The notes under the pieces are model-generated. The model searched no databases, was not told the origin of the DNA, and worked only from the letters and a program-made list of their open reading frames with translations. Source: a virus. From it: a DNA stretch of 37,522 nucleotides. The position numbers and the translations under genes are program-made. Every line of letters begins with the position of its first letter. The stretch's first letter is position 1. The stretch covers positions 1 to 37,522 of IMG/VR virus record IMGVR_UViG_3300032245_000448; one strand, given 5' to 3'. Shown here in pieces: positions 1 to 37,522 of the stretch.

Positions 1-43
1 CCCAATCTTTCACAAAAGGGGTTTTGAAAGGGGGGTGTCCAAA
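1..43 (+). promoter_or_regulatory. Leader upstream of terS with strong SD; possible cos/pac neighbourhood
   Basis: This 43-base leader contains an A-rich then G-rich tract at 27-35 that is a strong Shine-Dalgarno site for the ATG at 44. Bases 1-27 also continue, in frame, the small ORF that begins at 37487 if the molecule is circular. In cos phages the cohesive-end site lies just upstream of terS, so the physical ends could be here. The octamer AAGGGGTT occurs both here (about 17-24) and near the right end (about 37510-37517). No long terminal repeat is visible. Confidence 0.45.
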
Positions 44-517
44 ATGACTGCACGCATTCCAGCCGAAGTTCATTTAATTCATGGAACTAAAGGTGAAAAA
101 ATGGGAACGCTCCTTCCCGAAACTGTTAAAAAACGAATTCCCAAATCCGAGTGGATGGACAATCCCGAAGCCTGGAGCAAAGAAAGATTTTATAACGAAA
201 CTGCTGATTATCTTTTTGAAGTCTATGGCATAGGTTCAGATCAAGAGCGACATACTTTAACTATGCTGACAGATCAGATTGATACCTATGTTGATTGCAA
301 TCGTCATATAGCCGTTGAAGGTTTGGTCGTTCATTTTAATGACGGAAAAACTGTAGGTCCATCACCTTATGTTTCTATTCGCAAAGAAGCTCTTAAACAA
401 ATTATTCTTTTAATGAATGAGCTTGGGCTTACTCCAAAATCAAGATTAGCAAAACCATCAACTATGCCAAGTTCTACTTTAGGCAAATTAATGTTAGGAC
501 CACAAGTTAAAAGATGA
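44..517 (+). CDS. terS: Terminase small subunit, P27-like
   Basis: The 157-residue product is a likely small terminase subunit, which recognises packaging-site DNA and hands it to the large subunit. Support is the position directly before terL, the usual length of the P27 family, and the C-terminal helix followed by a 'LGLTPKSR' stretch, which matches the family's usual 'GltPssR' signature. An upstream GTG at 35 is in frame but lies inside the G-rich SD tract at 27-35. The ATG at 44 sits 8-9 bases after that tract and is the better start. The gene overlaps terL by ATGA, so the two are probably translated together. Confidence 0.85.
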   Translation: MTARIPAEVHLIHGTKGEKMGTLLPETVKKRIPKSEWMDNPEAWSKERFYNETADYLFEVYGIGSDQERHTLTMLTDQIDTYVDCNRHIAVEGLVVHFNDGKTVGPSPYVSIRKEALKQIILLMNELGLTPKSRLAKPSTMPSSTLGKLMLGPQVKR

Positions 518-2172
518 GTTATTTAATTGGGGTTCAATATGCTCAAGATGTAGTTAAGGGCAATATTGAAGTTTGCAATAATATAAAATTAGCATGTCAA
601 AGATTTTTAAACTTTATGGAAGACAAGCATTGGGAATATGAATTCTTTCCCGAATATGTCGAGCATGTATTAGATTTTGTATCTATCTTAAAACACACTA
701 AAGGACCTGACGCTGGAAAGCCAATTGTCCTTGAACCTTTCCAAGTTTTACTTCTTTGTGGAATTTATGGATTCCGTCACAAAAAAGATCATGAAAAAAG
801 AATGACAACTGATGTTGTTGTTTTTATTCCTCGCAAAGCTGGCAAATCAACTTTAACTGCAGTCATAGGTTTATATGAATTAGCATTTAATGAAGCTGGC
901 GCTGAAGTATTTACTTTGGCTACCAATCGCGAACAAGCCACTATTGTTTTTGATGCTGCACGATCCATGGTTGAATCTATGCCTGATGAAGTTAAAGAAT
1001 GGTATCGAGTTTCTAAATATGAAATTGGAAAAGCTAATGATAGCCAAACAATGTTCCGAGCTTTATCAAGAGACAATAAAAAATCAGGCGATGGTAAAAA
1101 TGCATCTTGCGCCATAATTGATGAAGCAGCTCAAATTGTGGATCGCAATAGTATAGAGGTTATATTTTCAGGCATGGTCGCTCGAAAAAATCCATTAAGA
1201 ATTTATATAACAACTGCATCATTTACTAAAGACACAAAGTTTTTTGAAGACTTAACTGCTTTTGAAGCAATGCTTAATGGTGATGCGCCTGACAATCCGC
1301 ATTGGTTTGGTTTGTTATATGGACTTGATCCGCAGGATAATTGGAAAGATGAATCCACCTGGGCTAAAGCAAATCCTATGCATGGCATTTCTGTATATCA
1401 AGAAGCGATTAAAGAACGATGCGAACAAGCTAAATTAAAACCAGCAGCACTTAATGAGTTTCTTTGTAAAACTCTTAATGTTTATGTTTCTGCTAACACC
1501 GCATGGATTGATCGCGAATATTGGGATAAATCTATTGGCGAAGATCAAGGCGATCCTGAAGAAGTATTTATTGGATTTGATTTGGCAGCAACTCGCGACT
1601 TAAATGCAGTTTGTGTATTAAAACGATATGCGGAAGATAATTACTTTGCAGACTTTAAATTCTTTTTGCCTGAAGAAGCACTTAATCTAATTCCTACTCA
1701 CTATAAAGGAATATTTGAACAAGCGGTTCAATCTAAAATACTTCATATTACTGAAGGCAATGTTATGGATGATCGAGAGATATCCGAATGGATAAAACAA
1801 CAAGCGACACTTTATAATGTTAAGGAAGTAGGGTATGATGCTTATAACGCAGCATCTTTAATTGCAAGATTACATGATGCAAGCATTCCTGTTAAAAAAG
1901 TTGGACAAGGAATGGCAGTTTTAAGTAATCCTTCCAAGCATGTTGAGAAACTTATCATGCAGAATCAGATAAAACACAATGGCAATCCTTTCCTTGGATG
2001 GCAGTTAGGCAATTGTGAAGTTTATGAAGATGTGAATGGAAATATTAAGATTCGTAAGAACGAAGCTGATAAATCAGCCAAGGTTGATGGTATAATAGCG
2101 CTTATTATTGCGATGCATTGCTCACTAGATCATCCATTGTCTTCTACTTCGTTTGGATTTAGAAGCATATAA
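514..2172 (+). CDS. terL: Terminase large subunit (ATPase/nuclease)
   Basis: This 552-residue protein is the DNA-packaging motor, which docks on the portal and cuts concatemeric DNA. The N-terminal ATPase shows a Walker A-like PRKAGKST at about 106-113 and a Walker B CAIIDEAAQ at about 199-207. The C-terminal RNase H-like nuclease begins with IGFDLAATRDL near residue 353, whose Asp is the first expected metal ligand. Further acidic positions lie in 'VGYDAYN' and near 'KVDGII' at the C-terminus. Length and motif order fit the Terminase_1/HK97 type often found with P27 small subunits. It overlaps terS by four bases and is followed after nine bases by the portal gene. Confidence 0.96.
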   Translation: MSYLIGVQYAQDVVKGNIEVCNNIKLACQRFLNFMEDKHWEYEFFPEYVEHVLDFVSILKHTKGPDAGKPIVLEPFQVLLLCGIYGFRHKKDHEKRMTTDVVVFIPRKAGKSTLTAVIGLYELAFNEAGAEVFTLATNREQATIVFDAARSMVESMPDEVKEWYRVSKYEIGKANDSQTMFRALSRDNKKSGDGKNASCAIIDEAAQIVDRNSIEVIFSGMVARKNPLRIYITTASFTKDTKFFEDLTAFEAMLNGDAPDNPHWFGLLYGLDPQDNWKDESTWAKANPMHGISVYQEAIKERCEQAKLKPAALNEFLCKTLNVYVSANTAWIDREYWDKSIGEDQGDPEEVFIGFDLAATRDLNAVCVLKRYAEDNYFADFKFFLPEEALNLIPTHYKGIFEQAVQSKILHITEGNVMDDREISEWIKQQATLYNVKEVGYDAYNAASLIARLHDASIPVKKVGQGMAVLSNPSKHVEKLIMQNQIKHNGNPFLGWQLGNCEVYEDVNGNIKIRKNEADKSAKVDGIIALIIAMHCSLDHPLSSTSFGFRSI

Positions 2173-2181
2173 AGGAAAAAC

Positions 2182-3591
2182 ATGGCTATATTAGATATTT
2201 TCAAAAGAAAATCAAACAAAACCGCTCAAGAAAGTAATACTCTTTTTGGTCAAACTGCCCTTGGTAACAACATTTTACGCAATGTTTCAGGTCAGAAACA
2301 ACAAGCCAACAATCAATTATTATATGTAACTACAAGCTCTGTCAATACTGCAGGTCGCGTTGTCGATATGTCAATGCTATCTCGCAACTCAACTGTAATG
2401 GCTTGTGTCAATGCAAAAGCTAGAGCATTAGCTCAATTGCCTATTAAAATCATGGCTTATGATGAAAATGGCAAATTAGTTGATGCAGTAACAGATTCTA
2501 AAGTATCCGCAAGAGACAAAGCTAAAGCTAAAGCGGTATATAACTTATTAAACAATCCAAACAATTATCAATCAGCCTATGAGTTTTGGTATCAATGGTC
2601 AATGTGGTATGACTTATCAGGTGAAACATTTACTGCTTTATGGCGCAAAGAGCAATCTAATCCTACATTAACTCCAATGGAAATGTATTTATTAGATTCA
2701 ACTCTAATTACTGCACAAATTACACCAACTCGTTATCCTACTTATAGACTTTCAACTTCTACTTATGGCTTTAATAAAGATGAACCATTAGAATATTTCC
2801 AAGTTATTCATGCTTCAGAAATGGCATGGCAAGGTAGCGCAGGCTTCAATAAAGGCGTTTTGGCAGCAGAACTTGTATCTTTAGATCAAGACATTGATTT
2901 ATATTCAAACTTCATCATGCTCAACGGCGCAAAGCCTAGCGGTATGTTTGTAACAGATCAAGTTATTCCTGATGCTAAATTTAAAGAAATCGCAGCAAGA
3001 CTTAAAGAAGCATGGTCTTCATTAACAGGATCAAGCTCAACAGATTTATCTAAACCAGGTCAAGGCATGTTATTAGATCAAGGCATGAAATATATGCCAC
3101 TTAATATGCTAACCCTTCAAGATGCTGACGCAAGAGAATTAAAAACTCAAACTATGAAGCGTATCTGCGGATTGTTTGGTGTTCCGCCAGCAATGATTGG
3201 TATTGCAGATCAAAAATACAATAACACTCAAACAATGCTTGATGAATTCTATAAATCAACAATGTTGCCACTTATTACTAACATTCAACAAAAATTTAAA
3301 ACTTCATTATTAGCTGGCTATCCAAATCTTTGTATTGAATTCCAAACACAAGATTTTCTTAAAGGCGCACCGTTAGATCAAATGAACTATGCCGTAGCAG
3401 GTGTAAATGCTGGTATAATGACACCTAATGAAGCAAGAGAATATTTAGGAAAACAAAACCTAGATAATGCTGACGAATTAAAAGATACATCAAAACAAGC
3501 CAAACCTATTAGCGGCACTTCACCTCAAGATACAGGTGGCGGTGGCAATACTTCTAGCGTTGGTCGCACAGGTCAGGCAGGTAAAGCCTAA
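2182..3591 (+). CDS. Portal protein, HK97 family
   Basis: The 469-residue product is the dodecameric portal at the head vertex through which DNA enters and leaves. HK97-type features include the N-terminal 'NSTVMACVNAKARALAQLP' stretch, a central 'SGETFTALWR' region, and the clip/crown segment ending 'RICGLFGVPPAMIG' followed by 'NTQTMLDEFYKSTMLPL'. The C-terminal tail is low in complexity and Gly/Ser-rich. An SD (AAAGGAAAAAC) precedes the ATG. The stop shares its last A with the ATG of a 36-residue ORF at 3591, so coupled translation is likely. Confidence 0.95.
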   Translation: MAILDIFKRKSNKTAQESNTLFGQTALGNNILRNVSGQKQQANNQLLYVTTSSVNTAGRVVDMSMLSRNSTVMACVNAKARALAQLPIKIMAYDENGKLVDAVTDSKVSARDKAKAKAVYNLLNNPNNYQSAYEFWYQWSMWYDLSGETFTALWRKEQSNPTLTPMEMYLLDSTLITAQITPTRYPTYRLSTSTYGFNKDEPLEYFQVIHASEMAWQGSAGFNKGVLAAELVSLDQDIDLYSNFIMLNGAKPSGMFVTDQVIPDAKFKEIAARLKEAWSSLTGSSSTDLSKPGQGMLLDQGMKYMPLNMLTLQDADARELKTQTMKRICGLFGVPPAMIGIADQKYNNTQTMLDEFYKSTMLPLITNIQQKFKTSLLAGYPNLCIEFQTQDFLKGAPLDQMNYAVAGVNAGIMTPNEAREYLGKQNLDNADELKDTSKQAKPISGTSPQDTGGGGNTSSVGRTGQAGKA

Positions 3592-3701
3592 TGACATTAA
3601 AAGAGTTACTCGATAAATTAACCCAACAGGCTAAAAAGAGAAAACCTCAACCTGTTGAAACTAACGGAATGAAAAATAAGGGAGTGCCAATCAATGACTG
3701 A
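3591..3701 (+). CDS. Small basic protein between portal and protease
   Basis: This is a 36-residue ORF, basic and lacking hydrophobic segments, starting on the portal stop codon (TAATG) and overlapping the protease start by eight bases. Tight overlap on both sides suggests it is translated. I recognise no family. It starts MTLKELLDKL with a short amphipathic helix and is then Lys/Pro-rich. It may be a real small head-assembly protein, or a coupling ORF that carries ribosomes from the portal to the protease gene. Its position between portal and protease is constrained, but its function is unknown. Confidence 0.5.
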   Translation: MTLKELLDKLTQQAKKRKPQPVETNGMKNKGVPIND

Positions 3702-4494
3702 AATTAATAAATCTAATTTCGAAAAGTTCTTTTTCGAATCTAAAGTAGCGTTAGGTGTTAAAGCCGATGAATCTGCTGATGCTAGTGGCATGATTGAAGC
3801 TACAGTAACAACATGGGGCGCTCGCGAAGGCGCTGATGGTCGCAGATTTAATTATCAACCTGAAGGCTTTGCACAATGGGCTGATGAATTTGCTAAATCA
3901 GGTAAACCATTGCCAATGTTCTTTCAACACAATGATATGAACATGCCTGTAGGCGAATGGCAAGAATTTGAATTTACAGATAAAGGTATGAATGCAAAAG
4001 GCAGATTATTTACAAACACAACTGCTGGTAAAGACCTTTATACAATTATGAAAGAATCACCAAACATGGTTGGCGGTGTTTCTGTTGGTGCTTATGCTGA
4101 TGAATTTAAAATGGTTGATGCTGAAGGTATGGATGATGATTCTGATGAAGCATATTTCCAAATTACTAAAGGCGGATTAAGAGAAGTATCGATTGTTATG
4201 CAACCTAACAATCTTGAATGCAATATCTCGAAATTAGAGTGCTTTAGAGCCGATGGTTCTTTAGACTTAAAACTAATCGAGAAAGCATTGCGTGATGCAA
4301 AACTTTCAAGAAAAGATGCGACCACCGCGTCTTCAATTTTCAAACAAATTTTAGCAACTCGTGATGAGACTAAAGTTGAAGTTGAAAATACACCTATTCA
4401 GAGTGATGCTGATGCGGTGGTAGATGAGAACGAAGCAATCCTTAAAGCAATTGAGGAACGCGAACTTCTTAAAAAACTTAACAATCGTAAATAA
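3694..4494 (+). CDS. Prohead protease, HK97 (U35/S78) type
   Basis: The 266-residue product is the maturation protease that cleaves the capsid delta domain inside the prohead. It shows a candidate catalytic His at 79 in FFQHNDMNMPVGEW, a Ser at 130 in VGGVSVGA, and the family's 'LREVSIVMQPNN' block at about 162-173. The acidic, Ala/Glu-rich C-terminal part after about 200 probably acts as an internal scaffold or self-cleavage region. It lies directly before the major capsid gene, as in HK97. The protein it serves is the 448-residue capsid protein, which keeps an N-terminal coiled coil. The second capsid paralogue appears to lack this substrate region. Confidence 0.93.
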   Translation: MTEINKSNFEKFFFESKVALGVKADESADASGMIEATVTTWGAREGADGRRFNYQPEGFAQWADEFAKSGKPLPMFFQHNDMNMPVGEWQEFEFTDKGMNAKGRLFTNTTAGKDLYTIMKESPNMVGGVSVGAYADEFKMVDAEGMDDDSDEAYFQITKGGLREVSIVMQPNNLECNISKLECFRADGSLDLKLIEKALRDAKLSRKDATTASSIFKQILATRDETKVEVENTPIQSDADAVVDENEAILKAIEERELLKKLNNRK

Positions 4495-4503
4495 GGATAA
4501 ATC

Positions 4504-5850
4504 ATGTCAGAAAAAATTATTGAAAAATTAGATGCTATTGAAGCAGCTAATTTAGCAAAAGTTGAAGAAGTAACTGCTTCAGTTGATGCTAAACTTGCTG
4601 AAACAGTAGCTTCATTCGATGAGAAAGTTGCTGCACTTGAAGCTAAAGTTGCTTCAGTTCAAGCTCCTTCAACAATCAAAACATACACATCAATCAGCCA
4701 AGAAGTTAATCGTATGGTTAAAGGTCAATTAGCTGAATTCGTTAAAGGCGCTGGTCGCGTTGAAAAAGAAATCAAACTCTTTGAAGATGCTGGTCAATAC
4801 GATGCTTACATGAAAGAAGCTTCAGCTTTAACAGGTTCAGGCGCTGGTGTTGGTGGTAGAACTGCTTATGATCCTGTATTCGTTGCATTGCGTTTAGCTA
4901 ATCCTATGCGCGGTGTTTCAAGAGCAGTTGCAACTGATGGTTCAACATATCAATTCCGTGCTAAAACAGGCAATGCTGGTGCAATGTGGGGCTATCCTGT
5001 TAATAACAACACTTCTTCAGGTGCTAACCCAACTACTGAAGCAACAACAATTTGGCAATTGACACTTCAAGACTTAAATACACAGTTCCCAATCAGAACT
5101 GCTGCTCTTGACGATATCGATGGTCTTGAATCTAATGTTGTTAGCGACATGTTGCTTGAGTTCTCACAACAAGAAGCTCTTTCAATGATTCAAAACAACG
5201 ATCAAGGCGTTACATCACTACCTTATGGTGGTTCTAATGGTCTTCGTGGTTTAAATCAATATCCAGGTGCTAACGGAACATACACAGGCGGTTCTACTTC
5301 TACTGCTGCTTATGGTTCTTCAGGCACAGGTTCTACATCAGGTTTACATTCAATCGCAACTTATGACCAATTAACAACCAATGGTGATGGTGGCGTGAAC
5401 AATGTAACTTACAAAGATGTTGTGAACTTTATCTATGCTTTACCACAACAATATTGGACACCAACTGCTAAATTCATTATCAGCCCACTCATGTTAGCTG
5501 GTATTCGTGGTTTAACAGATTCACAAGGTCGCCCAATCTATGTTGATGGTCTTGCTCGTGAAGATGGTATCGTTGGCACATTATTAGGTTTTGATGTTGT
5601 TGTTAATAAATACCTAGATGTTCCATTTATTGATACTGCTGCTGGCACAGATTCTCTCTATCCAATGTATTTTGGTGATTGGAATCGTTGCCACGCAATC
5701 GTTGATCGTTTAAATATGGTTCTACGCCGTTACGATCAAACATTGCCAGGCTATATCACATTCTATGGTGAAAAGCGTTTAGCAACTTCAGTTGTTGATC
5801 CTTTTGCTTTAGTAAGATATAGATCAACTGCAACTGTAACAAAACCATAA
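4504..5850 (+). CDS. Major capsid protein 1 (HK97 fold, with delta domain)
   Basis: This 448-residue capsid protein has an N-terminal Ala/Glu/Lys-rich coiled coil (about residues 1-55). That is the scaffolding delta domain expected to be removed by the upstream protease, probably a little before the 'EASALTGSGAGVGGRT' segment at 105-120. The rest has HK97-type features: an N-arm, Gly-rich loops, a long spine helix region around 'SNVVSDMLLEFSQQEA', and a C-terminal 'YGEKRLATSVVDPFALVRY' strand typical of phage capsids. The SD (AAGGATAAATC) is good and codon use is GC-richer than in small genes nearby, fitting high expression. A hairpin follows, and then a paralogous capsid gene. Confidence 0.93.
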   Translation: MSEKIIEKLDAIEAANLAKVEEVTASVDAKLAETVASFDEKVAALEAKVASVQAPSTIKTYTSISQEVNRMVKGQLAEFVKGAGRVEKEIKLFEDAGQYDAYMKEASALTGSGAGVGGRTAYDPVFVALRLANPMRGVSRAVATDGSTYQFRAKTGNAGAMWGYPVNNNTSSGANPTTEATTIWQLTLQDLNTQFPIRTAALDDIDGLESNVVSDMLLEFSQQEALSMIQNNDQGVTSLPYGGSNGLRGLNQYPGANGTYTGGSTSTAAYGSSGTGSTSGLHSIATYDQLTTNGDGGVNNVTYKDVVNFIYALPQQYWTPTAKFIISPLMLAGIRGLTDSQGRPIYVDGLAREDGIVGTLLGFDVVVNKYLDVPFIDTAAGTDSLYPMYFGDWNRCHAIVDRLNMVLRRYDQTLPGYITFYGEKRLATSVVDPFALVRYRSTATVTKP

Positions 5851-5872
5851 TTTAAAAATATGGTCATGGAAA

Positions 5873-5890
5873 GGGCGGAGCAATCCGCCC
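5873..5890 (+). terminator. Hairpin between the two capsid genes
   Basis: A 7-bp perfect stem GGGCGGA/TCCGCCC encloses a GCAA tetraloop and is followed by CTTCTTTAATT. It looks like a weak intrinsic terminator or an RNA-processing or stabilising hairpin, since the T run is interrupted. It lies after the first capsid gene and 27 bases before the second. Partial termination or transcript stabilisation could set the ratio of the two capsid proteins. Confidence 0.6.
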
Positions 5891-5917
5891 CTTCTTTAAT
5901 TAATTTAGGAAAGAAAA

Positions 5918-6970
5918 ATGAATACATCTGAAAGAATTTTAAACGGCATTAAGACTGCATTAACTGAAGGCGAAGCTAAAGTTAATCTTTTTGAAGAAAA
6001 AGCCCAGGATGTTAAAGAAGCTTCAACGCTTACAGGTTCAGGTTTAGATATTGGTGGTAGAACTTACTTTGATGACGCTTTTGCGGCTTTGCGTTTAGCA
6101 AATCCTTTCAGAATTGGCGCTCGTCAAGTTAAATACACAGGTTCTGCTGCTCAATTCGTAGCCAAAACAGGTAACGCAGCGAACTCAACGAATCCATGGT
6201 TATATGCGGTGGTTCCTGATAGTGGTAGCCCAAATATTGCTACCAATACATGGCAACTACCAACAAGAGTTATTGCAGCTCAACTTCCAATTAGAAGTGC
6301 TGCATTAAGCGATATTAATGGTTTAGATACTGCAATCGTAACTGATTTAATGCTTGAATTTAGTCAATTAGAAGCTGCTTCTATGGCATTAAACAACGAT
6401 CAATCAGGATCAACAACAACTTCAACAGGCGGTGTAAATGGTTTAAGGGGTTTAGATACTTACTTAAAAAGCACATCCGCTGCATCATACGGCACAAGCG
6501 GAACTGCAATCACAAATGGAATTCATACAATTGTTTATGAATCAGTTGATTCAGTTGCTCCAACTTATGATGATTTAGTTAATACACTAAACAAATTGCC
6601 AGCTCAATATTGGTATAGACCAAATACAGCATGGCACATGCATCCAGGTTTAATTGCTCTTTTAAGAGAAATGAAAGCTACAGGCGGTTTACCATTATTA
6701 TTTGAAGTAGGTGATGGTGATGGCGGTGCAGTAACTCATATTTTTGGAATTCCTGTAATTCCTAATTCATATCTTGCAGCTCCAGGCGCTGGTGGTTTAA
6801 TGGGCGTTATTGCAGATTGGGATCAGTTTTTAACAATCGCTGATGCTGAAGACATGAATATTAAAATGTTTGAGCAAACACAACCTGGCACAGTAACGCT
6901 ATATGCGGAAAAACGATTAGTTTCAACAGTTCGTAATCCGTTTGCTGGCGTTTATATGATCGGAGCATAA
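5918..6970 (+). CDS. Second HK97-fold capsid protein (paralogue without delta domain)
   Basis: The 350-residue protein is clearly paralogous to the preceding major capsid protein. 'EASTLTGSGLDIGGRTYFDD' at 34-53 aligns with residues 105-124 there, followed by matching 'AALRLANPF', 'KTGNA', 'TDLMLEFSQLEAASM', 'NNDQ', 'GVNGLRGL' and the C-terminal 'YAEKRLVSTVRNPFAGV'. It lacks about 70 N-terminal residues, including the coiled-coil delta domain, and the loops between 'NNDQ' and the C-terminus differ. It could be a vertex or minor capsomer component, as gp24 is beside gp23 in T4, or a redundant subunit. It has its own SD (TTAGGAAAGAAAA). The frame is intact, so it is not a decaying copy. Confidence 0.88.
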   Translation: MNTSERILNGIKTALTEGEAKVNLFEEKAQDVKEASTLTGSGLDIGGRTYFDDAFAALRLANPFRIGARQVKYTGSAAQFVAKTGNAANSTNPWLYAVVPDSGSPNIATNTWQLPTRVIAAQLPIRSAALSDINGLDTAIVTDLMLEFSQLEAASMALNNDQSGSTTTSTGGVNGLRGLDTYLKSTSAASYGTSGTAITNGIHTIVYESVDSVAPTYDDLVNTLNKLPAQYWYRPNTAWHMHPGLIALLREMKATGGLPLLFEVGDGDGGAVTHIFGIPVIPNSYLAAPGAGGLMGVIADWDQFLTIADAEDMNIKMFEQTQPGTVTLYAEKRLVSTVRNPFAGVYMIGA

Positions 6971-6973
6971 TAA

Positions 6974-7639
6974 ATGGCTGATACGCTTGGACAAGTTCCT
7001 TATGCGGCAACTCGCAACCCGTTTAACTATGAAAAAGTTGAACAAATTGCTAGAGACTTAACTACTAATTGGCTTACTTTAGATGAAATCACCAATCAAT
7101 TAAATTTGTTTGGTGACGAATCTCAAGATGCTTATTTAAATGGTTTAGAATTAGCAGTAAGAATGCATATTGAGGATTATCTCGGTATGTCTATTTTTCC
7201 TACTTCTTATCGAGTTTATTATAATGTTTCATCTTTATATGCAAGTCCTGTATGTTTAGATTTGCCTGAAGTATCTTATAAAGATAACTTTAATTCAGGT
7301 GGCATTGTTATAAATAAAGTTGCTTACTATAACGGAAATACTCCAAGCTTATTAGTGTCTTTAACTGCTAATGACTATTACTACGATGTCACAGGAAATA
7401 AAGTTATTCTTCCTAATGGCACTCCTAGCAATATCAGCATGAATAGAACAAGTCCTTTAGTTATTGAATACACAGTTAATCCTAATTTTTTACAAGCTTA
7501 TCCTGTGATTAAACAAGCAGGTTTATTATTATTAACTCATCTTTATAATAATCGATCAGAAACAACTTTAACTAAACTTCAAGCTATTCCTTATGGTGTG
7601 GATGCCCTTTTAAGACCTTATAAACCATTGGTGATGTAA
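6974..7639 (+). CDS. Head-tail connector, gp6-like
   Basis: The 221-residue protein resembles the HK97 gp6/SPP1 gp15 connector ring that binds under the portal. The N-terminal half has the helical pattern of that family, 'LDEITNQLNLFGDESQDAYLNGLELAVRMHIEDYLG', and the C-terminal half ends in a helix with 'PVIKQAGLLLLTHLYNNR'. An extra beta-rich insert lies between these helices (about 75-170), making it longer than the compact 100-residue versions. It starts three bases after the second capsid gene and is followed immediately by the head-closure gene. Confidence 0.75.
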   Translation: MADTLGQVPYAATRNPFNYEKVEQIARDLTTNWLTLDEITNQLNLFGDESQDAYLNGLELAVRMHIEDYLGMSIFPTSYRVYYNVSSLYASPVCLDLPEVSYKDNFNSGGIVINKVAYYNGNTPSLLVSLTANDYYYDVTGNKVILPNGTPSNISMNRTSPLVIEYTVNPNFLQAYPVIKQAGLLLLTHLYNNRSETTLTKLQAIPYGVDALLRPYKPLVM

Positions 7640-7984
7640 ATGGCTATTAAACGCTATGAGAATGTGGATGTGAATACTCTCACCTTCGGCACCGATGCTT
7701 ATGGTGAATACACAACCACAATTACAAAGAAATTTACTACTAGACCTTTAGTGTCTGATGTAAAAAATTCACTTGCTATTACGGAAAGATATCGTATATA
7801 TCAAGATTTAATTCAGTTCACTATGAACTATACGCCTTGGCTTAAAGATATTGTGGACAATCAAAATCTTTATTCTATTACTTGGCGCGGAAAAGATTGG
7901 CGAATTACAGATTGTTTAGAATCTAATGACAGAATGTCTGTAACTTTAATGTGCTATAGATCAGACCCAATTACGAAGGTTTAA
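7640..7984 (+). CDS. Head-closure / head-tail joining protein
   Basis: This 114-residue beta-rich protein is a likely head-tail joining (head-closure) protein of the phage_H_T_join type. The size, the position right after the connector, and the 'YSITWRGKDWRITDCLESNDRMSVTLMCYR' C-terminal half fit that family, in which a short beta barrel ends with 'I.W.G..y.I..' and a strand. The start codon follows the connector stop directly. The assignment rests on gene order plus fold pattern rather than a unique motif. Confidence 0.65.
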   Translation: MAIKRYENVDVNTLTFGTDAYGEYTTTITKKFTTRPLVSDVKNSLAITERYRIYQDLIQFTMNYTPWLKDIVDNQNLYSITWRGKDWRITDCLESNDRMSVTLMCYRSDPITKV

Positions 7985-7985
7985 T

Positions 7986-8408
7986 ATGGCTACTCAACAG
8001 AATGTAAATGATTACGCACAGTCGATACAATGGCAGTTAAGTGATATAATATCGCCTATACCTGTGTATGCTAATTTCAATAGAAATTTTGCTACCCAGC
8101 CTGACTTTGTAACATGGCAATTAAGAAATGTGCATCAGCCCGTTTATACAGGCACTTTACAAAGCAATAAAGGTATTGATACACCTATTTTTCAAATGAG
8201 TGTTTTCTCTACTAGCATGGCAAACAGTTTTAATACTGCAAATACTATTTTGCAGGCGCTTCATGGCTATAGTGGAATGTTTGGAAACCCTGCAACAACA
8301 GGATTTTTTATTTCAAAGGCTGATGTAGTGTGGTTATATAATGGATACGACAATGAGATCAATCTATTTAATATATTTATGGATTGCACCTTATACATAC
8401 CAACATAA
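7986..8408 (+). CDS. Probable tail terminator / tail completion protein
   Basis: The 140-residue protein sits between the head-closure gene and the tail-tube gene, where siphophages usually encode the tail terminator (gpU/DUF3168-like). The pattern of an N-terminal helix ('NDYAQSIQWQLSDI'), a strand with 'IPVYANF' and later an alpha/beta section ('FNTANTILQALHGYSG') agrees with that fold. No decisive motif is present. It is one base from the previous stop, so coupled expression is likely. Confidence 0.5.
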   Translation: MATQQNVNDYAQSIQWQLSDIISPIPVYANFNRNFATQPDFVTWQLRNVHQPVYTGTLQSNKGIDTPIFQMSVFSTSMANSFNTANTILQALHGYSGMFGNPATTGFFISKADVVWLYNGYDNEINLFNIFMDCTLYIPT

Positions 8409-8440
8409 GATTTTTTAATTTTTAATGCGAGGAAATAATT

Positions 8441-8932
8441 ATGGCAGCTCCAAATAAAGTCTTACCTGGGTTTAGTGCATCACTTTATGCTCAACCAGGT
8501 GCAACTCCAACAGTTTTAAATTTAACAGAATTAGGAACATGGTCTGATGTTTCAGCTATTGCTATTGATGCAAATTTAGTTCCTGTAGAAGCAGTTCCAG
8601 CTTTTGGTCAAGATGATGCAGTTGCTAACTTCAATGTAGCTGGCGCTCGTCAATCTGATAAGATTCCTACTCAGGCAGCTCCAACATCAATGACAATTAC
8701 TGCAGCTTGGAATCCAGCTAATAGCCAACTTCAATTAATGAGAACTGATGCTTACAATGGCACAATCGACAGAACATTCGTTGTTTTAGCTACAGACGGC
8801 ACAGATTCAGTTGCTTATGCTTTTGTTGGTCGTGTTGGTGAATTTAAAGTTGATCCAAATCCAACTGCTGAAGCTAAATGCATGTTCACAGTTCACCCAC
8901 GCGGTAACTTATACGGCTGGTCAAATAGCTAA
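8441..8932 (+). CDS. Major tail (tube) protein
   Basis: The 163-residue protein is the likely tail-tube subunit that stacks in rings around the tape measure. It is beta-rich, begins with a short Pro/Gly-rich arm, includes 'QAAPTSMTITAAWNPANSQL' and 'DGTDSVAYAFVGRVGEF', and ends with a strand and 'HPRGNLYGW', as in gpV-like tubes. The SD (GCGAGGAAATAATT) is strong. The codon composition is GC-richer than the flanking small genes, which suits an abundant virion protein. Confidence 0.75.
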   Translation: MAAPNKVLPGFSASLYAQPGATPTVLNLTELGTWSDVSAIAIDANLVPVEAVPAFGQDDAVANFNVAGARQSDKIPTQAAPTSMTITAAWNPANSQLQLMRTDAYNGTIDRTFVVLATDGTDSVAYAFVGRVGEFKVDPNPTAEAKCMFTVHPRGNLYGWSNS

Positions 8933-8949
8933 TTAAAAAAGGAAAAGAA

Positions 8950-9177
8950 ATGACAACACAAATAAAAAATAGTGATGATTTATTAAGTTATTTAGTGAGC
9001 CAAGCCAATTCAGGTCAAAAGAATTGGTTTGGTTTTGCTCAACAACGCTTAACAGGCATTAATTTAGCTCATGAAATTGCAAAAAATCATGCAGATAAAA
9101 TGTCACCTGAAGAAGCAGTTGATTATGCTATTAAACTTAATAATGCTATTTACCATAAAATAATTAAGGCAGATTAA
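8950..9177 (+). CDS. Small helical protein in tail module
   Basis: The 75-residue, mostly helical protein has no recognised family. It carries 'FGFAQQRLTGINLAHEIAKNHADKMSPEEAVDYAIKLNNAIYHKII', with no transmembrane segment or signal peptide. It has a clear SD (AAAAAGGAAAAGAA) and its stop overlaps the next start (TAATG), so it is probably translated as part of the late operon. Its place between the tube protein and the gp10-like protein suggests a tail-assembly or morphogenesis role, which is inference only. Confidence 0.6.
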   Translation: MTTQIKNSDDLLSYLVSQANSGQKNWFGFAQQRLTGINLAHEIAKNHADKMSPEEAVDYAIKLNNAIYHKIIKAD

Positions 9178-9746
9178 TGGAAACTCAATTTCAAGTATCA
9201 GGGGTTAAAGAAACTCTTGATGTATTTGAAGATTTAAGAGTTCAAATTGGTGATAGTAAAAAAACAAGTAGAATTCTTGTTAAAACTGTTGCCGAAGCTA
9301 TGAAGCCTGTGTTAGCTATGGCTAAAGGATTGGTTCCTAAAGATACAGGCATGCTAGACCGATCATTATCTATTGTTAGTCGCAGACCTACAAATAAAGA
9401 TATGAGATCAAAATATGTTAAGCCTACAGATTCAGCAATCGCTTTAGTGACTACTAAACCAATTCCCAAAAAGTTAAAACAACAACTTCGTGCTTCTTTT
9501 GCAGAAAGCGGTAAAGATAAATCTGAATATAGAAAATTTGCTAAAAAATTCTATAAAGATCAGGATAGATTTTATGATGCTCGCGCTATTGCAAATGAAT
9601 TTGGAACTGCAAACAAACCTGCAGAACCATATTTAAGAGTTTCATTGGAAAGCCAACAACAAGTAGTATCAAATTTATTGGCAAATTTATTAAAAATAAA
9701 TATAGAAAAATTTAAAGCTAAAAACCCAACTACACAAGGAAAATAA
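9177..9746 (+). CDS. HK97 gp10-like tail completion protein
   Basis: This 189-residue protein resembles the HK97 gp10/minor tail family. The signature 'MAKGLVPKDTGMLDRSLSI' near residues 48-66 and the C-terminal 'ANEFGTANKPAEPYLRVSLES' near 140-160 are the conserved blocks (LVP.DTG.L..S and EFGT...A.P.lRP). Between them is a Lys-rich helical insert with 'KKFYKDQDRFY'. It is usually encoded between the connectors and the tube, but here it lies after the tube gene, a mild gene-order shift. Confidence 0.75.
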   Translation: METQFQVSGVKETLDVFEDLRVQIGDSKKTSRILVKTVAEAMKPVLAMAKGLVPKDTGMLDRSLSIVSRRPTNKDMRSKYVKPTDSAIALVTTKPIPKKLKQQLRASFAESGKDKSEYRKFAKKFYKDQDRFYDARAIANEFGTANKPAEPYLRVSLESQQQVVSNLLANLLKINIEKFKAKNPTTQGK

Positions 9747-9749
9747 GAC

Positions 9750-10220
9750 ATGAGTAAATTAGGATCAGCCCTCGGTAAAAAATACGAGGAAAATAGATTG
9801 TCGGTATTAACAAGAACTTTTGAATTAGGAAATCATACTTTTAAAGTAAGAATTCCATCAGTAAATGAAATTGAAACAATTTATAATTATTTTAAAAATC
9901 CTGATGAAGATAAGGTAGAAGTAATTTATCAAGAAATAATTAAAAGCTTTCCTGATATTGAAAAAGAGGAAGGTGTTGAAATTAAAGACAATGATATTGT
10001 TATTGATGGCAGATCATTAAGAGAAACTGCAAAAAATAAACATTCATTGCAATATAGAATAGTTGAATATATTAAATTCCTTATTCCCGAAACAGGTTCT
10101 TTGGAAGATTTAACTTATGAAGATGTGGAATCAGAATTCCCTCTTGCGGTTCAACTTACTTTAGTTGATAAAATTAATGAAGTTATTAGTCCTGATTATA
10201 AGGAAGTTCGCTCAAAGTAA
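9750..10220 (+). CDS. Tail assembly chaperone, G-like (0-frame)
   Basis: The 156-residue, acidic product lies immediately before an overlapping -1 frame ORF and the tape measure gene, the classical position of lambda G/GT chaperones. These hold the tape measure during tail assembly and are absent from the virion. It contains 'RTFELGNHTFKVRIPSVNEIETIYNYF', like tail-chaperone N-domains, with no enzymatic motif. The reading frame ends with Ser-Lys-stop at 10212-10220. Before this stop, the -1 frame is open from 10202 and continues into the next ORF, so a frameshifted 270-residue fusion is expected. Confidence 0.7.
   Translation: MSKLGSALGKKYEENRLSVLTRTFELGNHTFKVRIPSVNEIETIYNYFKNPDEDKVEVIYQEIIKSFPDIEKEEGVEIKDNDIVIDGRSLRETAKNKHSLQYRIVEYIKFLIPETGSLEDLTYEDVESEFPLAVQLTLVDKINEVISPDYKEVRSK
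10212..10220 (+). promoter_or_regulatory. Candidate -1 programmed frameshift site (C TCA AAG TAA)
   Basis: The 0-frame codons are TCA AAG TAA. Slipping one base back at AAG lets tRNA-Lys re-pair with AAA, and translation continues GTA ACT AGC into the T-like frame. The overlap of the two frames is limited to 10202-10220, because the -1 frame has TAA at 10199. The adjacent stop codon could promote pausing. The site is not a textbook X XXY YYZ heptamer, since only the A-site codon re-pairs well, so the exact slip codon is uncertain. Confidence 0.5.
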
Positions 10221-10252
10221 CTAGCTCGTTAAGAACCCAAGTCAAAGCGGCT

Positions 10253-10561
10253 ATGATCTTTAACGGGCATACACAAGACACTATAGACGCATTAGATGAA
10301 GCAACATGGAACGAAATAACTATCATGTATGCTGATGGGTTAGTTGGGAATAGAAATCTTATAGCGACCCTAGGAAAGCTTACTACAGGGGTATTTAATT
10401 ATATGCGACCAAGTAGTGGATTGCCTTATGATCTAAAAAGCGTCATTGGTAGTGCTTATGGTTATATATATGATGATAAAGAAACTAATCCTAGCAATTC
10501 TTTATTAACATTTATGAGCCAAGCACCAGGATTTACAATGGACAAATTTAAAGGCAAATAA
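10253..10561 (+). CDS. Tail assembly chaperone, T-like domain
   Basis: The ATG-initiated ORF is 102 residues, but its frame is open upstream to 10202. There it encodes a protein-like lead (VTSSLRTQVKAAM) continuous with 'IFNGHTQDTIDALDEATWNEI'. No SD is seen before the ATG at 10253, where the preceding bases are GTCAAAGCGGCT. Expression as the C-terminal part of a G-T fusion by -1 frameshifting is therefore more likely than independent initiation. The stop shares an A with the tape measure ATG (TAATG). The product should bind the tape measure protein. Confidence 0.7.
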   Translation: MIFNGHTQDTIDALDEATWNEITIMYADGLVGNRNLIATLGKLTTGVFNYMRPSSGLPYDLKSVIGSAYGYIYDDKETNPSNSLLTFMSQAPGFTMDKFKGK

Positions 10562-12306
10562 TGGCTATTATTTCAAGATTAGCAGTTTTACTTGGACTTG
10601 ATGCAGGCGAATTTAATGCAGGTTTAGGTAAAGCTAAAGACAAGGTAGATAGTTTTAGTCTTGGCGCTAAAATAGGTTTAGGCACAGTCGCTGCTGCTTT
10701 TGTAGCTGCGGGCAGAAATGCCATTATGTTTGCGGATGAAATATCCGATGTCGCAAAAGCCAATGAAGTCGCAGTATCTTCAGTTCTTGGATTATCCCAA
10801 GCATTAACAGTCAATGGTGGTAGTGTTGATAGCACCGCTCGAATATTTTCATCATTCACCAATAAAGTAGATGAAGCAATCCAAGGTTCAGGAAAGCTTC
10901 GCAAATCATTCCAAGAATTAGGCATATCCACAAAAGATTTAGCTTCATTAACTGAACAACAGTTATTTGAAAAAACTTTAGTAGCACTTTCAAAAATTGA
11001 AGACCCTGTTCATAGAAATGCATTGGCTTTTGAATTGTTATCAAAGGCAGTTAAAGGTGTTGATATTAAAGGTCTTGGTGATGATTATGCAAAAGCTAAA
11101 GAACAATTTAAAGATAGCGATAAAACATTCAATGATATAAATACATCTATTGATGAAATGAAACTTCATTGGATGGATTTTAAAGTCAAATTAGCTAATG
11201 ACTTATTGCCATTCCTTCAATTATTAAATAGACAATTTGAAGTATTATCTGAAAACAGTAAAAAATTTGCTGCTGGCGAAGGCATAAATAAATGGGCTTC
11301 AGCAGCTTATCAAAAAAAATCTATTGCTAGTGAAGGATCAACATCACCATCTAGTCCTTTTGGATTTATTGCTCCTATGTATGATCCAATAAAAATAACT
11401 CAAGCAAATAAATTAAGGGAGCTTGGATTAACTGAAGATGAAAAAAAAGCTAAAGAATTATTAAAAACACAAACAGAATTTTATGATAAAGAAGTTGCTA
11501 TATCTAAAGCTAAAGCTGGAAGACTTCAAAAAGAAAATGAATTTGCATTTCTTGGTGAAGCTGAAAGAAAAAGAGAACTTGATCTTTATGATATACAACA
11601 AAAATTACTTGTATTAGAAATTGAAAAGAAAATGACTAAAGAGCAAATTGCTCAATATGGTGAAGTTGAAAGAGCAAGAGTTCAAGAAGAATATAGGATT
11701 GCTCAATCTCAAAAAACTTTTGAATATGGATGGAAAAAGGCTTATACATCTTATGTTGAAAATGCTACTAATGCAGCAAAAATGGGTGAGCAAGCTTTTG
11801 TATCTGTAACACAAAATATGGAATCTGCTTTAGATACTTTTGTATCAACAGGCAAACTTAAATTTGGCGATTTGGCTCGTAGCATTATTGCTGATCTTAT
11901 TAAAATTCAAATGCGCGCTCAAATGACTTCTTTATTTAGTGGTCTTGGAAGTTTACTTGGTTTTGGTGGCGGTGGCGCTGGAATGTTCACAGGATCAACA
12001 GGCATGATTGGCGGATCAATATTAAAAGGATCAGCAGGCGGTAACGAATTAGGAAATATGGAGCCTTCAATTGTTGGTGAAAATGGTCCTGAATTATTTA
12101 TTCCTAAATCCGCTGGAACTGTAGTTCCTAATAATAGAATGGGATCATTAATGGGCGGTGGACCTCAAGTAGTGTATAATGGCACAGTAATACAAAATAT
12201 GCAGGCTATTGATACGCAATCAGCACAACAATTTTTAGCTAAAAATAAACAAGCGATTTGGAGTGCTAATCAATCAGCACAAAGATCACTTCCACAAAGT
12301 AGATAA
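10561..12306 (+). CDS. Tail tape measure protein (lambda gpH-like C-terminus)
   Basis: The 581-residue protein sets tail length and crosses the host envelope during DNA entry. It starts 'LGLDAGEFNAGLGKAKDKVDSF', the usual tape measure opening, followed by a hydrophobic Ala/Gly segment at about 40-55. A long coiled-coil stretch rich in Lys/Glu runs at about 300-400. The C-terminal lambda-type domain has 'KFGDLARSIIADLIKIQMRA', a Gly-rich hydrophobic stretch and 'GENGPELFIPKSAGTVVPN'. At about 0.15 nm per residue it implies a tail near 85-90 nm, which is short for a siphophage. No peptidase or lysozyme domain is visible inside it. Confidence 0.92.
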   Translation: MAIISRLAVLLGLDAGEFNAGLGKAKDKVDSFSLGAKIGLGTVAAAFVAAGRNAIMFADEISDVAKANEVAVSSVLGLSQALTVNGGSVDSTARIFSSFTNKVDEAIQGSGKLRKSFQELGISTKDLASLTEQQLFEKTLVALSKIEDPVHRNALAFELLSKAVKGVDIKGLGDDYAKAKEQFKDSDKTFNDINTSIDEMKLHWMDFKVKLANDLLPFLQLLNRQFEVLSENSKKFAAGEGINKWASAAYQKKSIASEGSTSPSSPFGFIAPMYDPIKITQANKLRELGLTEDEKKAKELLKTQTEFYDKEVAISKAKAGRLQKENEFAFLGEAERKRELDLYDIQQKLLVLEIEKKMTKEQIAQYGEVERARVQEEYRIAQSQKTFEYGWKKAYTSYVENATNAAKMGEQAFVSVTQNMESALDTFVSTGKLKFGDLARSIIADLIKIQMRAQMTSLFSGLGSLLGFGGGGAGMFTGSTGMIGGSILKGSAGGNELGNMEPSIVGENGPELFIPKSAGTVVPNNRMGSLMGGGPQVVYNGTVIQNMQAIDTQSAQQFLAKNKQAIWSANQSAQRSLPQSR

Positions 12307-12308
12307 TT

Positions 12309-12992
12309 ATGGCTTCATTAAATACGATACTTTCTATTTCTGAATCTGTTGGTATTACTGACCAACGATTTATCGGTCAAACAATGAGCCGCAATCAAAG
12401 AATTGCTACTTCAGAAATCTTATCAGTTCAACCTTTTGGCTTTGAAATGAAGCCTATGAATTATTTGCTTTTAAGTCAAAATAAAAGCTTATTAAGTTAT
12501 TTAAGAACTATTGATCGAGAATATGAAGGCTATTTAAACTTTGGCTCTACAGGCTGGGTTAATTATATTCAATATCAAGGTGATATGACATCATCTCAAA
12601 TTGGTGCTTGTCAATATCAAACTTCATCAGCCAATAAAACTATTGTTCTTGGAAATCTTCCTGCAATATCTTCAAGTGCTTATATTGTTAAAATAGGAGA
12701 TTTCTTACAAATTGATCGCTATGCTTATATAGCGACTGCTAATGTTCAAAGAGGATCAGGCACAACAGTTAATATTCCCGTTCATAGAACTATTATGACA
12801 ACTCTTTTAAGTCCTATGAATGCAGTTATTGGTCAATATGGAACTACACAATCATTAGGTGGAGCTACATTTACGGGTGTAACTTTCCCTGTCATTTTAG
12901 TTCAGTATCCAAATTACACTTTAGTCCCAATGACTAACGATTCTTTTATCGCATGGTCAAATACTTTTAGAGCTATTGAAGCGGTGCTATGA
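12309..12992 (+). CDS. Distal tail / minor tail protein (gpM-like position)
   Basis: The 227-residue beta-rich protein lies right after the tape measure, where lambda has gpM and other siphophages have a distal tail protein. I recognise no exact family. Visible features are 'PFGFEMKPMNYLLLSQNKSLLSYLRTID' and a C-terminal 'VTFPVILVQYPNYTLVP', with few charged residues and many Ser/Thr/Asn, as in baseplate proteins. Its stop overlaps the next start (ATGA). A structural role at the tail tip follows from gene order. Confidence 0.6.
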   Translation: MASLNTILSISESVGITDQRFIGQTMSRNQRIATSEILSVQPFGFEMKPMNYLLLSQNKSLLSYLRTIDREYEGYLNFGSTGWVNYIQYQGDMTSSQIGACQYQTSSANKTIVLGNLPAISSSAYIVKIGDFLQIDRYAYIATANVQRGSGTTVNIPVHRTIMTTLLSPMNAVIGQYGTTQSLGGATFTGVTFPVILVQYPNYTLVPMTNDSFIAWSNTFRAIEAVL

Positions 12993-13582
12993 ACAATATA
13001 ACACCAATACAAAATACCAATAATATAAGGATGGCAGACTTCGTAAGAGTTACGACTGCTTCCGCCGTTTATCGTTTTGCAACAACTCCAACTGCATTAA
13101 CAATTCCAGCCGTTGATAGCCAACCTTTTGATGCATTAGGTGCATTAGTTAAAATTGGCGATGTTCAACGAGATATTAAATCAACTGCTAACGAAACATC
13201 GGTTACTTTAGTTGGACTTGATACTGCTCTTTTAGGATGGGTTTTAGGACATGACATTAAAGGCTCAAAGATTGAGATGTGGCATGGATTTTTTAATACA
13301 AATAATGAGCTTATTACTACAGGCGGTTCAGGCGGTCTTTATAAATTCTTTACAGGCTATATAAGCGCTTTCCAAATATCAGAACAATGGATGGAAGAAG
13401 CAAGAGGATATGTAGGAACAATATCTATATCAGCTTCAAGCATTCAAATCATTCTTCAAAATAGAACTGCTGGAAGATATACCAATAATAATGCTTGGAC
13501 ATTTTTTAATCCAGGCGATACTTCTATGAATAGAGTTAGTTTTATTGAAACCATTAATTATGCTTTTGGCAAAACAGGTTGA
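12989..13582 (+). CDS. Tail tip / baseplate hub-like protein (gpL-like position)
   Basis: The 197-residue beta-rich protein includes the block 'ILQNRTAGRYTNNNAWTFFNPGD' followed by 'SFIETI', a pattern that occurs near the C-terminus of phage tail hub (gpL/DUF2163-type) proteins, plus 'GSKIEMWHGFFN' and 'FFTGYISAFQISE' strands. Lambda gpL binds an Fe-S cluster through Cys residues, and no comparable Cys set is present here. It overlaps both neighbours by four bases. Structural tail-tip function is likely, the exact family less so. Confidence 0.6.
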   Translation: MNNITPIQNTNNIRMADFVRVTTASAVYRFATTPTALTIPAVDSQPFDALGALVKIGDVQRDIKSTANETSVTLVGLDTALLGWVLGHDIKGSKIEMWHGFFNTNNELITTGGSGGLYKFFTGYISAFQISEQWMEEARGYVGTISISASSIQIILQNRTAGRYTNNNAWTFFNPGDTSMNRVSFIETINYAFGKTG

Positions 13583-14004
13583 TTAGATACGCTAACAAAT
13601 ACGATAAAGATAAGATAATAGAGCTACTTAAAGAGTTTGCAATAAAGACTAAAAGTCCTTTAACAGGCAATCCTTTAAGCTGGTCAAAAACTTATGTTGA
13701 ATCTATTTTAAATACAATCTTTGCAGGACATGGATTTATATTAATAGATGAAGAACAAACAGGATTTTTAGTGGCGGTAAAAACTCAATGCTTTTGGAAT
13801 GGGGAAATTATTCAATTGCAAGAAACAATGTTACATGCAAGATCAGATATATTAACTGCTAGATTAATTAAAGAATATATTAAAATAGCAAAAGAAATGT
13901 TAGGCAAAAATGAAATTCAACATGCGGTTATGGCTTCTTATGTTGGGGTTGATTTAAGTAAGTTTGGTTTAAAACAATTAGAAATTAAATGGGAAATTAA
14001 ATGA
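13579..14004 (+). CDS. GNAT acetyltransferase-like protein in tail-tip cluster
   Basis: The 141-residue protein reads from a TTG start (13579-13581) overlapping the previous stop. It has the alternating helix/strand pattern of a GNAT fold: 'MIRYANKYDKDKIIELLKEFA', then 'GHGFILIDEEQTGFLVAVK', a beta hairpin, and helix 'ARLIKEYIKIAKEML'. The acetyl-CoA pyrophosphate loop (Q/RxxGxG/A) is not clear. It occupies the place that gpK (NlpC/P60 peptidase) and gpI have in lambda. Similar GNAT-like ORFs are known in tail clusters of other aquatic phages, so it may be structural or may acetylate a tail or host target. Confidence 0.6.
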   Translation: MIRYANKYDKDKIIELLKEFAIKTKSPLTGNPLSWSKTYVESILNTIFAGHGFILIDEEQTGFLVAVKTQCFWNGEIIQLQETMLHARSDILTARLIKEYIKIAKEMLGKNEIQHAVMASYVGVDLSKFGLKQLEIKWEIK

Positions 14005-17000
14005 GCTTTGCAATAGTTCCATTATTAGCAAAAATAGGTATTGAAGGCGTATTGGCTGAAGTCATTGCTTTCGGTATTACTATGGTTGCTTCAACCATTA
14101 TTTCTAAAGTCTTTGCACCTTCAGCACCTGATATGAGCAATCTTAATGCTCAACAACCTAATCCAGGCAATCGACAACAACTTCCACCTGCAGGAGACAA
14201 TAAAATACCTGTAATTTATGGACAAGCTTATGTTGGCGGAATTATTACAGACCTTACTATTTCTCAAAACAATCAAGATATTTATTGGGTGTTTTCTTTA
14301 TCTGAAGTTACTAATACAGAATCAGGCGGCACTCCCGATACAATTACTTTTGGAAATGTGTATTGGGGTGGAAAACTTTGTATATTTGATCCAACAGATC
14401 AATGGAAAGTAACAGGATTAAAAGATGAATCAACAGGTGAAATTCAAGATGTTTCAGGATATATGGATGTTTATTTATATTCTAATGGCTCAAATAATCC
14501 AGCCAATAGTTCTCAATCTGCAATTTCAGTATTAAGCTCATCTAATCTTGTTTATCAATGGGATAGCTCAAAATTAATGAGCAATTGCGCTTTTGCAATT
14601 ATTCATCTTATTTATAATCAAGATAGAAATTTAACAGGATTAAATCAAACTAGATTTGAATTAACAAATTCAAGACATGCTCCAGGCGATTGCTTTTTAG
14701 ATTATTTAACATCAGAGCGATATGGCGCAGCTATACCTTTAGCTAATATCGATACTGCAAGTTTAACTGCATTAAATACTTATTCAAATCAATCATTTAC
14801 ATACACTCTTTATGGTGGCGGAACTGCAACTCAAGCTAGATTTACATTTAATGGAACTTTAGATACCAATCTTAAAATCATGCAAAACATTCAAGCTATG
14901 GCTGATTGTTGTGATTGCTTGGTTAAATATAATGAAATTACAGGTCTTTGGGGTGTAATAGTTCAAACTCCAACTTATTCTGTAGCTATAAATGTTAATA
15001 ATACTAATCTTATTGGCGCTATATCTGTAAGCCCTATTGATCTTAATAATTCATTTAATATTATTGAAGTTAAATTTCCTGATGGAACTGCAAAAGATTC
15101 ATTTAATTCCGCAACTTTTGATTTAGCTACAATTAATCCAAGTCTTTTATTTGCTAATGAACCTGTTAATAAACAATCAGTAAATCTTTATTTAGTTAAT
15201 AACTCTGTTCAAGCTCAATATCTTGCAAACCGCATGTTAGAAGCTGCAAGAGAAGATTTGCAATTACAAGTAGAAATCAATTATATTGGTCTTGAATTAG
15301 AAGCTGGCGATATTGTTACTGTAACTAATGCTAATTATGGATGGACTGCTAAATTATTTAGAGTGATGAAAGTCATTGAGAAATTTGGCGATGATGGAAG
15401 TATAGTTGCATCACTTAATTTAATGGAATATAATCCAGCCGTTTATGATGATAAAAATGTAACTGAATTTACTCCAAGTCCTAATACAGGTATTGGTAGT
15501 CCTTCAGCTTTTGGAACAGTTCCAGCCCCTGTTATTACGGCTCAATATCCGTCTATTGTTAATCCAGCATTTAATGTTCAAGTAACTACTTCAAGCGCTG
15601 GTATTACTCAATATGCTGAAGTATGGTATTCAGCTTATCAATATCCAACTGCAAGTCAATATATATTTGCAGGAACTACAGAAATTAATGCTAATGGCAA
15701 TCCTTATAATATTAATACTATTATGCCTATTGTGCAGTTATTTAATATACCTACAGGCGATTGGTATTTCTTTTGCAGAATGGTTAATGCTATTGCAACA
15801 AGTGATTATTCTTTAGCTTCTACAAAACTTACTTGGCGCCCAACAACATTTCAATATACAGACAGATATTTATCAGTTGCTTATGCAGATAATATTACAG
15901 GCACAAGTAATTTTAGTTTAAACCCTACAGGAAGACTTTATTATGGTCTTTATAATAATTCTTCTACAAGTCCATCAATGACACCATCAAACTATAAATG
16001 GTATTTAGCTGATCCTGCTTTTGGCACAAATAAATTCTTATGCTATATCAATAGAACAGGGCGTAAATTTAGTTTTGATACTGACTTTGCGGATTATGCT
16101 TCAGGCACAGGCGCTTTTGTGCCAACAACTATTGCAGACTTTGATCCTAGATTATGGTCAGCTTTACCTAATGGAACTAATGTTATTGATCTTGATGTTA
16201 AAACAGGTCAATTATTAACAACAGGAACAACAACTACAGGCACAGGTCAAGTTAAAGTATTAAATACAGGTGATGGTCAAGTTGTTGCTGCTTTAGATAC
16301 TTTTCTTGATTTTGGTGGACCAACCACTTATACAGGATCAGCAGCCACAATTACAATTGATGTTTATGGTCGAGTTGTTGGATTTACGACACCTGATAAT
16401 TTTTATTCTACTATTGCAAATTTTACTGCTACTTCAGGACAAACTGTATTTAGCGTAACTAGGGCTTCTACTTATATTTCAGGTCAATGTTTAGTATTTT
16501 TAAATGGATGTTTATTATCAACAACTGAATATACAGACACAAGTGGTTCGACAGGAACAGTTACATTATCAACAGGCGCTACATTAGGCGATATTGTATC
16601 TATTATTTCAATGAAAGCTATTTCAAGTGGCGTTTATTACGATAATACACACATGACTGTTGCAAGTGTAGCTACCAATGTAGTTACTTATGATTCTGCT
16701 CAATTGCCATATCAATATATTAATATTGGCGATAAAATGACATTTAGTAATTCAGGAACACCAACTCAATATACAGTTACAGGGATTAATTATACAACTC
16801 GACAAATAACATTTAGTGCTGCAGTTACAGGTGTTTCAGCAGGATATCCTATATATACTTATAGAGCATCAAGTTCAAGCTATCCTGTATTTAGTCGATA
16901 TGAAATAACTTTAACTAATGCTTCAGCTTATACACCTACTCAATGGGCATTTAATTCAGGATATGAACTTCCTTTTTATAATGGAACTGTAGTGCCTGAT

Positions 17001-17321
17001 GCTGATTATGATATTGTGGGAAATACTTATACTAATATTCCAGCAACTTCTAGCGGACTTTTAACAATTATTCAATTTAGTGGAAATAATACAACAACAC
17101 CAACAGGAACCATGCAAAATGTGCCTATTTATACGACAGTAGGACAATCAGGTTATTCATTTAATTTTACAAGTGGCGCTTTAAATATTTATGCTAATGG
17201 TGTATTATATGAAACAGGCGTGGATTACACTCCATTTACCAATAGTTATAATTTAGCAAATACGCCAACAGTTTCGTTTTTAGTGCAACAACAAACATTC
17301 GCTCGCGCAGGTGCGGCATAA
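14001..17321 (+). CDS. Tail tip attachment protein, gpJ-like
   Basis: The 1106-residue protein is the central tail-tip/host-specificity protein. It starts with a hydrophobic stretch (about 3-38), then a Pro/Asn-rich linker and 'GDNKIPVIYGQAYVGGIITDL' near 66-86. Such a stretch opens the gpJ-type hub. The middle has 'NLKIMQNIQAMADCCDCLV' and 'RMLEAAREDLQLQVEINYIGLELEAGDIVTVTN', typical of J hub domains III-IV, followed by a fibronectin-like region from about 500. The C-terminal half is Ser/Thr/Gly-rich, with a 'FTATSGQTVF...FLNGCLL' module near 805-850 repeated in the small fibre protein at 24431. Receptor binding is expected at the C-terminus. Confidence 0.9.
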   Translation: MSFAIVPLLAKIGIEGVLAEVIAFGITMVASTIISKVFAPSAPDMSNLNAQQPNPGNRQQLPPAGDNKIPVIYGQAYVGGIITDLTISQNNQDIYWVFSLSEVTNTESGGTPDTITFGNVYWGGKLCIFDPTDQWKVTGLKDESTGEIQDVSGYMDVYLYSNGSNNPANSSQSAISVLSSSNLVYQWDSSKLMSNCAFAIIHLIYNQDRNLTGLNQTRFELTNSRHAPGDCFLDYLTSERYGAAIPLANIDTASLTALNTYSNQSFTYTLYGGGTATQARFTFNGTLDTNLKIMQNIQAMADCCDCLVKYNEITGLWGVIVQTPTYSVAINVNNTNLIGAISVSPIDLNNSFNIIEVKFPDGTAKDSFNSATFDLATINPSLLFANEPVNKQSVNLYLVNNSVQAQYLANRMLEAAREDLQLQVEINYIGLELEAGDIVTVTNANYGWTAKLFRVMKVIEKFGDDGSIVASLNLMEYNPAVYDDKNVTEFTPSPNTGIGSPSAFGTVPAPVITAQYPSIVNPAFNVQVTTSSAGITQYAEVWYSAYQYPTASQYIFAGTTEINANGNPYNINTIMPIVQLFNIPTGDWYFFCRMVNAIATSDYSLASTKLTWRPTTFQYTDRYLSVAYADNITGTSNFSLNPTGRLYYGLYNNSSTSPSMTPSNYKWYLADPAFGTNKFLCYINRTGRKFSFDTDFADYASGTGAFVPTTIADFDPRLWSALPNGTNVIDLDVKTGQLLTTGTTTTGTGQVKVLNTGDGQVVAALDTFLDFGGPTTYTGSAATITIDVYGRVVGFTTPDNFYSTIANFTATSGQTVFSVTRASTYISGQCLVFLNGCLLSTTEYTDTSGSTGTVTLSTGATLGDIVSIISMKAISSGVYYDNTHMTVASVATNVVTYDSAQLPYQYINIGDKMTFSNSGTPTQYTVTGINYTTRQITFSAAVTGVSAGYPIYTYRASSSSYPVFSRYEITLTNASAYTPTQWAFNSGYELPFYNGTVVPDADYDIVGNTYTNIPATSSGLLTIIQFSGNNTTTPTGTMQNVPIYTTVGQSGYSFNFTSGALNIYANGVLYETGVDYTPFTNSYNLANTPTVSFLVQQQTFARAGAA

Positions 17322-17330
17322 GGGGAAAAA

Positions 17331-18179
17331 ATGACACAAGCATTTAATTTAAGTCAATTTGCCAATAAGGTAAATACTTCAGGACAAGCAGATTTAACAA
17401 CTGCGGTAACAGGAACTTTACCTGTAGCTAATGGCGGAACAGGTGCAACAACACTTACTTCAGGTTCAGTAGTTGTGGGCAATGGCACAAGTGCAGTTAC
17501 ATTAGTTGCTGCAGGTGCATCAGGAAATATTCTTACATCTAACGGAACAACTTGGACATCAGCGGCGGCTTCAGGTGGCGGCGCTTTACAAAATCAATTA
17601 TTTACTGCTCCAGGAACATGGACAAAACCAGCTAATGCAACTCAAGTTAAAGTTACTGTTATTGGTGGTGGCGGTTCAGCAGGCGGTGGTCAGTCATTTA
17701 ATGTGAACGGAAATTCAGGATCAACAACATCTTTTGGCTCGCTTGTTTCTTGCACAGGTGGCGGCGGTGGAAGCTATCCCGGTCAAGGAGCGGTAGGATC
17801 GCCGGGAAGTGCAACAGTATCAACAGGAACTGCTATTAAAACAGGAAGTATTCCACAAAACAATGGTCCTTCAGGAACATCATCAGGATTAATTCCATAT
17901 ATAAATATTGGTGGAATAATTGGAGCTAATTATGGTTCAGGAACAATTCCGGGCGGAACATACTCAACATCATCTTCACAAATAGCAGGTGCGGCTGGAA
18001 GTCCTTATGGAAGCCCTGGTGGTGGTAGTGCTTCAGTAGGTGGTGGTGGTGGTTATGCCGTTGCAATTTGTCCTGTATCAGGTCCTGTTGCAGTAACTAT
18101 TGGATCGGGCGGTGCAAGCAATCCATTATTTAGTGGTGGTGGCATGGGTGGTGCAGTTTTAGTAGAATTTGTAGGATAA
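17331..18179 (+). CDS. Tail fibre/adhesin with glycine-rich C-terminal domain
   Basis: The 282-residue protein contains a fibre repeat 'LPVANGGTGATTLTSGSVVVGNGT...GNILTSNGTTW' at about 30-75. After 'LFTAPGTWTKPANATQVKVTVIGGGG' comes a long Gly/Ser-rich domain to the end. This matches the glycine-rich tip domains of phage adhesins such as T-even gp38-like and Gly_rich_2 proteins, which bind host surface receptors through polyglycine loops. No catalytic motif is seen. The Gly-rich part is a likely hypervariable receptor-binding region. An SD (AGGGGAAAAA) precedes the start. Confidence 0.8.
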   Translation: MTQAFNLSQFANKVNTSGQADLTTAVTGTLPVANGGTGATTLTSGSVVVGNGTSAVTLVAAGASGNILTSNGTTWTSAAASGGGALQNQLFTAPGTWTKPANATQVKVTVIGGGGSAGGGQSFNVNGNSGSTTSFGSLVSCTGGGGGSYPGQGAVGSPGSATVSTGTAIKTGSIPQNNGPSGTSSGLIPYINIGGIIGANYGSGTIPGGTYSTSSSQIAGAAGSPYGSPGGGSASVGGGGGYAVAICPVSGPVAVTIGSGGASNPLFSGGGMGGAVLVEFVG

Positions 18180-18192
18180 GAAAGGAAAAATT

Positions 18193-18456
18193 ATGAAAAA
18201 TGCTTTAATAAGCCCTAATGAAAGTCCAATTAAATATATTTCAGGATGGACAACAGATGTTCCACCAAATCCTATTTATACAAATATAGAATCTTCATGT
18301 AGAGTTGCTCAAGTTGAGCTTGAAACTTTTGAAGTATCTACTCCTTTGTTTTGGACATCTTGTGCAGATGATGTTATTGCAGATCAATTTTATTATAATG
18401 AAAATGATAAAGAAATTTATCCAATACCATCAAGTCCACCTGCACCAACATTATAA
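18193..18456 (+). CDS. Small protein after the glycine-rich adhesin
   Basis: The 87-residue protein starts MKNALISPNESPIKYISGW and is rich in Pro, Asp/Glu and aromatic residues, with two Cys (about 36 and 56). No signal peptide or membrane segment is visible. It has a good SD (GAAAGGAAAAATT). The 'N-term ... V(A)QVE..TFEVA.PLFW..C' pattern looks like the small proteins often encoded next to phage fibre genes, but I cannot name a family. It may be a fibre-associated structural or chaperone protein. Confidence 0.55.
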   Translation: MKNALISPNESPIKYISGWTTDVPPNPIYTNIESSCRVAQVELETFEVSTPLFWTSCADDVIADQFYYNENDKEIYPIPSSPPAPTL

Positions 18457-18459
18457 AAA

Positions 18460-19056
18460 ATGACAAAAATAATACAAGATAATAAAGAATATAAATATAA
18501 AATCTATCAATCAAATTTAATAATCAATAATAAAGAGGAATTTATTAAAGATTGTTATAAATCTTTTGAAAGATTTAAATTTAGATTTCCTGATCAATCA
18601 TCAACATGGTTATATAAGTATTACAATACTTTTTCTATGTCATCAGGATCAAATTTATTTTATGATTTATTTAAAGAATTATCTTTTATAATAAAAGAAT
18701 ATAATAATAATGATGAAAGATTATGGTTTCAAAGTTGGATTAATTTTCATTTGCCTAATGAAGTTTTAGATTGGCATACTCATGAATATTGTGATTTTCA
18801 TGGTTATATAAACATAGAACCAAAACAATCAAAAACAATATTTGATAAATATGAAATATTAAATGAAACAGGAAATATTTATATAGGACAAACATCTTTA
18901 AATAATAATTTTTTAAGACATAAAGTGGAAATTTTAGAATCTTATTCTGAACCTAGAATTACTATTGCTTTTGATGTATATAAAGAACATAATTTTAAAA
19001 AATCTTTTGAAGATTTTGGACAAGATTTAAATTTAGCTATATTTCCGCTTTTGTAA
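18460..19056 (+). CDS. Putative 2OG-Fe(II) oxygenase 1
   Basis: The 198-residue protein has the layout of the 2OG-FeII_Oxy_5-like family: 'DWHTHEYCDFHGYINIE' at 104-120, corresponding to the family's HxH...SGVYY block. The C-terminal part has 'NNNFLRHKVEILE' (His154) and 'EPRITIAFDV' (Arg166). Likely iron ligands are His106 or His108 and His154, with Arg166 binding 2-oxoglutarate. The acidic second ligand is unclear, so activity is uncertain. It is very AT-rich and has no strong SD; it begins four bases after the preceding gene. Substrate is unknown. It is the first of three consecutive oxygenase-like genes. Confidence 0.65.
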   Translation: MTKIIQDNKEYKYKIYQSNLIINNKEEFIKDCYKSFERFKFRFPDQSSTWLYKYYNTFSMSSGSNLFYDLFKELSFIIKEYNNNDERLWFQSWINFHLPNEVLDWHTHEYCDFHGYINIEPKQSKTIFDKYEILNETGNIYIGQTSLNNNFLRHKVEILESYSEPRITIAFDVYKEHNFKKSFEDFGQDLNLAIFPLL

Positions 19057-19065
19057 GGATAAAAC

Positions 19066-20211
19066 ATGACAATACAAGAATTTAAAGATAATGGATATGT
19101 TCATTTAAAAAATGTATTAGATGAACAATCATGTAAAAATTTAACTGATTATTTAAAAAATTTAGTTAATCAACAACAAACAATTAAAGATTCTCAATGT
19201 CCTAATTCTGAAGCGGTGCATGGCGCAGAAGAATTTGATAAACTTCTTGAAGCATTAACTCCTTATTTTGAAGAAAAATCAGGTCTTAAACTTTATCCAA
19301 CTTATTCCTATGCAAGACTTTACACAACTCAAAATGAAATATTAGAAAATCATCGAGATAGACCGGCTTGCGAAATATCAGCCACAATTACATTAGGATT
19401 TGAAGGGAATGTATGGTCAATATATATGGGTGATAATGAAGATAAATCTAATAGTTCAAAAATTGATATGGCTATTGGTGATGCGGTTATGTATCGAGGT
19501 TGTGATAAATGGCATTGGAGAGAGCCTTATTTTGAAGGTAAATGGCAAGCTCAAGTATTTTTGCATTATGTTGATGCCAATGGTCCTTATGCTGAATGGA
19601 AGTATGATAAAAGAGAATCATTAGGTTTAAGCAAAACAATTCAACAACCTTTACCGCCTGAATTAGATGTAGCTTATGTTATGCCAAAAGCTTTATCTTA
19701 TGCTTTTTGCGATAAACTTATAGAAGAATATTCAAAGCCTGAAGTAGAAAAAGAACTTCCTTTTATTGGCGAAGGCAGAGATTTAGAAAAAAATATTAAT
19801 CTTAATATTAGAAATGTATTAAGGTTACCGCTTCCAATGAATCAAGGAATAGGCGCAACACTTACTTCTATTGGATTAAATCTTAATCATGAATTTTGGC
19901 AATTTAATATTACTCATTCTAATCAAGCTGAATTTTTAATGTATGATATAAATGGAAAATATGAAGCTCATGTAGATACTTTTCATAAGTTAGATAATAA
20001 TTCTCGAAAGATTACTGTATTAGCTATTCTTAATGATAATTTTGAAGGTGGTAAATTTTATATTCAAAATGGACATAAAAAAATATACCCACAACAAAAT
20101 AAAGGTGATGTTATAGTTTTTCCATCATTTTTACTTCATGGAGTTGAGCCTGTAACAAAAGGTCAAAGATTTACAGTTGTTACATGGTTAGCTGGACCAT
20201 ATTTTAAATGA
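19066..20211 (+). CDS. Two-domain 2OG-Fe(II) dioxygenase (prolyl-4-hydroxylase-like C-domain)
   Basis: The 381-residue protein carries two dioxygenase-like domains. Domain 1 (about 1-190) has His96-x-Asp98 in 'ENHRDRPACEISATITLG', a second His at 150 in 'KWHWREPYFEGKW' and a closing strand. Domain 2 (about 200-381) has His302-x-Asp304 in 'YEAHVDTFH', 'RKITVLAILNDNFEGGKFY', His358 in 'GDVIVFPSFLLHGVEPV' and Arg368 in 'GQRFTVVTW'. That is a full double-stranded beta-helix set of the P4Hc (prolyl 4-hydroxylase-like) type. Both domains appear intact. The reaction would couple 2-oxoglutarate decarboxylation to hydroxylation. The substrate is not shown; see the collagen-like protein at 21333. It overlaps the next gene by ATGA. 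Confidence 0.85.
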   Translation: MTIQEFKDNGYVHLKNVLDEQSCKNLTDYLKNLVNQQQTIKDSQCPNSEAVHGAEEFDKLLEALTPYFEEKSGLKLYPTYSYARLYTTQNEILENHRDRPACEISATITLGFEGNVWSIYMGDNEDKSNSSKIDMAIGDAVMYRGCDKWHWREPYFEGKWQAQVFLHYVDANGPYAEWKYDKRESLGLSKTIQQPLPPELDVAYVMPKALSYAFCDKLIEEYSKPEVEKELPFIGEGRDLEKNINLNIRNVLRLPLPMNQGIGATLTSIGLNLNHEFWQFNITHSNQAEFLMYDINGKYEAHVDTFHKLDNNSRKITVLAILNDNFEGGKFYIQNGHKKIYPQQNKGDVIVFPSFLLHGVEPVTKGQRFTVVTWLAGPYFK

Positions 20212-20777
20212 ATTTCATTTATCAAGAATTTATATCTGATTTATCTATTTGTGATAATTTAATTCAATTATTTAAAGAGAATAAAAATTATTGGAATCAA
20301 GGTAGATGTAAAGATGGAGTGCATCTTGAATTAAAAAAATCAACAGATATGCCAATTTCAATTGAAGCAATCATATCTAATGACATAATAAAATCTTATA
20401 TTAATGAATTAAATAATATTTCAAAAAATTATATTAAAAAATATGATTTTTGCAACAAAACAGATTTATGGGGAATTGTTGAAGATTTTAATATTCAATT
20501 TTATAAACCAAATGAAGCATTTTATGATTGGCATTGTGAAAGACCAACTTCGGTTTTACCTTATTGTAATAGACATTTAGTATGGATGACATATTTAAAT
20601 GATATTAAAAATGATGGGGAAACAGAGTTTTATTATCAACAATTAAAAATTAAACCTGAAAAAGGAAAAACTGTCATCTTTCCTGTTGATTGGACACATA
20701 CTCATCGAGGAATAACATCTAAAAAAGATGAAAAATATATAATTACAGGATGGTTTAATTATTTAAATAAGGTATAA
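20208..20777 (+). CDS. Putative 2OG-Fe(II) oxygenase 3
   Basis: The 189-residue protein has the pattern 'NIQFYKPNEAFYDWHCERP' (His109-x-Glu111), then 'RHLVWMTYLNDIKNDGETEFYY', 'IKPEKGKTVIFPVDWTHTHRG' (His166) and 'KYIITGWF'. This is the common phage-encoded 2OG-Fe(II) oxygenase arrangement, with an HxE in place of HxD and a Lys rather than Arg just before the final strand. It overlaps the two-domain enzyme by four bases, so the pair is probably made together. It is as AT-rich as the two preceding genes and ends the AT-rich island. Confidence 0.8.
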   Translation: MNFIYQEFISDLSICDNLIQLFKENKNYWNQGRCKDGVHLELKKSTDMPISIEAIISNDIIKSYINELNNISKNYIKKYDFCNKTDLWGIVEDFNIQFYKPNEAFYDWHCERPTSVLPYCNRHLVWMTYLNDIKNDGETEFYYQQLKIKPEKGKTVIFPVDWTHTHRGITSKKDEKYIITGWFNYLNKV

Positions 20778-20804
20778 TATTTAAAAAAAATAAGATACGA
20801 CCAT

Positions 20805-20829
20805 CGCGCTCTGTAAGGTTATAGGCGCG
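20805..20829 (+). terminator. Stem-loop after the oxygenase genes
   Basis: CGCGC at 20805-20809 pairs with GCGCG at 20825-20829, and an inner CTGTAA/TTATAG stem adds up to six pairs with one G-T and one bulged T. It is followed by TTATTTACC. The stem is strong for this AT-rich genome and could be an intrinsic terminator with a poor T run, or an RNA-processing hairpin. The next gene has its own SD (GTGAGGAAAAC). Confidence 0.55.
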
Positions 20830-20851
20830 TTATTTACCTAGTGAGGAAAAC

Positions 20852-21331
20852 ATGGCTATCTTTAATAAAAACACACTTGCTCAAGTAAGTGGGTTCTCTA
20901 ACGAAATTATTGCGGGTGAATTGGTATATAACCAATCAACCTTTTGGAATCTTACTCTTAATACTGATGGAGTGCCTATTGATTTAACAGGCGCTACAAT
21001 CAACGCTCAAATTATCCGCAGACAATTATCAAATATCCATGATAGTCGTTATGGTTTAACTTTTGATATTGCCGATTACACACCAACTCCAAGCCCTGTA
21101 ACCCTTACTATTACAAATAGAGATGATTTATTAGGTAAATTTACTCTTGTTATTGATGAATCAACTTGGGGCGTTATAGCTACCGATCCTCAATTAGATA
21201 TTAATGCTGAAAACTGTGTAGGTTTTTCAGGTCGCATTAAAATTAGCTTTCCTGCTTCAGGCGGAACACCTGCTGAAGATCAGATCATATTCTTATTATT
21301 CCTAGTCAGATCAGACGGAGTAGTGAACTAA
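20852..21331 (+). CDS. Baseplate/fibre-associated beta-rich protein
   Basis: The 159-residue protein opens with 'AIFNKNTLAQVSGFSNEIIAGELVYNQSTFWNLTLNTDGVPIDLTGATINAQIIR'. This resembles the N-terminal domain of phage upper baseplate/receptor-binding support proteins (BppU-like beta sandwich), where 'DLTGAT..AQIR' is usual. No membrane segment or enzyme motif. A hairpin and an SD precede it, so a new translation unit starts here, followed after one base by the collagen-like ORF. It may anchor the fibres to the tail tip. Confidence 0.6.
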   Translation: MAIFNKNTLAQVSGFSNEIIAGELVYNQSTFWNLTLNTDGVPIDLTGATINAQIIRRQLSNIHDSRYGLTFDIADYTPTPSPVTLTITNRDDLLGKFTLVIDESTWGVIATDPQLDINAENCVGFSGRIKISFPASGGTPAEDQIIFLLFLVRSDGVVN

Positions 21332-21332
21332 A

Positions 21333-21605
21333 ATGGATGTAACAATACAATCCGACAAAAATATTGATATTACACTAACCCCGCAACAACCTTTGCAGGT
21401 TCAAGTAACACCTGTTGCGTCACAGACAATACAAATTGATAGAGGGGTAAAAGGTCCACCAGGACCACCAGGACCAAGTGAAATTGGCGGGTATCCTATA
21501 TCAACCGCATCAATTCAAAACTTTGATGCACTTATGTTTAGATCAACATTAGGTGCTTGGACAAATATAAATCAGACTGAAATATCTGATGGTGGAAATT
21601 TTTAA
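21333..21605 (+). CDS. Small fibre protein with collagen-like Gly-Pro-Pro triplets
   Basis: The 90-residue protein has a beta-rich N-terminal part (about 1-36), then four collagen-type triplets at 38-49 (GVK-GPP-GPP-GPS). A C-terminal fibre-like module follows with 'IGGYPISTASIQNFDALMF'. Phage collagen-like stretches form triple-helical segments in trimeric fibres. The Y-position prolines at 43 and 46 are the sites that collagen prolyl 4-hydroxylases use in eukaryotes. The stretch is short (12 residues), so on its own it is probably a trimerisation or hinge segment. It follows the oxygenase genes after one intervening gene. Confidence 0.7.
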   Translation: MDVTIQSDKNIDITLTPQQPLQVQVTPVASQTIQIDRGVKGPPGPPGPSEIGGYPISTASIQNFDALMFRSTLGAWTNINQTEISDGGNF

Positions 21606-21617
21606 GGGAGCAATGTT

Positions 21618-22724
21618 ATGAGCAATATTATTAGAATTAAACGCAGAACAAGTGGTAGCGCGGGAGCGCCCAGCACCCTTGAAAATGCAGAATTAGCCTT
21701 TAACGAAGTAGGTTCGGTTCTTTACTACGGACAAGGCACAGGTGGAACAGGTGGTTCTGCTACTACTATTATTCCTATCGCTGGTAGCGGTGCATTTATG
21801 GATTTATCATCAACTCAAACAGTTGGTGGAACAAAGACATTTAGCAATGCTATTTCAGGTTCTGTAACAGGCAATGCTGGAACTGCAACTGCATTAGCTA
21901 CAGGTCGCACAATTTCTATTACAGGCGATTTAGCTTATACATCACCTTCTTTTGATGGCACAGGCAATGTAACTGCAACAGGCACTTTAGCTACTGTTAA
22001 TAGCAATATTGGTTCTTATACTAAAGTAACTATTAATGCTAAAGGTTTAGCTACTGCAGGCTCACAAGCTTCATTATCTGATCTTTCAAGCCCAACAGGT
22101 GATTTTAGCTTTGCAAATCATAAGCTTACTAATCTTGCTGATCCAACTTCAGATCAAGATGCAGCAACTAAATACTATGTTGATTCTGTAGCTCAAGGTT
22201 TAAATGTTAAACAAGCTTCTTTAGCAACAACAACAGGCAATATTACTTTAAATGGTCTTGCAACTCAATCAGGCGGTGATTGGACTTCAAGTCTTCCTGC
22301 TGGTGCTAGAGTTTTAGTTAAAAATCAAACTGCTCAAGCTGATAATGGTATTTATGTTGCTTCATCATCAGGTTGGACAAGAGCTGCGGATGCAGACACT
22401 TGGAATGAATTAATTTCAGCATTTACTTTTGTATCAACAGGTGCAACTGAAGCTGATACAGGTTGGGTTTGCACAGTTGATGCTGGCGGCACACTAGGCG
22501 TTACACCTATCGTTTGGGCGCAATTTAGCGGTGCAGGCACTTATACTGCTGGAACAGGCTTAACATTAACAGGCAATCAATTTAGCATAACAAATACTGC
22601 AGTTACTGCAACTTCTTATGGCAATTCTGATGGCACACAAATGGCAACATTTACAGTTAATGCACAAGGTCAATTGACTGCAGCAAATACTGTTACAATT
22701 AATGTTGATGGCGGCACATTCTAA
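21618..22724 (+). CDS. Tail fibre protein with Mtd-like N-terminus
   Basis: The 368-residue protein starts 'IIRIKRRTSGSAGAPSTLENAELAFNEVGSVLYYG', a version of the N-terminal beta-prism of Mtd-type and other phage fibre proteins that attaches them to the tail. The middle has 'LSSTQTVGGTKTFSNAISGSVTGNAGTATALAT', the standard fibre repeat, then 'DQDAATKYYVDSV', 'VLVKNQTAQADNGIYV' and 'GTYTAGTGLTLTGNQFSIT'. The composition is Gly/Thr/Ala-rich, G+C richer than the oxygenase genes (27 of 60 bases at 21721-21780). It is probably a trimeric fibre; no chaperone or peptidase motif is visible. Confidence 0.8.
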   Translation: MSNIIRIKRRTSGSAGAPSTLENAELAFNEVGSVLYYGQGTGGTGGSATTIIPIAGSGAFMDLSSTQTVGGTKTFSNAISGSVTGNAGTATALATGRTISITGDLAYTSPSFDGTGNVTATGTLATVNSNIGSYTKVTINAKGLATAGSQASLSDLSSPTGDFSFANHKLTNLADPTSDQDAATKYYVDSVAQGLNVKQASLATTTGNITLNGLATQSGGDWTSSLPAGARVLVKNQTAQADNGIYVASSSGWTRAADADTWNELISAFTFVSTGATEADTGWVCTVDAGGTLGVTPIVWAQFSGAGTYTAGTGLTLTGNQFSITNTAVTATSYGNSDGTQMATFTVNAQGQLTAANTVTINVDGGTF

Positions 22725-22736
22725 ATAATAATAGAC

Positions 22737-22750
22737 CTGCTATATAGCAG
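22737..22750. repeat. Perfect 14-bp palindrome between fibre genes
   Basis: CTGCTATATAGCAG is self-complementary over 14 bases, lying in the 41-base gap between two fibre genes and ending just before the SD (AAAGGG) of the next one. As DNA it could be a protein-binding site; as RNA it is a short hairpin. It is the only such palindrome noticed in the fibre region. Function unknown. Confidence 0.6.
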
Positions 22751-22765
22751 AAAGGGTATAGCCAA

Positions 22766-24415
22766 ATGGCTAATAAAATCATACTGAAAAAAAGTTCCGT
22801 AGCTGGAAAAGTTCCTCTAGCTACGGATTTAGATGTTGGCGAGGTTGCACTAAATCTTGCCGACAAAACCCTTTATAGTAAAGATGCTGGCGGCACAGTC
22901 ATTCAAATTGGCGGTGGTAGTAGCATGGTTTATCCAGGCGCTGGCATTCCTAATTCTACAGGTTCAGCTTGGGGAACATCTTATACCACTACAGGTTCAG
23001 GAAATGTTGTATTAGCAACAGGTGCTACACAAGCACATCCTACAATTAGCGATTATGAATCATTTACACCAACAACTGCACCTAGTTATGCAGAAGGTGA
23101 ATTATGGTATGACAGCACGGCACATGCTTTAGCTTACTATAATGATAGTTCTACTTCTACAGTTCATATTGGACAAGATTTACAAGTAAAAGTAATTAAT
23201 AATACAGGATCAACAATTGCTAATGGTTCACCTGTTTATGTTACATCTACATCTAGTGGTCAAACATATCCTAATATTGCATTAGCACAAGCTAATAATG
23301 CTTCTACAGCATCAGTTATAGGATTAACCAATGGTGCTATTGCAAATGGTGCTATAGGTTATGTGACATCACAAGGTGGCATTGATAATGTAAATACAGG
23401 TACATTTACAGTAGGTCAAGTGCTTTATTTAAGCCCATATTCTGCTGGTCAGTTAATGAATACAATCCCACCTACAGGGATTACAGTGCAAGTAGGCGTA
23501 GTATCTTATGTAAATAGTTCTACCGGTAAAATATATGTAAAACAAACAACACCTTTAGCAGTTCCTGCATCTATTATTACAGGACAAGTAGCATTAGCTA
23601 ATGGTGGCACAGGTGCTAATTTAACAGCAACTGCTGGTGGTGTTTTATATTCAGGCGCATCAGCTTTAGCAATTAGTGCTGCTGGTACTGCTGGACAAGT
23701 ATTAACATCTAATGGATCAAGTGCGCCAACATGGACAACACCTACAACAGGTACGGTTACAAGCGTTACAGGCACAGCACCTATATCATCATCAGGTGGT
23801 GCAACTCCTGCAATTAGTATTAGTCAAGCAACAACAAGCACAAACGGTTATTTATCATCTACTGATTGGAATACATTTAATAATAAACAACCTGCTGGAA
23901 GTTATTTAACAACTGTAACGGCAGATGCTCCATTAACAGGATCAGGAACTTCAGCAAGCCATTTATCTATTCCAGCATCAACAGGATCAGTTAATGGTTA
24001 TTTAACTTCTACTGATTGGACTACTTTTAATAACAAACAAGCTGCTTTAGTAAGTGGCACAAACATTAAAACTGTTAATGGCACTACTTTACTTGGTTCA
24101 GGTGATTTAGGAACTATTGGTATTGGTTATGGCGGCACAGGTCAAACAACTGCTAATGCTGCTTTTAATGCTTTAGCGCCTAGTCAAACATCTAATTCAG
24201 GTAAATTTTTAACTACTGATGGCACAAATACTTCTTGGGGAACTCCAACTGCAACTGCCGCAGCAGGTGGCGGTATTTGGGTTAATGTTCAAACAATTAC
24301 TACAAGCTATACAATAGCAACAGGGTATAATGGTTTAAGTGTTGGACCCATAACTGTTGCTTCAGGCACTACAATTACAGTAGCAACAGGCAGTAAATGG
24401 TCAATTTTAAGTTAA
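22766..24415 (+). CDS. Tail fibre protein with Mtd-like N-terminus and fibre repeats
   Basis: The 549-residue protein begins 'KIILKKSSVAGKVPLATDLD' with 'GEVALNLADKTLYSKDAGG', a close match to the Mtd_N-type attachment domain pattern. It contains 'GQVALANGGTGANLTATAGGVLYSGASAL' and 'GQVLTSNGSSAPTWT', sharing a module with the adhesin at 17331. There are two 'GYLxSTDWxTFNNKQ' repeats near 369-383 and 411-425, and a second 'GIGYGGTGQTTANAAFNAL' module. The C-terminus ends 'GPITVASGTTITVATGSKWSIL', a frequent terminal strand in phage fibres. It is likely a long trimeric side fibre. Confidence 0.82.
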   Translation: MANKIILKKSSVAGKVPLATDLDVGEVALNLADKTLYSKDAGGTVIQIGGGSSMVYPGAGIPNSTGSAWGTSYTTTGSGNVVLATGATQAHPTISDYESFTPTTAPSYAEGELWYDSTAHALAYYNDSSTSTVHIGQDLQVKVINNTGSTIANGSPVYVTSTSSGQTYPNIALAQANNASTASVIGLTNGAIANGAIGYVTSQGGIDNVNTGTFTVGQVLYLSPYSAGQLMNTIPPTGITVQVGVVSYVNSSTGKIYVKQTTPLAVPASIITGQVALANGGTGANLTATAGGVLYSGASALAISAAGTAGQVLTSNGSSAPTWTTPTTGTVTSVTGTAPISSSGGATPAISISQATTSTNGYLSSTDWNTFNNKQPAGSYLTTVTADAPLTGSGTSASHLSIPASTGSVNGYLTSTDWTTFNNKQAALVSGTNIKTVNGTTLLGSGDLGTIGIGYGGTGQTTANAAFNALAPSQTSNSGKFLTTDGTNTSWGTPTATAAAGGGIWVNVQTITTSYTIATGYNGLSVGPITVASGTTITVATGSKWSILS

Positions 24416-24430
24416 TTTAAGGAAAATATT

Positions 24431-24805
24431 ATGGCTTTAATTATAGATGGAACAACAGGGATAACCGCCCCACAATTTACCTCTAGCGCAACTACGGGAA
24501 CTGCTCCTTTTGTTGTTTCTTCAACAACTCAAGTTGCTAATTTAAATGCTGCAACGGCTGGAACTGCATCAGCAGTATCATCAGGTGTTGTTACAGGTAA
24601 AATGATATATGATACTTTTACTGCAACTGCTTCTCAAACTTCATTTACCACATCACAAACTTACACTTCAGGCAAAATTGAAGTTTTTGTTAATGGCTGT
24701 AAATTTAGAAATGGAACAGATGTAACAGTAACTTCAGGAACTGCGGTTGTTATGGCTACAGGTTTAACTTCAAACGATTTAGTGGATTTAGTTTATCCTA
24801 TTTAA
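24431..24805 (+). CDS. Small fibre-associated protein with gpJ-type module
   Basis: The 124-residue protein starts 'MALIIDGTTGITAPQFTSSA', a frequent fibre opening. Its second half 'FTATASQTSFTTSQTYTSGKIEVFVNGCKFRNG..VTVTSGTAV..ATGLTSNDLVDLV' matches a segment of the gpJ-like protein ('FTATSGQTVFSVT', 'LVFLNGCLL', 'GDIVSI'). The module is therefore a tail-exposed beta domain used twice in this phage. Its stop overlaps the next start (TAATG). Confidence 0.7.
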   Translation: MALIIDGTTGITAPQFTSSATTGTAPFVVSSTTQVANLNAATAGTASAVSSGVVTGKMIYDTFTATASQTSFTTSQTYTSGKIEVFVNGCKFRNGTDVTVTSGTAVVMATGLTSNDLVDLVYPI

Positions 24806-24990
24806 TGGAAACATCTCAAACAATTGATGATATCTTCGATTTTCTACAAAATAAAACAATTAAAGATATTGGCTCCGATCATTTCGATAATAAACATTAT
24901 TTGGTTATTTTATTATCTGATGGCTCTATTGCTTATATATATAGCGATAGCAGTCTTTATATTGCTCTTGAAAAGCATGTTATTAATTAG
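24805..24990 (+). CDS. Small hypothetical protein
   Basis: The 61-residue protein starts on the stop codon of the preceding fibre gene (TAATG) and reads as 'NKTIKDIGSDHFDNKHYLVILLSDGSIAYIYSDSSLYIAL', a compact beta-rich protein without signal peptide, membrane segment or Cys. No family recognised. Its AT-rich coding differs from the fibre genes. Translational coupling to the fibre gene supports that it is expressed; function unknown. Confidence 0.55.
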   Translation: METSQTIDDIFDFLQNKTIKDIGSDHFDNKHYLVILLSDGSIAYIYSDSSLYIALEKHVIN

Positions 24991-25008
24991 TGGAAAGAAA
25001 TAAATAAA

Positions 25009-25242
25009 ATGGAAATGCAAACAATCCTAAATATTTTATTGTGTGGTATTCTAACTGTGGCTGGATGGTTTGTTCGTCAAATGTGGGATGCCGTTCAAAA
25101 CCTTAAAAAAGACATACAAAGGATTGAAATTGATTTGCCATCTAATTATGTTAAAAAAATGGATTTAGAATCGAGACTAGATAAAATTGATGCCATGTTA
25201 GATAAATTATTTGAGAAGCTAGATAACAAAGTCGATAAATAG
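25009..25242 (+). CDS. Small membrane protein with C-terminal coiled coil
   Basis: The 77-residue protein has one N-terminal hydrophobic segment (about 4-24, 'TILNILLCGILTVAGWFVRQM'-like) and then a charged helix with heptad features, ending 'LDKLFEKLDNKVDK'. The GGAAAG SD lies about 12 bases before the ATG at 25009, while a second ATG at 25015 is also possible. The topology resembles small phage inner-membrane proteins often found after fibre genes. A holin or spanin role is possible, but the lysis genes at 36248-37180 are stronger candidates. Confidence 0.55.
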   Translation: MEMQTILNILLCGILTVAGWFVRQMWDAVQNLKKDIQRIEIDLPSNYVKKMDLESRLDKIDAMLDKLFEKLDNKVDK

Positions 25243-25602
25243 ATGCCTTTAAAAGACAAGACTAAAGTAAAAGAATATTTAAGGGCTTGGAAAGACAAGA
25301 ACCGAGAAAAGAATCTTTTTCAGTTAGCTCGTCATCGTGCCAAAATCAAAGGCATTGAATTCAATATAGAAATATCCGATATAGTCATTCCTGAAACATG
25401 TCCCATTTTGGGACTTCCTATTAAAAAAATCATTGATGGTAACCGCGATTTAAGCCCTAGCCTTGATCGCATAGATAATGCTAAAGGTTACATTAAAGGC
25501 AATATTCAAGTAATATCTTTTAAAGCCAATGCTATGAAACTTACGGCTGACAAATCAGAATTAATTAACTTTGCTAATTGGGTGAGGAAAAACTATGAGT
25601 AA
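25243..25602 (+). CDS. HNH-like endonuclease
   Basis: The 119-residue protein has a basic N-terminus (1-35), then 'PETCPILGLPI' at about 50-60 and 'SLDRIDNAKGYIKGNIQVISFKAN' at 73-96. This matches the zinc-poor HNH/endonuclease VII-like family found in phages, with CP.LG, SLDRID and GY..GN signatures. The classical second His is not obvious; the SLDRID Asp residues probably replace it. It starts right after the preceding stop and overlaps the next ORF by eight bases. It could be a homing-type or packaging-associated nuclease. Confidence 0.75.
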   Translation: MPLKDKTKVKEYLRAWKDKNREKNLFQLARHRAKIKGIEFNIEISDIVIPETCPILGLPIKKIIDGNRDLSPSLDRIDNAKGYIKGNIQVISFKANAMKLTADKSELINFANWVRKNYE

Positions 25603-25807
25603 ATATTCGGAAGCTGGAAAAGGTTCAACAACAAAGCTTAAACAAAAGAAAGCTTATGATGAAAATTATGAGCGTATTTGGGGTAAGAAAGAAAATAAGC
25701 TTTATGAAGATAGATATTATGATTCTGATGAAACAACATCATGGGATGAAGACCGCATAGATATTATAGGTCTTAATGGAAATACAGGCGATCATTACAT
25801 TAAATGA
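25595..25807 (+). CDS. Small acidic/aromatic protein
   Basis: The 70-residue protein starts 'MSKYSEAGKGSTTKLKQKKAYDENYERIWG' and ends with 'DHYIK'. The 'AGKGS...YDENYERIWG' opening resembles small proteins found in many podo- and siphophages, but no function is established to my knowledge. It is hydrophilic, with no Cys and no membrane segment. It overlaps the HNH gene by eight bases and the next ORF by ATGA, so this is a tight cluster. Confidence 0.6.
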   Translation: MSKYSEAGKGSTTKLKQKKAYDENYERIWGKKENKLYEDRYYDSDETTSWDEDRIDIIGLNGNTGDHYIK

Positions 25808-25962
25808 TTGTTTATTCCGCTAAAAGAAGTCCTATTGGGCATGGATTGTTATTAAAAAGATGGTATAGAAAAAGAACTTTTGATAAAAATGCAAGATTAT
25901 CTCTTGACATGAAAAGATTAAGAAAGAAATGGTGGCACTTTAAAATTAGATGGGAAGTGTAA
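25804..25962 (+). CDS. Strongly basic 52-residue peptide
   Basis: This small ORF overlaps the preceding stop by ATGA and encodes 16 Lys/Arg against 3 acidic residues, with four Trp. It starts MIVYSAKRSPIGHGLLLKRW and ends with 'KKWWHFKIRWEV'. Cationic and aromatic, it could bind nucleic acid or membranes. It is the last rightward gene before the convergent junction. The tight coupling makes translation likely, but function is unknown and no relative is recognised. Confidence 0.5.
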   Translation: MIVYSAKRSPIGHGLLLKRWYRKRTFDKNARLSLDMKRLRKKWWHFKIRWEV

Positions 25963-26068
25963 AGTATGCTTTACATAAATATATGTATAAATTATTGATT
26001 TTTATATACATATTGGCATTTAATTTATAATTAAATTAAAAAAAGTAATATATATTACACAATAAAAA
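25963..26068. other. AT-rich convergent intergenic region with palindrome
   Basis: This stretch between the rightward and leftward operons is almost all A/T. It contains an imperfect inverted repeat around ATATGTATAAA and TTTATATACATA (about 25980-26012) and a perfect 14-bp palindrome GTAATATATATTAC at 26045-26058. No ORF of credible length is present. The pattern could be a binding site, an easily melted region, or simply filler between convergent genes. No promoter matched well. Confidence 0.5.
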
Positions 26069-26086
26069 AGGGGCAATTAAGCCCCT
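26069..26086 (-). terminator. Intrinsic terminator of the leftward operon
   Basis: AGGGGC/GCCCCT forms a 6-bp stem around AATTAA. On the minus strand it is followed by a TTTTTTATTG run, a strong rho-independent terminator for the leftward genes. On the plus strand it is followed only by CTTT, so rightward termination is weaker but possible. Confidence 0.8.
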
Positions 26087-26090
26087 CTTT

Positions 26091-26116
26091 AAAAGTTATA
26101 TTTTTGTATAACTTTT
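26091..26116 (-). terminator. Second hairpin overlapping the stop of the last leftward gene
   Basis: AAAAGTTATA at 26091-26100 pairs perfectly with TATAACTTTT at 26107-26116 around a 6-base loop. It is AT-only apart from one G-C, overlaps the TAA of the gene at 26116-26340 and precedes the stronger terminator. Together they form a double hairpin between convergent operons, likely active in both directions. Confidence 0.65.
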
Positions 26117-26340
26117 TAGAATGGTAAATCTGTTTTATCCTCTGATCCACCTTGTTTAGGTTGAGGTTCTCTCATAGTAAGCCAGCCATCAAAATTGACA
26201 GGGATTGATTCAATAAGAAGTGAAGTGCCGCCTTGTTTATTGCTCATTGCTACACCTACTTTTTGCCATCTAGCTTTTGTTTCGCCGTTAGCATTTTGAT
26301 ATTCGCCTGTTTTAGCGATTAGATCATGAGTTATTGCCAT
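26116..26340 (-). CDS. Small protein with SSB-like C-terminal tip
   Basis: The 74-residue protein starts 'MAITHDLIAKTGEYQNANGETKARWQKVGV' and ends with an acidic stretch closing in 'DKTDLPF'. That resembles the SSB C-tip (DDDIPF) that recruits SSB-binding partners. At 74 residues it is shorter than a full OB-fold SSB, and only part of a beta barrel could fit, so it is not a normal SSB. It lies downstream of the exonuclease in the recombination operon with an SD of AAAGGA type. A single-strand DNA or partner-docking role in recombination is plausible. Confidence 0.6.
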   Translation of the reverse strand: MAITHDLIAKTGEYQNANGETKARWQKVGVAMSNKQGGTSLLIESIPVNFDGWLTMREPQPKQGGSEDKTDLPF

Positions 26341-26977
26341 CTTGTTTTTCCTTTAAGTTATTTACGATAGTTTCAATTTCCTGAAGAAATAAGGTCACCT
26401 TATTTTCCATGTTTTTAATATATTCATCATCACGATAAATACGCTTTACGAATCCTTGTAAATGATCGGGCATTTCAGGATCAAAAGATACAAGGTCGCA
26501 AAATTCTCTTTCAGGCATACAAGCTAATTGCCACATCACCTGGTCATAATATTGTTCTAATTGTTTGCCACCCGTTAAAATATTATCTAAATGATTAGAT
26601 GGGTCAGGCACTTTTATTTCAATCAATGAATTAGTAGCATCAACAAGCCCATCAGGTGAACATTGAGCGCCTTCAATGGTAGGATGTAAAACAATGGCTA
26701 CTTGATCCACAAAAGTATTGTAGTGAACTTCATACCATGCCCTAGCCATAGGCTCTAAATCTATCCCTCGCTGCATGGCTGGCGATTTCCATGTATCCAA
26801 TTTGCGGTGCGTCAATCTTTCCCTTATAAGTTCATTCTTATATTTGCGCCTAGTTAAAGATTCGCCACCTCTACCTTCGGTTAAAAGATCAGCAACTCTT
26901 GATCCGCCAATCTTGCCTATTCTTAAAGCCATCCATTCGGGAGTGCCTTGCACTATATCTCTTATTATTCTATCCAT
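26324..26977 (-). CDS. YqaJ-type exonuclease (PD-(D/E)XK)
   Basis: The 217-residue protein is the 5'-3' double-strand exonuclease partner of a recombinase. It has 'GTPEWMALRIGKIGGSRVADLL' near 11-32, as in lambda-type exonuclease/YqaJ domains, Glu75 in 'GIDLEPMARAWYE', Asp109 in 'CSPDGLVD', and Glu120-x-Lys122 in 'LIEIKVPDP', the catalytic core. It overlaps the next leftward gene by 17 bases. It works with the ERF protein upstream: the nuclease makes single-stranded tails that ERF anneals. Confidence 0.93.
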   Translation of the reverse strand: MDRIIRDIVQGTPEWMALRIGKIGGSRVADLLTEGRGGESLTRRKYKNELIRERLTHRKLDTWKSPAMQRGIDLEPMARAWYEVHYNTFVDQVAIVLHPTIEGAQCSPDGLVDATNSLIEIKVPDPSNHLDNILTGGKQLEQYYDQVMWQLACMPEREFCDLVSFDPEMPDHLQGFVKRIYRDDEYIKNMENKVTLFLQEIETIVNNLKEKQDGNNS

Positions 26978-27407
26978 TTAATTTTAAGTTCCTATAAGTT
27001 ACACCATCGTGCCATTGTTGGTCGGTTGATTTTTCATAAAGCTCAATTACTTTTTCGGGATAAAGTAATAAAGGCTTTTGATCTTTGAAACAAAATGCAT
27101 AAAGCAAAGGACATTCTTTTGAATCAAACCATTCTAAAAAATGCGGCATTAGTTTAATTTCGCTTGCCTTTATATTAGCCGTTCCTTTTACCATTATTAA
27201 TCCAGCAACACCTTTATTATTAATATAGTAATCAGGAAGATTTCTAATTAAAGGATTAAGATTATAAAAGTTAGGAATTGGATCATTCTTTTCATCAAAG
27301 CCTAATCTTCTATAAAAGTAGCCTTTAGAATCACAATAAGCTTCAAACAACACTTCAGCTATATTAACGACATTATTTCTTTCCCTATATGAATAAGCCC
27401 CATTCAT
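26970..27407 (-). CDS. PD-(D/E)XK-like putative nuclease
   Basis: The 145-residue protein contains 'VLFEAYCDSKGYFYRRLGFDEKNDPIPNFYNL', then 'RNLPDYYINNKGVAGLIMVKGT' near residues 55-76. This resembles a restriction-endonuclease core in which PD and a following ExK would be expected. Here the residue two before the Lys is Met (IMVKG), so the usual acidic ligand is missing at that place. The central 'FLEWFDSKECPLLYAFCFKDQKPLL' is typical of such phage proteins. It lies between a 57-residue gene and the YqaJ exonuclease. A DNA-binding or inactive nuclease role is possible. Confidence 0.5.
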   Translation of the reverse strand: MNGAYSYRERNNVVNIAEVLFEAYCDSKGYFYRRLGFDEKNDPIPNFYNLNPLIRNLPDYYINNKGVAGLIMVKGTANIKASEIKLMPHFLEWFDSKECPLLYAFCFKDQKPLLLYPEKVIELYEKSTDQQWHDGVTYRNLKLNG

Positions 27408-27577
27408 AGTCTTGGGCTTTGAATTTTGCCATATAAAGGTGCTAGGATATATTTATCGCCTAGCTCTCTTTTAAGCATCTCTATTCTTGTTTTACGGGCT
27501 TCTAGCGCCATTAATTCTTGATCTGAATAAGGTAGGGTCACTCCGTAAAAATTACTGTTTCTCAAGCCTTGTATCAT
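27404..27577 (-). CDS. 57-residue protein in the recombination operon
   Basis: This ORF (M-I-Q-G-L-R-N-S start) overlaps the ERF stop by ATGA at one end and the next start by ATGA at the other. Both couplings are exact, which argues strongly for a real gene. The middle is a charged helix with 'DQELMALEARKTRIEMLKREL' character. No family recognised; no membrane segment or Cys. It may assist the ERF/YqaJ system. Confidence 0.7.
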   Translation of the reverse strand: MIQGLRNSNFYGVTLPYSDQELMALEARKTRIEMLKRELGDKYILAPLYGKIQSPRL

Positions 27578-28119
27578 GATAATTCCGCCTTCCTTTTATC
27601 TTTAGCTTCAATTACTAATTTAGATAATGTTCTATCATTCTTAACTTCACCCATGACAAAATTATAATTAGCCTGGAGCGCTTCTAATGATTCTGAATGA
27701 CTAATTCTTTGAAGATAATCTGCTGCATTAAGAGCTGCGGATTGACCATCATCATCATCTGCATATAAGGCACAAAGACTAGATATAGAATATCTGCGAA
27801 TATATGAGATTGCTGATCCTAGACCTTGAGGGTCTTGCTTTTGAATAGGACAGACGGCAGTATCCTCGATCCACTCCCCTGAACTATGGATTAAACGAGT
27901 TGTTAAATGGAGTTTATTGTCGTCTGAAGGGCTTAATGATTGAAGAATAGCAATGCCATTATCATTGAGTGGCTTTTTAACCGCTTCAATCACAGAATTA
28001 ATGTTGGCGTATTTAGATTTAAAGTGAGGATTGGTAGAATCTTTAGCGGCAAATTTAATTTCTTTTTGCGCTGATACTAAAGCTTCAGCAATCTGTTTGA
28101 TGCTGTCAGAAGTTTTCAT
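27574..28119 (-). CDS. erf: ERF-family single-strand annealing protein
   Basis: The 181-residue protein anneals single-stranded DNA in phage recombination. It shows the ERF opening 'IAEALVSAQKEIKFAAKDSTNPHFKSKYANINSVIEAVK' at about 10-48 and 'LGSAISYIRRYSISSLCALYADDDDG' near 100-125, both typical of the family. It is shorter than P22 Erf, lacking much of the C-terminal part. An SD (AAGGATAAGATAAG) precedes it. It is the operon's recombinase, encoded upstream of the YqaJ exonuclease. Confidence 0.93.
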   Translation of the reverse strand: MKTSDSIKQIAEALVSAQKEIKFAAKDSTNPHFKSKYANINSVIEAVKKPLNDNGIAILQSLSPSDDNKLHLTTRLIHSSGEWIEDTAVCPIQKQDPQGLGSAISYIRRYSISSLCALYADDDDGQSAALNAADYLQRISHSESLEALQANYNFVMGEVKNDRTLSKLVIEAKDKRKAELS

Positions 28120-28144
28120 CTTATCTTATCCTTAAAAAGTTTCG

Positions 28145-28549
28145 TTATATTACATTAGATATTGTATCGTTATAAGCCCATTTAGCAAAGCTATTTGTTT
28201 CATAGTTTTCAGCAACAAATTTTGCTATTGCTTTAATTTCCGCATCATAAACATCTTTAATGCGACCTAGTTTATCGTCTTTAGAATCATAAAGAATATT
28301 CTTTACTTTATTTTGAACTTCAACTTCATCATAAAAATCAGAAAAGACATCCGCATTAAAAGCTATATGATATTCGATGAGTTCTTGTAAAGATATATGA
28401 GGTTCTAAATCTAGGAAATCAGGATCAGGATTCATCATAGTTTGAATATGAATCTTGTGTGCCATATCTCGTTGCTGGTCAGACATTTTTGCCCCCGTAA
28501 CTTGTTGATTCACCGCTATTTTATCTTTATCTTGTTGATTTGGCAACAT
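28145..28549 (-). CDS. Hypothetical acidic protein upstream of ERF
   Basis: The 134-residue protein has a Gln-rich, hydrophilic N-terminus (MLPNQQDKDKIAVNQQVTG), then an acidic helical part with 'LQELIEYHIAFNADVFSDFYDEVEVQNKVK' and 'EIKAIAKFVAEN'. No membrane segment, Cys or catalytic motif is visible. The start has an SD (GGAG) overlapping the stop of the upstream gene, so coupling is likely. It could be a DNA-metabolism accessory protein judging only from operon position. Confidence 0.6.
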   Translation of the reverse strand: MLPNQQDKDKIAVNQQVTGAKMSDQQRDMAHKIHIQTMMNPDPDFLDLEPHISLQELIEYHIAFNADVFSDFYDEVEVQNKVKNILYDSKDDKLGRIKDVYDAEIKAIAKFVAENYETNSFAKWAYNDTISNVI

Positions 28550-28554
28550 ATTTA

Positions 28555-28890
28555 TTACTCCACAAATTTTTTGGTTATTTTAGTCCATTTAGAATCAATT
28601 ACTTGATTAAAAGCATATTCATCTAATTGAGCGCCATCATAAACTTCATCTTCAAGAGCTTCAATAGCTTTAGTGTCATCAGAATTATGCCAAATATCAA
28701 AAAATTTATCTGAAATAATTGAAGCTGATTTATCGCCCCAAATAAGACCGCCATATTTAATATCAATAAATTCACAATGAAAAGGATCGGTTATTTGATC
28801 GACTAACCAAAATAAATCTTCAGGTTGTTTATAAACAAACATACCTACTATTTGTTGGTCTTCAATTAATCTAACTAATGCGGTAGCCAT
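28555..28890 (-). CDS. Hypothetical protein of leftward operon
   Basis: The 111-residue, acidic protein includes 'IEDQQIVGMFVYKQPEDLFWLVDQITDPFHCEFIDIKYGG' and 'FNQVIDSKWTKITKKFVE'. It has no signal peptide or membrane segment. The SD is weak: the ATG follows the TAAT of the 36-residue membrane peptide, so translation is probably coupled to it. No family is recognised. Early expression in the recombination operon is likely. Confidence 0.6.
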   Translation of the reverse strand: MATALVRLIEDQQIVGMFVYKQPEDLFWLVDQITDPFHCEFIDIKYGGLIWGDKSASIISDKFFDIWHNSDDTKAIEALEDEVYDGAQLDEYAFNQVIDSKWTKITKKFVE

Positions 28891-28891
28891 A

Positions 28892-29002
28892 TTATTTACC
28901 CAACCAATCCATAACTGCTGGAGTTAAAATATATAAACAGATTGCAAACCAAGCCCAAAATGCCGTTGCAAATATACATCCTAAAATTAAATCTTTTTTC
29001 AT
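28892..29002 (-). CDS. 36-residue single-pass membrane peptide
   Basis: This short ORF encodes a Lys-rich start (MKKDLIL), a hydrophobic stretch with four Trp/Phe clusters ('FATAFWAWFAICLYILTP') and a short tail. An SD (AAGGATAAGAAAAG) sits about 9 bases before the ATG. It ends right before the next gene (TAATATG). The segment is long enough to cross a membrane once. No signal-peptidase site is evident, and its function is unknown. Confidence 0.6.
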   Translation of the reverse strand: MKKDLILGCIFATAFWAWFAICLYILTPAVMDWLGK

Positions 29003-29018
29003 CTTTTCTTATCCTTTC

Positions 29019-29270
29019 TTATTCAATATCTGATTTATATGGATCAATAGAACTTTGCACATATTCCCAGGTGTTACTTTTGTCATTGTGCTTGAGTTTT
29101 GAATTGGGCGCAACAAATTCGTATTTGTCTTGCATATAGTTATATTTAAGTTTGGCATCTTTAGGTGCATAATGCCATTCTTTTTGAACCCAATTGTATC
29201 GAAGTTTTGGTGATTCACCCCCGACCGCTAGGATCGGGAGTGCTATTAATAGTGCGGTTAATAGTTTCAT
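29019..29270 (-). CDS. Exported protein with three ~17-residue repeats
   Basis: The 83-residue protein starts at ATG 29270, for which GGAG lies 9 bases upstream; an in-frame GTG at 29285 is less likely. It begins with a typical Sec signal (MKLLTALLIALPILAVGG) with no lipobox Cys. The mature part carries three imperfect repeats of the type KLxYNxxxxxWxYxxP, at about residues 22-38, 39-55 and 56-71. It probably acts in the periplasm or on the cell surface, for example in superinfection exclusion, but the sequence does not show that. Confidence 0.65.
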   Translation of the reverse strand: MKLLTALLIALPILAVGGESPKLRYNWVQKEWHYAPKDAKLKYNYMQDKYEFVAPNSKLKHNDKSNTWEYVQSSIDPYKSDIE

Positions 29271-29271
29271 A

Positions 29272-29469
29272 TTATCTAACTCCACAAGTTCTAGTTAAAT
29301 TTGGATATTGAGCTTGACTAAAAAATTTAGCTTTATGAGCTGAATGACCATTAGATGTTCCGCCACAACGACATCTAAAAAATAAAAATCCTGATTCGCT
29401 TATGTAAGCTGGGTGAAGTTTATTGCCATAACCTATTCTTGCTACGCCTTCTTGTATTGTATTTTCCAT
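29272..29469 (-). CDS. Small Cys-containing protein at the start of the leftward operon
   Basis: Translation probably starts at ATG 29469, preceded by an AAGGAAACTAAA SD, giving 65 residues (MENTIQEGVARIGYGNKL...). A longer version reading from 29538 would begin inside the promoter region and is unlikely. It contains 'FLFFRCRCGGTSNGHSAHKAKFFSQ' and a third Cys in 'RTCGVR', which could bind zinc. It is the first gene behind the leftward promoter. No family recognised; a regulatory role is possible. Confidence 0.6.
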   Translation of the reverse strand: MENTIQEGVARIGYGNKLHPAYISESGFLFFRCRCGGTSNGHSAHKAKFFSQAQYPNLTRTCGVR

Positions 29470-29500
29470 TTTAGTTTCCTTATAGTTTCTTGTTAAAAAT

Positions 29501-29519
29501 GTGTTGCTAGGTGTTACTA
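29501..29519. repeat. Direct repeat GTGTTgCTA / GTGTTaCTA at the divergent promoters
   Basis: GTGTTGCTA at 29501-29509 is repeated as GTGTTACTA at 29511-29519, one mismatch, one helical turn (10 bp) apart. The repeats overlap the -35 of the rightward promoter and the start site of the leftward one. A related inverted pair GTGTT...AACAC occurs at 29934-29948. This looks like operator half-sites. Confidence 0.55.
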
Positions 29520-29531
29520 TATACTTATAAA
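29504..29531 (+). promoter_or_regulatory. Candidate rightward promoter
   Basis: A TTGCTA (29504-29509), 16-base spacer and TATAAA (29526-29531) make a fair sigma-70-type promoter facing right, upstream of the VRR-NUC gene. Its start would fall near 29538, so the leader to the ATG at 29564 is only about 25 bases. It overlaps the leftward promoter face to face. Confidence 0.5.
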
Positions 29532-29543
29532 TAATCATGTCAA
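29516..29543 (-). promoter_or_regulatory. Leftward promoter of the recombination operon
   Basis: On the minus strand TTGACA (29543-29538), a 16-base spacer and TATAGT (29521-29516) form a near-consensus sigma-70 promoter. It lies about 45 bases ahead of the leftward start at 29469 and would drive the whole 29469-26116 operon. Its spacer overlaps the -10 of the rightward promoter, so the two cannot be occupied at once. Confidence 0.8.
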
Positions 29544-29563
29544 ACTTTTTTTAAAAATATTTT

Positions 29564-29920
29564 ATGAAGAATAATGAACACCTGGCACAGTCTTTGCTTA
29601 TACAATGGTTTAGGCTTCAATATCCTTTATTTGCTAAATGCCTATTTGCCATACCTAATGGGGGCGCTAGACATATAGGAACGGCTATTAAATTAAAACA
29701 AGAAGGGGTGATCGCAGGGGTAGCAGATTTGTTCCTTATGATTCCAGCAAAAGGGCTTCATGGGCTATTTTTAGAGATGAAAAAGGATAAAAGTGCAAAA
29801 TTACAACAAAATCAAATAGACTTCTTAAATTTAGCAGAATCAATGGGTTATGCGGCTGAAGTGGCATACGGATTTGAAGAAGCACAAGAAATAATCCAAA
29901 AATACTTGCAAAAGGTTTAG
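29564..29920 (+). CDS. VRR-NUC domain nuclease
   Basis: The 118-residue protein is a stand-alone VRR-NUC nuclease of the PD-(D/E)XK superfamily, common in phages and proposed to resolve or process branched DNA. It shows 'FAIPNGGARH' near 28-37, Asp55 in 'GVADLFLMIP', and the Glu71-x-Lys73 pair in 'GLFLEMKKDKSAKLQQNQIDFL', ending with an alpha helix. No clear SD is seen before the ATG (AAAAATATTTT), so it may have a weak or nearly leaderless start. It heads the rightward early block. Confidence 0.88.
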   Translation: MKNNEHLAQSLLIQWFRLQYPLFAKCLFAIPNGGARHIGTAIKLKQEGVIAGVADLFLMIPAKGLHGLFLEMKKDKSAKLQQNQIDFLNLAESMGYAAEVAYGFEEAQEIIQKYLQKV

Positions 29921-29935
29921 TTTTCGTTTTATAGT
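29906..29935 (+). promoter_or_regulatory. Candidate promoter for the replication gene
   Basis: TTGCAA (29906-29911), an 18-base spacer and TATAGT (29930-29935) precede the DUF1376 gene, partly within the VRR-NUC 3' end. The -10 is the same hexamer as in the leftward promoter and is followed at once by the GTGTT...AACAC inverted repeat. Confidence 0.5.
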
Positions 29936-29948
29936 GTTATCACAACAC
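29934..29948. repeat. Inverted repeat GTGTT-5-AACAC (operator-like)
   Basis: GTGTTATCACAACAC has 5-bp inverted arms around a 5-base centre and overlaps the 3' end of a candidate -10. The half-site GTGTT/AACAC is shared with the direct repeat at the divergent promoter (29501-29519). A common regulator is inferred, though none was recognised in the window. Confidence 0.5.
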
Positions 29949-29969
29949 AAGATAATAGGAAGGAAACTA

Positions 29970-30620
29970 ATGCATTATTATCAACATAACATATCAGACT
30001 ACAGGGCAGATACAGGGCATTTAACTCTGCTTGAGCATGGTTGTTATCATCAATTGTTAGATCAATATTATCTAAATGAAGAACCATTGCCTTTAGATAT
30101 AAACAAAATATTTCGATTACTTACGGCGAGGACACAAGATGAAAAAGATGCTATTAAAAATGTGCTTAAAGATTTCTTTATTGAAACTGAAGCTGGTTTT
30201 ATTCAAAGACGGGCTGATGACGAGATTAAGTTCTATCATGATCGTGTAGATCAAGCTGCATTGGCAGGGCGTAAGAGTGCCGAAAAACGGGCGAATTCCA
30301 ACGGGCGTTCAACGATCGTTCAACGGGCGTTCAACCAACTAATAACTAATAACCAAGAACCAATAACTAATAACCAAATAGATATATTGTCCGATTTCGA
30401 TATATTTTGGAAAGAGTATCCAAAAAAAGTCGGTAAAGAAGCAGCTCGTAAATCTTGGAATAAGATAAGACCTAATTTACAAGATGTTCTCAAAACTTTA
30501 GCTTGGCAAAAGGAAAGCAAGCAATGGTTTGAGAAGGGTGGACAGTTCATTCCTAATGCTAGCACTTATTTAAATCAGCATAGATTCTTGGATGAGCCGT
30601 CTGTATCAGTAACATTTTAG
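29970..30620 (+). CDS. DUF1376 replication initiator-like protein
   Basis: The start at ATG 29970 follows a strong SD (AGGAAGGAAACTA) and gives 216 residues; the frame extends to 29934 without an SD. The N-terminal DUF1376/YdaU domain reads 'YYQHNISDYRADTGHLTLLEHGCYHQLLDQYYLNEEPLP'. A Asn/Gln-rich linker near 120-140 is followed by 'FDIFWKEYPKKVGKEAARKSWNKI' and 'FIPNASTYLNQHRFLDEP', a C-terminal part common in phage and plasmid primosomal proteins. The protein probably loads onto the phage origin. The linker DNA (about 30310-30375) holds repeats of 'aacgggcg' and 'taactaataacca', possibly an initiator-binding origin, as lambda O has its origin within its own gene. Confidence 0.8.
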   Translation: MHYYQHNISDYRADTGHLTLLEHGCYHQLLDQYYLNEEPLPLDINKIFRLLTARTQDEKDAIKNVLKDFFIETEAGFIQRRADDEIKFYHDRVDQAALAGRKSAEKRANSNGRSTIVQRAFNQLITNNQEPITNNQIDILSDFDIFWKEYPKKVGKEAARKSWNKIRPNLQDVLKTLAWQKESKQWFEKGGQFIPNASTYLNQHRFLDEPSVSVTF

Positions 30621-30628
30621 GAAGAAAG

Positions 30629-30982
30629 ATGCTAAATGAAATCTTATGTTTATCAGCAATTATGTTTGGTGAAGCAAGGGGTGAAAGCGATATTGGCAAA
30701 GTTGCAGTTGCTTATACTGCAATTAATCGCAAAGCCGATCCAAATTATCCGAAAAATATTTGTGAAATAATGCGGCAGCCTGCCCAATACCAATTTTTGG
30801 ATTACGGCATGCCAACTCAAACACAAATAGCTTATTTAGAACCGCTTGCAAAAGCGATTTTAGAAAGAAGGGTAGATGATCCAACCAGGGGCGCTAAATG
30901 GTATCACACCAGGAAAGTCAAACCTATTTGGGCTAAACAAAAAGATATTAAGATTGCTTTAGGCAATCACATTTTTTATTAA
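30629..30982 (+). CDS. SleB-like cell wall hydrolase
   Basis: The 117-residue protein matches the Hydrolase_2/SleB family, which cleaves peptidoglycan. It has 'IMFGEARGESDIGKVAVAYTAINR' at 11-34 with the expected catalytic Glu in GEARGE, 'YPKNICEIMRQPAQYQF', and 'GAKWYHTRKVKPIWAKQKDIKIALGNHIFY' at the end. It has no signal peptide, so export would need a holin or other route. It sits among early genes rather than with the holin/lysozyme pair, so the phage has two different wall-degrading enzymes. The SD (AGGAAGAAAG) is good. Confidence 0.88.
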   Translation: MLNEILCLSAIMFGEARGESDIGKVAVAYTAINRKADPNYPKNICEIMRQPAQYQFLDYGMPTQTQIAYLEPLAKAILERRVDDPTRGAKWYHTRKVKPIWAKQKDIKIALGNHIFY

Positions 30983-30998
30983 CAATAAAGGAAAAGAC

Positions 30999-31268
30999 AT
31001 GACAAAAGAAAATACAATGCCAGCATTAGAAACATGGGTTCGTCAGTTAAATGGCGAACTCAATGTTCAAGAGGTGGCTAAAACTAAACCAGCAGCCTTG
31101 CCTGATATAGTAGCTCCCTATGCAGTATTTATAAGAATGTTTGATAAAGTAGGTCTTTGTGCAGCTACAAATAAAAGACGCGCTAGTCGATGCAATGTAG
31201 AATTTATATTTGATGCTAATACTAGAAAACTTAAAGATGTAAGAATGATTAATCAAGATGAAGAATAA
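30999..31268 (+). CDS. Hypothetical protein
   Basis: The 89-residue protein has an SD (AAGGAAAAGAC). It starts with a polar N-terminus (MTKENTMPALETWVRQLNG) and shows 'VRQLNGELNVQEVAK' helix features, then 'AVFIRMFDKVGLCAATNKRRASRCNVEFIFD'. The two Cys and basic patch may matter, but no family is recognised. It overlaps the next start by 11 bases. Expression is likely as part of the middle gene block. Confidence 0.55.
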   Translation: MTKENTMPALETWVRQLNGELNVQEVAKTKPAALPDIVAPYAVFIRMFDKVGLCAATNKRRASRCNVEFIFDANTRKLKDVRMINQDEE

Positions 31269-31476
31269 AGAACCAAATACTAAAGAATGGCTTTTAAAAG
31301 TTCATAGACAAACTCAATTTGATCTTGAATATAGAAAACAATTAGCTCAAGATGTAAGTCAGCTTGTTGAAGCTTTAGATTGGATGGTAGAAGGATTAAC
31401 CCAGGGCGATCCTAGATTTGATGAAATACCTTGTGTTAGAAATGCAAAAGTAATATTAGAAAAACTAAAAGGATAA
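31258..31476 (+). CDS. Hypothetical helical protein
   Basis: The 72-residue protein is charged and largely helical ('WLLKVHRQTQFDLEYRKQLAQDVSQLVEALDWMVEGL'), ends 'AKVILEKLKG', and has one Cys. It starts 11 bases inside the preceding gene and is followed by the next after three bases. No membrane segment and no motif; function unknown. Confidence 0.5.
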   Translation: MKNKEPNTKEWLLKVHRQTQFDLEYRKQLAQDVSQLVEALDWMVEGLTQGDPRFDEIPCVRNAKVILEKLKG

Positions 31477-31479
31477 GAT

Positions 31480-31698
31480 ATGGAAACTAAAGCTTGGTTA
31501 ATAGAAGAATTTGATAAAGATAATAATCTTGTATGGAAAATGATTTCATTCTTTGAACCTGATTCACTTGAATGGATGAAAGACCTTAAAGGAAAAAAGC
31601 ATAATTTAGTAATATCAGAACTTGGAGTTAAAAATTCTAAAACAATTAACAATATTGAGAAAAAATATGACTCTAGCAAATTTGTGGTTGGTCTTTAA
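31480..31698 (+). CDS. Hypothetical protein
   Basis: The 72-residue protein 'METKAWLIEEFDKDNNLVWKMISFFEPDSLEWMKDLKG...' has an SD (AAAAGGATAAGAT). It is hydrophilic with one Trp-rich helix, without Cys or membrane segment. Its last 32 bases overlap the ATG of a small membrane peptide at 31667. Function unknown. Confidence 0.5.
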   Translation: METKAWLIEEFDKDNNLVWKMISFFEPDSLEWMKDLKGKKHNLVISELGVKNSKTINNIEKKYDSSKFVVGL

Positions 31699-31783
31699 AA
31701 TTGTTGGTTTTCTTTTGTGGATGGTTATATTCTTGGTTATTTCACTCGTCTTATATTTCTTATGGGAAGAATTTAATGGCTAA
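31667..31783 (+). CDS. 38-residue membrane peptide
   Basis: This short ORF has a long hydrophobic stretch with Phe, Leu, Val, Ile ('VGFLLWMVIFLVISLVLYFL') that spans a membrane once, then 'WEEFNG'. It starts 32 bases inside the preceding gene and its end overlaps the next ORF by eight bases. Overlap on both sides suggests a real micro-gene. No SD is obvious. Function unknown; lysis regulator or host-membrane effector are guesses. Confidence 0.5.
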   Translation: MTLANLWLVFKIVGFLLWMVIFLVISLVLYFLWEEFNG

Positions 31784-31880
31784 ATTTATAGATTTTGCAA
31801 TCAAAATTTTAATGATTGGTGGTTTTTTTGGACTTCTTTTAGGGCTATCATTAGTGATAGAATTAACATTAATCAGATGA
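31776..31880 (+). CDS. 34-residue membrane peptide
   Basis: This ORF encodes MAKFIDFAIKIL followed by a hydrophobic Gly/Leu segment ('MIGGFFGLLLGLSLVIEL'), a single membrane span. An upstream GGGAAGAAT could serve as SD. Its TGA overlaps the next ATG (ATGA), and its own start lies inside the preceding micro-gene, a chain of overlapping tiny ORFs. Function unknown. Confidence 0.5.
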   Translation: MAKFIDFAIKILMIGGFFGLLLGLSLVIELTLIR

Positions 31881-32068
31881 ATTATTCCATGGAAGTATTA
31901 TTTAGATATTTAGTCTTTGATGACTTTGGCGAACCGCATAAGCGATTCAGGACAAAGCATGAAGCTGAAGTTTATATTCAAAATAGACCTAGCCACAAGA
32001 TTGAACGACTGCCAGCTCCACCAAAAGAAAATGTATTTGATTTAATAACAGACGAACCGCCATTTTAA
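31877..32068 (+). CDS. Small protein with acidic, SSB-like C-tip
   Basis: The 63-residue protein has 'EVLFRYLVFDDFGEPHKRFRTKHEAEVYIQNRPSHKIERLPAPPKE', a pattern of small phage proteins with two strands and a helix. It ends in an acidic tail 'LITDEPPF', resembling the SSB C-terminal tip. It couples to the preceding gene by ATGA. The tip may recruit SSB-binding proteins, but the fit is loose (PPF rather than IPF). Confidence 0.55.
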   Translation: MNYSMEVLFRYLVFDDFGEPHKRFRTKHEAEVYIQNRPSHKIERLPAPPKENVFDLITDEPPF

Positions 32069-32080
32069 AAAGGATAAGAT

Positions 32081-32224
32081 ATGACAGTAGAAAAGATAGT
32101 TAGGTTTATATTACAAATTTTAGTTTATTCAATTGCAGCATGGTTGGCTGATCTTCCATGGTGGCAATTTTTACTTGTAGTTTTATTAATCTTGATTGCA
32201 GAAAAGATTGGTAGAACTCAATGA
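32081..32224 (+). CDS. 47-residue two-span membrane protein
   Basis: This ORF has a clear SD (AAAAAGGATAAGAT) and encodes hydrophobic stretches 'FILQILVYSIAAWL' and 'WWQFLLVVLLILIAEKIG', probably two spans. Its TGA overlaps the next start by ATGA. It is one of five tiny membrane proteins in the early and middle regions. No family recognised; a pinholin-like or host-membrane role cannot be judged from sequence. Confidence 0.6.
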   Translation: MTVEKIVRFILQILVYSIAAWLADLPWWQFLLVVLLILIAEKIGRTQ

Positions 32225-32652
32225 CATCAAATGACAAGATAGGCTTCAAGTCAATGATGGATACAGTAACAACACTCTATCAGAAACCTAATTTAGATAT
32301 AGATACAATTCGAGTTTGGTTTGCCAAGCTTGAGAAGTATGATTTTAATGTAGTGACTAAAGCTTTTGATAAGCATGTTGATACCAATAAGTTTATGCCT
32401 ACAGTTTTTGACATATTGCAATTATGTCGAGAAAAGCCAATTGAATTTGTGCAGCTTCAAGCACCTAAACTTAATAATGCAGAAAACAAAGCCCAGGCAG
32501 ATAAAATGCTTGCAATGATTCAAGAAAAAATGCCTGTAGAAGATAAGAAACTAAAAGATATGAGAGCTTGGGCGCATCGTATTATTGCTAACCCAAAAAA
32601 TTATCCAGCTATATCTTTAAAGACTGCAAAGGAAGCAATAAATGCAAAATAA
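32221..32652 (+). CDS. Candidate helicase loader / replication accessory protein
   Basis: The 143-residue protein has 'FKSMMDTVTTLYQKPNLDIDTIRVWFAKLEKYDFNVVTKAFDKHVDTNKFMPTVFDILQLC', a pattern of phage replication accessory proteins (similar to G39P/P-like helicase loader N-domains: 'W...L.dyd...v..Af..h.....f.Ptv.di'). The C-terminal half is Lys-rich with 'WAHRIIANPKNYPAIS'. It couples to the upstream peptide by ATGA. With the DUF1376 protein it could load the host DnaB helicase. Confidence is moderate since I rely on fold pattern. Confidence 0.55.
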   Translation: MTSNDKIGFKSMMDTVTTLYQKPNLDIDTIRVWFAKLEKYDFNVVTKAFDKHVDTNKFMPTVFDILQLCREKPIEFVQLQAPKLNNAENKAQADKMLAMIQEKMPVEDKKLKDMRAWAHRIIANPKNYPAISLKTAKEAINAK

Positions 32653-32911
32653 ATGGAGTAAAGTTAGTAAATATTGCATTGAACGCAATAATTTTTATAT
32701 TTCCCGCTATGTTTTAGCGGATGGCGCAAATCGATATGTTTTATGGGATGGCGCAAAAATGATTAAAATACACGACAACGCACAGGATTTAAAAAATGAA
32801 GCAGAGAGATTGGATCGTCAGTCAGCAGAATCTTCCCCAATTAATGATTTATTTGGAAGACTTAATCAAAGAAGGCAAGGTCCCACAAGTTACGATCAAA
32901 GAAAAGGCTAG
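32642..32911 (+). CDS. Hypothetical protein overlapping the NinB-like gene
   Basis: The 89-residue protein begins 'MQNKWSKVSKYCIERNNFYISRYVLADGANRYVLWDGAKMIKIHDNAQDLKNEAERL', with the look of a conserved small phage protein. Its last 116 bases overlap the downstream start at 32796 in another frame, and there the protein becomes polar (Gln/Arg/Ser-rich). The long overlap is unusual. The N-terminal part is more convincing than the tail. It starts 11 bases inside the preceding gene. Confidence 0.55.
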   Translation: MQNKWSKVSKYCIERNNFYISRYVLADGANRYVLWDGAKMIKIHDNAQDLKNEAERLDRQSAESSPINDLFGRLNQRRQGPTSYDQRKG

Positions 32912-33161
32912 AGGAAGATCAATTGAAGCCAACAAATTCCTTTGGGGTAAGCTATATAAAAGCATTAGTGAATTTAGTGGTTACCTTCCAATGGAAGTGC
33001 ATCTTTTATGCGGGCATCTTTTCTTATCTGAACAGAAAACTATTAATGGAGTTCAAGTTCCTTATGTTCGTTCAACGACTGATCTTACAGTCGAGGAATT
33101 TACATCTTACATACAGAATATTGAGAGTTATTTTGCCCAGCTAGGATGGTCGCTTGAATAA
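32796..33161 (+). CDS. NinB-like recombination protein
   Basis: The 121-residue protein resembles NinB, which binds single-stranded DNA in lambdoid recombination. It has 'KARGRSIEANKFLWGKLYKSISEF' at about 38-61, 'EVHLLCGHLFLS', and 'YVRSTTDLTVEEFTSYIQNIESYFAQLGW' at the end, fitting the family pattern of a Lys/Arg-rich core then RSTT.L...EF..Y...I. An AGGA SD lies eight bases before the ATG. A TTG-started HNH gene follows with a short overlap. Confidence 0.75.
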   Translation: MKQRDWIVSQQNLPQLMIYLEDLIKEGKVPQVTIKEKARGRSIEANKFLWGKLYKSISEFSGYLPMEVHLLCGHLFLSEQKTINGVQVPYVRSTTDLTVEEFTSYIQNIESYFAQLGWSLE

Positions 33162-33441
33162 AGATGAAAGAAAGTATTATGACAAATTATCTCAATTGGG
33201 ATGTATAGTTTGTAAAAGAGAAGGATGGGGTTATTCTGCGCCTGAAATACATCACATGCGATCAGGGCAAGGTCATAAACGCGCACATTGGAGCTTGGCT
33301 TATCCTTTATGTCCTAATCATCATAGAAATGGCGGTTATGGGATAGCTTTTCATGCTGGAGCAAGAGCTTTTGAAACTAAATTTGGAACTGAAGCGGAAT
33401 TATTAGCAGAAACTTTAAATCTTATCAAGGACAAAATATGA
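33154..33441 (+). CDS. HNH nuclease, Ref/DUF968-like
   Basis: The 95-residue protein starts at TTG 33154, supported by AGGATGG about five to eight bases upstream. Its motifs are 'GCIVCKREGW' (CxxC), 'PEIHHMRSGQG', and 'LCPNHHRNGGYGIAFHAGARAFETKFGTE', matching the small Ref/DUF968-type HNHc nucleases, which cut DNA in RecA filaments. It is near the NinB-like gene, as in lambdoid phages where these genes sit together. It overlaps the NinB-like gene by eight bases. Confidence 0.85.
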   Translation: MNKDERKYYDKLSQLGCIVCKREGWGYSAPEIHHMRSGQGHKRAHWSLAYPLCPNHHRNGGYGIAFHAGARAFETKFGTEAELLAETLNLIKDKI

Positions 33442-33512
33442 TAGAATTATTAGTATTTATTGCTCTAAATTCAATAGTTGTTGCAATATCTATTTATCTA
33501 ATGCACAGGTGA
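33438..33512 (+). CDS. 24-residue membrane micro-peptide
   Basis: A 24-residue ORF, ATGA-coupled to the HNH gene, starts MIELLVFIALN and has a continuous hydrophobic run ('LLVFIALNSIVVAISIYLM'). It is the smallest coupled ORF on this strand apart from the terminal one. Composition and coupling support translation, but it may also be chance in AT-rich DNA. Function unknown. Confidence 0.4.
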   Translation: MIELLVFIALNSIVVAISIYLMHR

Positions 33513-33516
33513 AATC

Positions 33517-33921
33517 ATGAAAAAAGTATATTCAATTAATGAAGCTATTGTAGAAGTTCCACAAGTAACTATTGGCGAGTTCTTCCTTAAATTACTTCAT
33601 GCAGCAACTAATGGACATATCTTACATTTACAAACAAAATCATATTCAGAGCATAAAGCGCTTCAAAAGTATTATGAACAATTGCCTGATCTTGTTGATT
33701 CAATTATTGAAGAATGGCAAGGCGCATATCAAAAGATTGTTGAATATCCATCAACTTATGAAGCACCTAATTCTGATGCATTGCAAGAAGTTATGGCAGT
33801 AAGAGATTTTTTAGTTAAAAACAGAGCAGTTGTTGGTGATTACACTTCAATACAAAATAGTGTTGATAATTTAATGAGCTTACTTGATTCTACAGTCTAT
33901 AAACTAACCTTTTTAGACTAA
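33517..33921 (+). CDS. Dps/ferritin-like protein (DUF5856-like)
   Basis: The 134-residue, all-helical protein has 'EFFLKLLHAATNGHILHLQTKSYSEHKALQKYYEQLPDLVDSIIEEWQG' near 21-69. The ligands His37, His46, Asp61 and Glu65 resemble the ferroxidase pattern of Dps (H...H...D-x3-E). Similar DUF5856 proteins occur in other phages. If it binds iron, it could store or detoxify iron during infection. The C-terminal half has a second pair of helices. Its stop shares an A with the next start (TAATG). Whether it forms a Dps-type dodecamer cannot be seen. Confidence 0.65.
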   Translation: MKKVYSINEAIVEVPQVTIGEFFLKLLHAATNGHILHLQTKSYSEHKALQKYYEQLPDLVDSIIEEWQGAYQKIVEYPSTYEAPNSDALQEVMAVRDFLVKNRAVVGDYTSIQNSVDNLMSLLDSTVYKLTFLD

Positions 33922-34358
33922 TGCCTTACGCTCCCGTTAATGACAAATGTCGGGAATTAGGTTGCCATAATTTAAAAACTAGCCGATCAACATTTTGTGC
34001 AGATCATGGCGGTGGTATAACAGAAAAAGGCAAAGAGAATAGTAAATTATATTCTTCAGGCTTTTGGCAAAAACAAAGAAAAATACAATTAAGCAAAAAG
34101 CCATTATGTGCAGCTTGCTTGATTGAAGGTCGAGTGGTTCCAGCAGTTCATATCGACCATGTATTTCCTCATAGACAAGATGACAATAAGTTTAAAAGAA
34201 ATTTATTTCAAAGCTTATGTCCAGCACACCATAGTTTAAAAACACAAGAAGAAAATGTAGGCAATTATATTTACTATTCAGATAATGGGTTAATTACTTA
34301 TACGGATGCAGACTATGGGAAAGCTATTAACGAAACAGAATCTGCGGAAAATATATAA
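33921..34358 (+). CDS. HNH endonuclease, zinc-containing
   Basis: The 145-residue protein has an N-terminal Cys/His zinc module ('KCRELGCHNLKTSRSTFCADH') and a classical HNH core: 'LCAACLIEGRVVPAVHIDHVFPHRQ' and 'LCPAHHSLKTQEE' (zinc Cys, His-Ile-Asp-His and CPxHH). HNH enzymes of this kind often assist terminase cleavage in phages with HK97-type packaging, although here the gene is far from terL (or near it on a circular map). It overlaps the next ORF by 53 bases. Confidence 0.9.
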   Translation: MPYAPVNDKCRELGCHNLKTSRSTFCADHGGGITEKGKENSKLYSSGFWQKQRKIQLSKKPLCAACLIEGRVVPAVHIDHVFPHRQDDNKFKRNLFQSLCPAHHSLKTQEENVGNYIYYSDNGLITYTDADYGKAINETESAENI

Positions 34359-34662
34359 AGCATTATCATCATTGCCGCCATTTAATGAAATGCGCGGTAT
34401 GCCACAACCTCACAAGATACAATTTTCAGTTATAGATACAGACGAAGTAATGGGTTACTTTCATACTGAACCCATGCGAATTGAAATAGATAAGATGTGC
34501 GATACTTGGGATAAGATATTTGTAACTATGCTTCATGAATGTTGTCATGTTTATTTATATCATAATGGATATGAAGATTTCGATCAGCATGAGGAAAGAT
34601 TTAAAAAGATAGCTAAAAGAGTTTGTGATATTTATATTGGACTTGATTTAGAGGAATTTTAA
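34306..34662 (+). CDS. SprT-like zinc metalloprotease
   Basis: The 118-residue protein has His77-Glu78-Cys-Cys-His81 (HExxH) in 'VTMLHECCHVYLYHNGYEDFDQHEERFKKIAKRV', with His95 as a possible third ligand. The N-terminal beta part includes 'GYFHTEPMRIEIDK'. This matches SprT-like domains, which degrade DNA-protein crosslinks or have unknown phage roles. The start overlaps the HNH gene by 53 bases, and a shorter start at ATG 34315 is possible. No signal peptide is visible, so it is cytoplasmic. Confidence 0.75.
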   Translation: MQTMGKLLTKQNLRKIYKALSSLPPFNEMRGMPQPHKIQFSVIDTDEVMGYFHTEPMRIEIDKMCDTWDKIFVTMLHECCHVYLYHNGYEDFDQHEERFKKIAKRVCDIYIGLDLEEF

Positions 34663-35151
34663 ATGAATAGATTTATAATGTTTGCATTAGCTTTAGTTGT
34701 TGGTGGATTATTAGCAGTTTTAACTGATTATGCTTTTGCTGCTGATACTACAATGGAAGTTAAGAATAAAGGCAATGTGCCATCAGCTATGGCTCCATCT
34801 ATTTCTACTATGAACCCTAAAATATGTAAAACAGGTGTAAGTGGCGGAGCTAACACAGGTGTTGTTTCTATTAGCGGTGGATTTACAGTTGAAGATGAAA
34901 ATTGTGTAAGAGTTGTTAAAGCTGAAACATTATCATCATTAGGATTAAAAGTAAGTGCAGTCTCATTAATGTGTCAAGATAATGCTACATGGGATGCAAT
35001 GGAAATGGCTGGAAGTCCATGTCCTTTTGGCGGTGCATTAGGTGATGCTGCTAGACGAGCATGGTTTAAAAAACATCCTGAAAAATTTTATAATTTATAT
35101 GGCTCGGATTTTAAGTTACCTGTTCCTGCTCCTATTGCCGATAAGCAATAG
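34663..35151 (+). CDS. Exported protein with signal peptide and conserved Cys
   Basis: The 162-residue protein has a Sec signal at 1-26 ending AFA (residue 26). The mature part shows 'NPKICKTGVSGG', 'ENCVRVVKAETLSSLGLKVSAVSLMCQDNATWDAM' and 'AGSPCPFGGALGDAARRAWF', with four Cys that may form disulphides. A GAGG-type SD precedes the ATG. It resembles exported proteins placed before lysis genes of phages, but I cannot give a tested function. The next exported gene overlaps it in another frame. Confidence 0.65.
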   Translation: MNRFIMFALALVVGGLLAVLTDYAFAADTTMEVKNKGNVPSAMAPSISTMNPKICKTGVSGGANTGVVSISGGFTVEDENCVRVVKAETLSSLGLKVSAVSLMCQDNATWDAMEMAGSPCPFGGALGDAARRAWFKKHPEKFYNLYGSDFKLPVPAPIADKQ

Positions 35152-35959
35152 TTTTGCAGAGAATTGGATTGCTGGTTGGCATAGATGCGGATGGAATAGC
35201 GATTGGTATTGCTATACTCCACCATCATGCATAGATCAAACTGAAACAAGAAGTTTATCTTGTCCTGTGCATCAATCAGGCGCTATAAATCAAGTAAGAT
35301 ATTATGCTTGCACAAGTGAAACATGGTCTAATTGGACAACAAGCTCTAATAATTGCACACAAGACCCGCCAACTTGTGTATCAACAACAGAATTAAGGAC
35401 ATTATCATGCGCGAGTGGTTACGAAGGCTTAATAACGGAATCAAGAACTTCCCTATGCTCCGATCCGTATGGTTCGCCAATTTGGACATCTTGGTCGATA
35501 ATATCCAATACTTGCATGATGACGAAGACGAATCCTGCCAATGTGGAAAGTCCTGTCAGCCCTGTAAGTCCTGTGAGCATTATCACCCCTGTTCAAACAA
35601 CAGTCACAGATACTGCAACTGTGGTTCAGCCTGTGCCTATAACGACATCAACACCTGAAACCACAACATCTAGTAGTAATACTGATACTAAAACACAAGA
35701 TAGCCCAAAAGTTCAGGAATTAATACCTGGATTGGGATTAGTTTTAAGTATTGGAATGCTAACCAATTCCAATTTGAATATAACCCAGCCACCAATGGCT
35801 GATTCTTATAATTTAATGCAAGAGGATCAATATGGACTTCAACAAGGAATTTTTATGGGGCTTATCACTCAAACAGATATTTATGATAGGTTCAACACTT
35901 ATAGCGCTCGTAGCAACGCCCGTTTATTACGCTATAACCAAATTGAATTCAATCAATGA
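35099..35959 (+). CDS. Exported Cys-rich protein with Thr/Pro/Ser-rich linker
   Basis: The likely start is ATG 35099, giving a 20-residue Sec signal (MARILSYLFLLLLPISNSFA) and 286 residues in all; longer versions start inside the previous gene. The mature part holds two Cys-rich repeats of thrombospondin-like appearance (CIDQTETRSLSC... and CVSTTELRTLSC...), with Trp-rich stretches. A Ser/Thr/Pro-rich linker about 70 residues long and a hydrophobic 'GLGLVLSIGML' segment follow. The start overlaps the preceding gene by 53 bases and the end overlaps the following gene by 128 bases. Function unknown; cell-surface or spanin-like roles are possible, but no lipobox is present. Confidence 0.55.
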   Translation: MARILSYLFLLLLPISNSFAENWIAGWHRCGWNSDWYCYTPPSCIDQTETRSLSCPVHQSGAINQVRYYACTSETWSNWTTSSNNCTQDPPTCVSTTELRTLSCASGYEGLITESRTSLCSDPYGSPIWTSWSIISNTCMMTKTNPANVESPVSPVSPVSIITPVQTTVTDTATVVQPVPITTSTPETTTSSSNTDTKTQDSPKVQELIPGLGLVLSIGMLTNSNLNITQPPMADSYNLMQEDQYGLQQGIFMGLITQTDIYDRFNTYSARSNARLLRYNQIEFNQ

Positions 35960-36245
35960 GATTATAGATAATTATGATCCATCAAAGATTCAAGCTTTAG
36001 AAATACAATTAAAAGCGCAACAAGAGCGTTTATTAGCTATTCAAGATTCAAGTATTAGAATTAATGAAAAAGCATCAGACGCTATTGCATTAGCTAGAGA
36101 AACTTCAGCAGTTGCTAAAGGATCACAAAGAGAAGTAGAAGCTTCATTAGGAAGTGTTCGCTCTGAAGTTAAAGCTCAAATTGATGGTTTAAATACTCAA
36201 ATGAAAGCTTTACAAAAATCAATGACTAACCCAATAGGAAATTAA
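35832..36245 (+). CDS. Membrane-anchored coiled-coil protein (i-spanin-like topology)
   Basis: The 137-residue protein has an N-terminal hydrophobic span (about 13-33, 'KQIFMIGSTLIALVATPVYY'), then a helix of about 90 residues rich in Ala, Glu, Lys and Gln with heptad features. An SD (AGAGGA) lies five bases before the ATG. This topology resembles inner-membrane spanins, which link inner and outer membranes in lysis, but no partner lipoprotein is recognised. The first 128 bases overlap the end of the preceding ORF in another frame. It lies directly before the holin. Confidence 0.6.
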   Translation: MDFNKEFLWGLSLKQIFMIGSTLIALVATPVYYAITKLNSINEIIDNYDPSKIQALEIQLKAQQERLLAIQDSSIRINEKASDAIALARETSAVAKGSQREVEASLGSVRSEVKAQIDGLNTQMKALQKSMTNPIGN

Positions 36246-36247
36246 TT

Positions 36248-36733
36248 ATGTTTTCATTATTATCATCAATACTAGGATTTGCAACTGCTGGACTTCCAAG
36301 CATTCTTGGATTTTTCCAACAAAAAGGCGATCAAAAGCATGAGCGCGAAATGGCTCAATTACAAAATGCACAACAAATGGCAATGGCTCAAGCTGGATTT
36401 CAATCTCAAGAAAAGATTGCAGCAATTGAATTAGAACAAACCAATGCCGAAACTTATGTTCAAGAAAGACAAGCATTATATGAGCATGATGCTAAACTTG
36501 TATCTGAATCATCACAATGGGTTAAAACTCTTAACGCTTGTGTAAGACCAATCATTGCATTTACTTTTGTTGCATTATTAGTATTTGTTGATGTTGCTGG
36601 TTTTTGGTGGGCAGTTCATACAGGTGCAGACTTTGGCACTTCAATGGATATTATATTTAGTTCTGATGAGATGAGCATTGTTGGTTCTATTATTGGCTTT
36701 TATTTTGGATCAAGAACTTGGGAAAAAAAATAA
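36248..36733 (+). CDS. Holin, Holin_3TMs-like
   Basis: The 161-residue protein has a hydrophobic N-terminus (MFSLLSSILGFATAGLPSILGFF), a charged Gln/Glu-rich middle coiled coil, and a C-terminal part 'WVKTLNACVRPIIAFTFVALLVFVDVAGFWW' and 'VGSIIGFYFGSRTWEKK'. This layout matches the HP1-type Holin_3TMs family with its 'LNA.VRP' and 'WFGsRt' signatures. It would form the pore that lets the downstream lysozyme reach the wall. The lysozyme start follows the stop immediately. Confidence 0.85.
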   Translation: MFSLLSSILGFATAGLPSILGFFQQKGDQKHEREMAQLQNAQQMAMAQAGFQSQEKIAAIELEQTNAETYVQERQALYEHDAKLVSESSQWVKTLNACVRPIIAFTFVALLVFVDVAGFWWAVHTGADFGTSMDIIFSSDEMSIVGSIIGFYFGSRTWEKK

Positions 36734-37180
36734 TTGAAAGTATCAGATCGCGGAATAGCATTAATCAAACATCATGAAGGCGTTCGTAATAAGCCCTATC
36801 GTTGTCCTGCTAACTTGTGGACTGTTGGTGTTGGTCATCTTATCGGCGATGGCAAATCATTGCCTGAATCTTGGAATAGAACTTTTACTAGTGAGGAAAT
36901 AGATGGACTTCTTAAACGCGACCTCAATCGCTTTGAGTTGGGAGTATGTAAAATGCTACCTACTGTGCAGCTTAAACAATCTGAATTTGACGCTCTCGTT
37001 AGCTTTAGCTTTAATCTTGGTCTCGGAACATTTCAACGCAGCACCATCCGTCAAGCGATGTTACGCGGCGATAAAGCGGTGGCTGGCGAATCGCTATTGA
37101 AGTATTGTAAAGCAGGTGGTAAGATATTAAAAGGACTGCAAGCGCGCAGACAAGATGAGTATAAACTATTAATGTTATAG
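36734..37180 (+). CDS. Endolysin, GH24 lysozyme
   Basis: The 148-residue protein is a T4/P22-type lysozyme that cleaves the glycan of peptidoglycan. The catalytic triad pattern E-8-(D/C)-5-T is met by Glu15, Cys24 and Thr30 in 'HHEGVRNKPYRCPANLWTVGVGH'. The C-terminal half has 'LKQSEFDALVSFSFNLG' and 'GLQARRQDE', conserved in the family. The start is TTG, directly after the holin stop (TAATTG); an SD is weak, so coupling to the holin is likely. There is no N-terminal export signal, so release depends on the holin. Confidence 0.94.
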   Translation: MKVSDRGIALIKHHEGVRNKPYRCPANLWTVGVGHLIGDGKSLPESWNRTFTSEEIDGLLKRDLNRFELGVCKMLPTVQLKQSEFDALVSFSFNLGLGTFQRSTIRQAMLRGDKAVAGESLLKYCKAGGKILKGLQARRQDEYKLLML

Positions 37181-37188
37181 GACACTAC

Positions 37189-37494
37189 ATGGACAAGACA
37201 GAGATACTACGAACTGCGAATGAATATATAACTCGTGATAGACAATCAACTCATGGCAAGGCAGAGAATAATTTTGCTAATATTGCTAGGTTATGGTCTG
37301 CTTATCTTGACCATGCCATCACCCCTCAAGATGTTGCAATACTAATGACACTACTCAAGGTTGCTCGATACAAACACAATCCATCCTATGTTGATAATGC
37401 AATTGACATGGCTGGCTATGCAGCATTAGCAGGCGAGCTTGGACAAGGGGTGGATGCTCTGAAACCCGCGTCAAATGGGGCTAATCATGAATAA
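37189..37494 (+). CDS. DUF6378-like phage protein
   Basis: The 101-residue protein includes 'ITRDRQSTHGKAENNFANIARLWSAYLDH' and 'DVAILMTLLKVARYKHNPSYVDNAIDMAGYAALAGE', the characteristic pattern of the DUF6378 family found in many phages, of unknown function. An AGGA SD lies seven bases before the ATG. It is followed by a tiny ORF running off the right end. It is not related to lysis by sequence. In a circular molecule it is the gene just upstream of the terminase genes. Confidence 0.8.
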   Translation: MDKTEILRTANEYITRDRQSTHGKAENNFANIARLWSAYLDHAITPQDVAILMTLLKVARYKHNPSYVDNAIDMAGYAALAGELGQGVDALKPASNGANHE

Positions 37495-37522
37495 CTTAAA
37501 TAAAATCAAGGGGTTAAACGAG
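37487..37522 (+). CDS. Partial small ORF that closes across the window ends
   Basis: An ATG at 37487 overlaps the end of the preceding gene. Twelve codons (M-N-N-L-N-K-I-K-G-L-N-E) are open at the right edge. Joining to position 1 continues in frame for eight codons and stops at 25-27, giving a 20-residue peptide just before terS. Cut as it is here, it is partial. The translation may be chance, but the in-frame closure is evidence that the molecule is circular or permuted. Confidence 0.4.
   Translation, partial: MNNLNKIKGLNE

Follow-up and report, generated by a model that had tools for sequence, protein, structure and literature searches.

Tailed phages with genomes of about 36-39 kb mostly build both the pentamers and the hexamers of their heads from one protein, and one capsid protein is normally enough in this genome class. 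To our knowledge, a capsid paralogue placed at the pentamers is known in two cases, T4 gp24 and the Ccm protein of SaPIbov5, both of which have a shorter leader. The T4 vertex protein gp24 is a paralogue of the major capsid protein (MCP) gp23 whose leader is removed by the prohead protease, and this leader comprises 10 residues in gp24 versus 65 in gp23 (PMC9958956). Ccm, with a leader of 87 residues versus 128 in the phi12 capsid protein, takes the pentamers of the shell (PMC8569155).

The window analyzed here, a virus record of 37,522 bases, carries two adjoining capsid genes, designated MCP1 and MCP2. Among the named records of the phage collection, only Methylophilaceae phage P19250A (KX815270) has an MCP2; in it, P19250A_0005 and P19250A_0006 lie in the same place and encode products 79.0% and 67.9% identical to MCP1 and MCP2, respectively; P19250A differs in that its second gene is annotated only as a hypothetical protein. 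OM43 phage Venkman, which is related to P19250A, was described with 'a capsid protein' (PMC8163748). The capsid pair is undescribed in the literature found on P19250A and its relatives, and no two-MCP tailed phages of this kind were found in a literature search in which subscription journals were thinly covered.

Two capsid paralogues in the head-gene region

The head region of the window is ordered terminase, portal, S78-type protease, MCP1, MCP2 and head-tail adaptor, a neighbourhood typical of HK97-fold MCPs. On the + strand, the portal gene (2182..3591; PF04860, E 3.5e-61) is followed by the gene for an S78-family prohead protease (3694..4494; PF04586, E 1e-10; phrog_3244, head maturation protease), which is likely the processing enzyme for both capsid proteins. 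MCP1 (4504..5850, +; 448 aa) belongs to the HK97 fold family of major capsid proteins and matches phrog_10 (major head protein) in addition to PF05065 and TIGR01554. MCP2 (5918..6970, +; 350 aa) ends 4 bases before the head-tail adaptor gene (6974..7639, +; PF05135; phrog_40, head-tail adaptor Ad1). Elsewhere in the window, at 19066-20777, two adjoining genes both match 2OG-Fe(II) oxygenase, the first of which also matches at its N-terminus a phage family labelled ferrochelatase, and this genome may thus contain another local duplication.

The initial annotation had described the pair as tandem, divergent HK97-fold capsid paralogues, and this description is borne out both by BLASTP between the two products and by independent family matches. 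The products share 39% identity over 371 columns (216 bits, E 6e-71), a similarity far beyond chance. MCP1 and MCP2 score 103.1 bits (E 2.3e-29) and 50.9 bits (E 1.9e-13) against PF05065 (Phage_capsid; curated cut-off 24.2), and 101.9 bits (E 4.1e-29) and 57.5 bits against NCBIfam TIGR01554 (cut-off 27.5), and the only PHROG family matched by MCP2 is phrog_10. As had also been stated, both frames are intact, each starting with ATG, and both have good Shine-Dalgarno sequences, AAGGA at 4493-4497 for MCP1 and AGGA at 5907-5910 for MCP2.

The pair is fixed in a large phage group

The MCP1-MCP2 pair is constant throughout a large group of common, small freshwater and marine tailed phages that includes P19250A. 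Among the loci collected with a single MCP1 query and a single MCP2 query, 120 contain a complete MCP1, and MCP2 is the next gene in 116 of them; the other 4 contigs end within 185 bases. The MCP1-bearing loci came mostly from the MCP1-only scan and hence were not selected for MCP2. Over all fetches, one MCP1 and one MCP2 are present in 188 of 209 loci, and the remaining loci are cut by a contig end, except for three single-MCP phages deliberately included as outgroups. Since some contigs were fetched twice, the number of distinct MCP1-MCP2 pairs is 122. At least 596 relatives of MCP1 and at least 588 of MCP2 are present on viral contigs, from which the best 80 per scan were taken, so that MCP1 without MCP2 could occur among more distant relatives. 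No close relative with a single MCP was found in the scan of genome contigs, in which five MAG-binned contigs were matched. These five contigs (L135-L139) are placed in MAGs labelled Nitrosotalea, Alphaproteobacteria, Betaproteobacteria, Gammaproteobacteria and Rhodocyclaceae, and probably represent phage contigs that were misassigned during binning.

This distribution bears on a second role that had been offered for MCP2, that of a minor capsomer that lets two capsid sizes form. Such a protein would determine the size of the capsid or switch it, so that particles of two sizes arise or an incorrect size is prevented, as with Ccm and phi12: Ccm, a capsid homologue with a shorter delta domain, redirects size via the pentamers (PMC8569155). 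However, Ccm is the product of a satellite gene, whereas MCP2 is, in all relatives, a constant neighbour of the MCP gene that belongs to the phage itself. Moreover, the longest relatives among the matches listed are all about 35-40 kb with no second genome class, leaving this role without support, and we consider it unlikely.

Unequal leaders and a common putative processing motif

The alignment register given in the initial annotation, with MCP2 residue 34 on MCP1 residue 105, is exact. E34 aligns with E105, each of which is invariant in the alignment of its own family, and in both families this Glu is usually followed by A-S-x-L/I-T-G-S/G-G, although the residues after the Glu vary in a few MCP1s, such as that of L020. 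Up to this motif, the leader comprises 105 residues in MCP1 (4504..4818, +) and 34 in MCP2 (5918..6019, +); downstream of the Glu, about 341 and 318 residues follow, respectively. In a low-confidence model, the MCP1 leader, or delta domain, is mostly helical (helices at residues 3-51 and 64-81), and the MCP2 leader contains a short conserved helix predicted at residues 3-17. The BLAST match also extends weakly upstream of MCP2 E34 and MCP1 E105, to residues 6 and 70, respectively. MCP2 had been considered to lack the delta domain; its delta region is indeed much shorter but not absent, since a short conserved leader is kept.

Judged from the sequences, the invariant-Glu motif is the putative prohead protease site, with cleavage after E105 in MCP1 and after E34 in MCP2. 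The fold alignment begins with MCP2 residue 57 on HK97 residue 128, and therefore the cut in the HK97 capsid protein, at 103/104, would fall near MCP2 residue 33. MCP2 could instead assist assembly, depart before the shell matures and be absent from the virion shell, but this is very improbable, considering that it keeps the full capsid core, the C-terminus and the presumed cleavage motif.

In one MCP2 subgroup of about 441 aa, comprising L071 (2816-3110), L072, L081, L096 and L102, an additional N-terminal domain of about 95 aa is present, which matches phrog_2859 (unknown function). This domain recurs in annotated major capsid proteins of Synechococcus phages S-CBS1 and S-CBS3 and of Roseobacter phage CRP-406. 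It is also found in an Actinomycetia phage, as part of a capsid maturation protease, and in Vibrio phages, in the product of the gene immediately preceding the MCP gene. Possibly it is a mobile domain that belongs to the inside of the prohead.

Fold and differences between the two proteins

Confidence in the MCP2 model is modest (pLDDT 66), with weak parts at residues 26-53 and 75-113; the N-arm and the E-loop are of low confidence. Its best structural matches are HK97-type shells, with the capsid protein of the Rhodobacter capsulatus gene transfer agent (RcGTA) at the top (Z 19.6 over 248 residues) and the HK97 prohead at Z 15.6, supporting an HK97 fold for MCP2. The MCP1 model (pLDDT 49) is too poor for judging the fold.

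Across the two families, 68 columns reach at least 93% conservation in each; the residue is the same in 59 of them and differs in 9. The 59 identical columns of the cores are consistent with a mixed shell, in which MCP1 and MCP2 would share capsomers in a regular or irregular manner and MCP2 would tune stability or surface. Such co-assembly has a precedent in two-component encapsulins: two HK97-fold paralogues of Streptomyces lydicus form shells together, in variable ratios and with irregular tiling (PMC12407261). We regard a mixed shell as the chief alternative to the vertex role proposed below, though as a lesser possibility, because the very unequal leaders, together with the hairpin between the genes described below, point to unequal roles and amounts.

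Eight of the nine fixed differences lie at MCP1 residues 324-403, and the differences are concentrated in the A domain (Fisher p 0.0036) when this domain is assigned to residues 234-405, a transfer from HK97 that we set after the counts were seen. The A domain packs round the capsomer centre (PMC8569155), and some of the mutations that bypass T4 gp24 are located in it (PMC9958956). The families also differ in length at two places. The stretch at MCP1 253-314 has 60-69 residues in MCP1, 44-46 in MCP2 and 38 in the single-MCP phages, and the loop between MCP1 residues 368 and 392 has 22-26 residues in MCP1, 12-17 in MCP2 and 16 in the single-MCP phages. A reading of the latter loop as an A loop facing the axis of the capsomer was dropped, as it comes after the FGxPVV strand and the phi12 A loop (residue 323) precedes that strand, and neither length difference is assigned to the axis; hhalign of the MCP1 and MCP2 profiles against the phi12 capsid protein gave no usable alignment.

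A terminator-like hairpin separates the two genes

The spacer between the two genes in the window contains a GC hairpin (5873-5890) with a T-rich tail (5873..5899 in all, +), and up to position 22,796 the + strand has no other perfect stem with at least 5 GC pairs. A GC hairpin is present in the spacers of all 82 distinct pairs examined, 78 of which satisfy a terminator rule. The hairpin sequence varies freely between pairs, and the folding of the spacers beats that of dinucleotide shuffles (mean z -3.05). The MCP1/MCP2 spacer showed no promoter-like site. The hairpin is probably a partial terminator or a stabilizer of the 3' end of the MCP1 message.

A GC-rich hairpin also lies directly 3' of the capsid gene in the single-MCP phages D14E, Bcep176 and VW-6S (L206, 3674-3718; L207, 3320-3392; L208, 2924-2964), and a post-MCP hairpin may be widespread in such head operons. 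The hairpin of the pair therefore probably belongs to MCP1, with MCP2 lying beyond it. Its terminator-like nature suggests that MCP2 would be made in a smaller amount than MCP1, and the same lowered expression would be expected for the tail genes, which are also downstream of it. Because it lies upstream of the tail genes as well and is present in single-MCP phages, the hairpin is no argument for a 1:6 ratio of the two proteins.

A low amount of MCP2 would also suit another minor place in the particle, for instance a ring of subunits around the portal, or a part in nucleation, and the position of its gene directly upstream of the head-tail adaptor gene agrees with this. Nevertheless, a known example was not found and the sequence lends it no specific support, making such a place improbable.

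Single origin, purifying selection and recombination

All MCP2 sequences form one clade apart from every MCP1 (SH-aLRT 100), indicating a single origin of MCP2 without homogenization with MCP1. MCP1 and MCP2 of the same genome are 36-44% identical. Between genomes, the mean identity is 71% for MCP1 and 60% for MCP2. Both genes are under purifying selection (median dN/dS 0.152 for MCP1 and 0.169 for MCP2). Rooting with single-MCP Pseudomonas and Burkholderia phages was unreliable, as this outgroup forms a very long branch that falls inside MCP1. Because the outgroup is too distant, the root of the duplication is not placed and only the MCP2 clade is claimed.

These results contradict redundancy, the third role that had been offered. 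The fixed pairing, the single MCP2 clade and the purifying selection on both genes make a redundant or decaying duplicate hardly credible: MCP2 is present in every locus with room for it, evolves with a dN/dS of 0.17, keeps the motif and the core, and has not been homogenized with MCP1.

In trees of the aligned MCP1 and MCP2 genes from 42 representative loci, 8 of 16 and 12 of 17 supported splits conflict between MCP1 and MCP2, and the portal and protease trees show no conflicting supported splits (0 of 12 and 0 of 8). Since the trees of the two halves of MCP1 conflict with one another, this reflects recombination in general and not only the exchange of whole genes. The capsid genes thus recombine much in this phage group, and MCP1 and MCP2 lineages occur in many combinations. 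The conflict implies that the partners are exchangeable, which by itself favours neither vertices nor mixed capsomers, although free recombination of lineages would be harder in a mixed shell if every capsomer interface were common to both proteins. The capsid-gene trees from the 42 loci clash with the portal and adaptor trees as well; recombination thus seems to have its hot spots in the capsid genes of these phages, and caution is warranted in using such genes as phylogenetic markers.

A proposed role at the vertices

Taken together, MCP2 most likely makes up a minor, specialized portion of the shell, for example its five-sided corners. Whether it is specifically a pentameric vertex protein that works like T4 gp24 or SaPIbov5 Ccm appears evenly balanced to us. 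Among the three roles offered in the initial annotation, the vertex role is the best supported, by analogy and by the indirect evidence of the shorter leader, the hairpin and the A-domain differences. In the proposed mechanism, the shell would be built from two specialized HK97-fold proteins. MCP1, with its 105-residue, helical, scaffold-like delta domain, would form the hexamers tiling the faces. MCP2, an old duplicate with a 34-residue leader and a lower amount owing to the terminator-like hairpin upstream, would co-assemble with MCP1 and form the pentameric vertices. The S78-type protease would then cut both leaders after the common invariant Glu, and the shell would mature. Of this scheme, the paired, conserved paralogues with their unequal leaders, common motif and intervening hairpin are observed, whereas the cut after the Glu, the relative amounts of the two proteins, their joint assembly and the vertex position of MCP2 are inferred. 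More tentatively, the whole abundant group, with genomes of about 36-39 kb, may possess an obligatory two-protein HK97 shell whose separate hexamer and pentamer modules recombine independently between lineages.

Pentamer specialization has so far been tied mainly to T4. A group that has kept two capsid proteins through its known radiation therefore offers natural material on what drives such specialization, and has culturable members in P19250A and the related Venkman. The second gene, at present annotated as hypothetical, would receive a corrected annotation as well.

Comparison with known systems

The nearest solved structure to MCP2 by both sequence and fold, and to MCP1 by sequence, is the RcGTA capsid protein Rcc01687. 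RcGTA differs, however, in that the pentamers and hexamers of its head are formed by one capsid protein (PMC7296036). The two-component encapsulins of family 2B resemble the pair in having two co-assembling HK97-fold shell proteins (PMC12407261), but they form a bacterial compartment with irregular mixed tiling. Encapsulin shell genes lie outside a phage packaging operon, whereas terminase, portal, protease, adaptor and tail genes adjoin the pair described here.

MCP2 is like gp24 and Ccm in kind, as a paralogue with a shorter leader, a probable lower expression and a presumed common protease. Ccm differs in being satellite-encoded and redirecting size, whereas MCP2 is the phage's own, always present and encoded in the phage's own head operon at all loci. 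With T4 gp24, MCP2 shares that it is a paralogue of the phage's own MCP (39% identity, E 6e-71), although gp23 and gp24 are only about 20% identical and form the large prolate head of a myovirus. No gp23/gp24 family model matched MCP2, for which only PF05065 was returned at E values up to 0.001. The likeness of MCP2 to gp24 would be one of function and not of sequence family. The division of labour between shell proteins proposed here is known from T4 and, as far as the literature shows, would be new for phages of this kind.
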